64,000 nucleotides of DNA from Bacillus sp. ISL-55 (GTDB lineage Bacteria > Bacillota > Bacilli > Bacillales > Cytobacillaceae), in NCBI RefSeq assembly GCF_018613155.1, contig NZ_JAGGQU010000009.1, forward strand, positions 113,734 to 177,733, in the 5' to 3' direction. This document shows positions 1-64,000 of this stretch, piece by piece. Below the pieces are notes generated by a model. That model was given only the letters and a program-made list of their open reading frames with translations. It did no database searches and was not told the origin of the DNA. The position numbers and the translations under genes are program-made. Numbering within the stretch: position 1 is the stretch's first letter; each line of letters opens with the position of its first letter.

Positions 1-30
1 GGCTGAACAAGGCGCTTACGCATTTCTTAT

Positions 31-579
31 TTAAGATGGCAATTGTGTTTCTCCCCCGCTTTTACCACCCATAAGCACTTCATCAATCATTTTATCCAGC
101 CTGATTATGCTTTGTTTTGCGCGCTCATGTTCTATTTTCCTGTAATGATGGTTTCCGCCTTCTTCTTCGTCTTTTTCATCTGCCCATTTCACTACCTGCT
201 GCAGTGGCGTACGGATAATATCGTTTGAAGGCAAGAAGGAGTCTGTATGGAAAAGGATTGCAAGTGAAGTGGCTTTTGCCTGCACGGGGTTTTCACCCAA
301 TCGGATTAAGAGTTTATGCGCTCTCTCCGCTCCCTTAATTGGATGGATGTCATTTTTTCTGTATAGCTCGTAGTCCCATTTGCCGTTCCTGTACCAGGTA
401 AAATGCCCTATATCATGCAGGAAACCGGCTTTCGCTGCAATATCTACATCCACCTTATGCTCCCTGGCAAGATGGAATGCGTGGTAAGCGACAGCGATAG
501 CATGGGCCATGCCAGAACGCTTCAAGTATTTTTGGGCAATATGGTGTTCAAATATGTCCAAAAGAGTTACATCCCTCAT
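31..579 (-). CDS. HD-domain phosphohydrolase family protein
   Basis: This 182-residue soluble protein has an HD-superfamily metal site. A histidine in the helix HAIAVAYHAF is followed by the FLHDIGHF His-Asp pair around residues 50-58 and a further HTDS near residue 110. HD proteins hydrolyse phosphomonoesters or phosphodiesters, often of nucleotides, but the substrate cannot be told here. The start is set by an AAGGAGG site just upstream of ATG 579. It has no co-directional partner within 300 bases upstream. The C-terminal 30 residues are charged and low in complexity. The family is clear, the function is not. Confidence 0.8.
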   Translation of the reverse strand: MRDVTLLDIFEHHIAQKYLKRSGMAHAIAVAYHAFHLAREHKVDVDIAAKAGFLHDIGHFTWYRNGKWDYELYRKNDIHPIKGAERAHKLLIRLGENPVQAKATSLAILFHTDSFLPSNDIIRTPLQQVVKWADEKDEEEGGNHHYRKIEHERAKQSIIRLDKMIDEVLMGGKSGGETQLPS

Positions 580-679
580 TTCATAACCTCCTTAGCTGAT
601 GTGATACCCTCATTTTTATGAATGTTAACAGAAATCATCCAGAAATGCACTTTTTTGCATCCTACCTTTCACATAGCCT

Positions 680-856
680 GTTTTCGTAAAGATTGTTGTT
701 AAAATCCTAAAGCCGATTTTAACGTAATATAAGGCCATTGCAGGTCGGAATTAAGTTTGCATGCTCTTTTCTCACAAAAGAGTCAACTTTACGAAGAAAA
801 ACGGTCATTAAATCCTATTTTGTAGTCAAATAGCAAAAAAGTTTGAGAAAAGAGCC
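680..856. repeat. structured intergenic element with nested inverted repeats
   Basis: No gene is seen between 580 and 910. This stretch has three nested or adjacent dyads: GTTAAAATC (698-706) with GATTTTAAC (715-723), TTCGTAAAG (683-691) with CTTTACGAA (787-795), and GCTCTTTTCTCA (763-774) with TGAGAAAAGAGC (844-855). The first 45 bases recur with few changes at 44807-44851, so this is an interspersed repeat rather than unique sequence. It could be a MITE-like remnant or a structured RNA. Confidence 0.55.
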
Positions 857-866
857 TTCATAAAAC

Positions 867-908
867 AAAGCTGGCAAAGGATCAAAACATTCCCCCTTTG
901 CCAGCTTT
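867..908 (-). terminator. intrinsic terminator of the large membrane protein gene
   Basis: A 14-bp stem, AAAGCTGGCAAAGG (867-880) with CCTTTGCCAGCTTT (895-908), lies directly after the stop codon of the minus-strand gene that ends at 911. The downstream minus-strand bases start TTTTATG, so the U-tract is short. Confidence 0.7.
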
Positions 909-910
909 TA

Positions 911-3900
911 TTAGTTCCAGTTTTTCATTTTCATGATTAAACTCTCTTTTAACTTTGCCAAGAGAGTTTTCTCCCCTCTAGCTCCTTTTTGTTTATTCCA
1001 CTCATTGAAGCTGGCAGCACTGATCAGGATCGATCCGGCGATCAAGAGGTAACCCCACCAAGGGAGATTTCCCCAGAATGGGCGGGTTTGCAGAACCACA
1101 TTAAGAAGCAAAACTCCCGCCCCAACAAAGAAATAAGCTTTTACTCTCAGCCACATTCCGGCCAGCATGGAAATCAGCGACAGCGATCCAAGAATCAGGG
1201 CATCATAAACCGTATTGCTTTCCAAGCCATCCTGAATGAGCATAAGAGATACCAACATCAACACCGCCCACTGAATATAGCTGGTGATTTGCTTGCTTCT
1301 CGCTTTGAACATATATCGTAAGAAAATCACAAGGGCCACGAGTGGAAGTACGTATACCTCCCTTTCAAATAAGGCCGGGATATTAAGCTGCTCTACGGCT
1401 GTATAATAAGGAATCAGCAGGTAAGCCCCTGCGATAAATTGAATGACACTTACTCCTTTACCATGAACCCTGTTCTTCTGCAGCCATAATCCTGCAGATA
1501 GAAGGAGTCCATGGACAATGAGCGCCCAGAAGGTTTCACCATTCATTAGTGCCACGGAAACAATGAACAAGAACCCGACTATTGAATAAGCATCCATGCT
1601 TTGCAGTCCAAAAACTCCTCCCTTTTCCCAGAGATTGCTATAAATCCTTCTCCCTGAAAAAATAAGCAAAATTCCTGATCCTGAAAGAATAGCGATATCC
1701 CAATACACATGCAGCTGTGCCAGGAACATGATTTGGATTGTGCCGTAAAAGATCATTAATAACGGGATCATTGCGGCTAAATCCCATTTCACTATATGGA
1801 GCAAAACCAATATCGCTGCTGCATAACCAATTGTTATACCGAACAACAGCCAGCTGTATGGATATGCTGCCAGAAAGCTTGCTACTCCTAAGAGTGAAAT
1901 CGGGACAAGATAATATAAGGTTCTTTGTTTAAAACTCGCGGTTGACAATACCCAGAATAGAGTCAACAAAATACTTGTCACCAGGAAGGCGTAATGGCCT
2001 GTATCTGTTTCTGTAAAATGACTGATACCCGTCTTGATCGTCAGGAACAACGTAGTGAATGCAGCGTATAAGAACGATTTCACTTTCCATTCCTTTTTCA
2101 CAAAGAAAATACTCGCTGCATAGACTCCCGTTCCAACCAAGTAGCTTAAGATCGCTTCATCCCCGTACATGATAAACTCAACTGCCATTATTGGAGCGAG
2201 GTAGATATGAGCAATCCATGAATAAGCAATTGCAAGACCTCTCTGCTTTTGAATAAGTAAAGCGGCTGCCCCCAGCAATAACCATCCGCCTCCTGGGATG
2301 ATTAAAGACTCTAGTGTTGTACTAAAATCAAATATCTTCTGATTGATTGAGTCCACTGTAATCAGGTACCAGGCAAGGCTGACTAAACCTGAGAAGAATG
2401 CGACCAGTGACTGCTTTGTGATTCTATAAAGCAAGAGAGACATCAAGATTCCGCCAAGCCAAATGAGCGATTCTCCGTAAATATTTGATATAGGAAATAC
2501 AAATGTGTAAAACAGGCTTGCTGCATAGAAACCATGAGAACTGAAAAAAGCATTCCGCGCCAGTATGGTTTCCTTTGTTTTGCGAAGGCCAATACCGACA
2601 GCCAGCAACAATACTCCCGCCAGCGCTAAATTTCCTGGCATTCCGAGTAAATCGTTATAAAAGCTTGAGTGAATCCGTACTTCCTCAAATATTGAAGCTG
2701 CTGATAAGCCCAGCGAGATAGGCACTGCCCATTGAGCAATTAATGGCAAAAACGGTCTCTTGTCGATTTTCATCATGACATAAAATGCATAGCTGGTCAG
2801 CGAGAACATCAGGGCCAGCTCCCACCAGCCGAACATGGAAAAAGCAACAAGTATCATGAAAAGCATGATCAACATACCAACATCACGTGAGCTAGTTTTG
2901 ATGGATTGAAGATATTTCAACTTGACCAGCCAGCCTGTAAGAATGAAGAGAACGAATCCAATAAAATAAATTGGCAAAACAAGATTTTCGAAAACATTCC
3001 ATTTTGCAATTTGCAAAACGGCTTCAAACATCGCGGCGGCAAGGAAAATCGGACTTAAATATTTGAAAATGATATTTTCATTGGTATTAGCCAGATAGAT
3101 AAAATTAGCTGAAATGATCAGGTAAGCTGCCATAAGAATAAAGGATGGATTTCCTGCATGAATCATCAACCCTTCGGCTGTGATGAATAAAAAGGCAAGA
3201 CCTGATACAACCCCACTGGTAATTTGAAAAGCTCTTTTCAAGGCGTATTTATCATCAATGAACTTTGGAACAAACAGAAACACGAACCCAAGAAGTGCAT
3301 AACCAATTACACTTACTTCTGTAAACCACCAATTTTCAAGAATCTGATAGGCACCATAAACGAACATGGCACTAAAAACAAAATGATACTCTTTATGGCC
3401 ATTAACGAAGATCATCGATAGATAGACAATAGCAGTCAAAATCAAATTGAAGCCGTTGAAGATATGATTTTCATAAAAGAAAAGCATTAACAAGGTAGAC
3501 AGTACTAGGTTTGCCTGTGAATATACTGCAAGTTCCTTCGTGAAGAGCGGCAGTTGATCTTTTATTTTCAGCTGGTGATACGCTGCAATCAGAAGTGTAT
3601 TGAAAATAATCAGGCCGAGGTAGAATCCGTCTGTTTTCAGTCCAATCGCGCTCAACACATATGCTGCTGCAATCGAAGTTGTTATAAACGTAAACCACAC
3701 GAATAATCTCGAAGATAGCCTCTTTGCCAGAAAACCATAAATCGGAATCAACACTGAACTGCTTATTGCCCCTAATATGAAGCGGCCTTCTCCATAAAAC
3801 GATAAATAAGGGCCGAGCAATTCAAACCAGCCTAGAGATAGGGTGAAGATAGGCAGGAAAAGGCTGCCAAGTACCACAAACGCAAAGGCTGTTTTTTCAA

Positions 3901-4390
3901 TTTTAATGATCTTGTAGCTAATATAGGCAATTCCATAAAATAAAGCTGAAACCAATGCAATTGACCCTGTCTTCATCAATGGAGTCATACTTTCCCAGTT
4001 GCTTGTAGCTAGGTACAAACCACCAATCAAAAGCATGATCACCCCTATATTCAAAGACCAGGAAATATTCCGTTCACGAATCTCTTCCGCTGATTTTTTT
4101 GGTCTGGCTTTTACCGGGCGTGGTTTAGAATGTTGTAATTGTTTCTCCTTTACCACAACGCTATCTGTTGACTTAACTTTTTCGTTCTCAAGTCCAAGTA
4201 CTTCAGGAGTATTGTTCTTAGTTGCCAAGTCTTCCACCTGCCGGTCTTTTGCCAGCAAATCAAGAAAGTATTCATTATGGGCTTCTGATACACTTTTATA
4301 TTGCTCTGGTGAAACATAACCTAATTCTTTCAAATGATAGAGCTCATTCCGGAAAATCCTGCGTCTTTCCTCTTTAGGAGCATGTTCCAT
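911..4390 (-). CDS. very large polytopic membrane protein (DUF2157-like N-terminus)
   Basis: This 1159-residue protein starts with about 90 charged cytosolic residues containing a short helix of the LKELGYVSPEQY type seen in DUF2157-like proteins. A near-continuous series of hydrophobic helices follows, probably more than 30. There is no ATPase, protease or transport signature that I recognise, and the C-terminus is short and basic. The start is supported by GGGGGA just upstream of ATG 4390. The gene is single and diverges from the small membrane gene at 4653. Function unknown. Proteins of this type are usually annotated only as predicted membrane proteins. Confidence 0.75.
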   Translation of the reverse strand: MEHAPKEERRRIFRNELYHLKELGYVSPEQYKSVSEAHNEYFLDLLAKDRQVEDLATKNNTPEVLGLENEKVKSTDSVVVKEKQLQHSKPRPVKARPKKSAEEIRERNISWSLNIGVIMLLIGGLYLATSNWESMTPLMKTGSIALVSALFYGIAYISYKIIKIEKTAFAFVVLGSLFLPIFTLSLGWFELLGPYLSFYGEGRFILGAISSSVLIPIYGFLAKRLSSRLFVWFTFITTSIAAAYVLSAIGLKTDGFYLGLIIFNTLLIAAYHQLKIKDQLPLFTKELAVYSQANLVLSTLLMLFFYENHIFNGFNLILTAIVYLSMIFVNGHKEYHFVFSAMFVYGAYQILENWWFTEVSVIGYALLGFVFLFVPKFIDDKYALKRAFQITSGVVSGLAFLFITAEGLMIHAGNPSFILMAAYLIISANFIYLANTNENIIFKYLSPIFLAAAMFEAVLQIAKWNVFENLVLPIYFIGFVLFILTGWLVKLKYLQSIKTSSRDVGMLIMLFMILVAFSMFGWWELALMFSLTSYAFYVMMKIDKRPFLPLIAQWAVPISLGLSAASIFEEVRIHSSFYNDLLGMPGNLALAGVLLLAVGIGLRKTKETILARNAFFSSHGFYAASLFYTFVFPISNIYGESLIWLGGILMSLLLYRITKQSLVAFFSGLVSLAWYLITVDSINQKIFDFSTTLESLIIPGGGWLLLGAAALLIQKQRGLAIAYSWIAHIYLAPIMAVEFIMYGDEAILSYLVGTGVYAASIFFVKKEWKVKSFLYAAFTTLFLTIKTGISHFTETDTGHYAFLVTSILLTLFWVLSTASFKQRTLYYLVPISLLGVASFLAAYPYSWLLFGITIGYAAAILVLLHIVKWDLAAMIPLLMIFYGTIQIMFLAQLHVYWDIAILSGSGILLIFSGRRIYSNLWEKGGVFGLQSMDAYSIVGFLFIVSVALMNGETFWALIVHGLLLSAGLWLQKNRVHGKGVSVIQFIAGAYLLIPYYTAVEQLNIPALFEREVYVLPLVALVIFLRYMFKARSKQITSYIQWAVLMLVSLMLIQDGLESNTVYDALILGSLSLISMLAGMWLRVKAYFFVGAGVLLLNVVLQTRPFWGNLPWWGYLLIAGSILISAASFNEWNKQKGARGEKTLLAKLKESLIMKMKNWN

Positions 4391-4652
4391 TTTAATCCCC
4401 CAATTCCTCTTTTATCCACTTTGAATTGTTTAGTGTAATTTTACACCTTTTATAAAATAATTCAACATTCTTTCTAAAAAAAACAAAAGTGATTTTTCGA
4501 CAAATTTCTATTCCCACTTTACCCCTGCGCCTTTATAATAGGGAAGGTATTGGGTTCAATGTGACTTTCATTTGGTTCGCCTTCTCAAATTCAGAACCAG
4601 GAAGCATAAAACAATCGGATAAAAAATAAATAAAAGATTTCGAGGTAAGAAG

Positions 4653-5012
4653 ATGAGTGATTTTTTATGGTTAATGTATTTAGGATTCATGGGCACGACG
4701 GCAATATGGTTTTTGATCAAAGGTAAATATAAAAACAATATCACGAGGCTTGATTTTATCATTTCAATCATCACTTGGCTTGGTTTATTTGGATATGTGA
4801 CTGAAACAGAGATGCTGACCCCTCTAGTATGGAAAATTGTCTTCGTTTTCGGTCTCATTTGGGATGTGATTTTTACCATATTCTTTGCGGAGCGATTTGC
4901 AGGGGATTTTGGCCTGGAAGAAGAGGAAGAACCTATGCCGCTTGCAGCTAAACTGAGTGGATTGATTTTTGTACTGCCCCTTTATTACGGGATATTCCGG
5001 TATGCTTTTTAA
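4653..5012 (+). CDS. small membrane protein, function unknown
   Basis: The 119-residue product has about three or four hydrophobic segments (residues 3-20, 33-50, 60-80 and 100-117), with an acidic loop EEEEE near residue 90. An AGGTAAGAAG ribosome site precedes ATG 4653, and a TATAAT-like -10 lies at 4533-4538. It diverges from the large membrane gene and is closed by a strong terminator at 5011. I do not recognise the family. Confidence 0.65.
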   Translation: MSDFLWLMYLGFMGTTAIWFLIKGKYKNNITRLDFIISIITWLGLFGYVTETEMLTPLVWKIVFVFGLIWDVIFTIFFAERFAGDFGLEEEEEPMPLAAKLSGLIFVLPLYYGIFRYAF

Positions 5013-5036
5013 AACGGCTTAGGCCGTTTTTTTTGT
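5011..5036 (+). terminator. intrinsic terminator
   Basis: AAAACGGC (5011-5018), loop TTAG, GCCGTTTT (5023-5030), followed by more T residues. It begins at the stop codon of the 4653-5012 gene. Confidence 0.85.
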
Positions 5037-5170
5037 TGCCTTCCTTAAGTTATACTAAAATAATAGTAACGTTTTTTAATATAATAATAGCCGTTCCAGG
5101 GTCAGGAACAGCATATTTTAACGGTATTCCTCCATTAAATTAGGACCAGGTACTATCACTGATCGCAAGT

Positions 5171-5202
5171 GTCTTTTTCAGGAAGACACCTCGGTTTTTG
5201 TT
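5171..5202 (+). terminator. isolated terminator-like hairpin
   Basis: GTGTCTT (5171-5177) pairs with AAGACAC and is followed by CTCGGTTTTTG. It sits in a 240-base gap with no visible gene, so it may be a second stop for the 4653 gene or a relic. Confidence 0.35.
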
Positions 5203-5218
5203 TAGTTTGTATAAAAAA

Positions 5219-5246
5219 AGGATAGAACCTTTGTTGGTTCTATCCT
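5219..5246 (-). terminator. intrinsic terminator of the SDR gene
   Basis: AGGATAGAACC (5219-5229) pairs with GGTTCTATCCT (5236-5246). On the minus strand the stem is followed by seven T residues, just beyond the stop of the SDR gene at 5255. Confidence 0.85.
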
Positions 5247-5254
5247 CTGAATGA

Positions 5255-5971
5255 TTATGGATTTGTAGACCACATTCCAGCAGTCTTGATGAAAACCCGG
5301 CGGTTCAATTTTAGCTGAGCTACCATTAACTCAGCCAGATCTTCCGGCTGCATGACTTTATCTGGATTGCCATCTGTTAAATTCGTCTCAATGGCCAGAT
5401 CAGTAGCTACCGTACTTGGAGTAAGTGCGCTGACACGGATATTATGCTTACGAACTTCAAGCATTAGCGATTCAGTCAACCCTAGTACCCCGAACTTTGA
5501 TGCGCTATATGCACTCGTTACCGGTGCTCCCTTTTGCCCTGCAGTTGACGCAATATTGATTATGTCACCTGTCTTTCGCTCAATCATTCCTGGCAGGACC
5601 GCACGAGTCACATAGTATGTTCCCATTAAGTTGACCTGGATGATTTTTTCCCACTCCTGCGGCTCCAGATCTAGAAAGCCGCCGAATTTCGCGGTTCCTG
5701 CATTGTTAATCAGGATATCTATAGGGCCGATTTCTTCTGTTACATGCTCAACAGCGTGCTGTATAGATTCGATGTCAGATACATCCGCGACAGCTCCAGA
5801 AACATTTACCCCATATTCCTCAAGTTCATTTGTCACCTTCTCCAGATTGGCAAGTGTTAGACCAATCATGCCAATATTTACGCCTTCTTTCGCCAAAGCT
5901 ATAGCAGCTGCCCGGCCGATGCCTCTGCCAGCACCCGTGATTAGCGCTGTTTTCCCTTTTAAAGATTCCAT
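5255..5971 (-). CDS. short-chain dehydrogenase/reductase, FabG-like
   Basis: A classical 238-residue SDR. The N-terminal NAD(P)-binding motif TGAGRGIG lies at residues 12-19, NNAG at about 89-92, the catalytic Ser in STAGQ near 142 and the YSASK Tyr/Lys pair at about 155-159. The length and motifs match FabG-type 3-oxoacyl-ACP reductases, but the gene is not in a fatty-acid operon and the true substrate is open. The start ATG 5971 has GGAAGGAG upstream. It is monocistronic with its own terminator. Confidence 0.85.
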
Positions 5972-6083
5972 ATTATGGCTCCTTCCAATTATGTAGTCAA
6001 GGGTTAATTATAGAAAATCTTATCGGCGAAAACAAATCTTGTGACTCATTATAAAAAATAGCAAACGATTTGGCGCAGAAAAA

Positions 6084-6109
6084 ACCAGCAGTAAAGGATC
6101 ACTGCTGGT
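6084..6109 (-). terminator. intrinsic terminator of the GNAT/nitrilase pair
   Basis: ACCAGCAGT (6084-6092) pairs with ACTGCTGGT (6101-6109), and the minus-strand continuation is TTTTTTC. It lies directly after the stop of the GNAT gene at 6117. Confidence 0.8.
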
Positions 6110-6116
6110 CTGCACA

Positions 6117-6788
6117 TTATAATGGCAACAATGCCACGGTTTCTTTATTTTTCAGCTGGTCCACCATCTTATTCCACTTTTCTGGCTTCTTTTCGAGAAC
6201 GGAATAATAAGTGGTTAGGAAATCTGTAATTAACGGTGCCGGCAGTTCACGAGTGTTCTCATCAGTCGGCATAAAGCATAAATCAAGTCCCTCTACTGCT
6301 TCTCCGTCGTTTTCCCATGATGGATGTACGTATTCGATATCCAGACGCTTATATCCAAGGTGAGATAATACTTCGCGCCTTACAAATGGGTCCATCGTTT
6401 TTACACCGCCAAAATCATGATCTGTCTTCCGGTACGGATCATAAATTTCTGCGAACATCCCAAACAGTTCTACTCCTTGATCACCAGCGAGTTTCTGCAG
6501 GTCTTCCATTCTTTTATTTGCCAGGAATCTCCCAAGACTCATCCCAGGTTTTCCAACAATAGTAAAGTCAGTCATCGCAATATTCCAGTCAGGATAATAC
6601 CGGTATTCAGTTACGCCGACCACTTCATTTTCATGTACAGCAACAAAAACCCTGATGCCTGGATCTTCGAGTGGCCCTTTCCATAAATCAAACTCCAATA
6701 CTTCCTCCGGAGGGAAAACTTCCTTCATTAAATTATGGAGCTTGGTAAAAAGCGGATCATCGATACTATTAACGCGGATATATTCCAT
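6117..6788 (-). CDS. GNAT-fold acetyltransferase-like protein
   Basis: The 223-residue product has a GNAT-like core: FVAVHENEVVGVTEYRYY around residues 48-65 is strand beta3/beta4, and GMSLGRFLANKRMEDL around 83-98 occupies the place of the acetyl-CoA loop and helix. The A-loop consensus is weak, so acetyl-CoA binding is inferred. It starts 12 bases after the nitrilase gene, behind a good AAGGAG site, so the two are co-transcribed. In B. subtilis YhcX a GNAT and a nitrilase domain are fused in one chain. Here they are separate genes in the opposite order. Confidence 0.7.
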   Translation of the reverse strand: MEYIRVNSIDDPLFTKLHNLMKEVFPPEEVLEFDLWKGPLEDPGIRVFVAVHENEVVGVTEYRYYPDWNIAMTDFTIVGKPGMSLGRFLANKRMEDLQKLAGDQGVELFGMFAEIYDPYRKTDHDFGGVKTMDPFVRREVLSHLGYKRLDIEYVHPSWENDGEAVEGLDLCFMPTDENTRELPAPLITDFLTTYYSVLEKKPEKWNKMVDQLKNKETVALLPL

Positions 6789-6800
6789 GAAGGTTACTCC

Positions 6801-7682
6801 TTATCTTATAAAATTCTTTTCGGCTTGTTCCCAGTCTGTATAAAGGTCAGTACGGCGGTCACGCCAAGTAGTGACCGAACCGCGCTCACGAACTTCGTAC
6901 AAAAGCTCCAAATCAAGGTCAGCAGTTACGACCATATCATCATTAAGTTCTCCTTCGACCTGCAGCCCTTTTGGCGGGAAAGGAATATCATTAGGAGTGA
7001 TCACTGCCGCCTGGCCAAAGTTAGCGCGCATAAAGTCAACTGTAGGCAACGCACCTACTGTTCCTGTCAAAACGACGTAAACCTGATTTTCAATGGCCCG
7101 TGCATGGCTCGTATAGCGGACACGATGGAAACCATGACGATCATCTGTACATGACGGAACGAAAATGACATCTGCACCTTTTGCTTTAGCCATCCTGACG
7201 ATTTCAGGAAACTCAATATCATAGCAAGTTAATAGCGCGATGCGTCCTTTCTCTGTATCAAATACCCTGAAATCCTCTCCCGCACTCATATTCCACTCAT
7301 TTACCTCAGTAGGTGTAATATGAAGCTTTGCCTGCTCGACGATTCTGCCATCCGGGTAAAACATGTGTGCGACATTGTAGAGCTTTCCAGCTCGAGCGAT
7401 GACATGTGTACCGCCAATAATGTGCATCCCTGTTTCCAACGCGAAATTCTGGAACAGGTTTAAATATTGTTCGGTAAAACCGGGGAGTTCATTAATGGTC
7501 AGCCTCGTACCCTGCTCACTGCCGATTGATAATAATTGAGTAGTAAAGAACTCAGGAAACAAAACGAACTCTGAACCATACTCCTGTGCTGTTTTTACAT
7601 AATGCTCACATTGCTGAGCAAACTCTTCGAACGACCTGATCGTGTGAAGATGGTACTGGACTGCGGAAACTCTTATTTTCAT
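6801..7682 (-). CDS. carbon-nitrogen hydrolase (nitrilase superfamily)
   Basis: The 293-residue protein has the nitrilase catalytic triad: Glu in FPEFFT near residue 43, Lys in AKLHITPTE near 118, and Cys in LLTCYDIEFPE near 152. This fold hydrolyses amides or nitriles, and members with this length are often amidases or N-carbamoyl hydrolases. The substrate is unknown. The start is set by GGGGGAATG upstream of ATG 7682. It is followed 12 bases later by a GNAT gene, suggesting a linked acylation and amide-hydrolysis pathway. Confidence 0.85.
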   Translation of the reverse strand: MKIRVSAVQYHLHTIRSFEEFAQQCEHYVKTAQEYGSEFVLFPEFFTTQLLSIGSEQGTRLTINELPGFTEQYLNLFQNFALETGMHIIGGTHVIARAGKLYNVAHMFYPDGRIVEQAKLHITPTEVNEWNMSAGEDFRVFDTEKGRIALLTCYDIEFPEIVRMAKAKGADVIFVPSCTDDRHGFHRVRYTSHARAIENQVYVVLTGTVGALPTVDFMRANFGQAAVITPNDIPFPPKGLQVEGELNDDMVVTADLDLELLYEVRERGSVTTWRDRRTDLYTDWEQAEKNFIR

Positions 7683-7874
7683 CCATCATTCCCCCTGTAT
7701 CTATAAACATTTTTCATCTTGAATTCAAATTTTCGGAAATACGAAAATCATTATATAGCATTTTGCTTTTTATGAATACATTTTTCATTAATATTGGACA
7801 AGAAATTTATTGAGTAAAAACTTTGCCTGGTCACTCTGGATTTTCCGAGGAGAAAATGTTCCAATTCCAATCGG

Positions 7875-7907
7875 ATTAGATTATAATCTAATTAGATCAT
7901 TTTCTAA
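7875..7907 (+). promoter_or_regulatory. palindromic operator candidate upstream of the MFS gene
   Basis: ATTAGATTATAATCTAAT (7875-7892) is a perfect 18-bp palindrome. It is followed at once by a second, looser dyad TTAGA...TCTAA (7892-7907), with centres about 16 bp apart. It lies 23-55 bases before the likely start at 7930, where a dimeric repressor of MarR or TetR type would block transcription. No regulator gene is adjacent. Confidence 0.55.
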
Positions 7908-7929
7908 TCTTCGTTTTTTGGAGGGCCAT

Positions 7930-9156
7930 ATGTTCTATACTTTCAACATGGAGAAATCTTACCGCAAACTATTCTTTGCTGGCGTTATTAACGGTATCGG
8001 TGATCGATTCAGCCAGGTGGCATTGTTAGCTTTAATTTTGCAAATGACTGGTTCTGGCCTGTCAGTCGGGATTACAATGGCTCTCAGGATGATTCCGTTT
8101 TTATTCTTCAGCCCTTTGAGCAGCAGCCTTGCCAGGAAATTCGGAAGAAAGAACATCATGATCTTTACGGACCTAACCAGAGCAGTATTAGCCTTGTCGT
8201 TTCTGGCTGTCAACAATTCTGATGATATATGGATTGTATATGTCGCAACTTTCATGCTGGCCTCGGGAGAAGCAATCTACGCACCGATCAGGAAATCAAG
8301 CATACCTGCCATTGTTTCGTCTAAATCCTTAAAAGATATAAACGGATGGGAACAGGTATTAATGGGAATTGTTTTAATCATTGGAGCTCTAAGTGGCGGG
8401 ATTGTCTCATACTTCCTGGGAGCCAAAGCAGCTTTTCTGCTTAATATAGTGTCCTTTTTAGCTGCCGGCTGGATTTTATCGACCTTGCCTTCTCTGGGCG
8501 GTACCATCAAAAATGAACAAATCAGTGAACCTGACTTAGAAAAGTACAGTGAATTGCTCCCTGTTATTGCGGCTTCAACCTTCCTGTTAATGTTGATGAT
8601 GTTTGAGTTGATCATCCCGCTGATTAACGGGATTGAGAATGTATTATTAAGTGTGTATGCCGTTGAAACTTTTAAAAAGGCTGACCTGGGTGTAGGGATT
8701 TTTTACAGTGTTCTAGGTCTGGGTTTAATGATCAGTCCATTATTGACTAAGATGGTAAAAAAAAGATTTCTATTATTTTCTTTCATTTGCATTATAGGGG
8801 AAGGTTTATTTTTGACTTCGATTAGCCAGACAAAAGCTTTCTGGATGGCCGCTGTTCTATTTGGCGTCACCGCAATTTTCAGCGGTGTTGGCAATGCCCT
8901 TCTAGATACGGTGGCAATGGAGACCATTCCTACAAAATGGCATGGAATGTACTTCGGCATCACTAGCATGCTGTCCAATACATTCATCGGGGTCTCTATG
9001 TTCTTAACAGGTATGGCTCTGGAATGGTTCGACCCAAGATTGGTGGGTATGATTGGCGGAATCATGTATATATCTGCCGGAACCTTGTTCTTGATATGGT
9101 CCCTTAAATATAGTGTGGATCAAGAAAAAGCAAAATTAATGAAAAAAGTGGTGTAA
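7930..9156 (+). CDS. MFS transporter (drug/macrolide-efflux type)
   Basis: A 408-residue protein with about 12 transmembrane helices and the MFS loop-2/3 motif ARKFGRKN at residues 56-63. The overall look is of the MFS_3 efflux branch. The reading frame is open from 7810, but GGAGGG immediately before ATG 7930 and the MFS-typical N-terminus FYTFNMEKSYRKLFFAG make 7930 the start. The palindromes just upstream suggest substrate-inducible repression. It is monocistronic, with a strong terminator. The substrate is not predictable. Confidence 0.85.
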   Translation: MFYTFNMEKSYRKLFFAGVINGIGDRFSQVALLALILQMTGSGLSVGITMALRMIPFLFFSPLSSSLARKFGRKNIMIFTDLTRAVLALSFLAVNNSDDIWIVYVATFMLASGEAIYAPIRKSSIPAIVSSKSLKDINGWEQVLMGIVLIIGALSGGIVSYFLGAKAAFLLNIVSFLAAGWILSTLPSLGGTIKNEQISEPDLEKYSELLPVIAASTFLLMLMMFELIIPLINGIENVLLSVYAVETFKKADLGVGIFYSVLGLGLMISPLLTKMVKKRFLLFSFICIIGEGLFLTSISQTKAFWMAAVLFGVTAIFSGVGNALLDTVAMETIPTKWHGMYFGITSMLSNTFIGVSMFLTGMALEWFDPRLVGMIGGIMYISAGTLFLIWSLKYSVDQEKAKLMKKVV

Positions 9157-9163
9157 CTAGAAT

Positions 9164-9198
9164 AACAGGTCCATCGTTTAGAAGACGATGGACCTGTT
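9164..9198. terminator. strong intrinsic terminator
   Basis: A perfect 13-bp stem, AACAGGTCCATCG (9164-9176) with CGATGGACCTGTT (9186-9198), closes the MFS gene. It may also serve the small minus-strand frame ending at 9200. Confidence 0.8.
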
Positions 9199-9199
9199 G

Positions 9200-9355
9200 T
9201 TATATAAAATATTTGTACCCAAACAACTGAGTTCCGCCTTCATCTATAGTAATGATGATTGAATTTTCATGTACGTAAACAAAATATGGTGACAAATTGT
9301 GGGCAGCTAAAGCATTTTCGACTATTGTCGGAGTCCATCTTTCCTTTACCGTCAT
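9200..9355 (-). CDS. possible small protein, unknown
   Basis: A 51-residue frame beginning MTVKERWTPTIVENA and ending GGTQLFGYKYFI reads like a real polypeptide. The frame stays open further upstream to 9445, but that part is an Ile/Leu/Asn-rich run that looks non-coding. There is no strong ribosome site before ATG 9355. It could be a genuine small gene or the tail of a decayed one. I recognise no family. Confidence 0.3.
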   Translation of the reverse strand: MTVKERWTPTIVENALAAHNLSPYFVYVHENSIIITIDEGGTQLFGYKYFI

Positions 9356-9510
9356 TACACTTCTCATTGCAAAGTCAAAATTTCTACTTCTGTTTATATT
9401 GTTATTCAATAAGAGAATTAGAATAATTATCATTTGATTTTCCAATTAAATACAGAAATATCAAACTATCATATTGCTAGCAATTGATATCTAAATGTTA
9501 TCGAAACCTA

Positions 9511-10314
9511 TCAGTTGTGGTTGGATTTTGTCGAAATGCCTGTTATAAAGCGGTTTATGTGCTTCCCAATCTGTCGGATGGTTGCTTTTCCTGATTCGGC
9601 TTCTGATAGTCGATCAATCAATACAACAATAAATGCCTGCTTCTTACCGTATGATATAATACCGCAATCGTGCTCGACTCCGGGAAGTTCTCCTGTCTTA
9701 TTTCCTATTTTTAATAGAGAATCATCCATATAAACTGGCAGCTTTTCTTTAAATTGTTGTTCCAGAAGCAGCGAAAAGAACGTCTTTTCCGATTGTTTAT
9801 TTAAAGACCCCCCAGCAACAGCTTCTTTCAGACATAGTGCGATATCAGCTGCGGATGTGAAGTTATCGTCTCCGGATTGAATGGCATCGAAATCCAACAT
9901 TTTACGCTGCAATATCGAGTTTTTCATTCCAATCATGGATATAGTCGAATTGATTGAATTTATCCCTATTAAATCAATCAATAGATTAGTAGCCGAATTA
10001 TCCGACACAATGATCATAAGTGATAGCAAATCCTCGACTGTAAGCTGCTTAACTTTCATAGCCTGGAGAACTCCCGTGTCTCCAATTTTGTCGCTTTCTT
10101 TAATGGTAACGATTTTGTCTTTTTGCAGCTTACCTGCTTCAATCAGTCTCAAAGCCTCCAATAACATCGGCAGTTTGATCAAACTGGCAGACTGGTAAAC
10201 TGCATTGCTGTTAAATTCTATAATCGATCCTTCAATTTCCAAAAATAAACTCGCCCGGCCCTTGCACCCAGCGAGTTCATTCGATAGTCTATCTTTTAAT
10301 TCTTCTATTTTCAT
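9511..10314 (-). CDS. cytosolic beta-lactamase-fold serine hydrolase
   Basis: This 267-residue protein carries the three active-site elements of class A beta-lactamases and penicillin-binding folds: SLIK (SxxK) at residues 44-47, SDNSA at about 104-108 and KTG at about 211-213. The Glu166 region of true class A enzymes (ExxLN) is replaced by DFDAIQSGDDN, so efficient beta-lactam hydrolysis is doubtful. There is no signal peptide, so it should work in the cytosol. It starts 14 bases after ykfD-like and is the last gene of the murein-peptide operon, which suggests a peptidase or amidase step on imported peptides. Confidence 0.75.
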   Translation of the reverse strand: MKIEELKDRLSNELAGCKGRASLFLEIEGSIIEFNSNAVYQSASLIKLPMLLEALRLIEAGKLQKDKIVTIKESDKIGDTGVLQAMKVKQLTVEDLLSLMIIVSDNSATNLLIDLIGINSINSTISMIGMKNSILQRKMLDFDAIQSGDDNFTSAADIALCLKEAVAGGSLNKQSEKTFFSLLLEQQFKEKLPVYMDDSLLKIGNKTGELPGVEHDCGIISYGKKQAFIVVLIDRLSEAESGKATIRQIGKHINRFITGISTKSNHN

Positions 10315-10328
10315 GGTTATTCGGTTCC

Positions 10329-11339
10329 TTATCTGATATTGACGAGCATTTCTTTTTTATCTTTTCCTTCTAAACGTTCATCATATAAATGACAGGCAAC
10401 ATAATGATTTTTGTCGATTTCCTGCCATACCGGTTTCTTCTGGGCACAGACGTCCATTGCGTGCTGGCATCTGGTTCTGAACACACATCCGCTCGGAGGA
10501 TCCATCGGGGATGGCAGTTCTCCCTGGAGGATGATACGCTCCCGCTTATCCTCCACATTCGGATCCGGTATCGGGATGGCAGAGAGCAATGCCTGAGTAT
10601 ATGGATGAAGCGGTTTATTGTAAAGCTGGTTACTAGCCGTGAGCTCGACAATATGGCCGAGGTACATAACTCCAATCCGGTCGCTGATTTGCTTAACCAT
10701 GGAAAGGTCGTGAGCAATGAATAGATACGTCAATTCCTTTTCTTCTTGAAGACGCTTCAGCAGGTTTACGACCTGTGCCTGGACAGATACATCAAGAGCT
10801 GAAATGGGTTCATCCGCTATGATAAAATCCGGATCAAGCGCAAGTGCTCTTGCAATTCCTATTCTCTGACGCTGACCGCCACTGAACTCGTGTGGATAAC
10901 GGTTCGCATGGTCACGATTCAATCCCACATCTTCCAAGAGCTGATAAATTCGTTCCAATCGTTCTTTTTTGTTTGGAAACAGTCCATGAACCTCCATAGG
11001 TTCAGATATTATTTCCTTTACCGTAGAACGCGGGTTTAATGAGGCATATGGATCCTGGAAAATCATCTGCATCTGCTTATGAAACAGAAATTTCTCTTTT
11101 TCCGAAAGCGAGTGCACGTCTTTGCCGTTAAAAACAACTTCTCCATCTGTCCGGTCATAAAGTCCAATCATGGTTCTGCCGGCTGTGGATTTTCCGCATC
11201 CAGATTCCCCGACAAGGCCAAAGGTCTCGCCTTTATAAATATCGAATGAAATCCCATCTACTGCTTTAAGGATCTCATTTTTACCCATAGTAAAATGCTT
11301 CTTTAAATCTCTTACACTTAATAAAACTTCATTTTCCAT
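10329..11339 (-). CDS. ykfD: oligopeptide ABC transporter ATP-binding protein, YkfD/DppF-like
   Basis: A 336-residue ABC ATPase of the peptide-transporter class. Walker [10 protein letters not shown] lies at about residues 43-51, the ABC signature SGGQRQRIG at about 154-162 and Walker B FIIADEP at about 174-180. The C-terminal oligopeptide extension has the Cys-rich PPSGCVFRTRCQHAMDVC segment typical of these subunits. It pairs with DppD to drive DppBC. The start is supported by GGAGGAATAAAT before ATG 11339. It lies 2 bases after ykfC, as in B. subtilis. Confidence 0.9.
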   Translation of the reverse strand: MENEVLLSVRDLKKHFTMGKNEILKAVDGISFDIYKGETFGLVGESGCGKSTAGRTMIGLYDRTDGEVVFNGKDVHSLSEKEKFLFHKQMQMIFQDPYASLNPRSTVKEIISEPMEVHGLFPNKKERLERIYQLLEDVGLNRDHANRYPHEFSGGQRQRIGIARALALDPDFIIADEPISALDVSVQAQVVNLLKRLQEEKELTYLFIAHDLSMVKQISDRIGVMYLGHIVELTASNQLYNKPLHPYTQALLSAIPIPDPNVEDKRERIILQGELPSPMDPPSGCVFRTRCQHAMDVCAQKKPVWQEIDKNHYVACHLYDERLEGKDKKEMLVNIR

Positions 11340-11341
11340 AT

Positions 11342-12271
11342 TTATTCCTCCGTATCAATCCAGTAGCGTCTCGCTGCACAGAGTTCTTTTTCATAGATTG
11401 TTCCTTCTAAAGAAATGATTTCGATATTCTTGCCAGTATTCGGTGAATGGAGAAGCTTGCCGTCACCATAATAAATACCGACATGATGGATGCTGCCTTT
11501 TCCTTCCTCATAGGCGAAGAAGAGCAAGTCGCCTGGCAGGATATCGGACATTGGTACTTCTTTACCCGAAGCAGCCTGTTCATGGGCATCTCTCGGAATG
11601 ATATAGCCGTTCGCCAGACACATGTTATAACTGAAACCCGAGCAATCATAACCATAGCTGCTCATTCCGCCCCAAAGGTATGGCAATCCGAGGAATTGTT
11701 CGCCGGAAGCGACGATGGCGGCCCCATTCTTCTTAGGAATTTCCTTATCCGATGGAATAACTGTTACATCCTCAGCTCTTAAGATGCCAATACCAGTTGG
11801 TGTCTTAACGCGGATTCGATCGACTATATCCTCCACGATCGGCAATGTGGTCTGGTAGCTCAATTCCATCAGCTTTTCATTCTTTTCGTTATATAGAAGG
11901 GCTTTCTTAGCGGTAATGACTGCATCAGGTCCTTGCTTGATATACCAATCTGATTGTTGAATCAGCTGATCTTTTGGGATCCAGCCTGGATATCCACGAC
12001 GATCTTTTCCGGATGGCTGATCCGGGACAATCACGTGTGCCCATTCATTCACTTCATCAATGATCAAGACTTCCTGACCAAATAAAACCTGTGATTGAAC
12101 CAGATTATCATCGCACAATTGTAGTCGTGGCTCATAAGTAAGCTTTTCAAGCCATTTATCTAAATTCAGATTAGCGGAAATTGCGTCCCTGTCGATTTCC
12201 CTCGCAGAATCATGTGAAGTCCATAAAGTTGCTACAGGGACATTGACGAGCCAAATATTATTGCTTTCCAA
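11342..12271 (-). CDS. ykfC: gamma-D-glutamyl-L-diamino acid endopeptidase, NlpC/P60 family
   Basis: The 309-residue enzyme has two SH3b-like domains (about residues 1-170) and a C-terminal NlpC/P60 cysteine-peptidase domain. The catalytic Cys is in YDCSGFSYN near residue 210, His in HHVGIYYGDG near 263, and a second His follows in LLHSPNTG. YkfC-type enzymes cut the D-Glu-diamino-acid bond of murein peptides, releasing L-Ala-D-Glu. There is no secretion signal, so it acts on imported peptides. The TTG start at 12271 follows GGAGGAATTTCCG and overlaps the ykfB stop by 14 bases. Confidence 0.9.
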   Translation of the reverse strand: MESNNIWLVNVPVATLWTSHDSAREIDRDAISANLNLDKWLEKLTYEPRLQLCDDNLVQSQVLFGQEVLIIDEVNEWAHVIVPDQPSGKDRRGYPGWIPKDQLIQQSDWYIKQGPDAVITAKKALLYNEKNEKLMELSYQTTLPIVEDIVDRIRVKTPTGIGILRAEDVTVIPSDKEIPKKNGAAIVASGEQFLGLPYLWGGMSSYGYDCSGFSYNMCLANGYIIPRDAHEQAASGKEVPMSDILPGDLLFFAYEEGKGSIHHVGIYYGDGKLLHSPNTGKNIEIISLEGTIYEKELCAARRYWIDTEE

Positions 12272-13364
12272 CGGAAATTCCTCCTTCTGAAAGGACCTTT
12301 TCTATTCCAAGACCTGGTTGGTCCGGAAGTGTGATTTTTCTACCATTATACTTTATCCCGCCTGAAATCGCTTCATTTGCCAGCATTAATGGCGCGTCGA
12401 AATCAAAACGCGTGATGTTTTTCTTGCTTGCTGCGAAGTGGGCAGCTGCCGTAATCCCCAGCCGCGTTTCAATCATACTGCCAACCATGCATTCTATCCC
12501 AGCGGTTTCAGCCATTTGGTTAATTATTTGAGCCTGGTAAATTCCTCCTGACTTCATCAATTTAATGTTAATCAAGTCAGCGCTTCTCCTCTTGATCACT
12601 TCAAATGCCTGTTTAGGTGAAAACACGCTTTCGTCAGCCATTATTAAGGTATCAACTGAATCAGTTACCTGCTTTAAACCTTCCAGATCTTCTGCTTTAA
12701 CTGGCTGTTCAACCAGCTCGATATCAAGTCCAAGGTCCTCCATTTTTCGGATTGCCCTGACCGCATCCTTCGGTTTCCATCCCTGGTTCGCATCGAGACG
12801 AATTTTAATATCATTGCCTATTCTTTTGCGGATTTCCAGGATCCTGGCAATATCGGTTTCGATCTCACCGATTCCTACCTTAACCTTAAGTACATTGAAA
12901 CCACTGCTTACATATCCAACGGCATCCTCACCCATTTCTTCTGGAGTGTTCACACTGACGGTAAAATCGGTTTCAAGCTCATTTCTGTAGCCTCCAAGGA
13001 ATTGATAGAGCGGCAGGCTGCAATTTTGCGAGATACAGTCATACAATGCCATATCAACGGCTGCTTTTGCGCTGGTATTGTTAACAAGGATGGTTTTTAA
13101 CCCCTGGAAAATAGCTTCAGAGTTCAAAAGATTCTTTTTTAATAAAAACGGCTTGATGACGTCATTGATTGCACCCTCGATACTTACGAGACTGTCCCCT
13201 GTTATGACCAATGTAGGCGGTGCCTCTCCCCAGCCGGTAATCCCATTATCACAGGTAATTTTAACAAAAATGGCTTCAGCTACAGTAACTGTGCGGAGTG
13301 CGGTTTTAAACGGCTTTTTCAAAGGGACAGCATTACGGAATGTCTCGATTTTTTCAATAATCAT
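12258..13364 (-). CDS. ykfB: L-Ala-D/L-Glu epimerase, enolase superfamily
   Basis: A 368-residue member of the enolase superfamily with the muconate-lactonising subgroup signature. The KxK pair is in VLKVKVG near residues 160-164, metal ligands Asp, Glu and Asp are in IRLDANQ, ELVEQPV and IMADES, and the second catalytic Lys is in INIKLMKSGG. YkfB converts L-Ala-D-Glu to L-Ala-L-Glu so that normal peptidases can finish the job. It follows ykfA by 20 bases, with AAAGGAGA before the start, and feeds on the product of YkfC. Confidence 0.92.
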   Translation of the reverse strand: MIIEKIETFRNAVPLKKPFKTALRTVTVAEAIFVKITCDNGITGWGEAPPTLVITGDSLVSIEGAINDVIKPFLLKKNLLNSEAIFQGLKTILVNNTSAKAAVDMALYDCISQNCSLPLYQFLGGYRNELETDFTVSVNTPEEMGEDAVGYVSSGFNVLKVKVGIGEIETDIARILEIRKRIGNDIKIRLDANQGWKPKDAVRAIRKMEDLGLDIELVEQPVKAEDLEGLKQVTDSVDTLIMADESVFSPKQAFEVIKRRSADLINIKLMKSGGIYQAQIINQMAETAGIECMVGSMIETRLGITAAAHFAASKKNITRFDFDAPLMLANEAISGGIKYNGRKITLPDQPGLGIEKVLSEGGISVGKQ

Positions 13365-13384
13365 AACTCTTATCTCCTTTGGTT

Positions 13385-14305
13385 CTATTTGATCCCGCTC
13401 TCAACATATAACGTTTTCTCTTTGGTATTCATGGATGCAGCCACCCCGAGTGGCACACCAATGTGAGGGGAGCAATGCCCCATTTTGAATCCTTTTAGAG
13501 CCGGTTTACCTGCAAGTTTAATGTAATGGCCTATAACTTCTTCCAGAGTTAAAGACAGTTCTCTTTCTGGTACGCAGTTATTAAAGTCACCGATAATGAT
13601 CCCAGCTGATTCCTGCAGCTTGCCTGCCATAAACAGCTGGTTCAGCATCCTGTCTACAGCCCGGGGCTCTTCATTAATGTCTTCAATAAGCAAAATCTTA
13701 CCTTCTGTATCAATTTCATATGGTGTTCCCATAGAGCTTGAAAGAAGCGAGAGGTTTCCGCCAACTAACGATCCTCTAGCGGTGCCGGGTACCAGCTCAT
13801 CAATTTGCGAAAGCTCAGAAGAATAATTCAGCTCTGACGGTGTAAACAATTGTTGAAATGTATCCTTGGAAATTTGGTTGGCCCCTTCTTTACCTATATC
13901 CGAAGCGAGCATTGGACCATGGAAGCTTACCAGCCCTGTCTGCTGCCTGATTGCAGTGTGCAAGAAAGTAATGTCGCTGTAGCCCCAAAAGATTTTAGGA
14001 TTGTTTTTAATAACATCATAGTCTATCGCTGAAGCAATTCGGGCTGTGCCATAACCGCCGCCAGCACAGATAATTCCTTTTACTTCGTCATCGAGGAACA
14101 TCTCATGTAAGTCTGCCAGTCTCTCTTCATCATTCCCGGCAAGGTAGCCATATTCAGTATAAAGTGATTTTCCTAATTTATAATTGAGCCCTAAATCCTC
14201 GACGAATTTTAAGCCACGCTTCAAATTTTCTTTATTAGGCGGACTCGCTGGCGCTATGACCGCCACGGTATCTCCTTTTTTCAGACGACTGGGCTTCATT
14301 GTCAT
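13385..14305 (-). CDS. ykfA: LD-carboxypeptidase family protein (S66)
   Basis: This 306-residue peptidase family S66 protein is related to MccF and LdcA. The nucleophile Ser elbow is in CAGGGYGTARI near residue 80, where LD-carboxypeptidases have GGYG. The Glu and His of the triad probably lie in IEDINEEP near 208 and in GHCSPHIGVPLG near 275. It trims the terminal D-amino acid from murein tetrapeptides in the cytosol. The start ATG 14305 has AAAAAGGAG upstream. It is separated from dppE by 295 bases holding a terminator and a tandem repeat, so ykfABCD may also have its own promoter. Confidence 0.88.
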   Translation of the reverse strand: MTMKPSRLKKGDTVAVIAPASPPNKENLKRGLKFVEDLGLNYKLGKSLYTEYGYLAGNDEERLADLHEMFLDDEVKGIICAGGGYGTARIASAIDYDVIKNNPKIFWGYSDITFLHTAIRQQTGLVSFHGPMLASDIGKEGANQISKDTFQQLFTPSELNYSSELSQIDELVPGTARGSLVGGNLSLLSSSMGTPYEIDTEGKILLIEDINEEPRAVDRMLNQLFMAGKLQESAGIIIGDFNNCVPERELSLTLEEVIGHYIKLAGKPALKGFKMGHCSPHIGVPLGVAASMNTKEKTLYVESGIK

Positions 14306-14394
14306 TTCAATCGACTCCTTTTTATTATCGTTATCAAGTTGACATAACTATTTTATCGACTACTTTAAGAGTACATGTGATAAAGTTAAATACC

Positions 14395-14513
14395 CTGCTT
14401 TGCCCTAAATTCGGTTTCCGGACCATATTGGGTAAATGCAGAAGGCCTGCTTTGCCCTAAATTCTGTTTCCGGGCCATTTTGGGTAAATGCAGAAGGCTT
14501 TCTTTGCCGAAAA
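14395..14513. repeat. 52-bp tandem repeat, two full copies plus a partial one
   Basis: Copies lie at 14395-14446 and 14447-14498, and a degenerate third copy begins at 14499. Each unit has TTTGCCC and GGGTAAA arms, which can pair with one G-U. It lies between the dppE terminator and the ykfA promoter region. The period equals that of the array at 21167 although the sequence differs. Confidence 0.85.
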
Positions 14514-14560
14514 AGATTCATATGTATAAAGGATATTTTTAAATGGTATGTACTGGTAAA

Positions 14561-14590
14561 AAAGAGGTGTTCCAAGATGAACACCTCTTT
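14561..14590 (-). terminator. terminator after dppE
   Basis: AAAGAGGTGTTC (14561-14572) pairs with GAACACCTCTTT (14579-14590). On the minus strand the stem runs into TTTACC. It starts 10 bases past the dppE stop and probably attenuates read-through into ykfABCD. Confidence 0.8.
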
Positions 14591-14600
14591 CTTAGAATTA

Positions 14601-16226
14601 CTACTTCTTATCTGCCCACTTTAATTCAAGGTATCCTACCGGATGGCGGACAACATCAGATACAGCTTCATTTTGAAGATAAACTTGGTTGTAGAAGTGA
14701 ACAGTGAAGATTGGTGCTTCTTCAAACAAAATCTTCTCTGCCTGATACATTAAGTCAAAACGTTTTGCTTCATCAGATTCATTTTTTGCCTGCTTAATCA
14801 GTTCATCATACTTCGGATTGCCCCAGCCAGTACGGTTCATGGAGTGGCCAGTCTGGAAGTTTTCCAGGAAGTTGATTGGATCCGCATAGTCAGCAAGGAA
14901 TGAACTGCGGGAAAGCTGGTGCTTTAGTACTTTCTGTTCTTCCGCGAATACGTTCCATTCCATGTTCGCAAGCTTGACTTCTACGCCAAGGTTTTCTTTG
15001 AACATTTGTTGTAAAGCTTCAGCAATCTTTTTGTGCACATCGCTTGTGCTATACGTCAGTGTAACTTCAGGAAGTTCAGTGTATCCTTCTTCTTCCATTC
15101 CCTTTTCCAATAGTACTTTCGCTTCTTCTACATCAGTTTTATTGAAATCACCATTTACTTCACGGAAGTCCTTGCCTGATGGATCCTGGAAACCAGGAGA
15201 TACAAAGCCGTAAGCAGCTTCTTCTTTGTTCTTCGTGACAAAGTCAACGATTTTCTGCTGGTCTACAGCTAGAGCGAAGGCTTTACGGATATTCACATTC
15301 TGGAACGGCTCTTTTGTAACATTGAAACGGTAGAAATAATCTCCTGCCTGATCCTCAACCTGTACCTTGCCTTCTTTGAACAGCTTATCGCTTAATTCAG
15401 CAGGTACATCGGAAACATCCAGATCCCCAGCCTCATACATTTGATACTCAGTGTTTGTATCGTCTACGATTGCCCATTCTACACGATCAAGCTTGACGTT
15501 TTCAGCATCCCAATACTGATCATTCTTTTTCATGACGAATTTGGTGTCATGCTCCCAGCTAGCAAGGTTGAACGGTCCATTTCCTACGAATGAGTCAGCT
15601 TCAGAGAACCACTCTGGATTTTCTTTCGCTACCTTTTCATTGATCGGGAAAAATGCCGGATTGGCAATGACACTTAAGAAATATGCCTGCGGGCTTGTTA
15701 AAGTAACTTCAAAAGTTTTGTCGTCCACAGCTTTTACTTTTACATTGTCAGCAGAACCTTCTCCACTGTTGAATTCCTCTCCGCCTTCAATGAAATAGCC
15801 GAGGAAAGCTGCGGCTGATCCAGTTTCTGGATTCAGGAGACGCTTCCATGCAAATTCAAAATCCTTAGCTGTTACATCGTCGCCATTGGACCATTTAGCA
15901 TCTTCACGAATGTGGAAAGTGTAGGTCTTCCCATCTTCAGAGACATCCCACTTTTCTGCAGTTGCAGCTTCTGGCTGATGATCTTTACCCAGTCGCGTAA
16001 GACCTTCCATCAGATTGTTCAAAGCGTTCCAAGATGCAGAATCGAAACCGATAGGAGGGTCAAAAGATGTTGGTTCCTGGCCATTGTTTAGGTAAAGGAC
16101 CTTTTCGTCCCCTTTTTCCCCACTATCGTTTCCATCTTTTTCTTTACCTGCATTATCGTTGGCGGTACATGCCGCCATCGTGAACACAAGCATTGCTGCC
16201 ATGAGTATGGTTAATAACTTTTTCAC
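14601..16226 (-). CDS. dppE: dipeptide/murein-peptide-binding lipoprotein
   Basis: This 541-residue SBP family 5 extracellular binding protein begins with a lipoprotein signal peptide (residues 1-19, FTMAAC, lipidated Cys20) and an acidic linker. The family pattern follows, including EKWDVSEDGKTYTFHIREDAKWSNGD cut into its usual place near residues 85-110. DppE binds di- to tripeptides, including murein tripeptide, and delivers them to DppBC. The GTG start at 16226 follows AAGGGGGAAACAGA. As a stoichiometric binding protein it is followed by a terminator, which would allow higher expression than ykf. Confidence 0.92.
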   Translation of the reverse strand: MKKLLTILMAAMLVFTMAACTANDNAGKEKDGNDSGEKGDEKVLYLNNGQEPTSFDPPIGFDSASWNALNNLMEGLTRLGKDHQPEAATAEKWDVSEDGKTYTFHIREDAKWSNGDDVTAKDFEFAWKRLLNPETGSAAAFLGYFIEGGEEFNSGEGSADNVKVKAVDDKTFEVTLTSPQAYFLSVIANPAFFPINEKVAKENPEWFSEADSFVGNGPFNLASWEHDTKFVMKKNDQYWDAENVKLDRVEWAIVDDTNTEYQMYEAGDLDVSDVPAELSDKLFKEGKVQVEDQAGDYFYRFNVTKEPFQNVNIRKAFALAVDQQKIVDFVTKNKEEAAYGFVSPGFQDPSGKDFREVNGDFNKTDVEEAKVLLEKGMEEEGYTELPEVTLTYSTSDVHKKIAEALQQMFKENLGVEVKLANMEWNVFAEEQKVLKHQLSRSSFLADYADPINFLENFQTGHSMNRTGWGNPKYDELIKQAKNESDEAKRFDLMYQAEKILFEEAPIFTVHFYNQVYLQNEAVSDVVRHPVGYLELKWADKK

Positions 16227-16286
16227 TCTGTTTCCCCCTTATGTTGACTTAAAATTATATCAAAAAGGCAATAGCCTGATTGAACA

Positions 16287-17282
16287 CTATCTGCTGGCGA
16301 GCATTTTTTGCGCTCGCTCATCCTGAAGCCAGCAGTCCACACCGTGGCTGTCGGAAAGCTTTGTTGCTGAAGGGTAGACTTTATCACAAACCTCCATTGC
16401 AAATGGGCATCTGGCTGTGAACGGACATCCAACCGGCGGAGAGAATAAATCAGGCGGAGTCCCGCCAATCGGTATCAGCTCTGCACCATCCACATCCAAA
16501 CGCGGAACGGAATTCAATAGACCTTTCGTATATGGATGCTGCGGGTTATAAAAAATCTCTCTTCTTGTCCCTGATTCGACGATTTTACCAGCATACATGA
16601 CCGCGATCCGATCAGCGACTTGTGCAACGACTCCTAAATCATGGGTAATCAGGATAATCGAGACACCTGTTTTTTTCTGGATATCACGGAACAATTCTAA
16701 AATCTGAGCCTGGATAGTCACGTCAAGCGCTGTTGTCGGTTCGTCCGCAATCAAAACCTCCGGCTGGCAGACTAGCGCCATGGCAATAACAATCCTTTGC
16801 CTCATTCCGCCGCTGAATTGATGAGGGTATTGTTTCAGGCGGACCTGCGGGCTCGGTATTCCCACAAGATCCAGCATTTGTACCGCCACTTTCTTTGCCT
16901 GTTCCTTTGACAGGTTCATATGCTGGAGAATTCCTTCAGTCAGCTGATCCCCGATTGTCAAAGTCGGATTCAATGCAGTCATCGGATCCTGGAAAATCAT
17001 CGATATATCAGACCCGCGAATTTTTCGCATCTCAGAATCTTTCAGTTTCGTCAGATCTTTCCCTTTAAAAACGATGGAGCCACCATCAAACCTGCCTGGT
17101 GGTTCCGGTATCAATCTCATGATACTTTGTGAAGTCACGCTCTTTCCGCAGCCTGACTCCCCTACAATCGCTAAAGTTTCTCCTTTATGTAAATCAAAAG
17201 TGACTCCACGGACAGCTTTAACCTCACCGCCGTACGTCTTGAATGAAACATGAAGGTCTTTTACTACAAGTACTTTTTCCAT
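16287..17282 (-). CDS. dppD: dipeptide ABC transporter ATP-binding protein
   Basis: The 331-residue ATPase has Walker A GESGCGKS near residues 39-46, the Q-loop [11 protein letters not shown], the signature SGGMRQRIV near 158-166, Walker [12 protein letters not shown] near 178, and the Cys-rich C-terminal extension [16 protein letters not shown]. It energises import together with the YkfD-like ATPase. It starts with GAGGTAGGCAAC upstream of ATG 17282, 5 bases after dppC. Confidence 0.92.
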
Positions 17283-17287
17283 GTTGC

Positions 17288-18244
17288 CTACCTCCTTAGC
17301 TTCGGGTCAAGTGCATCCTGAAGCCCATCACCTAAAACGTTAAACGAAAACATTGTCATTGAAATGAAGAATGCCGGGAAAAACAGCCTCCACCAGTCAC
17401 CTGATAGAATAACCGGCAAAGCATCGCTTGCCATCGATCCCCAGCTCGCAAGCGGTGCCTGGATTCCCAAACCAAGGAAGCTAAGGAATGCTTCAGCAAA
17501 GATAGCAGATGGAACAGAAAGTGTAATTTGCACAATGATTGGTCCCATCGTATTTGGCAGCAGATTTTTCCGGATGATTCTTGCCGTTTTCGTTCCGAAT
17601 GTTTTAGATGCTAACACGTATTCGTAGTTCTTGATCTGCAGGACTTGGCCGCGGACAATCCGTGCCATCCCTATCCAGCCTGTAATCGTCAGTGCGAAAA
17701 TGATCGTAGCAAGGCTTGGCCCCATCACTACACTGATTAAAATAACTACAAGCAAATATGGAAGGCCATAAAGAACTTCTATGATTCTCATCATGAAATG
17801 ATCTGTCCTGCCGCCTTTATAGCCAGCAATCCCGCCATAGATGACCCCGATAAGAAAGTCGATCAATGCTGCCGCAATGCCGACGAATAAAGATATACGT
17901 GCTCCATACCAAGTCCGGGTAAATACATCCCTCCCGAGCTCATCGGTTCCAAACCAATGCTCACTTGATGGTGGAAGGTTTTGATTGACCAAATCCTGAT
18001 GGTCAACAGTGTGAGGCGAAATGATCGGCCCGAAAATCGCCATGAATGTCAATACAGATAAGAAGAATAACCCCATCATGGCAAGCTTGTTTTTCAGGAG
18101 GCGTCTCCATGCATCCTGCCAATATGACAGGCTGGGCCTGACAACAGCTTCTGCTTCCGAGTCACTTTTTTCAATAGGAACAAACCAGTCGTCAGGAATT
18201 GACGGTACTTCTGGTGGTTCCTGATGTTTGCGCAGAGCCATCAT
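17288..18244 (-). CDS. dppC: dipeptide ABC transporter permease
   Basis: A 318-residue DppC/OppC-type permease. A cytosolic N-terminus of about 55 residues is followed by a first helix and the conserved HWFGTDELGRDVFTR loop near residues 96-110. Five further helices include an EAA motif region. It forms the channel with DppB. Start ATG 18244 overlaps the dppB stop (ATGA) and has AGGAGGGAAA upstream. Confidence 0.92.
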   Translation of the reverse strand: MMALRKHQEPPEVPSIPDDWFVPIEKSDSEAEAVVRPSLSYWQDAWRRLLKNKLAMMGLFFLSVLTFMAIFGPIISPHTVDHQDLVNQNLPPSSEHWFGTDELGRDVFTRTWYGARISLFVGIAAALIDFLIGVIYGGIAGYKGGRTDHFMMRIIEVLYGLPYLLVVILISVVMGPSLATIIFALTITGWIGMARIVRGQVLQIKNYEYVLASKTFGTKTARIIRKNLLPNTMGPIIVQITLSVPSAIFAEAFLSFLGLGIQAPLASWGSMASDALPVILSGDWWRLFFPAFFISMTMFSFNVLGDGLQDALDPKLRR

Positions 18245-19173
18245 TTTCCCTCCTTTTTATGAAGCTTGATCCTTGGGTCAAGAATGCCGTAAGCGAGGTC
18301 TACAAGGAAAAGCATCATGATCAATACTGTACTGTAAAAAATCGTTGTTCCCATTATGACAGGGTAGTCACGTTGGTTGATGCTTTCGACAAAGTACTTG
18401 CCCATGCCTGGAATCGCAAAGATCTTTTCGATTACGAATGTTCCTGTAAGAATACTAGCTGCCAATGAGCCAAGAATCGTGACAACTGGAAGCAATGCGT
18501 TCTTTAATGCATGTTTGAACACAATTTTTACAGGAGACAGCCCTTTTGCCTTTGCTGTCCGTATGTAGTCCTGCGTCAAGACCTCAAGCATGCTGGATCT
18601 CGTCAAACGGGCAATGATTGCCATAGGTCCGGTCGCAAGTGCCAGTGTCGGCAGAATCATATGCTTCGGACTTGTCCAGGTGGCAACCGGAAGGATCTCC
18701 CAGGTAACAGCTAACTGCTGGATCAGCAGGGTGGCCATGACAAAGTTTGGAACCGAAATACCCACTACCGCTACTGTCATCGCAAGATAATCAATCAAGC
18801 CATTATGTCGGAGTGCTGCAATGATTCCCAGAAGGATGCCAGAAAAAATCGCGACAATCAGGGTGATCATCCCTAGTTCGAATGAAACAGGGAATCCCCT
18901 GCCAAGCATTTCGTTCACAGTCTGTGAGGACTTTTTGATAGATGGCCCAAAATCGAATGTCGCGATAGATTTTAAGTATATAAAGTATTGAACGTATAAT
19001 GGCTCATCCAAATGATAGAAACTTTCTAGGTTCTTTTGGACTGCTTCGCTCGTCGCCCGCTCCTCGTTAAAAGGAGAACCTGGAATCGAGTGCATCAAGA
19101 AGAAGGTCAACGTGATGATGACCAGCAATGTGACCGCCATGGAGCCCAGTCGTTTGAGTATGTAATGGAGCAT
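18241..19173 (-). CDS. dppB: dipeptide ABC transporter permease
   Basis: A 310-residue DppB/OppB-type permease with a first helix at residues 9-30, the SIPGSPF segment typical of the family, and five C-terminal helices containing the EAA loop (DYIRTAKAKGLSP near residues 195-207). It partners DppC and overlaps it by 4 bases. The start at ATG 19173 has AAGGATG nearby and lies 53 bases after dppA. Confidence 0.92.
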   Translation of the reverse strand: MLHYILKRLGSMAVTLLVIITLTFFLMHSIPGSPFNEERATSEAVQKNLESFYHLDEPLYVQYFIYLKSIATFDFGPSIKKSSQTVNEMLGRGFPVSFELGMITLIVAIFSGILLGIIAALRHNGLIDYLAMTVAVVGISVPNFVMATLLIQQLAVTWEILPVATWTSPKHMILPTLALATGPMAIIARLTRSSMLEVLTQDYIRTAKAKGLSPVKIVFKHALKNALLPVVTILGSLAASILTGTFVIEKIFAIPGMGKYFVESINQRDYPVIMGTTIFYSTVLIMMLFLVDLAYGILDPRIKLHKKEGK

Positions 19174-19226
19174 TAACTCACATCCTTATCATGTCTTTAT
19201 GTCAGGTCTTAAGGTGATATAGCATT

Positions 19227-20051
19227 CTATGAAAAAGTCGTCCTCATGGCAAGTTCTGTCATCACAAGCATAGCTTGATAGGCTTCAAGAATGTCCTTAG
19301 CCTGATAGCGGACAATTGTGGTCCCTTCTTCAATTTCTGTTCCGGGCATCAAATTTGCCCACTCTGCTTGTCCATAATTGGCAAATTCAATCCTTAGCAC
19401 AGGATTCTCAGGCGGAGTAAGCGGTTTCACTTTGTCCTTGTTTTTAATAGCCAACTCAGTTTTCTCTGCAAGCAGTTCACCCGCTTTCACTGGTGTTAAA
19501 GATTTTGCCGCAGACCTTGAAATTGACTGTTTAACTACAGCAGTTGTAATGTTAGGAATCAATGACTCTGCTTCTCGGGCAGCCCCATCGTCTCCTGCCA
19601 CCATGATAACAGGTACCCCATAATGACCTGCTACGTAAGCGTTGAATCCAAGCTCGCCAATTTGAACATCATTGATCCACATATGGCGAACACCGAAAAT
19701 CATCGAATGCGACATCACTCCGCTCATCGATGCCCTGGCATGGTATCCGACAAATACTGCTCCTCCAAAGCTGTCATCCAATCCCTGGACCATTGAAAAT
19801 GGCTTTACATCTCCGGTAATCAACTGGGTTTCCGGATGAAGATCCTCTATTAGTAGGTTGTTCATTTTGGAATGGCTATCATTGACAATGACTTCCTGGC
19901 AGCCAGTCTTAAATGCTTTCTCAATCACATAGTTCGCTTCCTGTGTCATGATTTTCCTGCCGCGATCATAATTGTGCTTTGAAGAGTCAACATGGGTATG
20001 GTCGACCAGACCAGTAATCCCTTCCATGTCCACTGATATGTACAGTTTCAT
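19227..20051 (-). CDS. dppA: D-aminopeptidase DppA
   Basis: At 274 residues it has the length of B. subtilis DppA, and every metal or catalytic position known for that enzyme is present at the same number: Asp8, Glu10, His60, His104, His115 and Glu133. It is a zinc D-amino-acid peptidase, acting in the cytosol on D-Ala-containing peptides. It is the first gene of the operon. A TTGACA-like -35 (minus strand, at 20177-20182) lies in the leader, but no convincing -10 follows. By analogy the locus would answer to CodY, yet I saw no good CodY box. Confidence 0.93.
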   Translation of the reverse strand: MKLYISVDMEGITGLVDHTHVDSSKHNYDRGRKIMTQEANYVIEKAFKTGCQEVIVNDSHSKMNNLLIEDLHPETQLITGDVKPFSMVQGLDDSFGGAVFVGYHARASMSGVMSHSMIFGVRHMWINDVQIGELGFNAYVAGHYGVPVIMVAGDDGAAREAESLIPNITTAVVKQSISRSAAKSLTPVKAGELLAEKTELAIKNKDKVKPLTPPENPVLRIEFANYGQAEWANLMPGTEIEEGTTIVRYQAKDILEAYQAMLVMTELAMRTTFS

Positions 20052-20319
20052 TTTTACCCAACTTTCTATGAATAATTATCTTAAAATTATAAATAATAAA
20101 TCTACCAACCGCAACCTTTTTTCCTATTAATTTCTGTTATTACAAGGAAATAGGAGATTTGTCACTGGTATTAAAATGTCAATAATATTATCAAATGAAT
20201 AATATTAGCAAAATGGGAAATGAGTAAAATTATAAAAAATTAGGATTTAAAGTTCATTTTCTCGTACCCGCAGGAGTTTTTAAACCGTTTTTTCAAGATA
20301 ATGGTTTTGAGCAGAAGAA

Positions 20320-20342
20320 AAGAGCGCAAAAATATGCGCTCT
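20320..20342 (-). terminator. terminator of the NUDIX gene
   Basis: AGAGCGCA (20321-20328) pairs with TGCGCTCT (20335-20342) and is followed on the minus strand by TTTTCTTC. The stem overlaps the last codon region of the NUDIX gene. Confidence 0.7.
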
Positions 20343-20970
20343 ACTCGTTGAGATTATATTGTTCCATTAATTCAATAAAATGGGTCAGCACCTTTGCTGT
20401 AAGTCCCCAAATCACCTTGTCGTTCGTGCGATAGAAATATTCATCCATCGTTCTTGTTTGCCAATTGTAATTCTCGCCGCCTATGATCAAGTCGAAAGGA
20501 AAACCATCTTCTGGTTCCACTTGAAAGTTGATTTTATAACTGTCCGGCTGGTTCTTTTTAAAGAAAGACAGAGGAACAGTGAATACTTCCCCTACTTCCG
20601 CTTCGTTAGGAATGAGGTTGTTTAAATTACTTATTCTCCCCACAAAAGGGTAGATAATTGTTCCGAATGCAGACACCATGTAATCCAAAGGAAAAACATC
20701 AATAATCTCGCTTTCCCTTATCCCGAGTTCTTCCGACGTTTCTCTGACCGCTGCTTTTTGGGGATCCTCTCCCACTTCTATCTTCCCGCCCGGGAAACAG
20801 ACCTCACCAGGCTGTCTTCTCATCTTTAGGGAACGTACCTCGAATAAAATATGGGCTTCACCATGAACTTCCACTAACGGCAGCAACACTGCGAATTTGA
20901 TGAATTTTTCATGGCCCAAAATTGAGGGTGTCCGCCCCAATAAAGTATTTGCTATCTGATTTATATTCAT
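20341..20970 (-). CDS. NUDIX hydrolase, CoA pyrophosphatase type
   Basis: This 209-residue protein contains a full Nudix box, GGKIEVGEDPQK then AAVRETSEELGI, near residues 61-84. Just before it is the RSLKMRRQPGEVCFPGG segment that marks the CoA pyrophosphatase (NudL/YeaB) subgroup. These enzymes cleave CoA to 4'-phosphopantetheine and 3',5'-ADP. The start at ATG 20970 has AGGGAGAG upstream with rather long spacing. It stands alone between the dpp locus and a repeat-rich gap. Confidence 0.85.
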   Translation of the reverse strand: MNINQIANTLLGRTPSILGHEKFIKFAVLLPLVEVHGEAHILFEVRSLKMRRQPGEVCFPGGKIEVGEDPQKAAVRETSEELGIRESEIIDVFPLDYMVSAFGTIIYPFVGRISNLNNLIPNEAEVGEVFTVPLSFFKKNQPDSYKINFQVEPEDGFPFDLIIGGENYNWQTRTMDEYFYRTNDKVIWGLTAKVLTHFIELMEQYNLNE

Positions 20971-21042
20971 TATTGGACATCCACTCTCCCTTTAAAAGTA
21001 TGTACTTTCATTGTATTATGAAAAACCAATGAAAATAAAGGA

Positions 21043-21161
21043 AATGGCTCTTTTTAGATGATACTTATTGGTGACATCATTCATTCGGATTTTAATAACA
21101 TAGTATTGAGGAGTTGGATTAGAGACGCGAGTTCCCTGATTTAGAAAAATAAAGAGCCATT
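21043..21161. repeat. inverted-repeat-bounded intergenic element
   Basis: A perfect 11-bp inverted repeat, AATGGCTCTTT (21043-21053) with AAAGAGCCATT (21151-21161), bounds 97 bases with no reading frame of note. It resembles the layout of the element at 763-855. It may be a non-autonomous mobile remnant. Confidence 0.4.
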
Positions 21162-21166
21162 CAGCT

Positions 21167-21374
21167 CGATTGGTGACCTAAATTTCCTGTTCCTTGAAAA
21201 ACAAGGCACCAATAAGCCCGATTGATGACCTAAATTTCCTGTTCCTTGAAAAACAGGGCACCAATAAACCCGATTGGTGACCTAAATTTCCTGTTCCTTG
21301 AAAAACAGGGCACCAATAAACCCGATTGATGACCTAAATTTCTGTTCCTTGAAAAAACAGGGCACCAATAAGCC
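21167..21374. repeat. 52-bp tandem repeat, four copies
   Basis: Units begin at 21167, 21219, 21271 and 21323, and they differ at only a few positions. Each has outer arms ATTGGTG and CACCAAT plus an inner CCTGTT/AACAGG pair, so a transcript would fold into one long hairpin per unit. No coding sense is apparent. Together with the element at 21043 it fills the gap from 20971 to 21453, downstream of the small gene at 21454-21600. Confidence 0.9.
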
Positions 21375-21453
21375 ATTTCACTGAAAAGCTCTGCAACCGT
21401 GTGAATGCAAAGTAAAAGACAGCGACGATTTGCCGCTGCCCTTAAATCTCGTA

Positions 21454-21600
21454 TCAACCAGATGCCCGTCCCTTGATCGCCTTATATGCAATCAAGATAA
21501 TTCCGATTACGAGGAGTATATGGATGATTCCGCCGGCAATCTCAAAAATCAGTCCGAGCAACCAGAGTACCAGCAATATTCCTGCTATTGTCCATAACAT
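21454..21600 (-). CDS. lmo0937-family small membrane protein
   Basis: A 48-residue product, starting MLWTIAGILLVLWLLGLIFE, with two hydrophobic helices separated by AGGIIH and a basic end KAIKGRASG. It fits the lmo0937 (DUF5670-like) family of tiny stress-associated membrane proteins. AAAGGAGAGG precedes ATG 21600. A near-perfect sigma-B promoter lies 40-65 bases upstream. Molecular role unknown. Confidence 0.85.
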   Translation of the reverse strand: MLWTIAGILLVLWLLGLIFEIAGGIIHILLVIGIILIAYKAIKGRASG

Positions 21601-21639
21601 TCGAATCCTCTCCTTTCTTGTTGTTTTCTTGGTTAAAGT

Positions 21640-21665
21640 TTACCCTTTTGTTAATTCTATTAAAC
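21640..21665 (-). promoter_or_regulatory. sigma-B promoter candidate
   Basis: On the minus strand the sequence is GTTTAA, 14 bases, GGGTAA, against the consensus GTTTAA-N12-14-GGGTAT. It sits just upstream of the small membrane protein gene at 21454-21600, a type of gene often in the general stress regulon. Confidence 0.65.
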
Positions 21666-21766
21666 AAGATGCCTCCTCACCTTCCTGCTATTGAAATATT
21701 TGATACTTAATGGTCCATATGTAACACTTAACTTATACTATCTTTTTTAAGTCAGGAGAAATTGCC

Positions 21767-22552
21767 ATGGGACACTTCAAGATTTTATTTCTGGACATAG
21801 ACGGAACGATTTTAAGACCCGATGATACCATTGAGGACTCTACGAAGACAGCCATCATTGAAATGAAGAGGCAAGATATTGAAGTGGTTTTGGCCACAGG
21901 ACGTCCTCTCCATGAGATATCTGAACTTGCAGAGGAACTTCAAATCTCTTCTTATATTGGATATAACGGGGCACTGGGAATTTATGAAGGCGAAACGATT
22001 TTTGCCGAACCAATGCAATCTGAGGATGCAAAATACATATTGGATGTGGCAGCCGCTAATGGCCATGAAGTTGTTTGTTATACGAATGATAAAAATTACT
22101 TGACCAATTTGGAATCAGAATCGGTACAAGCCTTTCTCAAGCAATTCCATTTGCGGCAAAATGCAACATTCACAGAAGGTATGATTGATGAAATTCTTGG
22201 CATGACAATCATCACTGCTGGAAATAAAGGAGATTCACTATACAAATTCAAGAATGGAATCCATTTGTCACAAGTGAATGTTGAGGGTATGCAGCATTGC
22301 TACGATGTGATTCGTGATCATGTTAATAAAGGTATTGGTGTCGAATTCCTTTTGAATAAACTGGGAATTAAACGTGAAGAGTCAATTGCCTTCGGAGACG
22401 GAATGAATGACCGGGAAATGCTGGCAAGTGCAGGTGAAGGGTTCGCGATGGGCAATGCGCATCCTGACCTGCTTCAATATGCTAAACATAAGACAACTGC
22501 TGTCACAAATTCGGGCATTTACAATGGATTAAAATCGCTTGGATTATTATGA
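21767..22552 (+). CDS. HAD-superfamily sugar-phosphatase, Cof type
   Basis: A 261-residue HAD IIB (Cof) hydrolase. The nucleophile loop FLDIDGTI is at residues 8-15, motif II VLATGR at about 41-46 and the motif III/IV block AFGDGMNDREML at about 208-219. Such enzymes dephosphorylate sugar phosphates, FMN or PLP with broad range. The cap domain is on the short side. Start ATG 21767 follows AGGAGAAATTGCC. It is convergent with the FNT channel gene and shares its terminator. Confidence 0.88.
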   Translation: MGHFKILFLDIDGTILRPDDTIEDSTKTAIIEMKRQDIEVVLATGRPLHEISELAEELQISSYIGYNGALGIYEGETIFAEPMQSEDAKYILDVAAANGHEVVCYTNDKNYLTNLESESVQAFLKQFHLRQNATFTEGMIDEILGMTIITAGNKGDSLYKFKNGIHLSQVNVEGMQHCYDVIRDHVNKGIGVEFLLNKLGIKREESIAFGDGMNDREMLASAGEGFAMGNAHPDLLQYAKHKTTAVTNSGIYNGLKSLGLL

Positions 22553-22570
22553 AATAAGCCCATGACATAA

Positions 22571-22601
22571 AAATGGAACCTCTTCCGAAGAGGTTCCATT
22601 T
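22571..22601. terminator. bidirectional intrinsic terminator
   Basis: AAATGGAACCTCTTC (22571-22585) pairs with GAAGAGGTTCCATTT (22587-22601), with T-runs on both sides. It serves the convergent HAD and FNT genes. Confidence 0.85.
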
Positions 22602-23441
22602 TTATTTACCAGCTGCACGTTTTTTTGCGCTTGCCTTTGAAAATTGATCCTCAGGCTGTGCAGCAGGCTTTGTTAAGCTGTCCTTATAACTCATCCAATA
22701 AATCAAAGCTACGAAGACTCCTCCGCCAACTGCATTCCCTAAATAAACAGGTACAAAGTTGGCAAAGTATGCACCCCAGGTATAATATCCAGCAAAAATC
22801 GCTGCCGGGATGACGAACATGTTTGCGACGACGTGTTGGAAGCCGATTGCTACAAAGCCCATAATCGGAAACCAGATCGCCAAAACCTTTCCTGTCATAT
22901 CGGATGCTCCATATGAAAGCCAAACTGCCAAACTAACAAGCCAGTTACAGCCAATACCTGAGAAAAATGCCGCCCAGAAGCCAGCATCAAGTTTTGCCCC
23001 AGCTACAGCGACTGTTTTATCAAGATATGGACCTGTATCGGTCAAGCCGACTATATGTCCAAAAAAATAAGCTACAAAAAGCGCTCCTATAAAGTTACTT
23101 AGAGTAATCCAGAACCAATTTTTCAATAGCATCTTTACTGTTACTTTCTTCGCAAGACTGGCCATTGAAATGGCCGTCATATTTCCCGTCAACAGTTCTC
23201 CTCCAGCAAGAAGGATCAATATCAGGCCAAGAGGAAATACCGAGGCACCCAGGAATGTTCCAAACGTCCCCCACTCGTGCGGCAAATTCGCGATTACCCT
23301 GATGTCCAAGAGATAGCCTATAGCAATAAAAGCCCCTCCCAGGAATCCCAGTGCAAGCATGTTCTTTACGGGCATAGCAGCCTTGTAGGTGCCTGAATCA
23401 ATGGTCACTTGAGCAATTTCCTGGGGTTTTCGAAATGCCAA
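22602..23441 (-). CDS. formate/nitrite transporter (FNT) family channel
   Basis: A 279-residue FocA/NirC-type channel with six predicted helices and the family loops. It has GGELLTGNM near residue 85, the broken-helix L-N-F pattern at SNFIGAL, and GFQHVVANM near 200. It moves formate, nitrite or a related small anion across the membrane. The TTG start at 23441 is preceded by CAGGAGGAATTTGAA. No formate dehydrogenase or nitrite reductase gene is adjacent, so the anion cannot be assigned. Confidence 0.9.
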   Translation of the reverse strand: MAFRKPQEIAQVTIDSGTYKAAMPVKNMLALGFLGGAFIAIGYLLDIRVIANLPHEWGTFGTFLGASVFPLGLILILLAGGELLTGNMTAISMASLAKKVTVKMLLKNWFWITLSNFIGALFVAYFFGHIVGLTDTGPYLDKTVAVAGAKLDAGFWAAFFSGIGCNWLVSLAVWLSYGASDMTGKVLAIWFPIMGFVAIGFQHVVANMFVIPAAIFAGYYTWGAYFANFVPVYLGNAVGGGVFVALIYWMSYKDSLTKPAAQPEDQFSKASAKKRAAGK

Positions 23442-23662
23442 TTCAAATTCCTCCTGTTCTTAAGATGCATTTTTAAATCTGGCTATTGAAGATTTCTTTA
23501 ATGGCTTAATTCCCCTTTGTCCAACAACAAAACAGTCTTTTAATCTTTTTGCCATTTTTTTATCAACAACATTTCTTATTGATACCATACCGATGTGTAA
23601 AAACCTAAAGGAGAACTCTACATGTTGAGAAATCATTAGCAAGTTTTCACGCCTAAAAAATA

Positions 23663-23708
23663 ACAAAAAGGGTGCCCAAAAGCTTGTACTTTTTGGCCAC
23701 CCTTTTTG
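23663..23708 (-). terminator. terminator of the aspartase gene
   Basis: ACAAAAAGGGTG-type arms pair across 23663-23708, with the inner bases partly paired and a T-rich tail. It lies right after the aspA stop at 23712. The 23442-23660 stretch holds no gene that I trust. Confidence 0.65.
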
Positions 23709-23711
23709 TAA

Positions 23712-25136
23712 TCAGTCTTTATTCAACAATTCTTCCCCTGCTATTCCGGGGTTTGTCATTTCATATGGATTCAGGATTAAATCGAGCTCTTCTTCCGTCA
23801 GGACGTCGTAAGCAAGGCAAAGTTCCCTTACTGACTTTCCTGTCAGAATTGCCTCTCTCGCTATTCTCGACACCGCTTCATAACCTAAGTGCGGATTGAC
23901 AGCAGTTATGACGCCGACACTTCTCTCAACATCCTTCTCAAGCTTCTCTTTGTTCGCTTCAATTCCAACGAGGCAATGATCAGTGAAAACCTTGAACCCA
24001 TTGTTCATGATGCTGATTGATTGGATCAGGTTGAAAATCAGGACAGGCTCCATGACATTTAACTCGAGCTGGCCCGCTTCGGAAGCCAGACAAATTGTAT
24101 GGTCATTTCCAATAACCTGGAAAGCAACCTGGTTGATGACTTCAGGCATAACCGGATTCACCTTGCCAGGCATGATGGATGAGCCTGGCTGTCTTGAAGG
24201 AAGGAAAATCTCGTTAAAGCCTACTCGAGGTCCGGAAGCCATCAAGCGTAAGTCATTGGCTATTTTCGACATATTCATCATGCACACTTTTAAGGCCGCT
24301 GAAACTGTCGTATACGCATCCGTATTTTGTGTCGCATCCACTAAATGGTCGGCATTTTTCAATGGATACCCACTGATTTCAGATAGGTGATGAACAACAT
24401 TTTTAATATATTTAGGATTGGCATTTAACCCGGTCCCTACTGCAGTTGCCCCCATGTTAACTTCAAACAGGTGGCCGCGGGTATGCTTGATTCTATCTAT
24501 ATCCCGTTCGATTACCCGGGTATATGCTTCGAATTCCTGGCCAAGGCGGATTGGAACAGCATCCTGTAAGTGTGTTCGGCCCATTTTGATGACAGCATCA
24601 AATTCCCTTGCTTTTTGCGAGAAAACATCGCGCATGATTTGCATAGTATCCAATAGCTTGTCCAAAAGCGATAGGACAGAAATATGCATCGCTGTAGGAA
24701 ATGCATCATTCGTCGATTGAGCCATGTTCACATGTGAGTTGGGGCTTAAAGTGAAATAATCCCCTTTCTCTTCACCAAGCAATTCCAGCGCGCGGTTCGC
24801 AATTACTTCATTCGTGTTCATGTTGATTGAGGTCCCAGCTCCCCCTTGAATTGGATCAACGATGAACTGTTCATGCCACTGGCCCTGGATTATTTCATCA
24901 GCCGCTTTTACAATGACCTCTCCAAGTCCGCCGTAAAGCCTTCCTGTTTCCATATTGGCAAGTGCCGCAGCTTTTTTTACCATGGCCATCGCCTTTATAA
25001 GTTCACTATGTATTCTATATCCTGTTATCGGGAAGTTTTCAACAGCCCTTAAAGTTTGAATGCCATAATACGCATCCGCTAAAACTTCCTTCGTACCCAG
25101 AAAATCCTTTTCAATACGGACTTTTACCTCAGACAT
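23712..25136 (-). CDS. aspA: aspartate ammonia-lyase
   Basis: The 474-residue enzyme has the fumarase/aspartase signature GSSIMPGKVNP near residue 320, whose Ser is the catalytic base. The upstream segments GRTHLQDAVPI near 190 and TSINMNTNEV near 105 bind substrate. It interconverts L-aspartate with fumarate and ammonia. The length equals that of B. subtilis AnsB, but here there is no asparaginase gene beside it. GGAGGGGTAGAACAA precedes ATG 25136. Confidence 0.92.
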   Translation of the reverse strand: MSEVKVRIEKDFLGTKEVLADAYYGIQTLRAVENFPITGYRIHSELIKAMAMVKKAAALANMETGRLYGGLGEVIVKAADEIIQGQWHEQFIVDPIQGGAGTSINMNTNEVIANRALELLGEEKGDYFTLSPNSHVNMAQSTNDAFPTAMHISVLSLLDKLLDTMQIMRDVFSQKAREFDAVIKMGRTHLQDAVPIRLGQEFEAYTRVIERDIDRIKHTRGHLFEVNMGATAVGTGLNANPKYIKNVVHHLSEISGYPLKNADHLVDATQNTDAYTTVSAALKVCMMNMSKIANDLRLMASGPRVGFNEIFLPSRQPGSSIMPGKVNPVMPEVINQVAFQVIGNDHTICLASEAGQLELNVMEPVLIFNLIQSISIMNNGFKVFTDHCLVGIEANKEKLEKDVERSVGVITAVNPHLGYEAVSRIAREAILTGKSVRELCLAYDVLTEEELDLILNPYEMTNPGIAGEELLNKD

Positions 25137-25467
25137 TTGTTCTACCCCTCCAAAAAGCGTGAAATTTCGTAATCAACCCAAATTTTGTATTGCGGGAAAT
25201 CATCTTCCGACAATCTTCTGCAACTTTTAGTCCCCCTTAGCCTAAATATCAGCCTACATGACTATTGTAAATCAAAAAGAAGAATTCATCACGACAAATC
25301 CGCATTTTCCTAAACCAAGTTTGCGAAAACTGTATGATTTCTGGTTGTTATGCTGAAACTCCACTACTTTTGAGAGCTTTTGTCACGATGCAGGAAAACA
25401 GGAATGTTCTTGCTGAATTGTAATAGGACATCGAATTAATCATAAACCAAAACAGAAAGGAATGTGC
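25137..25467. other. divergent intergenic region without a visible gene
   Basis: These 331 bases separate aspA (minus) from the MerR/DUF3967 gene (plus). No open frame with a ribosome site, no strong hairpin and no clear operator were seen. It should hold both promoters. Confidence 0.5.
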
Positions 25468-26718
25468 ATGATGACTGACACTCAATTCATGAAGGCATAC
25501 ACAATCAAAGAGGTGTCCAAGAAAATAAATGTTCCGTCAGGCACCATTAGACAATGGGAAAAAGATCTTGCGGGACTGCTGATTGTCCCAAGAACAAAAC
25601 AAGGTGCAAGATTTTATACGGATATAGAAATAGACCAACTGATGAAGATAAAGCAAATGCGAGATAAAAATCTAAGCAAAGAAATGATTCGGGATCTCTT
25701 ACAGAGACATAAAAGTTCTGCTGCGGTTTCCGATCAAACTCCACATGAAAACAGCCTTACTGTAAAGCCGAATGTGCCAGCTGCTTCTCCGACAGCCAGC
25801 TCAAATGATTTTGATACTTTTATGTTGGCAATGGAACAATATAAAGAGTCCTTGCTTGAAGAAGTAAAAGCAGAGATCAGGAACGGCATTCGAAAGGAAG
25901 TACTGGAGGAAGTAAAAAAGGAAATCTCTAAAGGCACTTTTACAACAGTAAAAACCCTTTCCGATTCTATCTATAAAACAGGAGAAAAAACCAATGAACA
26001 TATTATGGTGCTGTCTGAAACAGTTGCCAAGAGCTCGGAAGATAGTTCCGAACGTCTCGGAACGATATCTTCAGAGCTTACGAATGTTTCGAAAGGTACT
26101 TCCGAAATTAGTACGAACCTTGCAAAAGTTTCAAAAGGTACGACAGAAATGTTCAGCAAGCTTTCAGATTCTGTAACCAAAGCTTCTCAGGGTACGACTG
26201 AAAAAATTACGAAGCTGACCGAGAGTGTTGCGAAGGTTTCAAAAGGTACTTCCGAAAAAATAAATGCACTATCCGGCAGTCTTTCGAATGTCTCGAAGGG
26301 TACTTCCGAACGAATTGCAACTTTGACATCCAGTTTGACAAAAACCTCAAAAGGCACGAATGAAAAAATTGTTAATTTAGAGAGCACAGTTAATAAGCTA
26401 TCATCCGGTACAAATAAGGAATTATCACTTTTGGCAAAACGCCTGAATGAGACAACCGAGACAGTTTCTGAAGAGTTTAAAATACTTGCGGATTATGTTT
26501 CAAATAGTCGCGAGACAACAAATCAGGAACTTTCGAATTTAAACCAGGTCATCAATCAGGAACGAGATTATTTTGTCCGCACCCTTCAAAGTGAACGTGA
26601 AGAATTACGCCGGGAGATCAGGCAGCGGGACGAGATGTTTAAAAATATGGTCGATAGCTTCAGGGAGACGGCAGCTTCGAAACAAACAAAACGCAATTGG
26701 TGGAAAGTTTGGAAGTAG
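25468..26718 (+). CDS. MerR-type HTH protein with 18-residue repeats and DUF3967-like C-terminus
   Basis: The 416-residue protein has a MerR-like winged helix (YTIKEVSKKINVPSGTIRQW, residues 10-29, extending to about 80). A charged helix lies at about 115-160. At least six 18-residue repeats around residues 205-330 have the core VSKGTSEKI. A long coiled coil ends in the basic, Trp-rich tail RNWWKVWK. The tail and the MerR head are typical of DUF3967 proteins, best known from plasmids and integrative elements. Of three nearby ATGs, 25468 is best spaced from AAAGGA. It could be a DNA- and membrane-tethering protein like RacA. That is inference. Confidence 0.75.
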   Translation: MMTDTQFMKAYTIKEVSKKINVPSGTIRQWEKDLAGLLIVPRTKQGARFYTDIEIDQLMKIKQMRDKNLSKEMIRDLLQRHKSSAAVSDQTPHENSLTVKPNVPAASPTASSNDFDTFMLAMEQYKESLLEEVKAEIRNGIRKEVLEEVKKEISKGTFTTVKTLSDSIYKTGEKTNEHIMVLSETVAKSSEDSSERLGTISSELTNVSKGTSEISTNLAKVSKGTTEMFSKLSDSVTKASQGTTEKITKLTESVAKVSKGTSEKINALSGSLSNVSKGTSERIATLTSSLTKTSKGTNEKIVNLESTVNKLSSGTNKELSLLAKRLNETTETVSEEFKILADYVSNSRETTNQELSNLNQVINQERDYFVRTLQSEREELRREIRQRDEMFKNMVDSFRETAASKQTKRNWWKVWK

Positions 26719-26837
26719 TTTTCTTTTTTAATGACATATAACTTGTAAAGATGTAAATAATATTGACACTTAAGAACCACCCGTTTTACAGATCTCCATT
26801 TAGCATGGCAGAAATACTCTTGGGAGGGAAATTGGAG

Positions 26838-27731
26838 ATGTTGAGATATTTTCGCTGGATGGCAATAACAGCATTGGTCATTTACTTATCAGGAGCACAA
26901 TCAGATATTGCTATAGCGAAGGTCTCCTCAGATTACGGGCAAATAAAAGCAATCAACATCTCTCATCGTGGTGCTTCAGGCCATGCCCCTGAACATACAT
27001 TACAGGCTTATGAACTTGGGAATGTCATGAATGGCGATTACATTGAAATCGATCTTCAAATGACGAAAGATGGAGAATTAATTGCGCTGCATGACGAAAC
27101 AATTGACCGGACTACGGAGAAAAAGGGCCTGGTTAAAAATCTTACTCTAAAGGATATAAAGAAACTTGATGCAGGATCCTGGTTTAATGAGGCTTTCCCT
27201 GAAAAAATGAGTATCGAATATTCGGGGCTTCAAATCCCTACCCTGCGAGAGGTGCTTGATAGGTTCGGTCCAGACTCGAAGTTTTTCATAGAAACCAAAT
27301 CGCCTGAAGTGTATCCTGGAATGGAAGAAAAACTAATAAATATACTGAATGAATACAATCTAACCGGTGCCAATAATACATTCGGAAATGTTGTTGTTCA
27401 ATCGTTCAGTATAGAAAGTTTAAAGAAAGTCCACCAATTAGATGAGTCGATTCCATTGGTCCAGCTGTTGTCCTACTACACCCCAGCGATCATCACCGAT
27501 ACTGAAGTAAGCAAAATCAAAGAATATGCAGTTGGGGTTGGATTGCATTATACGGCAACAAGTCCCGGCTATATTAAAAAGGTCACAGATTCCGGTTTAA
27601 TGGTTTTCCCTTATACAGTCAATGAAAAGGAAGATATGAACATGCTTCTGGATTGGGGAGTCACAGGAATGTTTACTAATTATCCTGACCGATTAGACCA
27701 AGTCATACAAAGCAGATCACTTGAGAACTAG
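26838..27731 (+). CDS. secreted glycerophosphodiester phosphodiesterase
   Basis: A 297-residue GDPD-family protein. A signal peptide or anchor occupies residues 1-27 and is followed by the hallmark ISHRGASGHAPEHT near residues 43-56, the metal ligands in YIEIDLQMTKDG near 73 and the LHDETIDRT block near 88. The family hydrolyses glycerophosphodiesters, or the glycerol-phosphate units of teichoic acid, outside the cell. The frame is open from 26763, but GGGAGGG upstream of ATG 26838 and the signal peptide select the later start. Confidence 0.88.
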   Translation: MLRYFRWMAITALVIYLSGAQSDIAIAKVSSDYGQIKAINISHRGASGHAPEHTLQAYELGNVMNGDYIEIDLQMTKDGELIALHDETIDRTTEKKGLVKNLTLKDIKKLDAGSWFNEAFPEKMSIEYSGLQIPTLREVLDRFGPDSKFFIETKSPEVYPGMEEKLINILNEYNLTGANNTFGNVVVQSFSIESLKKVHQLDESIPLVQLLSYYTPAIITDTEVSKIKEYAVGVGLHYTATSPGYIKKVTDSGLMVFPYTVNEKEDMNMLLDWGVTGMFTNYPDRLDQVIQSRSLEN

Positions 27732-27744
27732 CAATGCTCAAAAT

Positions 27745-27770
27745 ACAAAGCTGCCTTTTGGCAGCTTTGT
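27745..27770 (+). terminator. intrinsic terminator
   Basis: ACAAAGCTGCC (27745-27755) pairs with GGCAGCTTTGT (27760-27770), followed by TGTTCCC. It closes the GDPD gene. Confidence 0.75.
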
Positions 27771-27797
27771 TGTTCCCTTAATAATGAAACTTGTTTT

Positions 27798-27998
27798 AAA
27801 TGCACCTTTATTAGTAATGAACCTCCCGCATAAGGGCCTCTTTTAAGACTAAACGCACCCTTATAGGTAATGAACTTCCTGCATAAGGGTCTCTTTATCG
27901 ACTAAATGCACCCTTATACGTAATGAATTTCCCACATAAGGGTCTCTTTAACGTTAAATGCACGCTATGCCTTGGGAAATTCACTCATGAGGGCTTAT
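27798..27998. repeat. 53-bp tandem repeat, three copies plus a degenerate one
   Basis: Units start at 27798, 27851 and 27904, and a decayed unit starts at 27956. Each contains CACCCTTAT and ATAAGGGT arms that can pair within the unit. The array lies between the convergent ends of the GDPD and PPOX genes. Its arms and period resemble the array at 52212. Confidence 0.85.
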
Positions 27999-28012
27999 TA
28001 ATTGGCATCTTC

Positions 28013-28633
28013 TCAATAAAGTCTATTTTTATATCCTTCTTCCAACCTCTCCTGTATATCGGCTTTTGAAGAACCTGGAATCCGGGCGTGTGCTGCCAAA
28101 ATCTCTGCACCTGATGGCAAGTCAGAAGAGTCGGCCCAGCTTCCAGGCTCCCATAAGCCGGAGCGCTTCAACGCTTTTCCGCACTGTATATAGCATTCCT
28201 CTACTTCTACTACGATTCCAAGCAGCGGATTTTTCCCGCCGGCTTTCATCCTTTCCAACAGCTCTGGCTCGCGTGTCAAACTAGCCTTCCCATTCACTCT
28301 CAAGGATTCAGACATCCCAGGTATAAGAAATAACAGGCCCACCCTTGGATTGGATAAAATATTTTTCAATGAGTCCATTCTCTTGTTACCAGGACGGTCT
28401 GGAATCACAATTCGGTTTTTGTCCAGAACAAGTACAAATCCAGGTGCATCTCCCCTCGGGGAAGCGTCTGTGAAGCCTTTTTCGTCAGAGGTAGATAAAA
28501 CAATAAACGGTGAATGGTGTATGTAGTTACGGCAATGTTCGTCTACGAAAGATATGACCTTCCGTTTGGCCAGCTCACTAGGCTCCCCGAACAATGACCT
28601 TAATTCTTCAAAGCTATTAATTACATAATTCAT
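28013..28633 (-). CDS. pyridoxamine 5'-phosphate oxidase-fold flavoprotein
   Basis: A 206-residue split-barrel protein of the FMN-dependent PPOX type. A helical N-terminus is followed by FIVLSTSDEKGFTDASPRGDAPGF near residues 45-68, broken here as the substrate and FMN-facing strands, then the VGLLFLIPG segment. It most resembles the MSMEG_1061-type flavoproteins rather than a true vitamin B6 oxidase. The frame extends upstream to 28735, but GGGAGATG before ATG 28633 fixes the start. Substrate unknown. Confidence 0.8.
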   Translation of the reverse strand: MNYVINSFEELRSLFGEPSELAKRKVISFVDEHCRNYIHHSPFIVLSTSDEKGFTDASPRGDAPGFVLVLDKNRIVIPDRPGNKRMDSLKNILSNPRVGLLFLIPGMSESLRVNGKASLTREPELLERMKAGGKNPLLGIVVEVEECYIQCGKALKRSGLWEPGSWADSSDLPSGAEILAAHARIPGSSKADIQERLEEGYKNRLY

Positions 28634-28744
28634 TAAATCATCTCCCGTTGTTAATTTTTCTTCATATTTTTCTAGGTCCATTATTAGGTACAGCAATAAT
28701 GGACCTTGACGGACAATACAAGCCGAAATTGCCATTCACATCTC

Positions 28745-29050
28745 ACGATAGGCGGATTTATTGGTATGTTATTAATTCCTGAAAAATCAAAGAAGAAAGC
28801 ATCCACCATTATTCTCGCTTTTCTTCAGTGGTTTCTTGCTTGTATTCGGATCTTCGGTGTTGAGCATCTTTTTATCTGACGCTATAAACATACATATAGT
28901 TACAAGTTTCCTTAGTCTGGCACCAGTAGGAATGGATCAATTGGGGTTAATCGCACATGAGTCAAGTGCTGTTTAATCAATTGTTTCAAGCTTTCTGCTA
29001 TTTTTCATTTATTTTGCAGTTCGTCCGAATTCAAGGTGGTTTTTCATGAG
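28745..29050 (+). pseudogene. decayed AbrB-family membrane transporter
   Basis: A plus-strand reading with breaks gives GFIGMLLIPEKSKKKAS first. After a frame change it gives IVTSFLSLAPVGMDQLGLIA and, past an in-frame TAA, SIVSSFLLFFIYFAVRPNS. The second part matches the C-terminal repeat of AbrB/AidB family transporters, where an APGGMDQM-like loop is typical. Most of the gene is missing and there are at least one frameshift and one stop, so it is a remnant. Nothing else is seen between 28634 and 29112. Confidence 0.65.
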
Positions 29051-29112
29051 GATAAAAAAAACCGTAATGAGGATTCTCATTAATATTCATGGGTATATTA
29101 ACTAACATCTAA

Positions 29113-29232
29113 GAAAAGCGCAAGCGCCTTGGTCAGCCCCGACAAGCGCTGGAGGGCCTGACAGTGAAGTCGTTATTTGACTTCATTGGCAGGACCGAAG
29201 CGACTCGAGGGGCTAGGCGCTGGAGCTGGACA
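29113..29232. repeat. GC-rich mosaic intergenic repeat, copy 1
   Basis: This block starts GAAAAGCGCAAGCGCC and ends GGCGCTGGAGCTGGACA. It recurs at 45045-45219 with the same ends and same order of internal motifs (TGACAGTGAAGTCGTT, CTCGAGGGGCTAGG). It is much richer in G and C than its surroundings and has internal dyads. This looks like a dispersed repeat family of the genome. Confidence 0.85.
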
Positions 29233-29295
29233 ATTCTCGAAGTAAAATTATATAAATTCTGATATTATAAAAAATACTTAGATGGAGGAATGAAA

Positions 29296-29661
29296 TTGAA
29301 CCTTTCGTTTAATAATCTGTTTAATAAAGCTAAAGCGACTTTAAATCATGCATATAGTCACGCTAAGGATACCCTTTATTCCATCACTGGGACCTCTTCA
29401 GCTTCTGTTCAGCAAATAGCTGATTTCGTGAAGAATCATCCTGATGCAACAGTTGAAAAGAAAGAATACCTGGGTGTGACTTTATCGTTTTATGAACTCG
29501 TACAGGATGAAATGAGCTACTATCTAGAGACAAAAAATGCAAAAGTTTTGCAGCTTGATGTCCATTCCCATAATCACACTGTTGTAGCTTACCGATCATA
29601 CCGTGATCATTTATCAGTTAACACTCCCGTAAAATTCCCGAATTTACAGAATACCAAATAA
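29296..29661 (+). CDS. hypothetical protein
   Basis: A 121-residue soluble protein with no hydrophobic segment. The first 35 residues are helical and rich in Lys, Asn and His. The rest (from TSSASVQQIADFVKNHP) reads as a compact alpha/beta domain. GGAGG lies only one base before ATG 29290 but seven before TTG 29296, so the TTG start is more likely. It is convergent with the DUF3231 gene. Family not recognised. Confidence 0.6.
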   Translation: MNLSFNNLFNKAKATLNHAYSHAKDTLYSITGTSSASVQQIADFVKNHPDATVEKKEYLGVTLSFYELVQDEMSYYLETKNAKVLQLDVHSHNHTVVAYRSYRDHLSVNTPVKFPNLQNTK

Positions 29662-29703
29662 GCAGGACGATCTTCTAATCCATGATACATCAAATAATAA
29701 TTA

Positions 29704-29732
29704 AGGGTGTCCCAAAAGATATGGGACACCCT
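29704..29732. terminator. bidirectional terminator
   Basis: AGGGTGTCCCA (29704-29714) pairs with TGGGACACCCT (29722-29732). It lies between two convergent genes. Confidence 0.75.
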
Positions 29733-29744
29733 ATTTTCAGTCCT

Positions 29745-30752
29745 TTATGTCATCCCGGACAGCTGGTCCCGGTCGTCAGCCATCGGAGGTTCCTCCAACC
29801 ATGAGTTTTTGATCATGATATTGGCACCATCCTCTGCATAAAGCGCAATTTCAGGAATCAGCGAAGCATATTTCAGTCCAATATCCTTGCGCGGACTTGC
29901 TGCCATAGCGGCACCATAATTCCCGATACCTGCGGCGATCATTGCTGAGACATGGAATAATATAAGTTTATCTGAAAATACCTGTGTTGTACTGTCTGTT
30001 ACAGCTGAATCCCAAAACATGGGTGCCGGGATGTCATTATTCTTAAGGATATCACTGAACAAATCGACATGTTTTTGAGCGATTTTCTTTCCTCTCTGCA
30101 GATATCCTTTGACCTCTTTGTCCTGAGCCACTTGGATGAATCCCATGATCAGTGCCTTTCCTATTTGGTTGGTTTGTACATTCATGAACAAATGCGTCAT
30201 TTCTACTGAGGTAAGTGCCCGTCTCCTGCTTTTGATTCCCGAAAGGAATTTCTGTTTCTCAACAAAGTCAACTTTATCTGGGACTGAAATAAATGGTGGC
30301 CTTATGTATGTCCCTTGCTCCAGCATTGTCTCCCTAGTCAAATCCTGCAGTTCAATCGCTGATTTCAAGACACTTTTATGAAAACTAATCACATCTGGCC
30401 GCGTTCCGAGACCAATTGCCGCAGCATTTGCAGCCATTCCAAGGATAGACATATGCCTCAAATACATCATTACGAATGTATCGGAAAAAAGCCGTGGAGC
30501 ATGGATATTGACATCTTTCTTTGTGAAACCAATTGGGCAGGGGAAATCTTCACGATCGAAGATCTCTTTTAAAAGAGAAATGTTTTTTTGTGATGCGCCA
30601 AGAGCAAACTCAGCGATTTCTTTTACCTTTTTGTCGTCTATGTTGTTCAAAAAATAACTCAAAACACAAATAGATACTGTATCATTTATATATTGCGTCC
30701 ACAAACTAGACATTTCTGCCGCAGTCAGGCGGATTTTTGTCTTATCCTCCAT
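29745..30752 (-). CDS. DUF3231 family protein
   Basis: The 335-residue protein has two repeats of a four-helix, ferritin-like layout. Each opens with a similar phrase: LTAAEMSSLWTQYINDT near residue 5 and LTSVEMTHLFMNVQTNQ near 180. This duplicated build is characteristic of DUF3231 proteins, common in spore formers and of unknown function. ATG 30752 follows GGGGTG with short spacing. It diverges from the diguanylate cyclase gene. Confidence 0.85.
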   Translation of the reverse strand: MEDKTKIRLTAAEMSSLWTQYINDTVSICVLSYFLNNIDDKKVKEIAEFALGASQKNISLLKEIFDREDFPCPIGFTKKDVNIHAPRLFSDTFVMMYLRHMSILGMAANAAAIGLGTRPDVISFHKSVLKSAIELQDLTRETMLEQGTYIRPPFISVPDKVDFVEKQKFLSGIKSRRRALTSVEMTHLFMNVQTNQIGKALIMGFIQVAQDKEVKGYLQRGKKIAQKHVDLFSDILKNNDIPAPMFWDSAVTDSTTQVFSDKLILFHVSAMIAAGIGNYGAAMAASPRKDIGLKYASLIPEIALYAEDGANIMIKNSWLEEPPMADDRDQLSGMT

Positions 30753-30957
30753 TTTTACACCCCAATGCACTGATGATATCTTTATCTTTCCTTAACTGGC
30801 CGATATTTATTTAATAATTTACCTATGTTAAAGATGAATGATTAATTTTAAGCATTGCAGTTTGAATCTGACTGTAGCTGAAATCGATAATCATCAGAAA
30901 ACATCCTATCAATTTTACAAAAAGATAGTAAAATAGAAGTATGATTCATATTTAGGA

Positions 30958-32499
30958 GTGAGAAAGCTGAGCGCAATTTTTTTATTAATCATTGCAGCTG
31001 TTGGACTATCACTGACAGCAAATTTATTAAGATTTCATGTAAGCGCTTTATTAAACCAACTGATTTTCTCTGCTGCATCATTGATCCTGGTTGAGACTGC
31101 TGTTTATTTATATGGAAGTAATCAATTAAGCTGGACTATTCTTTTATTTATCGCGACTGCGGGTTATTCTTTTAAATTAATCGGGGGTATAGTTGCGGCT
31201 CTTATTAGTGTTCTTATCGTTTATTTACATACAGGAGGCTTCCCCATGGAAGTTCTCCCCGTTTACTTGGTAATCGGGACGTGCGCCGGCTACATTTCGC
31301 AATATTTACTCAAGAAAAAGAAAGACCACCACCTCTGGATGTACATGCTCATGGAGCAATCTAAGCATCTACAGGTCTTTCGCGAAGTAAGCACAACGAT
31401 GCAGGGGACTCTTCAGCAGGATTTGCTTTTAAAAGTGATCTTGACATCTGTAACCGCTGGCCATGGCCTTGGATTTAACAGAGCGATGATTTTTCTTGCC
31501 TCCAATGAAACTAAGTCCCTTAAGGGAATCGTTGGTGTCGGCCCTATGGATGTGAAGAAAGGCTATGAAGTTTGGGAAAAGATTTCAGAAGACAGACTAA
31601 AACTCAGTGATTTAATTGAACATAACTTTGACAGCAATTTTACCGACCCGGAGTTGAATGCTATTTTACGTTCATTGGATATACCAATTGATGAACATAA
31701 CGTCTTTGGGTTAGCGTTATCAAGTCAAAAACCAGTTATTGTTAAGAACATCGCAAAAGAGGATATGTCACAGATTTTAATTAAAGACTTGTTCCAAACT
31801 GAGGAGTTTGCGGTGATCCCCTTGATTAACCAGGGTAAGAACATCGGTATCCTGCTGATTGATAATATTGTAAATAAGAGACCGATTACCTTGATGGATA
31901 CTGAAAATATCCTTCCTCTGGCGAACCAGGCTGCGATAGCACTTGACCATGCTAACCTTTATGAGCAAATTGAGGAAATGGCTTTACGCGATGGATTGAC
32001 AGGTCTTCTCAACCAACGGGCATTCCAGACAATTCTTAATGAACACTTCCCGGTTGAAGGAAATCGGAATAGTCCCCTTTCGTTAATCATCTTTGATATC
32101 GATTACTTTAAGGTGTTCAATGACAAAAACGGGCACCTGCTTGGGAATGAAGTGTTGATGAAGCTGGCAAGAGTCATTGTTAATTCATTAAGACCTGATG
32201 ATTTTTCCTTCCGATTTGGCGGAGAAGAATTTGTAGTCCTATTGCCTGGCATCCATCTTGACCAAGCTGAAGTAATAGCGGAAACAATTCGCTCGAACGT
32301 AGAGAAAGCAAGCTTTCCTGGTGAAAATACACAGCCCAACGGCACATTAACCGTAAGTATCGGAATAGCCTGTACAGACCATTCGGAAATAACCACTAAA
32401 AATGAATTGATAGAAGCTGCTGACCAGGCACTATACAAAGCTAAAAGCGCAGGTAAAAATACGGTAGTTTCTTTTAAGGAGTTTGTGAACATTGATTGA
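30958..32499 (+). CDS. membrane diguanylate cyclase (5TM-GAF-GGDEF)
   Basis: The 513-residue protein has about five N-terminal helices (residues 1-115), a GAF domain (about 150-330) and a GGDEF domain (about 345-508). DGLTGLLNQRAF leads to the active site RFGGEEF near residue 420. RPDD five residues before it is a textbook RxxD inhibitory I-site, so c-di-GMP synthesis with product inhibition is expected. The start is odd. AGGAG overlaps the GTG at 30958, and a CTG at 30967 is better spaced. It overlaps the next gene by 8 bases. Confidence 0.88.
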   Translation: MRKLSAIFLLIIAAVGLSLTANLLRFHVSALLNQLIFSAASLILVETAVYLYGSNQLSWTILLFIATAGYSFKLIGGIVAALISVLIVYLHTGGFPMEVLPVYLVIGTCAGYISQYLLKKKKDHHLWMYMLMEQSKHLQVFREVSTTMQGTLQQDLLLKVILTSVTAGHGLGFNRAMIFLASNETKSLKGIVGVGPMDVKKGYEVWEKISEDRLKLSDLIEHNFDSNFTDPELNAILRSLDIPIDEHNVFGLALSSQKPVIVKNIAKEDMSQILIKDLFQTEEFAVIPLINQGKNIGILLIDNIVNKRPITLMDTENILPLANQAAIALDHANLYEQIEEMALRDGLTGLLNQRAFQTILNEHFPVEGNRNSPLSLIIFDIDYFKVFNDKNGHLLGNEVLMKLARVIVNSLRPDDFSFRFGGEEFVVLLPGIHLDQAEVIAETIRSNVEKASFPGENTQPNGTLTVSIGIACTDHSEITTKNELIEAADQALYKAKSAGKNTVVSFKEFVNID

Positions 32500-32980
32500 A
32501 CTGGCATTTATTCTAGCTGCCCTTTTCTTTTTCATGGCTTCCGCTTTGACAAGCAGGCCCTTATATAATCTTTCCCAAAGGCATTATTCCAACCGTGTTA
32601 CTGCACATTATGGGTTCAAGGTATCCGAATTGCATTATTCCTATGACCAAATGATCTACTTTATTTCAATGCCAACTACTTTGCCGTATATTAAGAATGC
32701 GTTAAAAGAGGACCTGATAATTGAGCAGGATTATTCATCTTATTTTTTTCCCATTCTCAAAGGTATCAAAATATCTTTAAAACAGAATGGCGAAAATATG
32801 TACCTTGCCTATTTGCCTATTGGCAACTTCCGACTGCCCCATCTCGATAAGCTGCAGCAGGAAGGCACTATTGATGAGCAGACATATTTAAGAATAAGCA
32901 CCAGTAAACTGCTTGATCCCAGCACATTGCAGGAAGTGCGCGAAGAGGTATATAAACAGCTTCAAGTGGGTCGCTATTAA
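32492..32980 (+). CDS. hypothetical protein with N-terminal membrane anchor
   Basis: A 162-residue protein with one hydrophobic segment at residues 3-20 and a soluble remainder that I do not recognise. The TTG start at 32492 lies inside the end of the GGDEF gene, with AAGGAG ten bases upstream, so it is translationally coupled to the cyclase. It may be part of the same signalling unit. Confidence 0.65.
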   Translation: MIELAFILAALFFFMASALTSRPLYNLSQRHYSNRVTAHYGFKVSELHYSYDQMIYFISMPTTLPYIKNALKEDLIIEQDYSSYFFPILKGIKISLKQNGENMYLAYLPIGNFRLPHLDKLQQEGTIDEQTYLRISTSKLLDPSTLQEVREEVYKQLQVGRY

Positions 32981-32985
32981 TTATG

Positions 32986-33014
32986 AAAGAGCCAGCATTG
33001 GATGCCGGCTCTTT
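32986..33014. terminator. bidirectional terminator
   Basis: AAAGAGCC and GCAT pair with ATGC and GGCTCTTT around a TGG loop (32986-33014). It separates two convergent genes. Confidence 0.8.
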
Positions 33015-33556
33015 TACTTTTCAACTTCAGCAGCAGTTCCCTTTTGCTTCACCAGGTCTATATATATCCACTTTTTTAATAAAGCAGCCCAAAGAATCAT
33101 GAATAAATGAATTGAATTATTAATAATAAAATGGCGGAAATTTTTCTTGGCGATTTCAGCTTTCATGACTTTAACATCCATTAACTTAGCGAAACTAAAA
33201 GCCTGTAACATTCCTTTCCATCCTCTGTCATATTTAATGAACACTGCTGTTGCCATTGATAGAATAAATGAATAAATTGGTGCTGTTTTGAAGTGTTCTT
33301 TCCAGCTATGCCATCTTTCGATTCCAAATCTGAACTTTCTAAGTATTGATAAGGAGTACATTAGGTTAAGCCCATTTACCAGAATGCCAAGGAATAATGA
33401 GCCAAAATGAGAAATGGGTGTTCCATTTCGAAGTTCATTAAAGAAGTGTGGATGAAAAGGAGGGTGAAAAACGGTATATAATGTTTTTTGTTCCTGTTCA
33501 TAGTGCTCCTTCCACCTTCCCTGATGAAATATCTCTATTAAGATTGACTGATTCAA
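33014..33556 (-). CDS. hypothetical membrane-associated protein
   Basis: A 180-residue frame with about three hydrophobic stretches (residues 50-72, 90-108 and 148-168) between basic loops. The proposed start is TTG 33556 with only a weak GGATAG upstream. The frame is long, ends neatly at a terminator and has plausible composition, but I know no family. Confidence 0.5.
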   Translation of the reverse strand: MNQSILIEIFHQGRWKEHYEQEQKTLYTVFHPPFHPHFFNELRNGTPISHFGSLFLGILVNGLNLMYSLSILRKFRFGIERWHSWKEHFKTAPIYSFILSMATAVFIKYDRGWKGMLQAFSFAKLMDVKVMKAEIAKKNFRHFIINNSIHLFMILWAALLKKWIYIDLVKQKGTAAEVEK

Positions 33557-33588
33557 ATATTACTATCCAAAAGGAATGAACAGGAAAA

Positions 33589-33608
33589 GCCCAATCAAAA
33601 GATTGGGC
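33589..33608 (-). terminator. intrinsic terminator
   Basis: GCCCAATC (33589-33596), loop AAAA, GATTGGGC (33601-33608). The minus-strand tail is TTTTCC. It follows the HTH/F1-beta gene. Confidence 0.8.
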
Positions 33609-33616
33609 CTGCCTCA

Positions 33617-34663
33617 TCAATTTAATTTTCCAATAAAATTTAGCTCATTGGCTTCAGATATACTAGAAGGGTTTTCAAGAATTCTTTTCACATCGTTTAG
33701 TGTATACTCGAGTTTCACGTCCTCTCCCTTCTTGCCAGTGTACGCTTCCGCTACAAAGAAAGGCTGAGTCAAATATGCCTCTAATCTCTCCCCCTGCTGA
33801 TAAATTTGCGACTCGACAGCTGGAAGGCGTTCGATGCCATGAACATTAACGATCGCCCGCAATTCCCTGTACCTGCGTAGAAGCTTTTGCGCTCTTTGTT
33901 GAATGCTATGGTGAACAGGGTCTAAATATGACCCTTCCAGGATGGAGGATGTTGAGTAGATTGGGTTGATTGCAGGATATTTATGGCGTGCTGCAAGGTC
34001 GGCATCGAATTGCCACAAAGTATCAAGGGGGCCATACGGAAGGTCTTCATCGACAGCCTCACCTTTCAAATCCATCAGGAATGTCGTTACACGATGGATT
34101 TCTTTGTCATCGAAAGTTTCCTGCAAGTTGAACATTTCACCTGATATCACATAGGATCTGTCGGCTGTAAGTATGTAATCTCTCTCTGTGCCTTCTTTTA
34201 AAATGACCTTATATGTCTCTTCGATATTGTTTGTTACGTAATCGACCTCATCCAGAATATCGTCAAGCTCTGGGTGATAACCCTTCGGTTTTATAAGAAT
34301 TGTGACATACCCTACCCTTTTCAGTCGGTAAAGCATCTCGGCAAGTACAACTAATTGCCCCATTCCTGGTCGCGCAACGAGCCCAACAGTTTTGCCCTTT
34401 GCAATTGGCGCAAATAAGTCCAAAGTTTTAATCCCTGTTTTAATCATTTCTACACTCTCCCCTCTTAAAATCAGTTCATCCAAACTGCAACCAGCCAGCT
34501 CTGCCAGAGCGACTATCGTCCGTACCTCTGCTCTGCCGACCGGTATTTTGCCCGTAGACAAATTAGAAACGGTGGCCGGTCTCAATCCTACAGATTTAGC
34601 TGCAGATGTCAGGTTGGGCACCTTTTTTCTCAACAACGCAACATTAAGTCTAAGATTTTCCAT
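33617..34663 (-). CDS. XRE-like HTH fused to a degenerate F1-ATPase beta-like domain
   Basis: The 348-residue protein begins with a Cro/XRE-type helix-turn-helix (residues 1-68). IKTGIKTLDLFAPIAKGKTVG at 75-95 matches the start of the ATP-synthase beta nucleotide domain, shown here split as IKTGIKTLDLFAPI and AKGKTVG. The Walker A site is ARPGMGQL instead of GGAGVGKT, so the essential Lys and Thr are gone. Residues 213-330 again follow F1-beta closely (YPAINPIYSTSSIL, LLRRYRELRAI, LTQPFFVAEAYTG). The beta-barrel domain and the catalytic GER segment are absent. It is probably a regulator that binds rather than hydrolyses nucleotide. It diverges from pduL. AAGGAGGTG fixes ATG 34663. Confidence 0.8.
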   Translation of the reverse strand: MENLRLNVALLRKKVPNLTSAAKSVGLRPATVSNLSTGKIPVGRAEVRTIVALAELAGCSLDELILRGESVEMIKTGIKTLDLFAPIAKGKTVGLVARPGMGQLVVLAEMLYRLKRVGYVTILIKPKGYHPELDDILDEVDYVTNNIEETYKVILKEGTERDYILTADRSYVISGEMFNLQETFDDKEIHRVTTFLMDLKGEAVDEDLPYGPLDTLWQFDADLAARHKYPAINPIYSTSSILEGSYLDPVHHSIQQRAQKLLRRYRELRAIVNVHGIERLPAVESQIYQQGERLEAYLTQPFFVAEAYTGKKGEDVKLEYTLNDVKRILENPSSISEANELNFIGKLN

Positions 34664-34687
34664 AAATAGCACCTCCTTACTTTAGAT

Positions 34688-34736
34688 AGTAAAATAAATT
34701 ACTCTATATAGCAATAAATTTTACTCTAAAAAGTAA
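34688..34736. promoter_or_regulatory. paired inverted repeats, candidate operator
   Basis: AGTAA-N6-TTACT (34688-34703) and TTACT-N6-AGTAA (34721-34736) are 16-base dyads with starts 33 bp apart, about three helical turns. They lie directly upstream of the HTH/F1-beta gene and 80-130 bases before pduL, fitting auto-control and control of the divergent gene. Confidence 0.5.
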
Positions 34737-34816
34737 TGATTAATTTTCTATAAAGGTGTTTATTGGTTCAAGCAGGGTAAAATAAGTGAATCAAAGAACA
34801 TGAAAGGAGTTTCCAA

Positions 34817-35380
34817 ATGATTCCTATTGGTGTATCAAATCGTCATATTCATTTAAAAAGAGAAGATTTAGATAAGCTTTTCGGTGAAGGATATCAGCTC
34901 ACAACTGCTAAAAAACTTTCACAGCCAGGGGAATTTGCTGCGAATGAAACAGTAAGAGTCGTTGGTTCAAAAGGGGAATTTCCCGCAGTCAGGGTTCTTG
35001 GTCCGTTACGGAAGTTTACTCAGCTTGAAATTTCCAACACCGACTCCTTTTCCCTCGGGGTAAAAGCACCGTTAAGAGCTTCAGGGAATCTTGACGGCAC
35101 TCCAGGCATAAAGCTTGTCGGCCCAAAAGGTGCACTGGAAATTCAGGAAGGTGTCATTGTGGCAGAACGTCATATTCATATGACACCAGGTGATGCCGCA
35201 AATTATAATGTCCAGGATGGAGACTATGTAAGTGTTAAGTCTGCAGGTGAAAGAAGCTTAATTTTCAATCAAGTACTCATAAGGGTGAAAGATTCCTACG
35301 CTCTTGATATGCACATTGATACCGATGAAGCTAACGCGGCTGGTCTGCGAACTGGTGACCATATTGAAATAATTAAATAA
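34817..35380 (+). CDS. pduL: phosphate propanoyltransferase PduL
   Basis: A 187-residue PduL-type phosphotransacylase. The two zinc-binding motifs NRHIHL (residues 8-13) and ERHIHM (about 116-121) and the GPLRKFTQLEIS segment near 60 are diagnostic. It moves an acyl group between CoA and phosphate, with propionyl-CoA or acetyl-CoA as substrates. No encapsulation peptide or microcompartment genes are visible, so it is probably a free cytosolic enzyme. AAAGGAGTTTCCAA precedes ATG 34817. Confidence 0.93.
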   Translation: MIPIGVSNRHIHLKREDLDKLFGEGYQLTTAKKLSQPGEFAANETVRVVGSKGEFPAVRVLGPLRKFTQLEISNTDSFSLGVKAPLRASGNLDGTPGIKLVGPKGALEIQEGVIVAERHIHMTPGDAANYNVQDGDYVSVKSAGERSLIFNQVLIRVKDSYALDMHIDTDEANAAGLRTGDHIEIIK

Positions 35381-35382
35381 AC

Positions 35383-35415
35383 TTGGCCGGACTGCATCAT
35401 AAGCAGTCCGGCCAA
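35383..35415. terminator. strong hairpin terminator after pduL
   Basis: TTGGCCGGACTGC (35383-35395) pairs perfectly with GCAGTCCGGCCAA (35403-35415). The T-tract is weak, and it lies between convergent genes. Confidence 0.75.
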
Positions 35416-35457
35416 ATTCATTTAAACCATAGAGAACACCTACAGACAAAAAGTGGA

Positions 35458-36252
35458 TTACTCCCATATTTCCTTAAGCGTTGCTCGAAACAAATCGTTA
35501 AGTTCTTTTGTAGGGTCGTCAAGTTTTTGACTTGCATATTTTGCATAACTGGCAAGCAGTTCAATTTCTTGTTCTATGAACTCATTAAGAATCAAGTTTT
35601 TCTCATTGGAATAATGTTCTCCGCTTTGTTTCTCCTCTAGTAAGTCCTTCACTTCCCTTTTTACTTGTGCGTTATTTAAAATGCTTAAAAGTTCCATGAA
35701 TTCGACTGGTGGTATTTGCTTATGTAATTGTAACCATTTTACCGACAGGATTGACCGGAGAATATATAGATATACCTTTACCCTCCACTCCTTCTTCTTT
35801 TTAAGCCCAATGAAATTTCTTTTTGCCAGGTTTAGGTGATGGTTTATGTAAGGTACTTGCGAAATGACTGAGTCCTGCATCAACTTTAATTTTTCGGCCA
35901 GGCAAGCCTTATGGAGATACACATGTTTGGAATTCAGCCATTCGAGCAAGGAGGGATTAGACTTCCGAAAAAGCCTGAGAGTTTTAGTCAATTCCCAGCC
36001 TACGACATCCAATTTAGGATCGACCATAATAGAAAGCGGATCTTCTTTTGGTATTTCAATAACATCTTTCTGCTGATCAATCGATAAATACCAATCTTTT
36101 TTTTGAATGTAAATGAAGCGGATATCATAATCACTGTCTGGTGATGCAAATCCCATCGCTCGGCTCCCGGCGTCACATGCATAAAGTATTTTCACTTCGT
36201 ACTCTTCTTCAATTTGATTTAATACTGTTATGATATGGTCCTTCATTTTCAC
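35458..36252 (-). CDS. predicted nucleotidyltransferase (YcgL-like)
   Basis: A 264-residue protein with the polymerase-beta-like nucleotidyltransferase core GSRAMGFASPDSDYDIR near residues 30-46 (GS...DxD). It continues into a helical domain, as in B. subtilis YcgL. Substrate unknown. Among several in-frame starts, GTG 36252 is best placed after AAAGGGG. ATG 36246 is the alternative. It diverges from csbD. Confidence 0.8.
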   Translation of the reverse strand: MKMKDHIITVLNQIEEEYEVKILYACDAGSRAMGFASPDSDYDIRFIYIQKKDWYLSIDQQKDVIEIPKEDPLSIMVDPKLDVVGWELTKTLRLFRKSNPSLLEWLNSKHVYLHKACLAEKLKLMQDSVISQVPYINHHLNLAKRNFIGLKKKKEWRVKVYLYILRSILSVKWLQLHKQIPPVEFMELLSILNNAQVKREVKDLLEEKQSGEHYSNEKNLILNEFIEQEIELLASYAKYASQKLDDPTKELNDLFRATLKEIWE

Positions 36253-36282
36253 ATTTGCCCCTTTCATCACATACATTTAATA

Positions 36283-36307
36283 GTTTGCCATCAATCATAA
36301 AGGGTAT
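36283..36307 (+). promoter_or_regulatory. sigma-B promoter of csbD
   Basis: GTTTGC (36283-36288), 13 bases, GGGTAT (36302-36307). The -10 is perfect and the -35 matches four of six. It lies 35 bases before the csbD start, and csbD is a known sigma-B gene in B. subtilis. Confidence 0.75.
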
Positions 36308-36341
36308 ATAAGAATATACTCAAATAAAGGAGGCCAAAATA

Positions 36342-36536
36342 ATGAATGACAAGCAATCAAAAGGCGCATTTGACCAGGTTAAAGGTGAAGCCAAGAAGCA
36401 ATTCGGCAAACTGACCGACAATGAATCTATGGAAGCAGAAGGCCGCCTTGATAAGGGAAAAGGAAAACTGAAAGAAACAGCTGGTGATATGCAAGAAGAT
36501 GTATCACGTGCATTTAACGACTCGTCCAGAGATTAA
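36342..36536 (+). CDS. csbD: CsbD-family stress protein
   Basis: A 64-residue, highly charged helical protein with the CsbD pattern FDQVKGEAKKQFGKLT and the later echo GKGKLKETAGDMQED. It is a general-stress protein without known activity. AAAGGAGGCC precedes ATG 36342, and it is driven by the sigma-B promoter just upstream. Confidence 0.92.
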   Translation: MNDKQSKGAFDQVKGEAKKQFGKLTDNESMEAEGRLDKGKGKLKETAGDMQEDVSRAFNDSSRD

Positions 36537-36550
36537 TAAGCGTTAATTTG

Positions 36551-36583
36551 AAAAGCCTTTGCTTATGACAGCAAGGGCTTTTT
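36551..36583. terminator. terminator between csbD and pssA
   Basis: AAAGCC-TTGCT pairs with AGCAA-GGCTTT with one bulge on each side, followed by T residues on the plus strand. Confidence 0.7.
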
Positions 36584-36589
36584 TGTATT

Positions 36590-37285
36590 TTAGTCAATAT
36601 GATTTTTATTTTTCCCTTTAACAAATCGATAGGCCAAATACGCTACATATAGTGGAGTTGCGATATAAATTAAGTAAGGAAATTGGCTGTAGGTCCCTTT
36701 CCAAATGACGAACAGTAAAGAACCAAGGAATATTGTCACGATTGTTCCATACTTAGGGAGCGGTACTTCCTTGAAGCTTGGAATCCTGATTCTGCTTACC
36801 ATGAGAAAGCTCAGTGCCGTAAAGACAACTGTAGTAACGATATTCGGAATCAAGTCACCAAATAAAGTGAGGATGGCCATAATTCCGCCAGCTGCAGTAA
36901 TAGGCACCCCAATAAAATAATTAAGCGATGATTTATCAGTACTGATATTGAACCGCGCCAGGCGATAAGCTCCGAATAACGGGAATAATCCCGCTACCAT
37001 CAAGCCCAATAGTCCAAATTGGTAAAAGTATGTATAATAAACCAGGAACGATGGTGCTACACCAAATGTGACGATATCCGCCAGTGAATCAAGTTCCTTT
37101 CCCAGCTGGCTGTCCGCTTTCAGCATCCTCGCCAGCCTTCCGTCCATGCTGTCCAACATCATGCCGATTAAAATTAAAATGGCTGCATTGTTAAATTGGC
37201 CATTAGCCGCAAATCCAATTGATAGAAAACCGCAATATAAATTCCCAAGTGTGAACATATTAGGAATCATTTTTGTAAACCGCAT
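36590..37285 (-). CDS. pssA: CDP-diacylglycerol-serine O-phosphatidyltransferase
   Basis: The 231-residue membrane enzyme has the CDP-alcohol phosphotransferase motif DGRLARMLKADSQLGKELD near residues 47-65 (DG..AR...G...D...D) and about six helices. It makes phosphatidylserine, the precursor of phosphatidylethanolamine. It is longer than B. subtilis PssA, because of extra C-terminal helices. No phosphatidylserine decarboxylase gene follows here. The start ATG 37285 has only a weak GAGTGATG site. Confidence 0.88.
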   Translation of the reverse strand: MRFTKMIPNMFTLGNLYCGFLSIGFAANGQFNNAAILILIGMMLDSMDGRLARMLKADSQLGKELDSLADIVTFGVAPSFLVYYTYFYQFGLLGLMVAGLFPLFGAYRLARFNISTDKSSLNYFIGVPITAAGGIMAILTLFGDLIPNIVTTVVFTALSFLMVSRIRIPSFKEVPLPKYGTIVTIFLGSLLFVIWKGTYSQFPYLIYIATPLYVAYLAYRFVKGKNKNHID

Positions 37286-37542
37286 CAGTTGTCATCACTC
37301 TCCGAACTTTTCTAATTCTGCTTATGCCTATTTTTACCCCGGTCAACTAATAATCATGTTTATTTTATTATAGAATCGCCGAAAATATAGTTTAACTATA
37401 TCATTTTTTCTCATTCTGAGTAGAGGTTAACCTGAAAAAATCTTATCTGGAATCAAAAGAGTGTATCTCAATGGAAGTAATTTGTCAAAAAGACTTTTAA
37501 AATGATTCATCAAATTGTATACTAATTTGGGGCTGGTGAATT

Positions 37543-38013
37543 ATGATCAATAAGAACTTGCGTAAACTAAAATTTCTTCTTATAAAGTTATTTAGAATAA
37601 AAGAGAACGCACATAATGTATCTCTAGGGTTTACCCTTGGTTTCTTAATCCACTTCATCCCATCATTTGGCATGGGGCCTATAATTTCGACCGTAGGTGC
37701 CAAACTCTTCAAAGGGAATCCTATAGCCGGTTTCATTAGCGGTGTAGCACTCATCTGGCTTTTCCCATTCTTATTTTATTTGAATGTCGTAGTCGGTGAA
37801 ACTCTTTTCCCTTATGGTATCTTTCCCTCGGCAGCGGGTATGCCCTCTCATGGTTTAGATGCCGGGATCCATTTAGGTGAAGTTTTTTTCATAGGCATGA
37901 TCATTAATATCATCCTTTTCGGGATGGTTGTATACTACCTCATTTATACTATCATGAGAAAATACCGATTAAGCTTCCTTACTATAGTGAAAAAATGGGA
38001 AATTAAAAAATAA
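37543..38013 (+). CDS. DUF2062 domain-containing membrane protein
   Basis: A 156-residue protein with a basic N-terminus and the DUF2062 pattern NAHNVSLGFTLGFLIHFIPSFG, read here as NVSLGFTLGF and IHFIPSFGMG at residues 26-48, then GNPIAGFISG and a second helix pair. This is typically a small inner-membrane protein of unknown function. GGGGCTGGTGAATT precedes ATG 37543. Confidence 0.8.
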   Translation: MINKNLRKLKFLLIKLFRIKENAHNVSLGFTLGFLIHFIPSFGMGPIISTVGAKLFKGNPIAGFISGVALIWLFPFLFYLNVVVGETLFPYGIFPSAAGMPSHGLDAGIHLGEVFFIGMIINIILFGMVVYYLIYTIMRKYRLSFLTIVKKWEIKK

Positions 38014-38054
38014 GGAATGAAAAAAGCAATGCGCTGTTTCCATTCCTTATTTTT
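38012..38054. terminator. terminator between DUF2062 and VOC genes
   Basis: AAGGAATG (38012-38019) pairs with CATTCCTT (38041-38048), with further partial pairing inside. A T-run follows on the plus strand. Confidence 0.7.
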
Positions 38055-38058
38055 TGTC

Positions 38059-38412
38059 CTAGTTGACTTCAAGGAATTCTATTATTTCTTTATCTGGACC
38101 CAAATAGAAGATCGTCTTCCAACCATTGTCCAATGTATATGGACCCTCAAAAGAATGAAATTCTCTCTCACTCATTTCCTTCATTTTTTCATCAAGATTT
38201 TCCACCTCTAAGCAAAAATGAGTCCTTTCACCAATCTCTCCATCTGACTTTACCTGAGATAATTCAAGCCTAAAACCATTCTTCTCCAAAAAAATCATTT
38301 CTTCATTTTCAAAGTGGATTTTGCAGCTTACATTAAAACCAAGAATGACCTCATAAAAAGTTCTTGAAGCTGTCAAATCGCTTACTTCAAGTCCAAAATG
38401 ATGTAATCTCAT
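38059..38412 (-). CDS. VOC (glyoxalase/dioxygenase fold) protein
   Basis: A 117-residue single VOC module pair: RLHHFGLEVSDLTASRTFYEVILGF at the N-terminus, split as RLHHFGLEV and SRTFYEVILGF, then HFCLEVENLDEKMKEM in the second half, and a final Glu in KEIIEFLEV. The His and Glu metal ligands are present. It starts within the stop of the QueA-like gene (ATGA overlap), so the three genes form one operon. Substrate unknown. Confidence 0.82.
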   Translation of the reverse strand: MRLHHFGLEVSDLTASRTFYEVILGFNVSCKIHFENEEMIFLEKNGFRLELSQVKSDGEIGERTHFCLEVENLDEKMKEMSEREFHSFEGPYTLDNGWKTIFYLGPDKEIIEFLEVN

Positions 38413-39476
38413 TCTCCTCTTCCTTCTTTCATCGAGATGATCAGATTTATATCACCAAATTCGTGCCAAAGATATTTTTGTTCAATCGCGATATTATAAG
38501 CTTCTACGAGCTTGTTCTCATCAACGAAGGCAGCCAGCATATCCAAGTGACTTGCTTTCGGTTCATGAAACCCTGTTATAATCCCATCAACGATCTGTAG
38601 CTCATAATCCGATGTGATATACAGATTCGTCCATCCTTGAGTAGTTGAATTACTGGCTGCCGTTTCAAGTGCGCGAACAACAGTAGTTCCGGCTGCGATG
38701 ACCTTCGCTCCAAGATCTTTGGCTTTTACTATTGCCTCCATATCTTCCTGGCGAATAGAATATTCTTCGAAGTGTTCTTCTGGTGAATGGGCAAATTCAT
38801 CATCGAGTAAATAACTAAGACCGGTATGAAGCTGCAAAAATACCAATTTAACTCCTTTTTGCTTCAGCTTTAACAAGAGTTCCCAGCTGAAAGCCCGACC
38901 GGCTGATGGCATCTCAACAGATCCTGGCTGACTTGCAAAAACAGTCTGGTAATAATCGAGTTTCCACGGGTGATGAATATATTCATATCTTATTGGTTCA
39001 CCCATTGAGTAGATTTCATCGTAAAAATCTTTACCTCTCAGATTGAACTGGATCATCTTTAGTGGTGAATTAAATACTTCGCCAATTACATTCGCCTCTA
39101 AGGATTCGGAGAATTTTATGCAATCTCCTGATTGTACATTTGTTGCAACGATTAATACTTCCCATTCCGAGTCATTCTTCTTCCTGGCAAGCCGCACTTC
39201 CAAGTTCGTGCCGATCACCTCTCCATTTCTAAGCCATGTTCCTTTGAGAATTGCCGGGATTGTTCTGCTATTATTCAACACAAGTATATCCCCTGAATCG
39301 AAATATTTTTCTATTTGAATAAATCGATCGTGCATAACATTACCCGTTACTCTGTCCAACACCATCATCTTCACCTGATCTCTGCGCAGTCCTCTCCTTT
39401 CTGGCGGGCTTGAGGCGTTAAGAGAAGAAGGCAGAGAAAAATCATGAGTGTGCACCTTTGTTTCCATCTGCATCAT
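38409..39476 (-). CDS. divergent QueA paralog (SAM:tRNA ribosyltransferase-isomerase-like)
   Basis: The 355-residue protein follows the QueA fold. GDILVLNNSRTIPAILKG near residues 67-84, YQTVFASQPGSVEMPSAGRAF near 175 (split here as YQTVFASQPGS and PSAGRAF), LVFLQLHTGL near 215 and AAGTTVVRALE near 265 align with QueA landmarks. The N-terminal IAQ.P...R block is replaced by PPERRGLRRDQVKM, and the usual TAGLHF is SAGRAF. Canonical queA sits with tgt and ruvAB, and neither is here. It overlaps an SDR gene upstream and a VOC gene downstream. A changed substrate is likely. Confidence 0.75.
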   Translation of the reverse strand: MMQMETKVHTHDFSLPSSLNASSPPERRGLRRDQVKMMVLDRVTGNVMHDRFIQIEKYFDSGDILVLNNSRTIPAILKGTWLRNGEVIGTNLEVRLARKKNDSEWEVLIVATNVQSGDCIKFSESLEANVIGEVFNSPLKMIQFNLRGKDFYDEIYSMGEPIRYEYIHHPWKLDYYQTVFASQPGSVEMPSAGRAFSWELLLKLKQKGVKLVFLQLHTGLSYLLDDEFAHSPEEHFEEYSIRQEDMEAIVKAKDLGAKVIAAGTTVVRALETAASNSTTQGWTNLYITSDYELQIVDGIITGFHEPKASHLDMLAAFVDENKLVEAYNIAIEQKYLWHEFGDINLIISMKEGRGE

Positions 39477-40198
39477 CTCACCTCCCGACTAAACTCTTGA
39501 GCCTGGAATCGTTGTCCATTGACTCCTTTTGATTCTTCCGAGGCAAGGAAAAGAAAGACTTCGACAACATCCTCTGGTTTGGCTAACTCATAATCACAAT
39601 CCGGTACTGCAAGAGAATGCATTTTTGTATCCATCTCCCCAGGATCCACCATATTCATTCTAATATTTGTAGCGTTAAGTTCGTCTGCCCAGATCTCTGT
39701 CATCCCCTCGACAGCAAATTTGGAAATTCCATAAGCTCCCCAGCCTGCATAACCGACATGGCCAGCTTCTGAAGTTACGTTTATTATTGATCCTTCACCC
39801 TGTATAAGCATCGCTGGTAGTACCCTTCTTGTTATCAGGAACGGGCTGATGCCGTTCACCCTGATGACTTCAGCGAAGTCATCCTCAGGATAATCCAACA
39901 GTAGTGGCATTGGACTTGGTCCCAGAACTGAAGCGTTATTGATCAGGACATCAATTCTTCCGAAAGTTTCTAGTGTCAGGGCAACAAATTTTTCGGCTTC
40001 TCGCGGTACCGATACATCAGCTGTTATTGCCAGCACCTCTGCCCCATAGGATTCCGCTTCTTTTTTTACTGCATCAAGTTCATTTTCCCTTCGAGCGCAA
40101 ACAGCCAGCTTCGAACCTTCCTTTGCAAACCTTAGCATCAATGCTTTCCCTAATCCCTGTGATACACCTGTAATCATTACAACTTTATTTTTTATCAC
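39473..40198 (-). CDS. short-chain dehydrogenase/reductase
   Basis: A 241-residue SDR with TGVSQGLG at residues 10-17, NNAS near 88, the catalytic Ser in VTSEAGHVG near 140 and YGISK near 155. The frame is open from 40264, but AAGGAGGAAGTTGAAC just before GTG 40198 fixes the start. It is first in a three-gene operon with the QueA-like and VOC genes, overlapping the former by 4 bases. Substrate unknown. Confidence 0.83.
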   Translation of the reverse strand: MIKNKVVMITGVSQGLGKALMLRFAKEGSKLAVCARRENELDAVKKEAESYGAEVLAITADVSVPREAEKFVALTLETFGRIDVLINNASVLGPSPMPLLLDYPEDDFAEVIRVNGISPFLITRRVLPAMLIQGEGSIINVTSEAGHVGYAGWGAYGISKFAVEGMTEIWADELNATNIRMNMVDPGEMDTKMHSLAVPDCDYELAKPEDVVEVFLFLASEESKGVNGQRFQAQEFSREVR

Positions 40199-40332
40199 GT
40201 TCAACTTCCTCCTTAGTTTTCTTCTTGTATTTATCTTAAGATTTTGAAGAAAACCGCACCTCATCGAGAAGCTTGATATTTTCTACGACTTTAGTCTGAA
40301 GGATATAAGCTTTACGAAGTTGATAAAAAAAT

Positions 40333-40357
40333 AAAAGGCTGCTAATGGCAGCCTTTT
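40333..40357 (-). terminator. terminator of the GH13 gene
   Basis: AAAAGGCTGC (40333-40342) pairs with GCAGCCTTTT (40348-40357), followed on the minus strand by TATTTTTTTATC. Confidence 0.85.
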
Positions 40358-40364
40358 TAAAAGA

Positions 40365-42047
40365 TTAATCCTGAATCAGGTATACAATTGCTTCATACGG
40401 CTTTAATAAAATGGCAGATCCGTAACCTGTGTTTGCTTCATAATTTGAAATCAATACTTCATGTTTCTTGCCTTGCAGGTCCGCCGGAACATCAAAGCTC
40501 TGATTCTCATTTGTAAAATTCAATAAGACAAGTAATTTCTGCGATTCCAGTGTTCTTGTATAAACATATATACTCTCATCCTCAGGAATTAGGATATCAT
40601 AGCGGCCATGGACAATGACCGGGTGCTCTTTTCGAAGCTGGATTAGCTTTCGATAATAGTGGTAAATGGAATTTTCATCTTCCACAGCCTGCTTGGCATT
40701 AATGGCTGTATAGTTTGGATTTACCTGAAGCCACGGGGTACCAGTCGTAAATCCTCCATGATCACTATCGTCCCATTGGAAAGGAGTACGGGCATTGTCG
40801 CGTCCTTTTACATAGATTGACTCCATCACCTTTACAGGATTTTCTCCATTTTGATTCACTTTCTCGTTGTACATATTAAGGGTCTCAATATCCTTGTAAT
40901 CTTCGATGGATTCAAATCGTACATCTGTCATCCCGATTTCTTCACCTTGATAAATATAAGGTGTTCCTTTTAGCATATGAAGGAAAGTCCCAAGCATTTT
41001 CGCTGACTCCACACGGTATTCCTTATCGTCACCGAATCGCGATACCATCCTTGGCTGGTCATGATTATTGAGATAAAGGCTATTCCAGCCAATATCTTCA
41101 AGACCCTTTTGCCATTTTGTGAAGTTGTTTTTTAAATCGGTTAGCTTCAGAGGTTTAAGGTCCCATTTCCCTCCAGGACCTGAGTCCAGGTCGACGTGCT
41201 CGAATTGGAATACCATATTCAATTCATTTCTGGATTCATCGGTATAAAGCTTAGCTTCCTCTACATTGGCACCAGGCATCTCACCAACAGTCATTACATC
41301 ATATTGAGCAAGTGCTTCCCTATGCATTTCCTGCAGGTAATCATGAATTTTAGGTCCATTCATAAAGTATCTGCTTCCGGAAACGTATTTTTTCCCTTCT
41401 GGATTTGGCGCGTCAGGGAGGCCATCTACTTTCGAAATGAAGTTGATCACATCCATCCTGAATCCATCAATGCCTTTGTCCAGCCAGAATTTCATCATCT
41501 CATAGACTTCCTGGCGAAGTTTTGGGTTTTCCCAGTTCAAATCCGGTTGTTTTTTACTGAAAATATGCAGATAGTACTCACCGGTATTCTCATCCAATTG
41601 CCAGGCCGAACCGCTGAATGTTGACTGCCAGTTATTCGGTTCTTTCCCATCCTTGCCAGGCCTCCATACGTAGTAGTCACGATAAGGATTATCTTTCGAT
41701 TTTCTAGACTCAACAAACCACTGGTGTTCATCAGAACTATGGTTAACGACAAGGTCCATGATCAGCTTCATTCCTCTGTCATGCATTTCTTTTAATAGAA
41801 GCTCCCAGTCTGCCATCGTTCCGAAATCATCCATGATTTCACGATAATCACTGATATCATAACCATTATCATCATTTGGAGACTTGTATACTGGCGAGAG
41901 CCAAATAACATCTACACCCAGGTCTTTTAAATAGTCAAGCTTCGAGATAATCCCGGGAATATCGCCGATCCCATCGCCATTGGAATCCATGAAGCTCCTC
42001 GGATATATTTGATAAATGACTGATTCTTTCCACCAATGCTTTTTCAA
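40365..42047 (-). CDS. malL: oligo-1,6-glucosidase / isomaltase-type GH13
   Basis: The 560-residue GH13_31 enzyme has nucleophile Asp in GFRMDVINF near residue 198, acid Glu in TVGEMPG near 255 and Asp in NHDQPR near 328. QPDLNWENP near 166 is the oligo-1,6-glucosidase hallmark, and Val after the nucleophile (DVIN) favours alpha-1,6 bonds over alpha-1,4. There is no signal peptide, so it acts on imported isomalto-oligosaccharides. GTG 42056 lies inside the GGAG site, so TTG 42047 is the better start. A LacI regulator gene lies upstream. Confidence 0.9.
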   Translation of the reverse strand: MKKHWWKESVIYQIYPRSFMDSNGDGIGDIPGIISKLDYLKDLGVDVIWLSPVYKSPNDDNGYDISDYREIMDDFGTMADWELLLKEMHDRGMKLIMDLVVNHSSDEHQWFVESRKSKDNPYRDYYVWRPGKDGKEPNNWQSTFSGSAWQLDENTGEYYLHIFSKKQPDLNWENPKLRQEVYEMMKFWLDKGIDGFRMDVINFISKVDGLPDAPNPEGKKYVSGSRYFMNGPKIHDYLQEMHREALAQYDVMTVGEMPGANVEEAKLYTDESRNELNMVFQFEHVDLDSGPGGKWDLKPLKLTDLKNNFTKWQKGLEDIGWNSLYLNNHDQPRMVSRFGDDKEYRVESAKMLGTFLHMLKGTPYIYQGEEIGMTDVRFESIEDYKDIETLNMYNEKVNQNGENPVKVMESIYVKGRDNARTPFQWDDSDHGGFTTGTPWLQVNPNYTAINAKQAVEDENSIYHYYRKLIQLRKEHPVIVHGRYDILIPEDESIYVYTRTLESQKLLVLLNFTNENQSFDVPADLQGKKHEVLISNYEANTGYGSAILLKPYEAIVYLIQD

Positions 42048-42142
42048 AAAAATCACTCCAATTAATTTCTTTTTGTAAAGGACCTCTTCTTTATAAAGTG
42101 TTGCACACTCTTTCCCGATTCATAAAATCTTTCCCCTGCTCT

Positions 42143-42172
42143 AAGATAAATAAGGATATTTGAATGAGTCAA
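42143..42172 (-). promoter_or_regulatory. sigma-A promoter candidate for the GH13 gene
   Basis: On the minus strand TTGACT is followed after 18 bases by TATCTT. It lies about 100 bases before the start and 28 bases downstream of the LacI-type operator at 42200. Confidence 0.4.
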
Positions 42173-42199
42173 AAAACGATAACCAAAATAATTGTCTTA

Positions 42200-42211
42200 G
42201 TAAACGTTTAC
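42200..42211. promoter_or_regulatory. LacI-family/cre-like operator
   Basis: GTAAACGTTTAC is a perfect 12-bp palindrome with the central CG of LacI/CcpA family operators. It lies between the regulator stop (42215) and the GH13 promoter, and an identical copy lies in front of the regulator gene. Confidence 0.7.
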
Positions 42212-42214
42212 GTA

Positions 42215-43228
42215 TCATGTAAGATTAACTTTTTTCACACTTTCCCGTTCCACAACAGAGTGAGACATAATCCTGCTTTCAACTCTTCTTCCTTGATTCA
42301 TCATCATAAATAGCATTTCTGCTGCAACAAAACCCATTTCTTCCAAGGGCTGCGCTACTGTTGTAAGCGGCGGAATTGCCATCTCTGCGATCGGCAGATT
42401 ATCATATCCGATTATGGAAAGGTCCTCAGGTATTTTTATGCCAAGCCTATAAGCAGCCGATATCGCTCCAAGGGCCAATGCATCGCTGGCGGCAAATATA
42501 GCTGTCAAATCCGGGGATTGTTCAAGGAGTTTTGGTAAACCGGTCAAACCATCATTAAATGAAAATCCATTTGAATGGATTATATTTTCATCTTTAATGG
42601 CGAGTCCTCTTTGAACTAACGCTTGCTTAAAGCCGTCTATTCGCGGCTGGCCAGCTATTACGTCATCTTTATTTCCACTAATCATTCCGATTTTACAATG
42701 CCCCATTTTTACCAAATAATCAGTCGCCGTGAAAGCGGCATGCTTATCATCAACTTTCACGTAAGGCAAAGGATATTGATAGGATTCAGTCGAGATAAGG
42801 ACAACTGGTATCTGCATAGACTCCAGCTTGTTATAATACTCTTCAGTTATCATTTCACTAACAAACAGGATACCGTCCACTCTTTTTTCTGATAAAAGCC
42901 GTAAATACTTCATCGTTCTCTGTCCATGTGAAGCCGTATTACAGACAATCACGCTCGAATCATTACGATGGGCCGCTTCTTCAACACCTCGAAGGATTTT
43001 GGAAGAAAATTGGCTTGAAACTTCCGGAAATAGGATTCCTAAAGTATTGGATTTATTACTGATTAAACCACGGGCAAATGCATTTGGCTGATAGCCTAGT
43101 TCTTTTATCGCCAGATGGACCTTCTCTTCTGTTACTTTTGAATATCCGCCCTGACCATTGAGGACCCTTGATACAGTAGCAATCGAGACACTCGCATGTT
43201 TTGCTACGTCTTTTATGGTATAACTCAT
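42215..43228 (-). CDS. LacI-family transcriptional regulator
   Basis: A 337-residue LacI/GalR protein. The HTH and hinge TIKDVAKHASVSIATVSRVL lie at residues 3-22, and a periplasmic-binding-like effector domain spans 60-335. The frame extends to 43264, but the canonical MSYTIKDVAK start with AAAGGA upstream places it at 43228. An operator palindrome lies 18 bases upstream and another lies after the gene before the GH13 gene. It is thus probably auto-regulated and represses isomalto-oligosaccharide use. Confidence 0.92.
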   Translation of the reverse strand: MSYTIKDVAKHASVSIATVSRVLNGQGGYSKVTEEKVHLAIKELGYQPNAFARGLISNKSNTLGILFPEVSSQFSSKILRGVEEAAHRNDSSVIVCNTASHGQRTMKYLRLLSEKRVDGILFVSEMITEEYYNKLESMQIPVVLISTESYQYPLPYVKVDDKHAAFTATDYLVKMGHCKIGMISGNKDDVIAGQPRIDGFKQALVQRGLAIKDENIIHSNGFSFNDGLTGLPKLLEQSPDLTAIFAASDALALGAISAAYRLGIKIPEDLSIIGYDNLPIAEMAIPPLTTVAQPLEEMGFVAAEMLFMMMNQGRRVESRIMSHSVVERESVKKVNLT

Positions 43229-43245
43229 TACTACCAATCCTTTAC

Positions 43246-43257
43246 GTAAACGTTTAC
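43246..43257. promoter_or_regulatory. LacI-family/cre-like operator, regulator copy
   Basis: GTAAACGTTTAC again, 18 bases upstream of the regulator start codon, identical to 42200-42211. Confidence 0.7.
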
Positions 43258-43344
43258 GCTCCAAATTAATAATAGTATGATTTCAACTTAATATCAACCT
43301 TGTTTCGAATAAAAGTTGAATGAAGGGTGGTTCTATTTAAAGGA

Positions 43345-43372
43345 AAACTTGAAGGCCAGAACCTTCAAGTTT
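43345..43372 (-). terminator. terminator of the 52-residue gene
   Basis: AAACTTGAAGG (43345-43355) pairs with CCTTCAAGTTT (43362-43372). It lies just past the stop at 43376 on the minus strand. Confidence 0.75.
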
Positions 43373-43375
43373 ACT

Positions 43376-43534
43376 TTAGTTATTACTCTGATTTTCTTTC
43401 ACTTTTGCTGGCATTGGTCTTTCATCTGTGGTCATCCGGGATAATACATCACTGTCAAACTTATTGCGATCTTCCCCTATACCTGCCAAAGTATTAGCCG
43501 TTGGCAGCTGTTCAAGTTCTTTTCCTCTAGGCAA
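43376..43534 (-). CDS. small hydrophilic protein, unknown
   Basis: A 52-residue frame, beginning (M)PRGKELEQLPTANTLAG and ending PAKVKENQSNN, starts at TTG 43534 behind ACAGGAGGTGTCTGCA and ends at a clean terminator. The strong ribosome site and terminator argue for a real gene. It is polar, lacks Cys and has no membrane helix. Small spore or stress proteins look like this, but I do not know the family. Confidence 0.65.
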   Translation of the reverse strand: MPRGKELEQLPTANTLAGIGEDRNKFDSDVLSRMTTDERPMPAKVKENQSNN

Positions 43535-43662
43535 TGCAGACACCTCCTGTTTCTTTAAGATTCCTCTTTTCTTTATAACTTACACACACCAGATATTCCT
43601 TAAAGGTATTTGGAGGTCATTTGGTGAATTAATTAATAACTACATTGGTAAGGGTGATTATA

Positions 43663-44202
43663 TTGAAAATAGGATTGATACGTCATTTTAAAGTGACATT
43701 AGGTTACCCAAACAAGCTCGTCACCTCCCAGGAGCTTCTTACTTGGCAACAGGAGTATAATGAATCCAATATTGAGGAGGTTACTATCAATCATCAAGGA
43801 CAGAAGTGGAGCAAATGTTACTCAAGCGATTTAGAGAGAGCGAAAATTACTGCGTCCAGGGCTTTTGAGGGAAATATTACTTTTTTAGAGGACCTTCGGG
43901 AGATGTCGCTTTACCCTGTCATCCATACTGAAATGCGCCTGCCTCTTTGGCTTCACGTTACCTTGATAAGGCTTGCCTGGTTCTTAGGGCACAAATCGCA
44001 AAAGGAAAGTAAAAAAGAAGTTCTTTCACGCATAAACAGAGTTTTAGATGAGGCATTAGTTCAGGGTGAAGATATTTTGATTGTCGGCCATGGTGGGATT
44101 ATGATGTTCATGAGGAAGGAATTGCTCAAAAGAGGATTCTCAGGCCCGAAATTCAGCAGACCTGAAAATGCAAAAGTATATATTTTCGAAAAAAATAACT
44201 AA
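43663..44202 (+). CDS. histidine phosphatase family protein
   Basis: A 179-residue phosphoglycerate-mutase-fold protein. LIRHFK at residues 4-9 holds the catalytic His, although the usual RHG is RHF. YSSDLERAKITA near 53 and IVGHGGIM near 147 complete the site. The frame is open from 43645, but TTG 43663 places RHF at the expected position and follows AAGGGTGAT. Substrate unknown. Confidence 0.82.
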   Translation: MKIGLIRHFKVTLGYPNKLVTSQELLTWQQEYNESNIEEVTINHQGQKWSKCYSSDLERAKITASRAFEGNITFLEDLREMSLYPVIHTEMRLPLWLHVTLIRLAWFLGHKSQKESKKEVLSRINRVLDEALVQGEDILIVGHGGIMMFMRKELLKRGFSGPKFSRPENAKVYIFEKNN

Positions 44203-44208
44203 AGGCGC

Positions 44209-44772
44209 TCAGATTGAAGCGTCCTCTCTTATAATTGAATACATTTTTACGTCATAATGGGCACCTTTGATAAAAATGAATTTTCTTAAAATGCCCTCAA
44301 AGTTCATTCCGGCTTTTTCCATAACTCGCTCTGAACCTTTGTTTGCAACAAGGGCTTTTGCCTGAATCCTTACTAATTTCATTTCTTTCATTCCGAATCT
44401 TATCAACTCTTTAGCTGCTTCTGTAGCGATTCCTCTCCCCCAGTAGTCCATGGAAAGCGCATAACCTATTTCCGCAGTCTTATGTTGTGGCTGCCAGGAA
44501 ACAAAGTCAACGGTGCCAATAAGTTTATTATCCTCTTTATAGTGGATGCCCCAAGGAGCAATCTTCCCTTCTTCATAAAGAGCAAGAATCATTTTCACAT
44601 ATTCCTCAGTTGCCGCTCTTGTTTTATGCGCTTCCCAGAAGACATATTTTGATACCTCAGGATTGGATGCATAAGTATGTATATCATCAATATCCTCCAG
44701 ACTGATTTTCCTTAAAATCAGGCGCTCTGTTTCTAGCTGAGGCAGATTTTCATAAATATCTTCAATTCTCAA
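44209..44772 (-). CDS. GNAT acetyltransferase, RimJ/RimL type
   Basis: A 187-residue N-acetyltransferase with TERLILRKISLEDIDDIHTY near residues 15-34, AEIGYALSMDYWGRGIATEA near 105-124 (acetyl-CoA loop) and NKGSERVMEKAGMNFEG near 150. This is the protein-N-terminus or amino-acid acetylating branch. The TTG start at 44772 follows GGAGTGACTAAAA. It is convergent with the histidine phosphatase gene, with 6 bases between. Confidence 0.87.
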   Translation of the reverse strand: MRIEDIYENLPQLETERLILRKISLEDIDDIHTYASNPEVSKYVFWEAHKTRAATEEYVKMILALYEEGKIAPWGIHYKEDNKLIGTVDFVSWQPQHKTAEIGYALSMDYWGRGIATEAAKELIRFGMKEMKLVRIQAKALVANKGSERVMEKAGMNFEGILRKFIFIKGAHYDVKMYSIIREDASI

Positions 44773-44806
44773 TTTTAGTCACTCCAGACATTGCATTTAT
44801 AAGGGT

Positions 44807-44851
44807 GGTTTCGTAAAGGTTGTTGTTAAAGCCCTAAGCCGATTTTAACGT
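44807..44851. repeat. partial copy of the 680-856 element
   Basis: GGTTTCGTAAAGGTTGTTG continues to GATTTTAACGT and matches 681-725 with few changes. The right half of the element at 0.7 kb is missing here. Confidence 0.7.
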
Positions 44852-44921
44852 GTCAACATGAATGAATTGAATCGGTAATGGAAAAAGTAACGACGAGTCA
44901 TTCACAACAGGAGGTACTATA

Positions 44922-45041
44922 ATGGAGAATACCCACGAATTTGTTCAGAAGCTTCATGATAAGCAGAAGAAAGACGAACAAAATAGAAAGAGGCAAGGAA
45001 AAGAAAATCCAAGCGACAAACTCCCAAATAAACAACATTAA
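44922..45041 (+). CDS. DUF4023-like small protein
   Basis: A 39-residue product starting MENTHEFVQKLHDKQKKDEQ and ending SDKLPNKQH. The start has a perfect AGGAGGTACTATA site. It fits the tiny DUF4023 family of Bacillaceae, of unknown role. The mosaic repeat begins four bases after its stop codon. Confidence 0.8.
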   Translation: MENTHEFVQKLHDKQKKDEQNRKRQGKENPSDKLPNKQH

Positions 45042-45044
45042 AAT

Positions 45045-45219
45045 TAAAAGCGTAAGCGCCTTGATCAGCCCCGACAAGCACTGCCCGCCTAAAACGCCAC
45101 GTCCTGTGGCTGGCGGGTCTAGTACATCGTGTGCCACGGAGGGCCTGACAGTGAAGTCGTTCTTTGACTTTATTGGGCGGCCTGAAGTGTCTCGAGGGGC
45201 TAGGCGCTGGAGCTGGACA
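45045..45219. repeat. GC-rich mosaic repeat, copy 2 with 55-bp insert
   Basis: It has the same ends and order as the copy at 29113, but carries an extra 45083-45137 segment with its own CCCGCC/GGCGGG and CCAC/GTGG dyads. The element therefore has optional modules. Confidence 0.85.
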
Positions 45220-45259
45220 CTAATCTTAGTTCGAAAATCAAACTAACTTTAAAGTAAAT

Positions 45260-45283
45260 AAAAGCGCAAGCACTGCTTGGACA
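45260..45283. repeat. minimal remnant of the mosaic repeat
   Basis: AAAAGCGCAAGC joins directly to GCTTGGACA, that is, the left and right ends of the mosaic repeat with the middle lost. Confidence 0.5.
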
Positions 45284-45285
45284 CT

Positions 45286-45313
45286 AAATAGACCGCAGAT
45301 ATGCGGTCTATTT
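45286..45313 (-). terminator. terminator of the DEAD-box gene
   Basis: AAATAGACCGCA (45286-45297) pairs with TGCGGTCTATTT (45302-45313), and pairing extends outward through CACTAA/TTAGTG. Confidence 0.8.
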
Positions 45314-45322
45314 TAGTGTGCG

Positions 45323-46903
45323 CTACCTGCCCCTGCGGTTTCTTGAACCGCTGCTTTTTGTTGTTCGGCCTCCAGGTGAGCTGGAGTTGCGTCTCTCTCT
45401 TCCAGCTCTTTCCTGATTAGGTTTTTCTGAAGTAATCCTTCTGGTTCTTTCGTCACGTGCACCGGTTGAAGGGTTTGACATTCTTCCACCACCTGAACGA
45501 GGGGAAGTTGATAGCTGTCCTTCAGAATAGCTTCTTCGTCCACGCTTTGATGATGGCTGTTCTCTATCTCTGTGGTCCGGGCCATCGTAACGTGCTTCAC
45601 GTCGATCTTCTGTCCGTCTCCGAGAAACTGGTTCTTTTCCTATCTTTTCGCCCCTGTGGTCTCTTTCGGGTTTGCTATCGTCTCGTCTTCTGGATCTGGT
45701 ATTCTTTCCTTTATAATCACCGGATCTCTGCTTGTTTTTATTACTGGCATTATATTCACCGGTTTGGGATTCACCTTTTTTGGCATTGCCCATGTTTTTC
45801 TTTTCGATTCTTATATTGAGCTCTGTTTCAATCTGATCCAACATTGGTCTATCTTTTGGCGAATAAAACGTTACTGCTAACCCCTCACTTCCTGCCCTGC
45901 CCGTTCGGCCGATTCGATGGATGTAGCTTTCTGTATCAAGAGGGATGTCATAATTAAAAACATGTGTGACACCTTCAACATCAAGCCCCCTTGCCGCAAC
46001 ATCAGTAGCAATCAGATATTGAATTTTTGCATCACGGAACTTTTTCATGACCTGTTCCCTTTTTGCCTGCGAAAGATCACCATGAAGTTCATCACAATTA
46101 ATATTATTTGCTTTCAAAGCATCATTCAACTTACTTACTCTTCTTTTCGTCCTGCAAAAAATCACACCTAAAAATGGCTGATACAGTCTAAGTGATTCAA
46201 TTAAATCATTCTGTTTTGCCCTGTCTGTTGTGCTAATGGCAATTTGCTCAATGTTTTTCAGCGGAGACTGAGTTTTCTCAACCTGGATGTATTCAGGCTT
46301 GTACATATGTTGTTTAGCCAACCTTTTGATTTCGTCCGGCATTGTCGCAGAAAAGAGTAAGGTTTGCCTTGTTTTTGGTGTCTGCTTGATTATTTCTTCA
46401 ACCTCGTTCAAGAAACCGATATGAAGCATTTGATCTGCTTCATCAAGTACAAGAAAAGCTGCTTTGGAAAAATCAACTGTTTCCCTGCGGATATGGTCAA
46501 GCAATCTTCCGGGAGTTCCGATGACAATATGGATATTTTTCTTAAGCTTTTTAAGCTGTGATTCGACATCCTGCCCTCCATATACAGCAAGAACATTTAT
46601 TCCATCTTTCCCCTCAAGCAGCTTATTAACTTCATGGGTAATCTGCAACGCAAGTTCTCTTGTAGGTGTAACGATTAATGCCTGTATATGTGATTTTTCA
46701 ATATCAATTTTCTCCAGGATCGGCAGCACGAAAGCAAAGGTTTTCCCTGTACCCGTCTGTGATTGTGCAATGACATCCTTGCCATTGAGCAATAACGGTA
46801 TTGCTTTCGTCTGAATTGGTGTAGGCTCGGTAATTCCCTGTTGGTTTAGTGTTTCTGCAAGCTGTTCTGAAATACCTAAAGATCTAAAGTGATTCAAATT
46901 CAA
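45323..46903 (-). CDS. DEAD-box ATP-dependent RNA helicase
   Basis: A 526-residue CshA-class helicase. The Q motif is near residue 20-30, motif I SQTGTGKT near 48-55, Ia PTRELA, II DEAD in VLDEADQM near 153, III SAT and [12 protein letters not shown] near 330. After about residue 370 comes a 150-residue tail very rich in Arg, Gly, Ser and Asp, suited to RNA or ribosome binding and cold-adapted RNA remodelling. The TTG start at 46903 follows GCAGGGA. It is monocistronic. Confidence 0.92.
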
Positions 46904-47236
46904 TCCCTGCTTTCTATAATAGGCTGGATTATACCAACCATCCTTCTAATTATTGCTTTTTAAGCAAGAAAATATCAAGTGCAATTATTAATTCATATAG
47001 TTAATTATGACCTCGGAAAAATCCAGATAGTCATTCTTTCCATGAGATTCATTGCATCGGTAATGAGCTTGGCTTTTCTATAGAAATTCATCATTTGAAA
47101 ATTAATTTCCAGAAAATTATTGTAGCTTGTCCTTTTTAGGGTCAGGCTCTTTCTGTTTGGGTAAAATAATAATATGTGGATTTTCATATTTGGCTGTGGT
47201 ACGATTTATTAATTGAAGAATAGGAAGTGATTATAA
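46904..47236. other. divergent intergenic region without a visible gene
   Basis: These 333 AT-rich bases separate the helicase (minus) and the GIY-YIG-like gene (plus). A 60-residue minus frame exists but lacks a ribosome site and sensible composition. No strong hairpin or repeat was seen. Confidence 0.5.
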
Positions 47237-47611
47237 GTGATTAAGATTGAACTGCCAGCACCAGACGTAGTCATTACACGAAGCAAACAATTAGGAGAAA
47301 AGGTTGAAGCGGTTATCAGCAGTGAATATGGTTTTACGGATTACCATCGGATTCCAAGGGATAAAGGCGGAATCATCATGTTTTTCGACGCAGACGATGA
47401 ATTGATGTTTGTGGGGAAAGCGCGTAAGCTTAGACCTCGCGTAAAAAAACATTTCGAGGATAATGTTTCCCCTATTAAGAACCATCGTCATGAAGTCAAC
47501 AAGATAGCTGTCATTACCGTGGTAGATCCTATCGACAGAGAAATCTATGAAACCTATGCAATCAACGTACTTAAAGCCAAGTACAATATTGATAAGGTAT
47601 TTTATAAATAA
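47237..47611 (+). CDS. stand-alone GIY-YIG domain protein (UvrC-N-like)
   Basis: The 124-residue protein resembles the N-terminal nuclease domain of UvrC: GIIMFFDADDEL, then FVGKARKLRPRVKKHF near residues 57-72, and the catalytic Glu in REIYETYAINVLKAKYN near 105-121. The two signature tyrosines are replaced (GIY to GII, YVG to FVG), so nuclease activity may be weak. The GTG start at 47237 follows AGGAAGTG. It shares a terminator with desR. Confidence 0.75.
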   Translation: MIKIELPAPDVVITRSKQLGEKVEAVISSEYGFTDYHRIPRDKGGIIMFFDADDELMFVGKARKLRPRVKKHFEDNVSPIKNHRHEVNKIAVITVVDPIDREIYETYAINVLKAKYNIDKVFYK

Positions 47612-47636
47612 AAGAGCCTGAATTCCAGGCTCTTTT
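47610..47636. terminator. bidirectional terminator
   Basis: AAAAGAGCCTG (47610-47620) pairs with CAGGCTCTTTT (47626-47636). T-runs lie on both strands. Confidence 0.85.
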
Positions 47637-47638
47637 AT

Positions 47639-48238
47639 TTACTTAAACCACCCTTTTTCCTTTGATTGGGTGATTGCTTCAATTCTGTTGGTTACTTGAA
47701 GCTTATCTAAGATCGTTGAGATATAATTTCTTACTGTGCCTGTCGTTAAACTTAGCTGTCCCGCGATTTCCTTTGTATTTTTCCCATCTGCCACCAGCTC
47801 AAGCACTTCCATTTCACGTTCAGTCAGCGGATTTTCTTCGCTGTATACATCGTCCATGAGTTCTGGTGCGTATACGCGTCTCCCGCTCATTACACTGCGA
47901 ATCGAGCTCGCAAGCTCCTCAGATGGGCTATCCTTTAGCAGATACCCACTCACACCAGCTTTCAGCGCACGCTGAAAATATCCTGAACGCGCAAACGTTG
48001 TAAGAATAATAACCTTGCATCCCAGCCCTTTCAATTCTTCAGCCGCTTCCAGTCCTGTTTTTCCAGGCATTTCAATATCCATCACACAGATATCCGGTTT
48101 TAGCTCCTTAGCAAGCGCGACAGCTTCCTCTCCATTGCTTGCCTTTCCCACGACTTCCATATCATCCTCAAGACTCAGCAGAGAGCCTAATGCCCCCAAC
48201 AGCATACGCTGGTCCTCTGCAATCACAATGCGAATCAT
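47639..48238 (-). CDS. desR: response regulator DesR
   Basis: A 199-residue NarL/LuxR-family regulator. The receiver domain has acidic EDQ at residues 8-10, phospho-acceptor Asp in CVMDIEMPG near 54 and Lys near 103. A LuxR-type HTH (LTEREMEVLELVADGKNTKEI, residues about 137-157, split as LTEREMEVLEL and GKNTKEI) follows. It overlaps desK by 4 bases, downstream of a des gene as in B. subtilis. Phosphorylated DesR activates des on cooling. Confidence 0.92.
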   Translation of the reverse strand: MIRIVIAEDQRMLLGALGSLLSLEDDMEVVGKASNGEEAVALAKELKPDICVMDIEMPGKTGLEAAEELKGLGCKVIILTTFARSGYFQRALKAGVSGYLLKDSPSEELASSIRSVMSGRRVYAPELMDDVYSEENPLTEREMEVLELVADGKNTKEIAGQLSLTTGTVRNYISTILDKLQVTNRIEAITQSKEKGWFK

Positions 48239-49374
48239 ATCAGGTCCTCCCCGCCCGTTTGTTTTAATACTTTAGGAATCTTAATCAACAGCGTCGTACC
48301 GTCCTTAGAAAATATATCGAGGGTGCCATTCACGAACTCGAGACGTTCTCTCATGCCATGAAGTCCACTGCCTTTATACAGGTCCTCATCTGTTATATCC
48401 CCGACCCCATTATCGCTTACTTCCGCAACTAGCTCCTTCTCTGTTTGCTTTATGGAGATGCTGCAGGTTGATGCCTTACTATGCTTTACTACGTTCGTAA
48501 CTGCCTCTTTTAAACACATGCTAAGGATATTCTCTGACAACAAGGACACGTTGTTGAGATTAAATTCCTCTTCATCACCGATAAACTTGATCTCAGCAGC
48601 TTTTAACATTTGGCTGACATGTATCAGTTCGTCGCGGACCCGGATCCCTCTCATTTCGGCAACCATTTTTCTTACTTCATTCAGTGCGGTTCTCGCCGTT
48701 TGCTGGACATCCTTCAATTCTTCTTTTGCCAGTTCTGGATCTTTATTGATTAATTTCCGTGCTAAGTCACTTTTGAGCCCGATCAGGGATAGTTTTTGAC
48801 CGAGAGTATCATGTAGATCACGGGCAATCCTCTGTCGTTCCTCTATTTTAACAAGATCTGAAATCCGCTTGTTCGCATCCTCAAGCTTCTCTTCCAGTTC
48901 TCCTCTTTCATTTCTGTTATGGATACTAAACGGAAGCAGGATGACACCGATCCATACAATCACAATGATTGGCAGCTGTTTGATGAAAAAATCTTCCTTC
49001 AGGACAATTTCAAAGTTAATGACGATAGATGTCCCTATTAGATGGATGAAATAAAGAACAAGGAATGGAAGCCGGTCTTTGATATTTCCAATAAAATATG
49101 CAATAAAAAACGCGAAATATATGTAACTGAAAAGACTTGTCGATGCTATGGAAATTCCGATCAATATACAAGTCCATAGATATACTGTCCAGCCTTTTGA
49201 GACAAAGGCCACCCAGTATACGAGAAAGAACAATAGGGTCAGGATGATGCCGACCACTTTGCTGATTGTTGTTGGCATCTGCCATATGAAGTAAAAAGGC
49301 AATATAGCAAGGATTGTCCAAATGTATGGTGAAATGCCGGTACTTCTAAGCGAATTGAGAAAATTTTTAATCAT
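48235..49374 (-). CDS. desK: thermosensor histidine kinase DesK
   Basis: The 379-residue kinase has about four or five N-terminal helices (residues 10-145), a linker coiled coil, the HisKA_3 phospho-acceptor His in ARDLHDTLGQKL near 190, and a HATPase domain with NVVKHSKAS near 290 and the G box DNGVGD. It senses membrane thickness and controls DesR. The frame extends to 49398, but AGAGGTTCTGAT before ATG 49374 fixes the start. Confidence 0.92.
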   Translation of the reverse strand: MIKNFLNSLRSTGISPYIWTILAILPFYFIWQMPTTISKVVGIILTLLFFLVYWVAFVSKGWTVYLWTCILIGISIASTSLFSYIYFAFFIAYFIGNIKDRLPFLVLYFIHLIGTSIVINFEIVLKEDFFIKQLPIIVIVWIGVILLPFSIHNRNERGELEEKLEDANKRISDLVKIEERQRIARDLHDTLGQKLSLIGLKSDLARKLINKDPELAKEELKDVQQTARTALNEVRKMVAEMRGIRVRDELIHVSQMLKAAEIKFIGDEEEFNLNNVSLLSENILSMCLKEAVTNVVKHSKASTCSISIKQTEKELVAEVSDNGVGDITDEDLYKGSGLHGMRERLEFVNGTLDIFSKDGTTLLIKIPKVLKQTGGEDLI

Positions 49375-49448
49375 ATCAGAACCTCTGCTTTTAAACATTT
49401 ATACGTTTATTTTACCATATGAAAAATTTGTCAGCTCATAAAAAATCA

Positions 49449-49490
49449 CTCCCCTTATTCCAGAAGTAGTGCATCCAGGAATAAGGGGAG
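49449..49490 (-). terminator. terminator of des
   Basis: A perfect 13-bp stem, CTCCCCTTATTCC (49449-49461) with GGAATAAGGGGAG (49478-49490), followed on the minus strand by TGATTTTTT. Some read-through would supply desKR. Confidence 0.85.
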
Positions 49491-49496
49491 CTGAGA

Positions 49497-50531
49497 TTAA
49501 AGTTCAGGCTTCGTCTGAGCCGTCATTTTACTGTTTTGCTTATATGCTTTCATTTCCTTAAAGCTGATAAACTGCTTATTCCGTTCATCCCACAAACGGA
49601 ACTTCAGGGATGTTAAGCTTGTAGAAAGTGTTATTGTCGGCACATTTTGCAAAGGCTTTGTGTTTTTGTGGACCTCTTCAAGCTTATAATTTGGAACCCT
49701 TGGGCTTAAATGATGAACATGGTGATAGCCGATGTTGCCAGTAATCCACTGTAGCACTTTAGGCAGCTGATAAAAAGAACTTCCTTCCACCGCAGCTCTT
49801 ACGTATTCCCAATCCTTATCAGCTTCGAAATAAGAATCTTCGAATGTATGCTGTACATAAAATAGCCAAATGCCGAACATTCCTGCAATGAAGAAGATTG
49901 GACCTTCAACCATTATGAATGCCTTCCAGCCAATTGCCCAAATCATAAGACCAGCAATTCCGAAAATCAACACATTCGTTAAATAAGTGTTCAGGCGCTC
50001 CTTCATCCTTGCACCTTTCCGGTTAAAACGGTTTGTGATCAAAACGATATAAATCGGTCCCAGAACAAACATCACCAACGGATTGCGGTACATTCTATAT
50101 GCAAGCTTCTTCCACATTGGAGCATCCATATATTCGTCAACTGTCAATACCCAGATGTCGCCTGTCCCGCGCTTGTCCAAGTTGCTGCTCGTTGCGTGAT
50201 GAACAGAATGTTCATGTCCCCATTGGCTATACGGGAACAATGTCAAAACTCCCGTCAGTGTACCAATCACTTTGTTTGCTGTACGATTTTTAAAGAATGA
50301 ATGATGCGTACAGTCATGGAAGATAATGAAGATCCTGATCATGAAACCAGCTGCAAGAACAGCGATTCCAAGAGTCAACAAATAGGAAATCTCAAGGCTT
50401 TTGTAGGCCAGAAACCATAAAACCAAAAATGGAATGACCGTATTGATTATTTGTATGATACTATCTTTAATGTTAGAGCTTTCATAAGGGGCGACCTGTT
50501 TTCTAAGTTCTTTTGCGTTGTGAGTTGCCAT
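49497..50531 (-). CDS. des: acyl-lipid desaturase Des
   Basis: A 344-residue membrane desaturase with the three iron-binding histidine boxes HDCTHH (near residue 70), HSVHH (near 107) and HHVHH (near 275), set among four to six helices. It introduces a cis double bond (delta-5 in B. subtilis) into membrane phospholipid acyl chains after cold shock. The frame extends to 50618, but GAAAGGGGAATT before ATG 50531 marks the start. desK and desR follow. Confidence 0.93.
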   Translation of the reverse strand: MATHNAKELRKQVAPYESSNIKDSIIQIINTVIPFLVLWFLAYKSLEISYLLTLGIAVLAAGFMIRIFIIFHDCTHHSFFKNRTANKVIGTLTGVLTLFPYSQWGHEHSVHHATSSNLDKRGTGDIWVLTVDEYMDAPMWKKLAYRMYRNPLVMFVLGPIYIVLITNRFNRKGARMKERLNTYLTNVLIFGIAGLMIWAIGWKAFIMVEGPIFFIAGMFGIWLFYVQHTFEDSYFEADKDWEYVRAAVEGSSFYQLPKVLQWITGNIGYHHVHHLSPRVPNYKLEEVHKNTKPLQNVPTITLSTSLTSLKFRLWDERNKQFISFKEMKAYKQNSKMTAQTKPEL

Positions 50532-50571
50532 CTTGATATTAATTCCCCTTTCGGATTTGTTAGTTAACCAA

Positions 50572-50637
50572 ATTATAAACAAGGGAAATGATTCTGTGCA
50601 GTAGCAGGTGTCATGCATGACACATGATAAATGTCAT
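50572..50637 (-). promoter_or_regulatory. des promoter with DesR-type operator
   Basis: A TATAAT -10 (minus strand, 50572-50577) lacks a good -35. Upstream is the perfect palindrome GTGTCATGCATGACAC (50608-50623) and a second, imperfect dyad ending in ATGTCAT (50624-50637), about -43 to -72 from the likely start point. In B. subtilis DesR binds two sites across nearly the same interval. Confidence 0.7.
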
Positions 50638-50846
50638 GTTTCGTTAGAATCCTTCCTTAAAACCTTGTTATATCAAGGTTCTTTCATTGGTACCAGGTAA
50701 TAATATTTGTTGATATTTTTTTAAAAAGGGCTAAATTAGTAATACCATTGCTAAAAATTCGAAACCTCCTTTATCTGCTGAAACTTATTTTTCATCTGAA
50801 AAATTACCCGACTTATCCAATATCAAACACAAAATTAGAGTTCACA

Positions 50847-51137
50847 CTAAATATTTTTGCTGTTTGGCATAAAATCCTTTGTCTTTTCTGTTCTGATTGA
50901 ATATTCATCCAGCCACTCAAAATATATGCCTTCATTACAAGACTTCCCTAAGATCTCTTGTGCAACGGGAGGATAGGGATTACTCCTTATATGAAGTGTC
51001 AGTTTATTTAGCACCTTGCTGTAATCCATTGACTCACATTTGGTCATCCACATAAGAATCGTTTCACTCTTCAATGTTACAAGCGGATAAACTTTTTCAA
51101 TAAGATTGAGGACTTTGAGCGCTTCTATCTTCGTCAT
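50847..51137 (-). CDS. phage G39P-like helicase-loader/inhibitor domain protein
   Basis: A 96-residue protein whose first 65 residues (TKIEALKVLNLIEKVYP, then DYSKVLNKLTLHIRSNPYPP, VAQEIL) follow the N-terminal helical domain of G39P, the SPP1 helicase loader and inhibitor, and its phage relatives. AAGGAG is too close to the first ATG, so ATG 51137 is chosen. There is no phage gene around it, so it is a stray or domesticated gene. Resemblance was judged by eye. Confidence 0.55.
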   Translation of the reverse strand: MTKIEALKVLNLIEKVYPLVTLKSETILMWMTKCESMDYSKVLNKLTLHIRSNPYPPVAQEILGKSCNEGIYFEWLDEYSIRTEKTKDFMPNSKNI

Positions 51138-51273
51138 ATGCATGCTCCTTTTCTTGGAAAATCCACAGTATTAGATTTTTTCCATGAATGCTAGAAAGAT
51201 ACATATGTTTATGTTCAAAATAATTTTTTAACTGTAATATAGTAAAAAAGACAGTTAAGAAGGTGAAACAATA

Positions 51274-52104
51274 TTGAAAACAGCCATTGTAACTGGCTCC
51301 TCAGGCGGATTTGGTGAATTGATCGCCATCGAGTTGGCAAAATCAGGTTTTCAGGTGATCGCAACAATGCGAAACCTCAATAAAAAAGAAAACTTGCTGC
51401 AACTAGCAGCCGCTGAAAATGTGACAGATAAGATTACTGTTTTTCCATTGGATGTTACGATGCAAGAATCAATCGAGAAATTTAAAGTGTTTGTGCAATC
51501 CCTTGTTTCTGTAAATGTGCTCGTCAACAATGCGGGATATGCTCAGGGTGGGTTTTCTGAGGAATTGACAGTGGATGAATATCGAAGTCAATTTGAAACG
51601 AACTTCTTTGGCGTTATCGCTGTCACGCAGGCTGTCCTCCCTGCCATGCGCAGGCAGGGGTCGGGTAAAATCATCAATATGAGCAGCATCAGCGGCAGAT
51701 TTGGATTCCCCGGATTGTCTCCCTACGTTTCTTCTAAACATGCCCTTGAAGGATACAGCGAAAGTTTAAGGCTAGAGTTAAAACCTTTTGGAATAGATGT
51801 AGTCCTTATCGAACCGGGTTCTTACAAAACAAACATCTGGCAAAGCATCGAAAACGTATCACTGCCAAATGATTCACCATATGAATTGCTGAAGGATTCG
51901 ATAATGGAAACATTAACAGCCGGGCAAGATTCTTACGGAGATCCACTCGACGTTGCCAGGCTAGCAGCGTCAATTGCTTCAAATGAAAGCACACCAAAAC
52001 TGAGGTACCCTATTGGAAAAGGAGTCAAGACCATGCTTCAATTAAAGAACTATCTCCCCTGGAAAACAATCGAAAGAATCGTATTGAAAAAACTAAAGTT
52101 ATAA
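51274..52104 (+). CDS. short-chain dehydrogenase/reductase
   Basis: A 276-residue SDR of the oxidoreductase type with a longer C-terminus. TGSSGGFG lies at residues 7-14, NNAG near 88, the Ser in MSSISG near 137 and YVSSK near 150. A hydrophobic or basic C-terminal tail from LQLKNYLPWK may sit on the membrane. The TTG start at 51274 follows AAGGTGAAACAATA. It is followed by a long repeat array. Confidence 0.85.
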   Translation: MKTAIVTGSSGGFGELIAIELAKSGFQVIATMRNLNKKENLLQLAAAENVTDKITVFPLDVTMQESIEKFKVFVQSLVSVNVLVNNAGYAQGGFSEELTVDEYRSQFETNFFGVIAVTQAVLPAMRRQGSGKIINMSSISGRFGFPGLSPYVSSKHALEGYSESLRLELKPFGIDVVLIEPGSYKTNIWQSIENVSLPNDSPYELLKDSIMETLTAGQDSYGDPLDVARLAASIASNESTPKLRYPIGKGVKTMLQLKNYLPWKTIERIVLKKLKL

Positions 52105-52184
52105 TGTGCCAACCGAAAAAAATCATATTTTGACTGGGTCTGCTCTGTATAAAGAGTTCTTAGGATCCGATATACAAATTCATC

Positions 52185-52503
52185 TTAATTGTATCCTTAT
52201 ATGATTTGGTAACCCTGCATAAGGGTATGATTCAAGCTTAATTGTACCCTAATATGTTCCGGTAACCCTGCATAAGGGTATGATTCAAGCTTAATTGTAC
52301 CCTTATTTGGACCAAGAACCCTGCATAAGGGTACGATTCTACCTTAATTGTACCCTTATATGGACCAAAAACCCTGCATAAGGGTACGATTCTACCTTAA
52401 TTGTACCCTTATATGGACCAGGAACCCTTTATAAGGGTACGATTCTACCTTTAATTGCACCCTTATATGGACCAAAAACCCTGCATAAGGGTACGATTCT
52501 GCC
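52185..52503. repeat. 53-bp tandem repeat, about six copies
   Basis: Unit starts (ACCCTGCATAAGGGTA-like) lie at 52212, 52265, 52318, 52371, 52424 and 52478, with a partial unit before. Each unit has ATAAGGGTAC and GTACCCTTAT arms, a 10-bp stem in the best copies. It makes up most of the 593-base gap between the SDR gene and the permease pair. The rest (52105-52184, 52504-52697) shows no gene. Confidence 0.92.
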
Positions 52504-52697
52504 CTCGAAGCCCCTACACAAATTTAAATTTTTCTTTCCCCACTCCGCTCTTTTCTTTTGAAAAGAGTTTTTTATTTTGCCGTTTTCATTCCCAGACTGA
52601 GGGGATTGTGCAACCAACAATTTAAAAAAATCGTCTTACAAAAAAAGGTTTTTTTACCACAAGAGAGAAATTTAATAGGTCTGAAGGGAGAATAGTC

Positions 52698-53624
52698 ATG
52701 AATAATGGTTTATGGATATTTAAAATTATATTGGTGAAGGCACTTTACATCCTAGCCTTGATAGGAGCTTTCTTGCTCGGAATAAGCTTTCTGCTTTCTT
52801 TCACTGCTCTATTTAATTTTGATAGAAAGCCAGGTGAACATTTAGCGATATCTTTTCATGGGTTTCAGCTGCAGATGGAAACAATTTTTGCTCAATTAAC
52901 TGAATTCAGTTTTAAAAGTATTTTTGAATTTGTCAAAGAACCGAATGCTTTGGATAGTTTTATAGCTTCCTATAAAGTTCTAGGCATTTCACTAGTGGCA
53001 ATCATTATGCTGGGAAGCATGATTGGATTCCTGGTAATCTTGTTACCAATTAAATTAAGGAGAAGTTTTCATCAATTTCTGGATTATTTTGAAGGACTTC
53101 CTGACCTTTTGTTCATTTTCATCATTAATATGCTTAACATCTACCTGTTGCAGGAATTTAACTTTAAAATTTTTCCAATGTATGGATTTGGTTCTTCACA
53201 GCCTGTCGCTTTCCCTGTCATCGTTATCTCTTTTTTGCCTGCAGTCCTTTTTGGCTTATATTTAATCAAATGTATGGAAGACGAAGAACAGGCTCAATAC
53301 GTCCAGTTAGGATATTCTAAAGGCTTATCCAAGTCTTATTTATATGCTGTTTACATGCTGCGGAATGTACTGCCTGTTTTATCGCTTAAATTCCGGGTCA
53401 CCCTTTATATGATGCTTTCCAATTTGATCCTGGTCGAACATATGTATCATTACAATATTGCACTATCAAACCAAATCTTTGAACAGGTCTTCAGAGGACA
53501 ACATGTATTGCCGCTAATCTATGGAATTGGAATTTTAATTTTCCCGGTAATTATCCTTGAGTACGTTATCAAACTAATCGTTAAAGTGACTGTGATCAGG
53601 AAAAGAGGAGAATTCCAGTTATGA
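52698..53624 (+). CDS. ABC transporter permease, DppB-like
   Basis: A 308-residue membrane protein with about six helices. The region LIKCMEDEEQAQYVQLGYSKGLSKSYL (parts near residues 190-215) stands where dipeptide permeases carry the EAA loop, and RNVLPVLSLKFRV follows as in DppB. The family resemblance is distant. AAGGGAGAATAGTC precedes ATG 52698. It overlaps the next permease by 4 bases, but no ATPase or binding-protein gene accompanies the pair. Confidence 0.72.
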   Translation: MNNGLWIFKIILVKALYILALIGAFLLGISFLLSFTALFNFDRKPGEHLAISFHGFQLQMETIFAQLTEFSFKSIFEFVKEPNALDSFIASYKVLGISLVAIIMLGSMIGFLVILLPIKLRRSFHQFLDYFEGLPDLLFIFIINMLNIYLLQEFNFKIFPMYGFGSSQPVAFPVIVISFLPAVLFGLYLIKCMEDEEQAQYVQLGYSKGLSKSYLYAVYMLRNVLPVLSLKFRVTLYMMLSNLILVEHMYHYNIALSNQIFEQVFRGQHVLPLIYGIGILIFPVIILEYVIKLIVKVTVIRKRGEFQL

Positions 53625-54640
53625 AATTACCAACATATCGTAAAACCAAAATCAGCCTCGCTGTCTTGCTGGCCTTATTGATTGCCAGTATTCTCTATGA
53701 TTATATTGGTCCTGAGGATTATCGTTCGATGCTTGACCAGCTATATGATGAAAACGGAGACGTCCTGGAAAATCCACCTTATCCTCCCAGTAAAGACTTT
53801 CTTCTGGGTACTGACCGTGATGCTCGGGATAATTTGCTTCTGATTTTAGATGGACTGAAATATACCATTGCAGCTGTATTTATTGTTTCTCTAGCAAGAG
53901 TAATCATTGGCGCCGTGTTAGGCTTAATCACTGAAACCTGGGTACCTGCCATAAAAGCATTTGTTAAGGCCTTTTTCCTGCCTTTTCATTATGTCCCTTT
54001 ACTGCTGGTCGCTGTCATATTGATGGATTCTGTCATTTTTCCTTTTAACAATATACCCGTAATCGTTAAAATCGAATACCAGTTGATTGTTTTATTCCTT
54101 CTTGGCTTTCCCGCTGTCTTTTTCTTCACAACAGATTTAGTTAAGGAAATCAGCACGAAATCGTATGTGACATGTTCAGCATTGCTAGGAGGAAGTAAAT
54201 TTCATATTGTAAGAGTGCAGATCCTGCCACACCTTAAACCTCATTTGATTCTGTTGTTCGTCCAGCAGGTATTACAAACCCTGCAAATATTGATGGGATT
54301 GGCCATATTTCGTCTTTTTCTCGGTGGACGCCATGAGGAAAAGATTTATAATACGTCTTATCCAAAGTCCATCACCAATGAACTTGCAGGACTCACAGGC
54401 CAAAATTTCTGGACACTTAAAAATGCTCCATGGGTCGCCTTCAGTTCCATGGGGTTGCTGCTAGTAATTTTCATCCTTGTTATTGTAATCAAGAATGAAA
54501 TAATCACTAATATGGAAAGACAACCTGAACAATCAGGCCTGTCATATCCCAAAACAAAACAACAAGATATAAAAGAAGACGATGATAATATTCCTTCGGC
54601 AAAATTCATCCCAATCCAACAAAAGGTGCCCGATCAATAG
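53621..54640 (+). CDS. ABC transporter permease, DppC-like
   Basis: A 339-residue partner permease. DFLLGTDRDARDNLLLI near residue 57 corresponds to the FGTDELGRDVF loop of DppC, and about five helices and an EAA-like loop (SALLGGSKFHIVRVQILPHL, near 187-206) follow. The C-terminal 45 residues are polar. It overlaps the upstream permease (ATGA) and its last codons form part of the terminator stem. Substrate unknown. Confidence 0.75.
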   Translation: MKLPTYRKTKISLAVLLALLIASILYDYIGPEDYRSMLDQLYDENGDVLENPPYPPSKDFLLGTDRDARDNLLLILDGLKYTIAAVFIVSLARVIIGAVLGLITETWVPAIKAFVKAFFLPFHYVPLLLVAVILMDSVIFPFNNIPVIVKIEYQLIVLFLLGFPAVFFFTTDLVKEISTKSYVTCSALLGGSKFHIVRVQILPHLKPHLILLFVQQVLQTLQILMGLAIFRLFLGGRHEEKIYNTSYPKSITNELAGLTGQNFWTLKNAPWVAFSSMGLLLVIFILVIVIKNEIITNMERQPEQSGLSYPKTKQQDIKEDDDNIPSAKFIPIQQKVPDQ

Positions 54641-54654
54641 ATCGGGCACCTTTT
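54621..54654. terminator. bidirectional terminator overlapping the permease stop
   Basis: AAAAGGTGCCCGATC (54621-54635), loop AATA, GATCGGGCACCTTTT (54640-54654), a 15-bp perfect stem. The left arm encodes the last residues of the permease. Confidence 0.85.
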
Positions 54655-54658
54655 ATTC

Positions 54659-55198
54659 CTAGTTTGACATCGCTTTATTATTGAAAATGTTACTAATAGG
54701 GTTAAGCAGCATTGCGCCGACTCCCTGTATCGCTGTTTTTACGATAACCTGGCCTAATATCGCTGCGGGAACAGCTTCCCACGGAAGGAAGTTTGCTCCA
54801 AGCGGACTTAATCCGATTACGACAAATATTACTGAATCCAAGAGGCCCCCCACTAATCCGCTGTAAAAGATTCTCCAGCTCATTGGAAGCTTAAGCCTTG
54901 TGTAAATTTCAGTATCAGTTGTCTCAGCAACAGCGAAGCTCAATGCTGAAGCAAATACAATCGTAAGTGTATCTCCAAGTATATACGAAACAATAGCTGA
55001 AAGAACGAGTGCTAAGCCGATGAACATATAAGTTTTCGCACGGCCGTACTTATTCTGCACAAGGTCACGGAAAATGAATGTGGCCCCTATCAGCAATGTC
55101 CCCATCGGCACAATGAACATTCCAAAATGAAGTGGCGCAAGAGCCGCAGTAATCACATTGGCAGTAACAATTGAAATTAAATATAAAAAGATTCTCAT
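54659..55198 (-). CDS. VUT/YhhQ-family queuosine-precursor transporter
   Basis: A 179-residue membrane protein with about six helices and the VUT-family signature FIFRDLVQNKYGR near residue 38-50. A later ETTDTEIYTRL loop and a GGLLDSVIF helix follow. The family includes YhhQ, which imports preQ0 or preQ1. GGAGG suits ATG 55198 better than the adjacent ATG 55201. It lies 61 bases after queC and so probably shares its preQ1 riboswitch. Confidence 0.85.
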   Translation of the reverse strand: MRIFLYLISIVTANVITAALAPLHFGMFIVPMGTLLIGATFIFRDLVQNKYGRAKTYMFIGLALVLSAIVSYILGDTLTIVFASALSFAVAETTDTEIYTRLKLPMSWRIFYSGLVGGLLDSVIFVVIGLSPLGANFLPWEAVPAAILGQVIVKTAIQGVGAMLLNPISNIFNNKAMSN

Positions 55199-55259
55199 CA
55201 TCTTACCTCCGTCTATTAATATCATTATCTATTTTTGCATGAAATCGGATATGCTGAAA

Positions 55260-55919
55260 TTATTCATCAAGATCCCCTGCGAGGAACTCATCCAGCCCTT
55301 TTTTCCGTAACTTGCAGGCAGGACAAACCCCGCAGCCATCTGCAATGATTCCGTTATAGCAAGTCAATGTTCTTGACCGGATAAATTCAAAAGCTTCTAG
55401 TTCATCAGCCATCTTCCAGGTTTCTGCCTTATTCAGCCACATTAATGGTGTATGAATGACAAAGTTCTGATCCATTGATAGGTTAAGCGTTACATTCATT
55501 GATTTTATGAACACGTCCCGGCAATCTGGATAGCCGCTGAAGTCGGTTTCGCACACACCTGTTACAATGTGCTTTGCTTTTACTTGACTTGCGAGCACTC
55601 CAGCAAAGGATAAAAACAATAAATTTCTCCCGGGCACAAAGGTTGAAGGTAGCTCTCCGTCTTCCCCATCCTTCACATCGATGTCATTTCGAGTGAGTGC
55701 GTTAGGAGCAAGTTGGTTAAGCAGACTCATATCGAGAACATGGTGCTTGATTCCAAGCTCGCTGGCGATTTCTTCAGCGCATTGTATTTCTGTCCGATGC
55801 CGCTGGTTGTAATCGAAAGTGACTGCTTCAACTTCTCCAAATTCCTTCATGGCCCAAAACAAGCAAGTCGTACTGTCCTGTCCGCCGCTGAATACGACAA
55901 CAGCTTTTTCGTTTTTCAT
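55260..55919 (-). CDS. queC: 7-cyano-7-deazaguanine synthase QueC
   Basis: A 219-residue enzyme with the ATP-pyrophosphatase loop [11 protein letters not shown] at residues 8-18 and the zinc cluster [13 protein letters not shown] near 197 (four Cys including an earlier TCYNG). It converts carboxy-deazaguanine to preQ0 with ATP and ammonia. AAAGGAGTTTTCTA precedes ATG 55919. queD, queE and queF, which follow it in B. subtilis, are not here. Confidence 0.95.
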
Positions 55920-55942
55920 TAGAAAACTCCTTTACAACAGAA

Positions 55943-55975
55943 AAAACAGTACCACTAAGACAGCAGTACTGTTTT
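55943..55975 (-). terminator. riboswitch-controlled terminator
   Basis: AAAACAGTAC (55943-55952) pairs with GTACTGTTTT (55966-55975), and on the minus strand a T-run follows. It lies between the preQ1 aptamer and the queC ribosome site, so it is the expression platform. Confidence 0.85.
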
Positions 55976-56012
55976 CCCTTAGTTTTTTTGAGAGGGTAGC
56001 TAGAACCTCTTC
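55976..56012 (-). ncRNA. preQ1-I riboswitch aptamer
   Basis: On the minus strand AGAGGTTCTAGC, TACCCTCT and then AAAAAAACTAAGG give the class I preQ1 aptamer: P1 stem AGAGG/CCTCT and the A-rich tail with ACTAA that forms the pseudoknot. It matches the B. subtilis queC leader almost base for base and is followed by a terminator, so preQ1 should stop transcription of queC and the transporter. Confidence 0.95.
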
Positions 56013-56309
56013 CGTCAGAACGGAATATGTAATTTTGACTTTTCTATTTTACCATACATTTTATAAAAGGAAAGCATCTTTTATACCTTCATTTCTCAGA
56101 TTTCACCGATCCTGATGCACATTAACCATCAATCTCGATATGTGTTTCTTCCATAATTAGAACTAGTCCAACCAATACAATTACTCCATATTATAGAATA
56201 CTCTCCATGTTGAACTTTACCAACAGGGCATCTTGCTCATTCGAAAATCTATTCCGGGAATAGAATAAATACAGGCACCTATTACCTGAAACTAAAAAGG
56301 AGGATACAA

Positions 56310-56831
56310 ATGGATATTGGGGCTTACTTTTCAAAAAGCGGAGATTATTTTGACCAGAAATCCCAGGAATTCCATGACTGCGATCATCCACATTGCCAGG
56401 ATGTTGAGTCAGCTTTTTCTTTCGGCTCACAAACAGATTGGCCAAACTTGGATGAGCTGGAATCAGGATCGCGTCATGGATATTGCCATAGCTATAAAGA
56501 TGATTGTGTCCCGGTCATTTTCGACCGTCGCTATAATTTCGCTGATCGAGAGTTATGCAGCAGGCATTTCAGCGTCCGCCTCGGTGGTTTGCGGCACAAA
56601 ATGGCAGCAGTATTGCGAGGTTATCTTGGATGCAAGGTTATTATTGGGTCAGAATGTGATTCCAGGGTAAAAAAAGTCAATGGTCGTATTTCCTTTGTCG
56701 GAACAGATTTCGTCGAGCTGGTCATCCGTGAAAACAACAAGGGCAACGAAAATCATTCAAAAAAGAAGTATAGGATGATTCCGTTTGATACAATCAACTG
56801 GTTTGAAATGGATGAAGGAAAAAACGCCTGA
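56310..56831 (+). CDS. Cys/His-rich protein with Sm-like C-terminal domain (possible spore coat)
   Basis: A 173-residue protein. The first 80 residues are rich in Asp, His and Cys (HDCDHPHCQD, HGYCHSYKDDC), which could bind metal. The C-terminal part has VNGRISFVGTDFVELV and then RMIPFDTINWFEM, the same barrel phrase as in the convergent Mn-oxidase accessory genes. AAAAAGGAGGATACAA precedes ATG 56310. CATATTATA at 56187-56195 resembles a sigma-K -10, though the upstream AC is badly spaced. A spore-surface role is inferred. Confidence 0.6.
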   Translation: MDIGAYFSKSGDYFDQKSQEFHDCDHPHCQDVESAFSFGSQTDWPNLDELESGSRHGYCHSYKDDCVPVIFDRRYNFADRELCSRHFSVRLGGLRHKMAAVLRGYLGCKVIIGSECDSRVKKVNGRISFVGTDFVELVIRENNKGNENHSKKKYRMIPFDTINWFEMDEGKNA

Positions 56832-56846
56832 GCAAAAGCTCAGGCG
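56825..56846. terminator. bidirectional terminator
   Basis: CGCCTGAGC (56825-56833), loop AAAA, GCTCAGGCG (56838-56846). It overlaps the stop of the plus-strand gene and lies after the minus-strand mnx operon. Confidence 0.75.
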
Positions 56847-56860
56847 ATTCTATATGTGTA

Positions 56861-57754
56861 TCAAGCTTTTTTCAGGTAACAGAACGACGTAAGGGAAATT
56901 TCTTTCATTTCCCCATTATCGCTCACTAGATTAATGTTTCCGTTTTCCAGACCTGCCAATAAACCTATTACCTTTTCAGAGTTTGTATAAATTGTTACTT
57001 TTTCATCTGTAAATGTTTTAAGGTACATAAATAGCTTAATCCTGAAAAAGATTTGGATCAGCTCAGGGTCATGAGCTACTGTTTCTCCAAAACTAAAGGT
57101 AAGGTCCCTCCGGAAACATGGATCGATATCCAGTAAAGGGGGTTGGGATCTAGTTGGTTGATACGGCTTTTTAGATAAAACCAGACAAATTTTATTGAAG
57201 GGAATAATGAATGTCTTTCTGTTTTTCTGGAGCTGGACAAAGTCACTGCCCACTAATTGTACAAATCCTTCCAGAAAATTTTTGCTTAGCTTCTTCTTTT
57301 TATACCTATGCTTGAGCTTCTTCTTGGCAAGACGTTTCTTTTTGCAACGCTTTTTCCTCTCTGTCTTCTTGTTCATTACTTCCTCAATTGAATCTGCTGG
57401 ACTAGCTTCTGTATTGCTCTCATCATAATCTGAACAGTTTATTTTAATCTTCACCATTTGCCCTGACAGGCCATCGAATAAAATCCTCCGGCCGAGTTCC
57501 GACTGCTCATTTGATAGACCGAGATCCAATAGCATGCGATTGGCTGCATCGATTTTTTCTTCAAGTTCGTGCAACCGACCTTCAGGCATACATGATGTCG
57601 GCGAAGGGAATTTTGGAGTTTCGATTCTTTCCGGACAATCATCAGGAAAACAGTAATCATCTTCTGGGCTGTTTGCTGAGGAGGAACTGCTTTCCATCAG
57701 CTCATGGCTTGAAGACTCCTCAACTGGGATTTCAATTTTATGCCTTTTTTTCAT
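56861..57754 (-). CDS. MnxD-like paralog with Lys/Arg-rich linker, end of mnx operon
   Basis: A 297-residue protein. It has an acidic, Ser- and Pro-rich N-terminus, then a coiled segment (GRLHELEEKIDAANRMLLDLG). A strongly basic linker of KKKR type runs over about residues 140-165. A Sm-like unit follows (GFVQLVGSDFVQL, then TFIIPFNKICLVL), and a C-terminal block SFGETVAHDPELIQIFF parallels NFGETVAKRDVLIQQFF of the mnxD-like protein. It overlaps the mnxG stop by 17 bases, with GGGGAG before ATG 57754, so it is translated from the same message. Confidence 0.6.
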   Translation of the reverse strand: MKKRHKIEIPVEESSSHELMESSSSSANSPEDDYCFPDDCPERIETPKFPSPTSCMPEGRLHELEEKIDAANRMLLDLGLSNEQSELGRRILFDGLSGQMVKIKINCSDYDESNTEASPADSIEEVMNKKTERKKRCKKKRLAKKKLKHRYKKKKLSKNFLEGFVQLVGSDFVQLQKNRKTFIIPFNKICLVLSKKPYQPTRSQPPLLDIDPCFRRDLTFSFGETVAHDPELIQIFFRIKLFMYLKTFTDEKVTIYTNSEKVIGLLAGLENGNINLVSDNGEMKEISLTSFCYLKKA

Positions 57755-60700
57755 CGTCCCACTCCCCTTTAACTTCCTCAAGTCGTGGCAGATTTTGCTT
57801 TGTATCCTTATGAACACGGAAGATCCCCCACATACCCAATTCTATGTCCCAGCGGATATTGCCGGACCGGTACAAGTAATCTCCAGGGAAATTGAAAACT
57901 CCTCCTGCGCCACCAATCAAGCGCAAGTCATCAGTATGGCCAGTAACCATATGGCCAATAAATGACTGTATACGGGAATCAAGATCTTTACTGTCGAATT
58001 TCCAATAATGTCCGTGAAGGTGGAAAGTGTGGGATCTTCGCCTTTCTGCTGGAGTGGTAATCCGTATAACCACTGCCTCGCCCGGATAAGCTTCGAATAA
58101 TGGTGTCGCAGGATCCCCGAAAATTTCTGATGAAAACAGCTCGTGCATTACCGGGTGATCCTTGTAACGATTGATCAACCTCTCACTACGGTAGTTAAAT
58201 CCCCTTGAACCATAATCATACGTATCGACCTCTTCGAGCACCTCTGTATCTGGTATAACCCCATCCATCGGGTCAATGATTACCTTTCCAGCTTTGTCCT
58301 CCAGTCTTACACCATCGTGTAATATGAGGACGAAATCTCTTGTAGCAGGCAGCAAGGGGTGACGAAGAATCACATTTTCGCCTGTATTTACTTTTTCCAG
58401 GCTGTGCGGGTCCAGGTATGTTGTAAACCTGGATTCGGCAATAAAAGCACCAAATGTTCCAAACGAACGGTGATTTCGCAAATCGGCCATGTCCCACATA
58501 GAACACATTCCAAACTGGCCATCAACAAACCATCTATAAGTGATTGTCTCACCGGGGCCGACCGTCTGGTCCGGATTGAAACCAACTGTATCTCCACTTG
58601 ATGTCTTTACATCATAATTCAGCAGGCTAGTATGGAGTGATATCCTTAGTGAAGGAGGATAAAAAGATTGTTCTTTTACCGGCGGGTAAGGGTGGATTCC
58701 ATCTTGAAAAGGAAAAAGCTCTTTCTTCAGCTCACTTGTCAAGCTGACCTCTACAAGGTCACCGACATTTGCCCTTAAAATTAATGGCACCGGATTCTTT
58801 TTGCCAGAGACTATATCTTCTACATCCTCTTTTAGGGCGAAGATAATACCAAATGGATCATGATCGCCATATGAGTTATATTGGATGGGTGTCTGGAAGG
58901 CGACTACCTCGAATTTCTTAACTGGCGAACCCTTATAAGCCCCTGGGGGAAGACTGGCGAGAGGGTTTGCTTTTTCAGGCGGTTTGCCTGTCGGCTTTGG
59001 AGTTTCAGCGGTTCCTTCCGGCAGAGCTTCCCGGTCAGCCAATACGATTAAATCATCCATTTTTGAGCTATACGCCCGGATTAAACCCCATGTCCCGAGC
59101 CAAACATCTTCCTCATCCTCAAAGGCCCAAAGATAATCACCGGAGGCGGGTATCTCAGTCTCAAAAGTAAACGACTCAGAAATTCCGATATGCTGCTGCG
59201 CTTTCATGGATGAGCCAAGATCTGGACGTTCTTCTTTCCACTTTATACCATGAATGTTGAAACTGTGGGATTCCTCATGTGCTCCCTGCAATAGCCTGAT
59301 TCTGATCGGGTCTCCTTCATAGGCTTTTAGTATTGGTGTTACAGGATCACCATGTACATAGGAACTGAAGGAATAGGCAGGATCACAATCTTCACCCAGC
59401 CTGAACTTCAAAGGTTCACATTTATAATTGACACCAAAAACACCCGGATCATCCTCGGAACCTGGGTACTTTGGCGGCTGGATTGGACGGCCATTCTTAT
59501 CGAATAAAAGTGCAAAATCATGGACGAAAAGAGTCTGGTCACGATAATCCGGGATTAACGGGTGTTCGACAGAAATCTGGGTTCCATGGTCCACCTCATC
59601 ACCAGTTCTAGAATCTAGAAATCTGGAGAATCGCGGCTGAATGATGCCTGCTCCGAAAACGCCATGCTGCTGGTGCGAGTTAGCAAATAGATGATCATGA
59701 AAGAAAAAAGCTTTTAACTCGGTTTCCGCATACCACTCATAGCGGATGGTCTGGCCAGGAAGAACAGCACTGTCATAATTCCATCCTACATTTCCTCCAT
59801 CGCAGGCAAGGACATCAAATTTTACAAAGTGAATGTGAAAACCATTTTCATACGTCCTTGTCACCAGCTGGAAAGCGTCACCATCAAGAATATGAGGCAT
59901 ACGATTTGTATAATTCATCCTTATACATGTACCAGCAGGAACATGGAAGACTAGCGGCTCTGGCTCTTTTTTTCCCGAAAGGATATCATCCAGATCTTCA
60001 TCCATCACATAAAATCTTGCCTTCGGATCATGCCAGCCCTGTTTGTTATATACTACAGGCATCTCAATCGCAGAGACATTGAATTCGACTACCACTGGGT
60101 CCTGGTCTAGGCAAGGGTCAACAAAAACTGCACCCGGACGGGGATTGGGAATTGCTGCATTCCGTTCCAGTTCAGTCATCTCCCGGCCACCGACAATTCC
60201 TAATGGCGGCCTTGGTGCTTTATAGCCAACTTTTCCTGGTATGAAATTAGGGAATCCTGGCTTTTCAGGGGTTGGCTTTGGTGGTGCAGGACGGTCTGGC
60301 AGAGGTTTTAGGGCATCAATACGAACACCATTCGGATAACATTGGCTTCCATCCTGTAGTGTATTAAAAACCCTGTTGATTCCCCACATGCCTATGCCGA
60401 AATGCGGGTACAGGTGGCAATGGATTATGGAATCTCCAATGGCACCATGCAGGCTCCCTAATCCATAAAGCGGCTGAATGGAATAATGTGTTTGCGGGCT
60501 AATGGATTGGGCATCCAGAATTTCCGCATTAATATTGCTGGAATCACCCAGCCATTGATGGACATGGTAGTGAAATACATGAGTTTCCTTTACGCCGCCA
60601 TGGATTAGCCTGATGATTGCCGGGTCCCCTACATACCCCCTTAATATCGGAGTGGCCGGATCACCAAAAACCCATGAATCATGATGGACCTCTTCTGAAT

Positions 60701-61421
60701 CACAATCCGGACATACCACTCCCGCCTCCATCAGTCTTTTACGGTTTGTCATAGGTTCATAGCGAAGATTCACTCCATGGAAGGATTCAGCTTCCTGGTT
60801 CGTCATTGGGTTGAACGGCCGGTTCCCTGTTAAATCCTTAATTTCCATTTCATCATTGAAGAACCAGGCATACTCCCTGAAAGATGGCAGAAGAGGATGA
60901 TGTATGTCAGCATACACACCACTATTGATTGGTCCGCCCGTAACAGGATCAGTCCAGCTAGAACCCCTTTTTTGGACAAGCAGCGCCCCGAATAATCCCT
61001 GGACACTTGATCCTTTTTCTGTGCTTGAAACATTGCCCAGGTCGGTGAAGAAGTAGATACCTTCCTGAGTAGCATTAATCCGGTAAACAATCTTCCCGCC
61101 TGGTTCTACCGTTGTATCAGGATTATATCCTGCATCCGCTCCGTCGGATGACAGAACATTATAATCAGCTTCCTGGAAGTGCATTCCTGCTGAAAAAGGA
61201 ATCTGGTTTTCAAAAAGTATTTCAACTATATCCCCTTCGTTGGCGCGAATAGCTAACGGTTGTACTAAATCAATTGGTTTGTAAGGGTTCTTTCGAACGA
61301 GGTCTTTAAGCTTTGACTCATTTTCCTTCAAGACATAAATTCTTCCATTAGGATTGTGATCACCGAACGTATTAACTACTATTCTCGTTGAAATTCCGAC
61401 AACATGATATTTTCGTAACAT
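57738..61421 (-). CDS. mnxG: giant multicopper oxidase MnxG, Mn(II) oxidase
   Basis: The 1227-residue protein is close to the 1217 residues of MnxG from Bacillus SG-1 and far longer than CotA. It reads as six cupredoxin domains. Copper motifs include HVFHYHVHQW (281-290), HCHLYPHFGIGM (334-345, with the T1 Cys), GFHIHFVKF (528-536), FFHDHLFANSHQQHG (573-587), FNIHGIKW and HTFHLHGHYW near the C-terminus. It oxidises Mn(II) to Mn(IV) oxide on the exosporium or spore surface. No signal peptide is present, as expected for a spore protein made in the mother cell. AAGGGGGGAAATAC precedes ATG 61421. Confidence 0.93.
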   Translation of the reverse strand: MLRKYHVVGISTRIVVNTFGDHNPNGRIYVLKENESKLKDLVRKNPYKPIDLVQPLAIRANEGDIVEILFENQIPFSAGMHFQEADYNVLSSDGADAGYNPDTTVEPGGKIVYRINATQEGIYFFTDLGNVSSTEKGSSVQGLFGALLVQKRGSSWTDPVTGGPINSGVYADIHHPLLPSFREYAWFFNDEMEIKDLTGNRPFNPMTNQEAESFHGVNLRYEPMTNRKRLMEAGVVCPDCDSEEVHHDSWVFGDPATPILRGYVGDPAIIRLIHGGVKETHVFHYHVHQWLGDSSNINAEILDAQSISPQTHYSIQPLYGLGSLHGAIGDSIIHCHLYPHFGIGMWGINRVFNTLQDGSQCYPNGVRIDALKPLPDRPAPPKPTPEKPGFPNFIPGKVGYKAPRPPLGIVGGREMTELERNAAIPNPRPGAVFVDPCLDQDPVVVEFNVSAIEMPVVYNKQGWHDPKARFYVMDEDLDDILSGKKEPEPLVFHVPAGTCIRMNYTNRMPHILDGDAFQLVTRTYENGFHIHFVKFDVLACDGGNVGWNYDSAVLPGQTIRYEWYAETELKAFFFHDHLFANSHQQHGVFGAGIIQPRFSRFLDSRTGDEVDHGTQISVEHPLIPDYRDQTLFVHDFALLFDKNGRPIQPPKYPGSEDDPGVFGVNYKCEPLKFRLGEDCDPAYSFSSYVHGDPVTPILKAYEGDPIRIRLLQGAHEESHSFNIHGIKWKEERPDLGSSMKAQQHIGISESFTFETEIPASGDYLWAFEDEEDVWLGTWGLIRAYSSKMDDLIVLADREALPEGTAETPKPTGKPPEKANPLASLPPGAYKGSPVKKFEVVAFQTPIQYNSYGDHDPFGIIFALKEDVEDIVSGKKNPVPLILRANVGDLVEVSLTSELKKELFPFQDGIHPYPPVKEQSFYPPSLRISLHTSLLNYDVKTSSGDTVGFNPDQTVGPGETITYRWFVDGQFGMCSMWDMADLRNHRSFGTFGAFIAESRFTTYLDPHSLEKVNTGENVILRHPLLPATRDFVLILHDGVRLEDKAGKVIIDPMDGVIPDTEVLEEVDTYDYGSRGFNYRSERLINRYKDHPVMHELFSSEIFGDPATPLFEAYPGEAVVIRITTPAERRRSHTFHLHGHYWKFDSKDLDSRIQSFIGHMVTGHTDDLRLIGGAGGVFNFPGDYLYRSGNIRWDIELGMWGIFRVHKDTKQNLPRLEEVKGEWDDEKKA

Positions 61422-61444
61422 GTATTTCCCCCCTTCATAGGTAT

Positions 61445-61738
61445 CTAATAGTCCTCGAGCTTTGGAATTTTAGGCGCACCTGGTCTTTCAATATAGAAAA
61501 CTTCTATATTATGAATGTGAATGTACCATTCGCGGTTTTCTAATTGAGCAAAGTGAGTGGTCTCAACATCGATTTTTACGGTATCACCAATCAATTCCTT
61601 GATGATGCCAACGAACAAATACGGATAGGATGGAGAAATAACAAGCGTTTTGTGGCCAATTCCATTTCTGAAGTGCTCCAAAATAGCTGAGTCATGGATT
61701 TCATTTACATCTGTCATTTTTGAATAATCTACGGACAT
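61445..61738 (-). CDS. mnxF: MnxF, small Mn-oxidase subunit
   Basis: A 97-residue protein directly before mnxG. FVGIIKELIGDTVKID near residues 53-68 and WYIHIHNIEVFYIE near 77-90 form a Sm-like barrel. The HIH pair could help bind copper or manganese. MnxE and MnxF are known to co-purify with MnxG as one complex. The frame extends to 61795, but AAGGGAGGCG suits ATG 61738. Confidence 0.8.
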   Translation of the reverse strand: MSVDYSKMTDVNEIHDSAILEHFRNGIGHKTLVISPSYPYLFVGIIKELIGDTVKIDVETTHFAQLENREWYIHIHNIEVFYIERPGAPKIPKLEDY

Positions 61739-61767
61739 AAGAAATAACGCCTCCCTTACTTGTTTAT

Positions 61768-62100
61768 TTAAACTAATGGTATTCTCATCGAACAATCGAC
61801 ATCGGTTGTAAAATGGGCAATCTTTTCAAACGGAATGGATATAGGAATTGGGAATTTATGAAACGGTGCATTCAAGATTTTGATTGTTACGGGTGATAGT
61901 GTTAAATGGCCAGGTTCAACTTCAGCGATTTTTCCGCAGAAAATCGGCCTGAATGTTTGCCCCAATATATTTATTTGTGATGATTCCGTAATAATCAGCA
62001 TTTGCTTACCCATATTCTCGTAAAAAAAGTCAAATAAAGGGTCATTGGCTTTAATGGCATTAGAAACAGGCGATAATGATTTTAATTGAAAGTCATGCAT
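61768..62100 (-). CDS. mnxE: MnxE, small Mn-oxidase subunit
   Basis: A 110-residue protein upstream of mnxF, with IFCGKIAEVEPGHLTLSPV near residues 55-73 and PIPISIPFEKIAHF near 86-99, again a barrel of the same kind. The length and position match MnxE of the known Mnx complex. AAAGGGTG placed six bases before ATG 62100 fixes the start. The frame runs back to 62133. Confidence 0.8.
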   Translation of the reverse strand: MHDFQLKSLSPVSNAIKANDPLFDFFYENMGKQMLIITESSQINILGQTFRPIFCGKIAEVEPGHLTLSPVTIKILNAPFHKFPIPISIPFEKIAHFTTDVDCSMRIPLV

Positions 62101-62147
62101 GTATTTCACCCTTTCTCGGAAATCAGAACTCAAAGGAAATAAGGAAC

Positions 62148-62912
62148 CTAACGGAATAGAGACTGTAACATATTCTTCCCCATTAAAAGGACCCGATTAA
62201 AAAGACGGGCAGATATGAGGTGTGATAAATCATTGAAAGCAATTTGTCTATTTGATCCAACAGATTGTAATAACACACTTTCTTCAGTCACCGAGACGAT
62301 TTTGCCCCAGACTGTTTCTTCAGGAGTAACAGCTTTGACCCATACTCCTTTCCATCTCTCAAGGTTCCCCCTAAGGGATTCTTCGAAAAATTGCTGAATT
62401 AAAACATCCCGTTTGGCAACTGTTTCACCAAAATTCGTAGTCAGTTTTTGTTTTAAGTCATTATCATAGATAAAATTTTGGTGGGCATTTTCATAGGTAG
62501 GCACTCCGGATGGAGAATTTGCTGATAATATTGTCTTATATGGGATCCAGGTTCGGTCCTTTAAATTCGTGAGTATGACGAAATCTCTTCCAATCGCATT
62601 GACCTTCCCTGAGGTTTCCAAAGTGGTACCTTGATGTTCAATATAGACTACCACTTCTTGATTCCGTTTCATCTTAAAGAATTTCTTTAAAATCAAAGTC
62701 TTCTTAAATTCAGGAACAGCATTCGCCAGTGTGTGAAGGTTTTTTTGTTCCAGGTATTCGGCTATGATTTTATTCTCTTCTAGTGGTGTTGCACTTGGTG
62801 GAGATGTGATTTGATTTCCGACTTCGTGAATAGGATCAACATTCCTGACTTCATTCCTTCTGTCCTCTAATAGGTTTTTTAAATAATCCGAATGACGCAT
62901 ACCGGTACGCAA
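62148..62912 (-). CDS. mnxD: MnxD-like protein, first gene of the mnx operon here
   Basis: A 254-residue protein with two Sm-like units: SGKVNAIGRDFVILTNL with TWIPYKTILSA (about residues 98-130), and WGKIVSVTEESVLLQSV with QIAFNDLSHLI (about 202-235). Between them lies NFGETVAKRDVLIQQFF. The position before mnxE suggests MnxD, but identity to the published protein could not be checked. The TTG start at 62912 is set by AAAGGGGGCAAACCA. It is transcribed from the sigma-K-type promoter just upstream. Confidence 0.65.
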   Translation of the reverse strand: MRTGMRHSDYLKNLLEDRRNEVRNVDPIHEVGNQITSPPSATPLEENKIIAEYLEQKNLHTLANAVPEFKKTLILKKFFKMKRNQEVVVYIEHQGTTLETSGKVNAIGRDFVILTNLKDRTWIPYKTILSANSPSGVPTYENAHQNFIYDNDLKQKLTTNFGETVAKRDVLIQQFFEESLRGNLERWKGVWVKAVTPEETVWGKIVSVTEESVLLQSVGSNRQIAFNDLSHLISARLFNRVLLMGKNMLQSLFR

Positions 62913-62944
62913 TGGTTTGCCCCCTTTCGAACAAATTTTCCCAT

Positions 62945-62973
62945 TATCTTATGAGGCAAATATCATAATTGTT
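62945..62973 (-). promoter_or_regulatory. sigma-K promoter of the mnx operon
   Basis: On the minus strand AC, exactly 17 bases, then CATAAGATA (62953-62945) fits the sigma-K pattern AC-N17-CATANNNTA without mismatch. The leader would be about 25 bases. The SG-1 mnx operon is reported to be expressed in mid-sporulation under a sigma-K-like promoter. Confidence 0.75.
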
Positions 62974-63045
62974 ATTATATTTGGAAAAAAATTCAAACAC
63001 CTCGTGTTTAGTTATGAATACATTGAACAGTAGAGGTGATGTGTC

Positions 63046-63462
63046 ATGCCGGAATGGATTGTGATTTTTTACCCAATTAATTTTTTGTCCGCATACGTTC
63101 TATATATATTTCTATACAATCGAAGAAAACAAATCGGTTTTCATTTAGGAATGAACATAACCATGGTGGCTGCTGGGGGTTTAGCTCTCGGGACAGGTAT
63201 TATTTTTATCAACTTGTATCCTTTTTACTTTTTGGAAGCGACCTTGTTTTCGGTGATCATAGGTGGTATTTCAGGAATCTTGTTTGGCAACCTCTTTGAC
63301 TATCAAACTTTATTGTCTGGTTATATAACTGGGCTAATGATGGGAATCATGGCGCCTATGGTTGGGGCTGCAGCATATGAAGGGGTAATGTTCTTACTCA
63401 TGATCGAGATTTTCATCCTCAGCTCTTTTTGCATAGCGGCTTCCTCGGCCTACAAAACCTGA
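63046..63462 (+). CDS. membrane protein divergent from mnx, paralog 1
   Basis: A 138-residue protein with four hydrophobic helices. The second half is rich in small residues (GGISGILFGNLFDYQTLLSG, then GLMMGIMAPMVGAAA), giving glycine-zipper helices with scattered Met that could line a metal path. AGAGGTGATGTGTC precedes ATG 63046. It is a paralog of the next gene. The divergent placement suggests a role with the Mn oxidase, such as copper or Mn supply, but the function is unknown. Confidence 0.6.
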   Translation: MPEWIVIFYPINFLSAYVLYIFLYNRRKQIGFHLGMNITMVAAGGLALGTGIIFINLYPFYFLEATLFSVIIGGISGILFGNLFDYQTLLSGYITGLMMGIMAPMVGAAAYEGVMFLLMIEIFILSSFCIAASSAYKT

Positions 63463-63486
63463 TTCAGTAATCTGGAGGGGTGTCTT

Positions 63487-63948
63487 ATGCAGATCATATT
63501 AATCTCCATAACTTTCATCAATTTTTTAATTGGAGCCTGGCTATATTATGTACTTCATAAATCGAGATTGCTGTTTAGTGACAGGTTCGGGTATACAGCT
63601 TCCTATTTTGCCAGCAGTACACTGGGTCTAGTTGCTTCACTTAATCTCACACTACTTTTCCCAAACCATTTCGAAATTGTTGCTGTGCTTAATATTTTAC
63701 TTGGTATCACAATCGGTTATTTATTTGGCTCAATGCTGAATGCGCAATCATTGATTGCAGGGATTTATAACGGGGGCATAAGCGCAATTATGGGGACGAT
63801 GCTGGGATTGGTGGTAAAAAACCCAGCTATTTGCGGTCTTCCTGGTACCATTGCTACAGAACAAGAAATGATGATCTTCTTTGCCCTTTTCAGTCTGTGT
63901 ATCCAGGGAATATCTGCTATATTGCTCATATTTTCTTTTAAGGCATGA
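63487..63948 (+). CDS. membrane protein divergent from mnx, paralog 2
   Basis: A 153-residue protein with four helices in the same order as its neighbour: a first helix, ASYFASSTLGLVASLNL, then GITIGYLFGSMLNAQSLIAG and GGISAIMGTMLGLV. The shared phrase FG(S/N)...Q(S/T)L(I/L)(A/S)G shows paralogy. CTGGAGGGGTGTCTT precedes ATG 63487, 24 bases after the upstream stop, so the two form an operon. Function unknown. Confidence 0.6.
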   Translation: MQIILISITFINFLIGAWLYYVLHKSRLLFSDRFGYTASYFASSTLGLVASLNLTLLFPNHFEIVAVLNILLGITIGYLFGSMLNAQSLIAGIYNGGISAIMGTMLGLVVKNPAICGLPGTIATEQEMMIFFALFSLCIQGISAILLIFSFKA

Positions 63949-64000
63949 ATGATATGGACACATTAATTGAATGAATTGGATGAAAACTTTCCTTATGGTC

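Follow-up and report, generated by a model that had tools for sequence, protein, structure and literature searches.

Enzyme-derived domains are already familiar from one-component regulators. In BirA, PutA and NadR an enzyme fold is joined to a DNA-binding domain that controls the protein's own or related genes; these enzyme-derived autoregulators have retained catalysis, and BirA and PutA are examples of autoregulated bifunctional proteins. Alternate F1-like beta proteins (the TIGR03305, MSC_0618 and MMOB1670 families) are divergent paralogues of the F1-ATPase beta subunit AtpD and are subunits of ATPase complexes. The family described here is likewise a divergent beta paralogue, and it resembles BirA, PutA and NadR in its architecture but, unlike them, has lost the Walker lysine in all 66 sequences counted. 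It also resembles XRE/Cro-C1 regulators with a C-terminal sensor, for example the XRE-cupin type (PMC7901475), in having an N-terminal helix-turn-helix (HTH) and a C-terminal sensor-like domain, and differs from that type in that its C-terminal part descends from F1 beta. Searches of the open-access literature, a body that takes in few subscription papers, listed no regulator with an F1-beta-derived domain, in agreement with the preliminary description of this DNA, made from the sequence alone, which knew of no regulator of this build. To our knowledge, the F1-beta origin of a putative sensor domain is new.

The gene lies at 33617..34663 on the minus strand of the window, by which we mean the whole 64,000-nucleotide stretch of the Bacillus sp. 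ISL-55 genome that was analysed. It encodes a 348-aa protein with relatives in other genomes (P0001), has an ATG start with GGAGG just 5′, and is followed by a terminator-like hairpin (33587..33610, minus strand). Its divergent neighbor is pduL, for phosphate propanoyltransferase (34817..35380, plus strand; NF011652, 281 bits against a cut-off of 209). The normal atpD of this genome is on contig C44; the HTH/F1-beta gene is on C1, outside the atp operon.

Judged by sequence, residues 70-348 (33620..34456, minus strand) descend from F1-ATPase beta, without its barrel; they include the segments IKTGIKTLDLFAPI, YPAINPIYSTSSIL and LTQPFFVAEAYTG. The 348-aa protein scores 31.9 bits with Pfam ATP-synt_ab (cut-off 29.5) and 107.9 bits (E 5.2e-31) with NCBIfam atpD (TIGR01039), far under the equivalog cut-off of 462.85; three alternate-beta NCBIfam models give 98-100 bits (E 1e-28 to 5e-28), and the FliI and V-type A models at most 43 bits. 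The best PDB chain has E 7.6e-27, and among the best 60 of 108 matched PDB sequences the top 58 carry names of F1 or F1-like beta chains, counting one named F1-ATPase only. AtpD of the same genome matches at E 1.2e-17 with 30% identity, and hhalign of 42 family members against 16 AtpD sequences of the phylum aligns 275 columns at E 1.1e-37, with a probability of 99.95%. The E-values from NCBIfam, PDB and hhalign rule out chance or composition as the source of the similarity. Descent from F1 beta in particular is indicated by a QPFxVAExxTG element that the family has retained and that is missing from AtpA and FliI of the same genome.

The family shares with AtpD a core that begins at the P-loop strand, extends to the C-terminal helical domain and contains the adenine-pocket element (QPFxVAExFTG in AtpD). 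Unlike AtpD, it has no DELSEED motif and no beta-barrel, the HTH standing in the barrel's place; the GER segment, which carries the catalytic glutamate of AtpD, is replaced by a short divergent stretch, about 24 residues are missing after the Walker B aspartate, and GQL stands where the AtpD Walker A GxxxxGKT has GKT. Thus the preliminary description was right that an HTH is fused to an AtpD-like domain whose GER region and barrel are gone and whose P-loop has neither Lys nor Thr, and the profile comparison with AtpD that it proposed as a check found F1-beta homology that is not compositional. In a FastTree phylogeny the 39 family rows group together as a single clade, whose branch has a length of 1.61; the tree supports no firm position of this clade relative to AtpD and the AtpA/FliI outgroup, and gives no date for the split from AtpD. 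A dead AtpA companion was also considered and rejected: strong PF00006 matches number 4, 4, 4 and 3 in four genomes, assigned by size and place to AtpA, AtpD, FliI (not in G181) and Rho.

We counted residues in 66 distinct sequences, 65 with the HTH plus one HTH-less paralogue, L072; the fragment L096, the identical copy L010, and L097, L151, L152, L155 and L163 were left out. The former P-loop, ARPGMGQL (residues 97-104; 34352..34375, minus strand), retains the shape of the strand-loop-helix around it. Its Walker Lys position is Gln in 66/66 and its Walker Thr position Leu in 59/66. Ala97, Gly102, Gln103, Glu109, Asp198 and Asp220 are invariant, Arg98 of the loop is found in 64/66, and Asp168 (34160..34162, minus strand), aligned to the Walker B Asp, also in 64/66. 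Four further positions match AtpD residues that, from F1 structures, we take to line the adenine pocket: Tyr229 (33977..33979, minus strand; Tyr or Phe in 66/66) and, within the QPFxVAExxTG element (33740..33760, minus strand), Phe302 (65/66), Ala305 (64/66) and Tyr308 (F, Y, W or H in 61/66). From these counts hydrolysis has almost surely been lost while the base-pocket positions remain, and the domain may bind a nucleotide; the loss of the Walker lysine usually weakens phosphate binding, so that the retained pocket may be mere packing. The dead P-loop stretch changes more slowly than the protein as a whole: between the window and L103, dN is 0.060 for residues 70-115, 0.091 for the whole protein and 0.028 for the HTH, with dS near 1.

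The Cro/C1-type HTH occupies residues 5-65 (34469..34651, minus strand). The window protein alone matches HTH_26 weakly (15.8 bits, cut-off 22); among 42 members, 32 match at E<=0.01, the best at 3.9e-6. Searches with the HTH gave no meaningful match in the PDB and, as to a possible donor, no other match at E<=1 in the genome itself. Its RPATVSNL-TGK stretch is nearly invariant in the 66 sequences, over the same range as the operators that follow.

Between the start codon and pduL are three 16-bp palindromes spaced exactly 22 bp apart: operator 1, TTACTTTTTAGAGTAA (34721..34736); operator 2, TTGCTATATAGAGTAA (34699..34714), over the presumed -35; and operator 3, TTACTATCTAAAGTAA (34677..34692), over the presumed -10 and adjoining the ribosome-binding site, all as read on the minus strand. 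A matrix built from six Mesobacillus sites at two loci (the window and L007), plus their reverse complements, was tested on the 130 bp before 63 other gene copies, leaving out training loci and close kin (the window, L005, L006, L007 and L103), a copy and fragments (L010, L096 and L097), and L151 and L152. It found 156 sites, where dinucleotide shuffles averaged 7.4, with at least one site in 58 of the 63 loci, which are not independent because a single genus contributes several species and the HTH-less L072 is among them. The number of sites per locus is 0 in 5, 1 in 3, 2 in 20, 3 in 27 and 4 in 8; spacing is 22 bp in 60 of 98 cases and 21-25 bp in 91. At many loci site 2 begins TTGC and site 3 reads TTACTAT, placing a -35 and a -10 called by eye 17 bp apart within the operators; a scan with a generic promoter consensus did not call these two elements. 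Palindromic operators are thus conserved at the target promoter, as for an XRE/Cro-C1 regulator.

Five of the 63 loci lack a site in the 130 bp tested. L089 has a site pair and L079 one strict site, each about 1 kb upstream before an acetamidase gene; in L015 and L084 a pair of sites spaced 45-46 bp is found 0.4-0.6 kb upstream, and between these operators and the regulator both loci have a similar ORF of some 60 aa. In L163 no site lies within 0.8 kb. At the Gottfriedia-like loci (L011, L013, L014, L017, L018 and L083) the sites are at about -72 and -93, 5′ of a separate conserved promoter-like stretch, a position that would suit activation as well as repression. The HTH-less paralogue at L072 (6001-6807, genome G034; 41% identity) may have its own ribosome-binding site, and the operator array is still upstream of it.

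We favor, at a probability of roughly 0.6, a one-component autoregulator that acts on tandem operators and whose dead F1-beta core probably serves as a sensor, perhaps for an adenine compound. The inference of autoregulation is strong: a conserved row of sites in its own promoter, together with a DNA-binding domain, makes the protein probably a self-regulating switch. Dimers of the N-terminal HTH would bind the palindromes, TTRC-N8-GTAA, in a row; steps of 22 bp are two helical turns, which puts the operators on one face of the DNA. The dimers would cover the -35 and -10 and so repress their own gene. The inactivated core, having given up hydrolysis, probably binds a small molecule, most likely ADP, AMP, ATP, CoA or a similar adenine compound, and binding would alter DNA affinity or the cooperativity with which the tandem operators are presumably occupied. 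In some lineages neighbors may have come under the same operators, as in an acetamidase-regulator operon and at the HTH-less paralogue. Descent from F1 beta, loss of the Walker lysine and the conserved tandem palindromes in the gene's own promoter are read directly from sequence; palindrome binding by the HTH, dimerization, the sign of regulation and the ligand are inferences. Should the scheme hold, a rotary motor's catalytic subunit, among the most conserved of enzymes, has become a transcription sensor across many genera of Bacilli, and a testable candidate sensor of an adenine nucleotide or cofactor sits at a promoter with its predicted operators already defined. The earlier suggestion that a dead F1 core was turned into a DNA-binding sensor thus stands as to descent, HTH fusion, loss of the Walker lysine and, as the conserved operators suggest, DNA binding; sensing is a prediction, and the domain may still bind a nucleotide, the pocket positions being kept.

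The chief rival of the sensor is an autoregulated bifunctional protein, whose HTH would set only its own level and whose F1-beta-like part would work off the DNA, for example by binding a partner (an F1 subunit or another enzyme). We consider it rather unlikely, although the search for further targets speaks for it. The strict consensus was scanned in 39 genomes carrying the protein, with the reversed pattern as control, and gave 116 strand-counted matches against 75. The 116 fall in 86 distinct places, of which 40 are no more than 500 bp from either end of the gene (28 genomes), 3 at 0.5-1.5 kb (G145, G267 and G010) and 43 elsewhere; from this distribution the excess over control sits at the gene itself, and the 43 are not above control. 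Allowing one mismatch, site and control totals in three genomes were 34/33, 21/30 and 70/97, at or below control for the sites, and these lists hold no second tandem pair. Of six off-promoter places inspected in the window's own genome, three are inside ORFs, one is between convergent genes and two are before genes. One of the last two is a strict palindrome (C6:95812) that precedes an epimerase-like gene by 43 bp, rejected as a conserved target since the site is kept in only 2 of 15 genus copies, its own included (the 15 being loci given for 15 of 19 genomes with a match); the other has one mismatch and lies 142 bp before a gene. The only target found nearly everywhere is the HTH/F1-beta gene itself. 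No conserved operon partner was seen among the neighbors in 56 loci, whose larger clusters are generic (histidine kinase in 17/56 loci, GGDEF in 14/56, alpha/beta hydrolase in 5/56), and a paralogue without HTH behind an operator array also fits a function off the DNA. Against this, the crown barrel, DELSEED and the catch loop have been lost, the latter two being the parts of F1 beta expected to contact gamma, and weaker single sites may exist elsewhere.

Alternatively, the protein may be a local regulator of adjacent metabolic genes (pduL in Mesobacillus, acetamidase elsewhere) with a ligand from that metabolism, such as an acyl-CoA or an amide; this we judge quite improbable. The operators do lie between regulator and pduL, the intergenic region on which the preliminary description proposed ChIP or footprinting, but they hug the regulator start, away from pduL, and pduL adjoins the regulator in only 4 of 55 loci, which also removes it as a conserved partner. 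In 56 regions of roughly 13 kb, one of them a duplicate, a single further tandem pair is above the thresholds, the one before the acetamidase-regulator operon of L089, against 0 in reversed sequence, and acetamidase (identified by Pfam) is directly downstream of the regulator in L068 and upstream in L079. In G010 one strict site lies before the gene for a sodium:dicarboxylate symporter, itself upstream of the regulator. Neighbors vary between genera, however.

A variant in which the F1-beta-like parts form an F1-like ring or partial ring, seating several HTH dimers on the tandem operators and reading energy charge as a DNA-bound oligomer, seems to us very improbable; the three palindromes of the window would match six HTHs.

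Presence is patchy across genomes. A scan of named records, which detects close relatives only, found 15 relatives, in Mesobacillus, Neobacillus, Gottfriedia, Lederbergia, Bacillus sp. and a MAG. Of the 397 genomes sampled in the order, 88 have a match at E<=1e-40, 86 of them at full length, and the family is found in 31 of 135 genera. Within the class, 19 of 398 genomes match at E<=1e-90, 15 of these in other orders, the copies in G681 and G704 being partial (the latter at a contig end); the tally of 75/398 at E<=1e-35 mixes in AtpD itself. The phylum sample has 3 of 398 genomes, two in the window's genus. The protein is under purifying selection, as estimated from dN/dS, which is 0.11 for the window against L005 and 0.08 against L103. 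That it is a functionless, decaying AtpD duplicate fused by chance, as the dead P-loop and the interrupted gene remnants of G234 and G249 might suggest, has a negligible chance of being true, contradicted by dN/dS near 0.1, by the 86 full-length copies in 397 order genomes and by operators conserved across the class. The two remnants, with in-frame stops, are G234:C43:76203-76649 and G249:C11:51205-51612.

Nineteen phage records match, and none of the best 10 covers 80% of the query; in viral contigs 27 pattern matches yielded none confirmed. Plasmid records give 110 matches, the best being a Paenibacillus megaplasmid gene at 55% identity annotated as hypothetical protein; the other 19 of the best 20 are at <=27% identity, 17 of them annotated as atpD or ATP synthase beta and two without annotation. 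The record OR848412.1 (L143), labelled Listeria phage LM 4-14-1, looks bacterial and encodes an extra ATP-synthase beta with an intact P-loop; unlike the present family, this alternate beta retains GGAGVGKS and GER. Next downstream of the HTH/F1-beta gene in the window is a gene at 33014-33556 that encodes 180 aa; its counterparts in L005-L007 encode 289-307 aa, which points to a possible truncation in the window.
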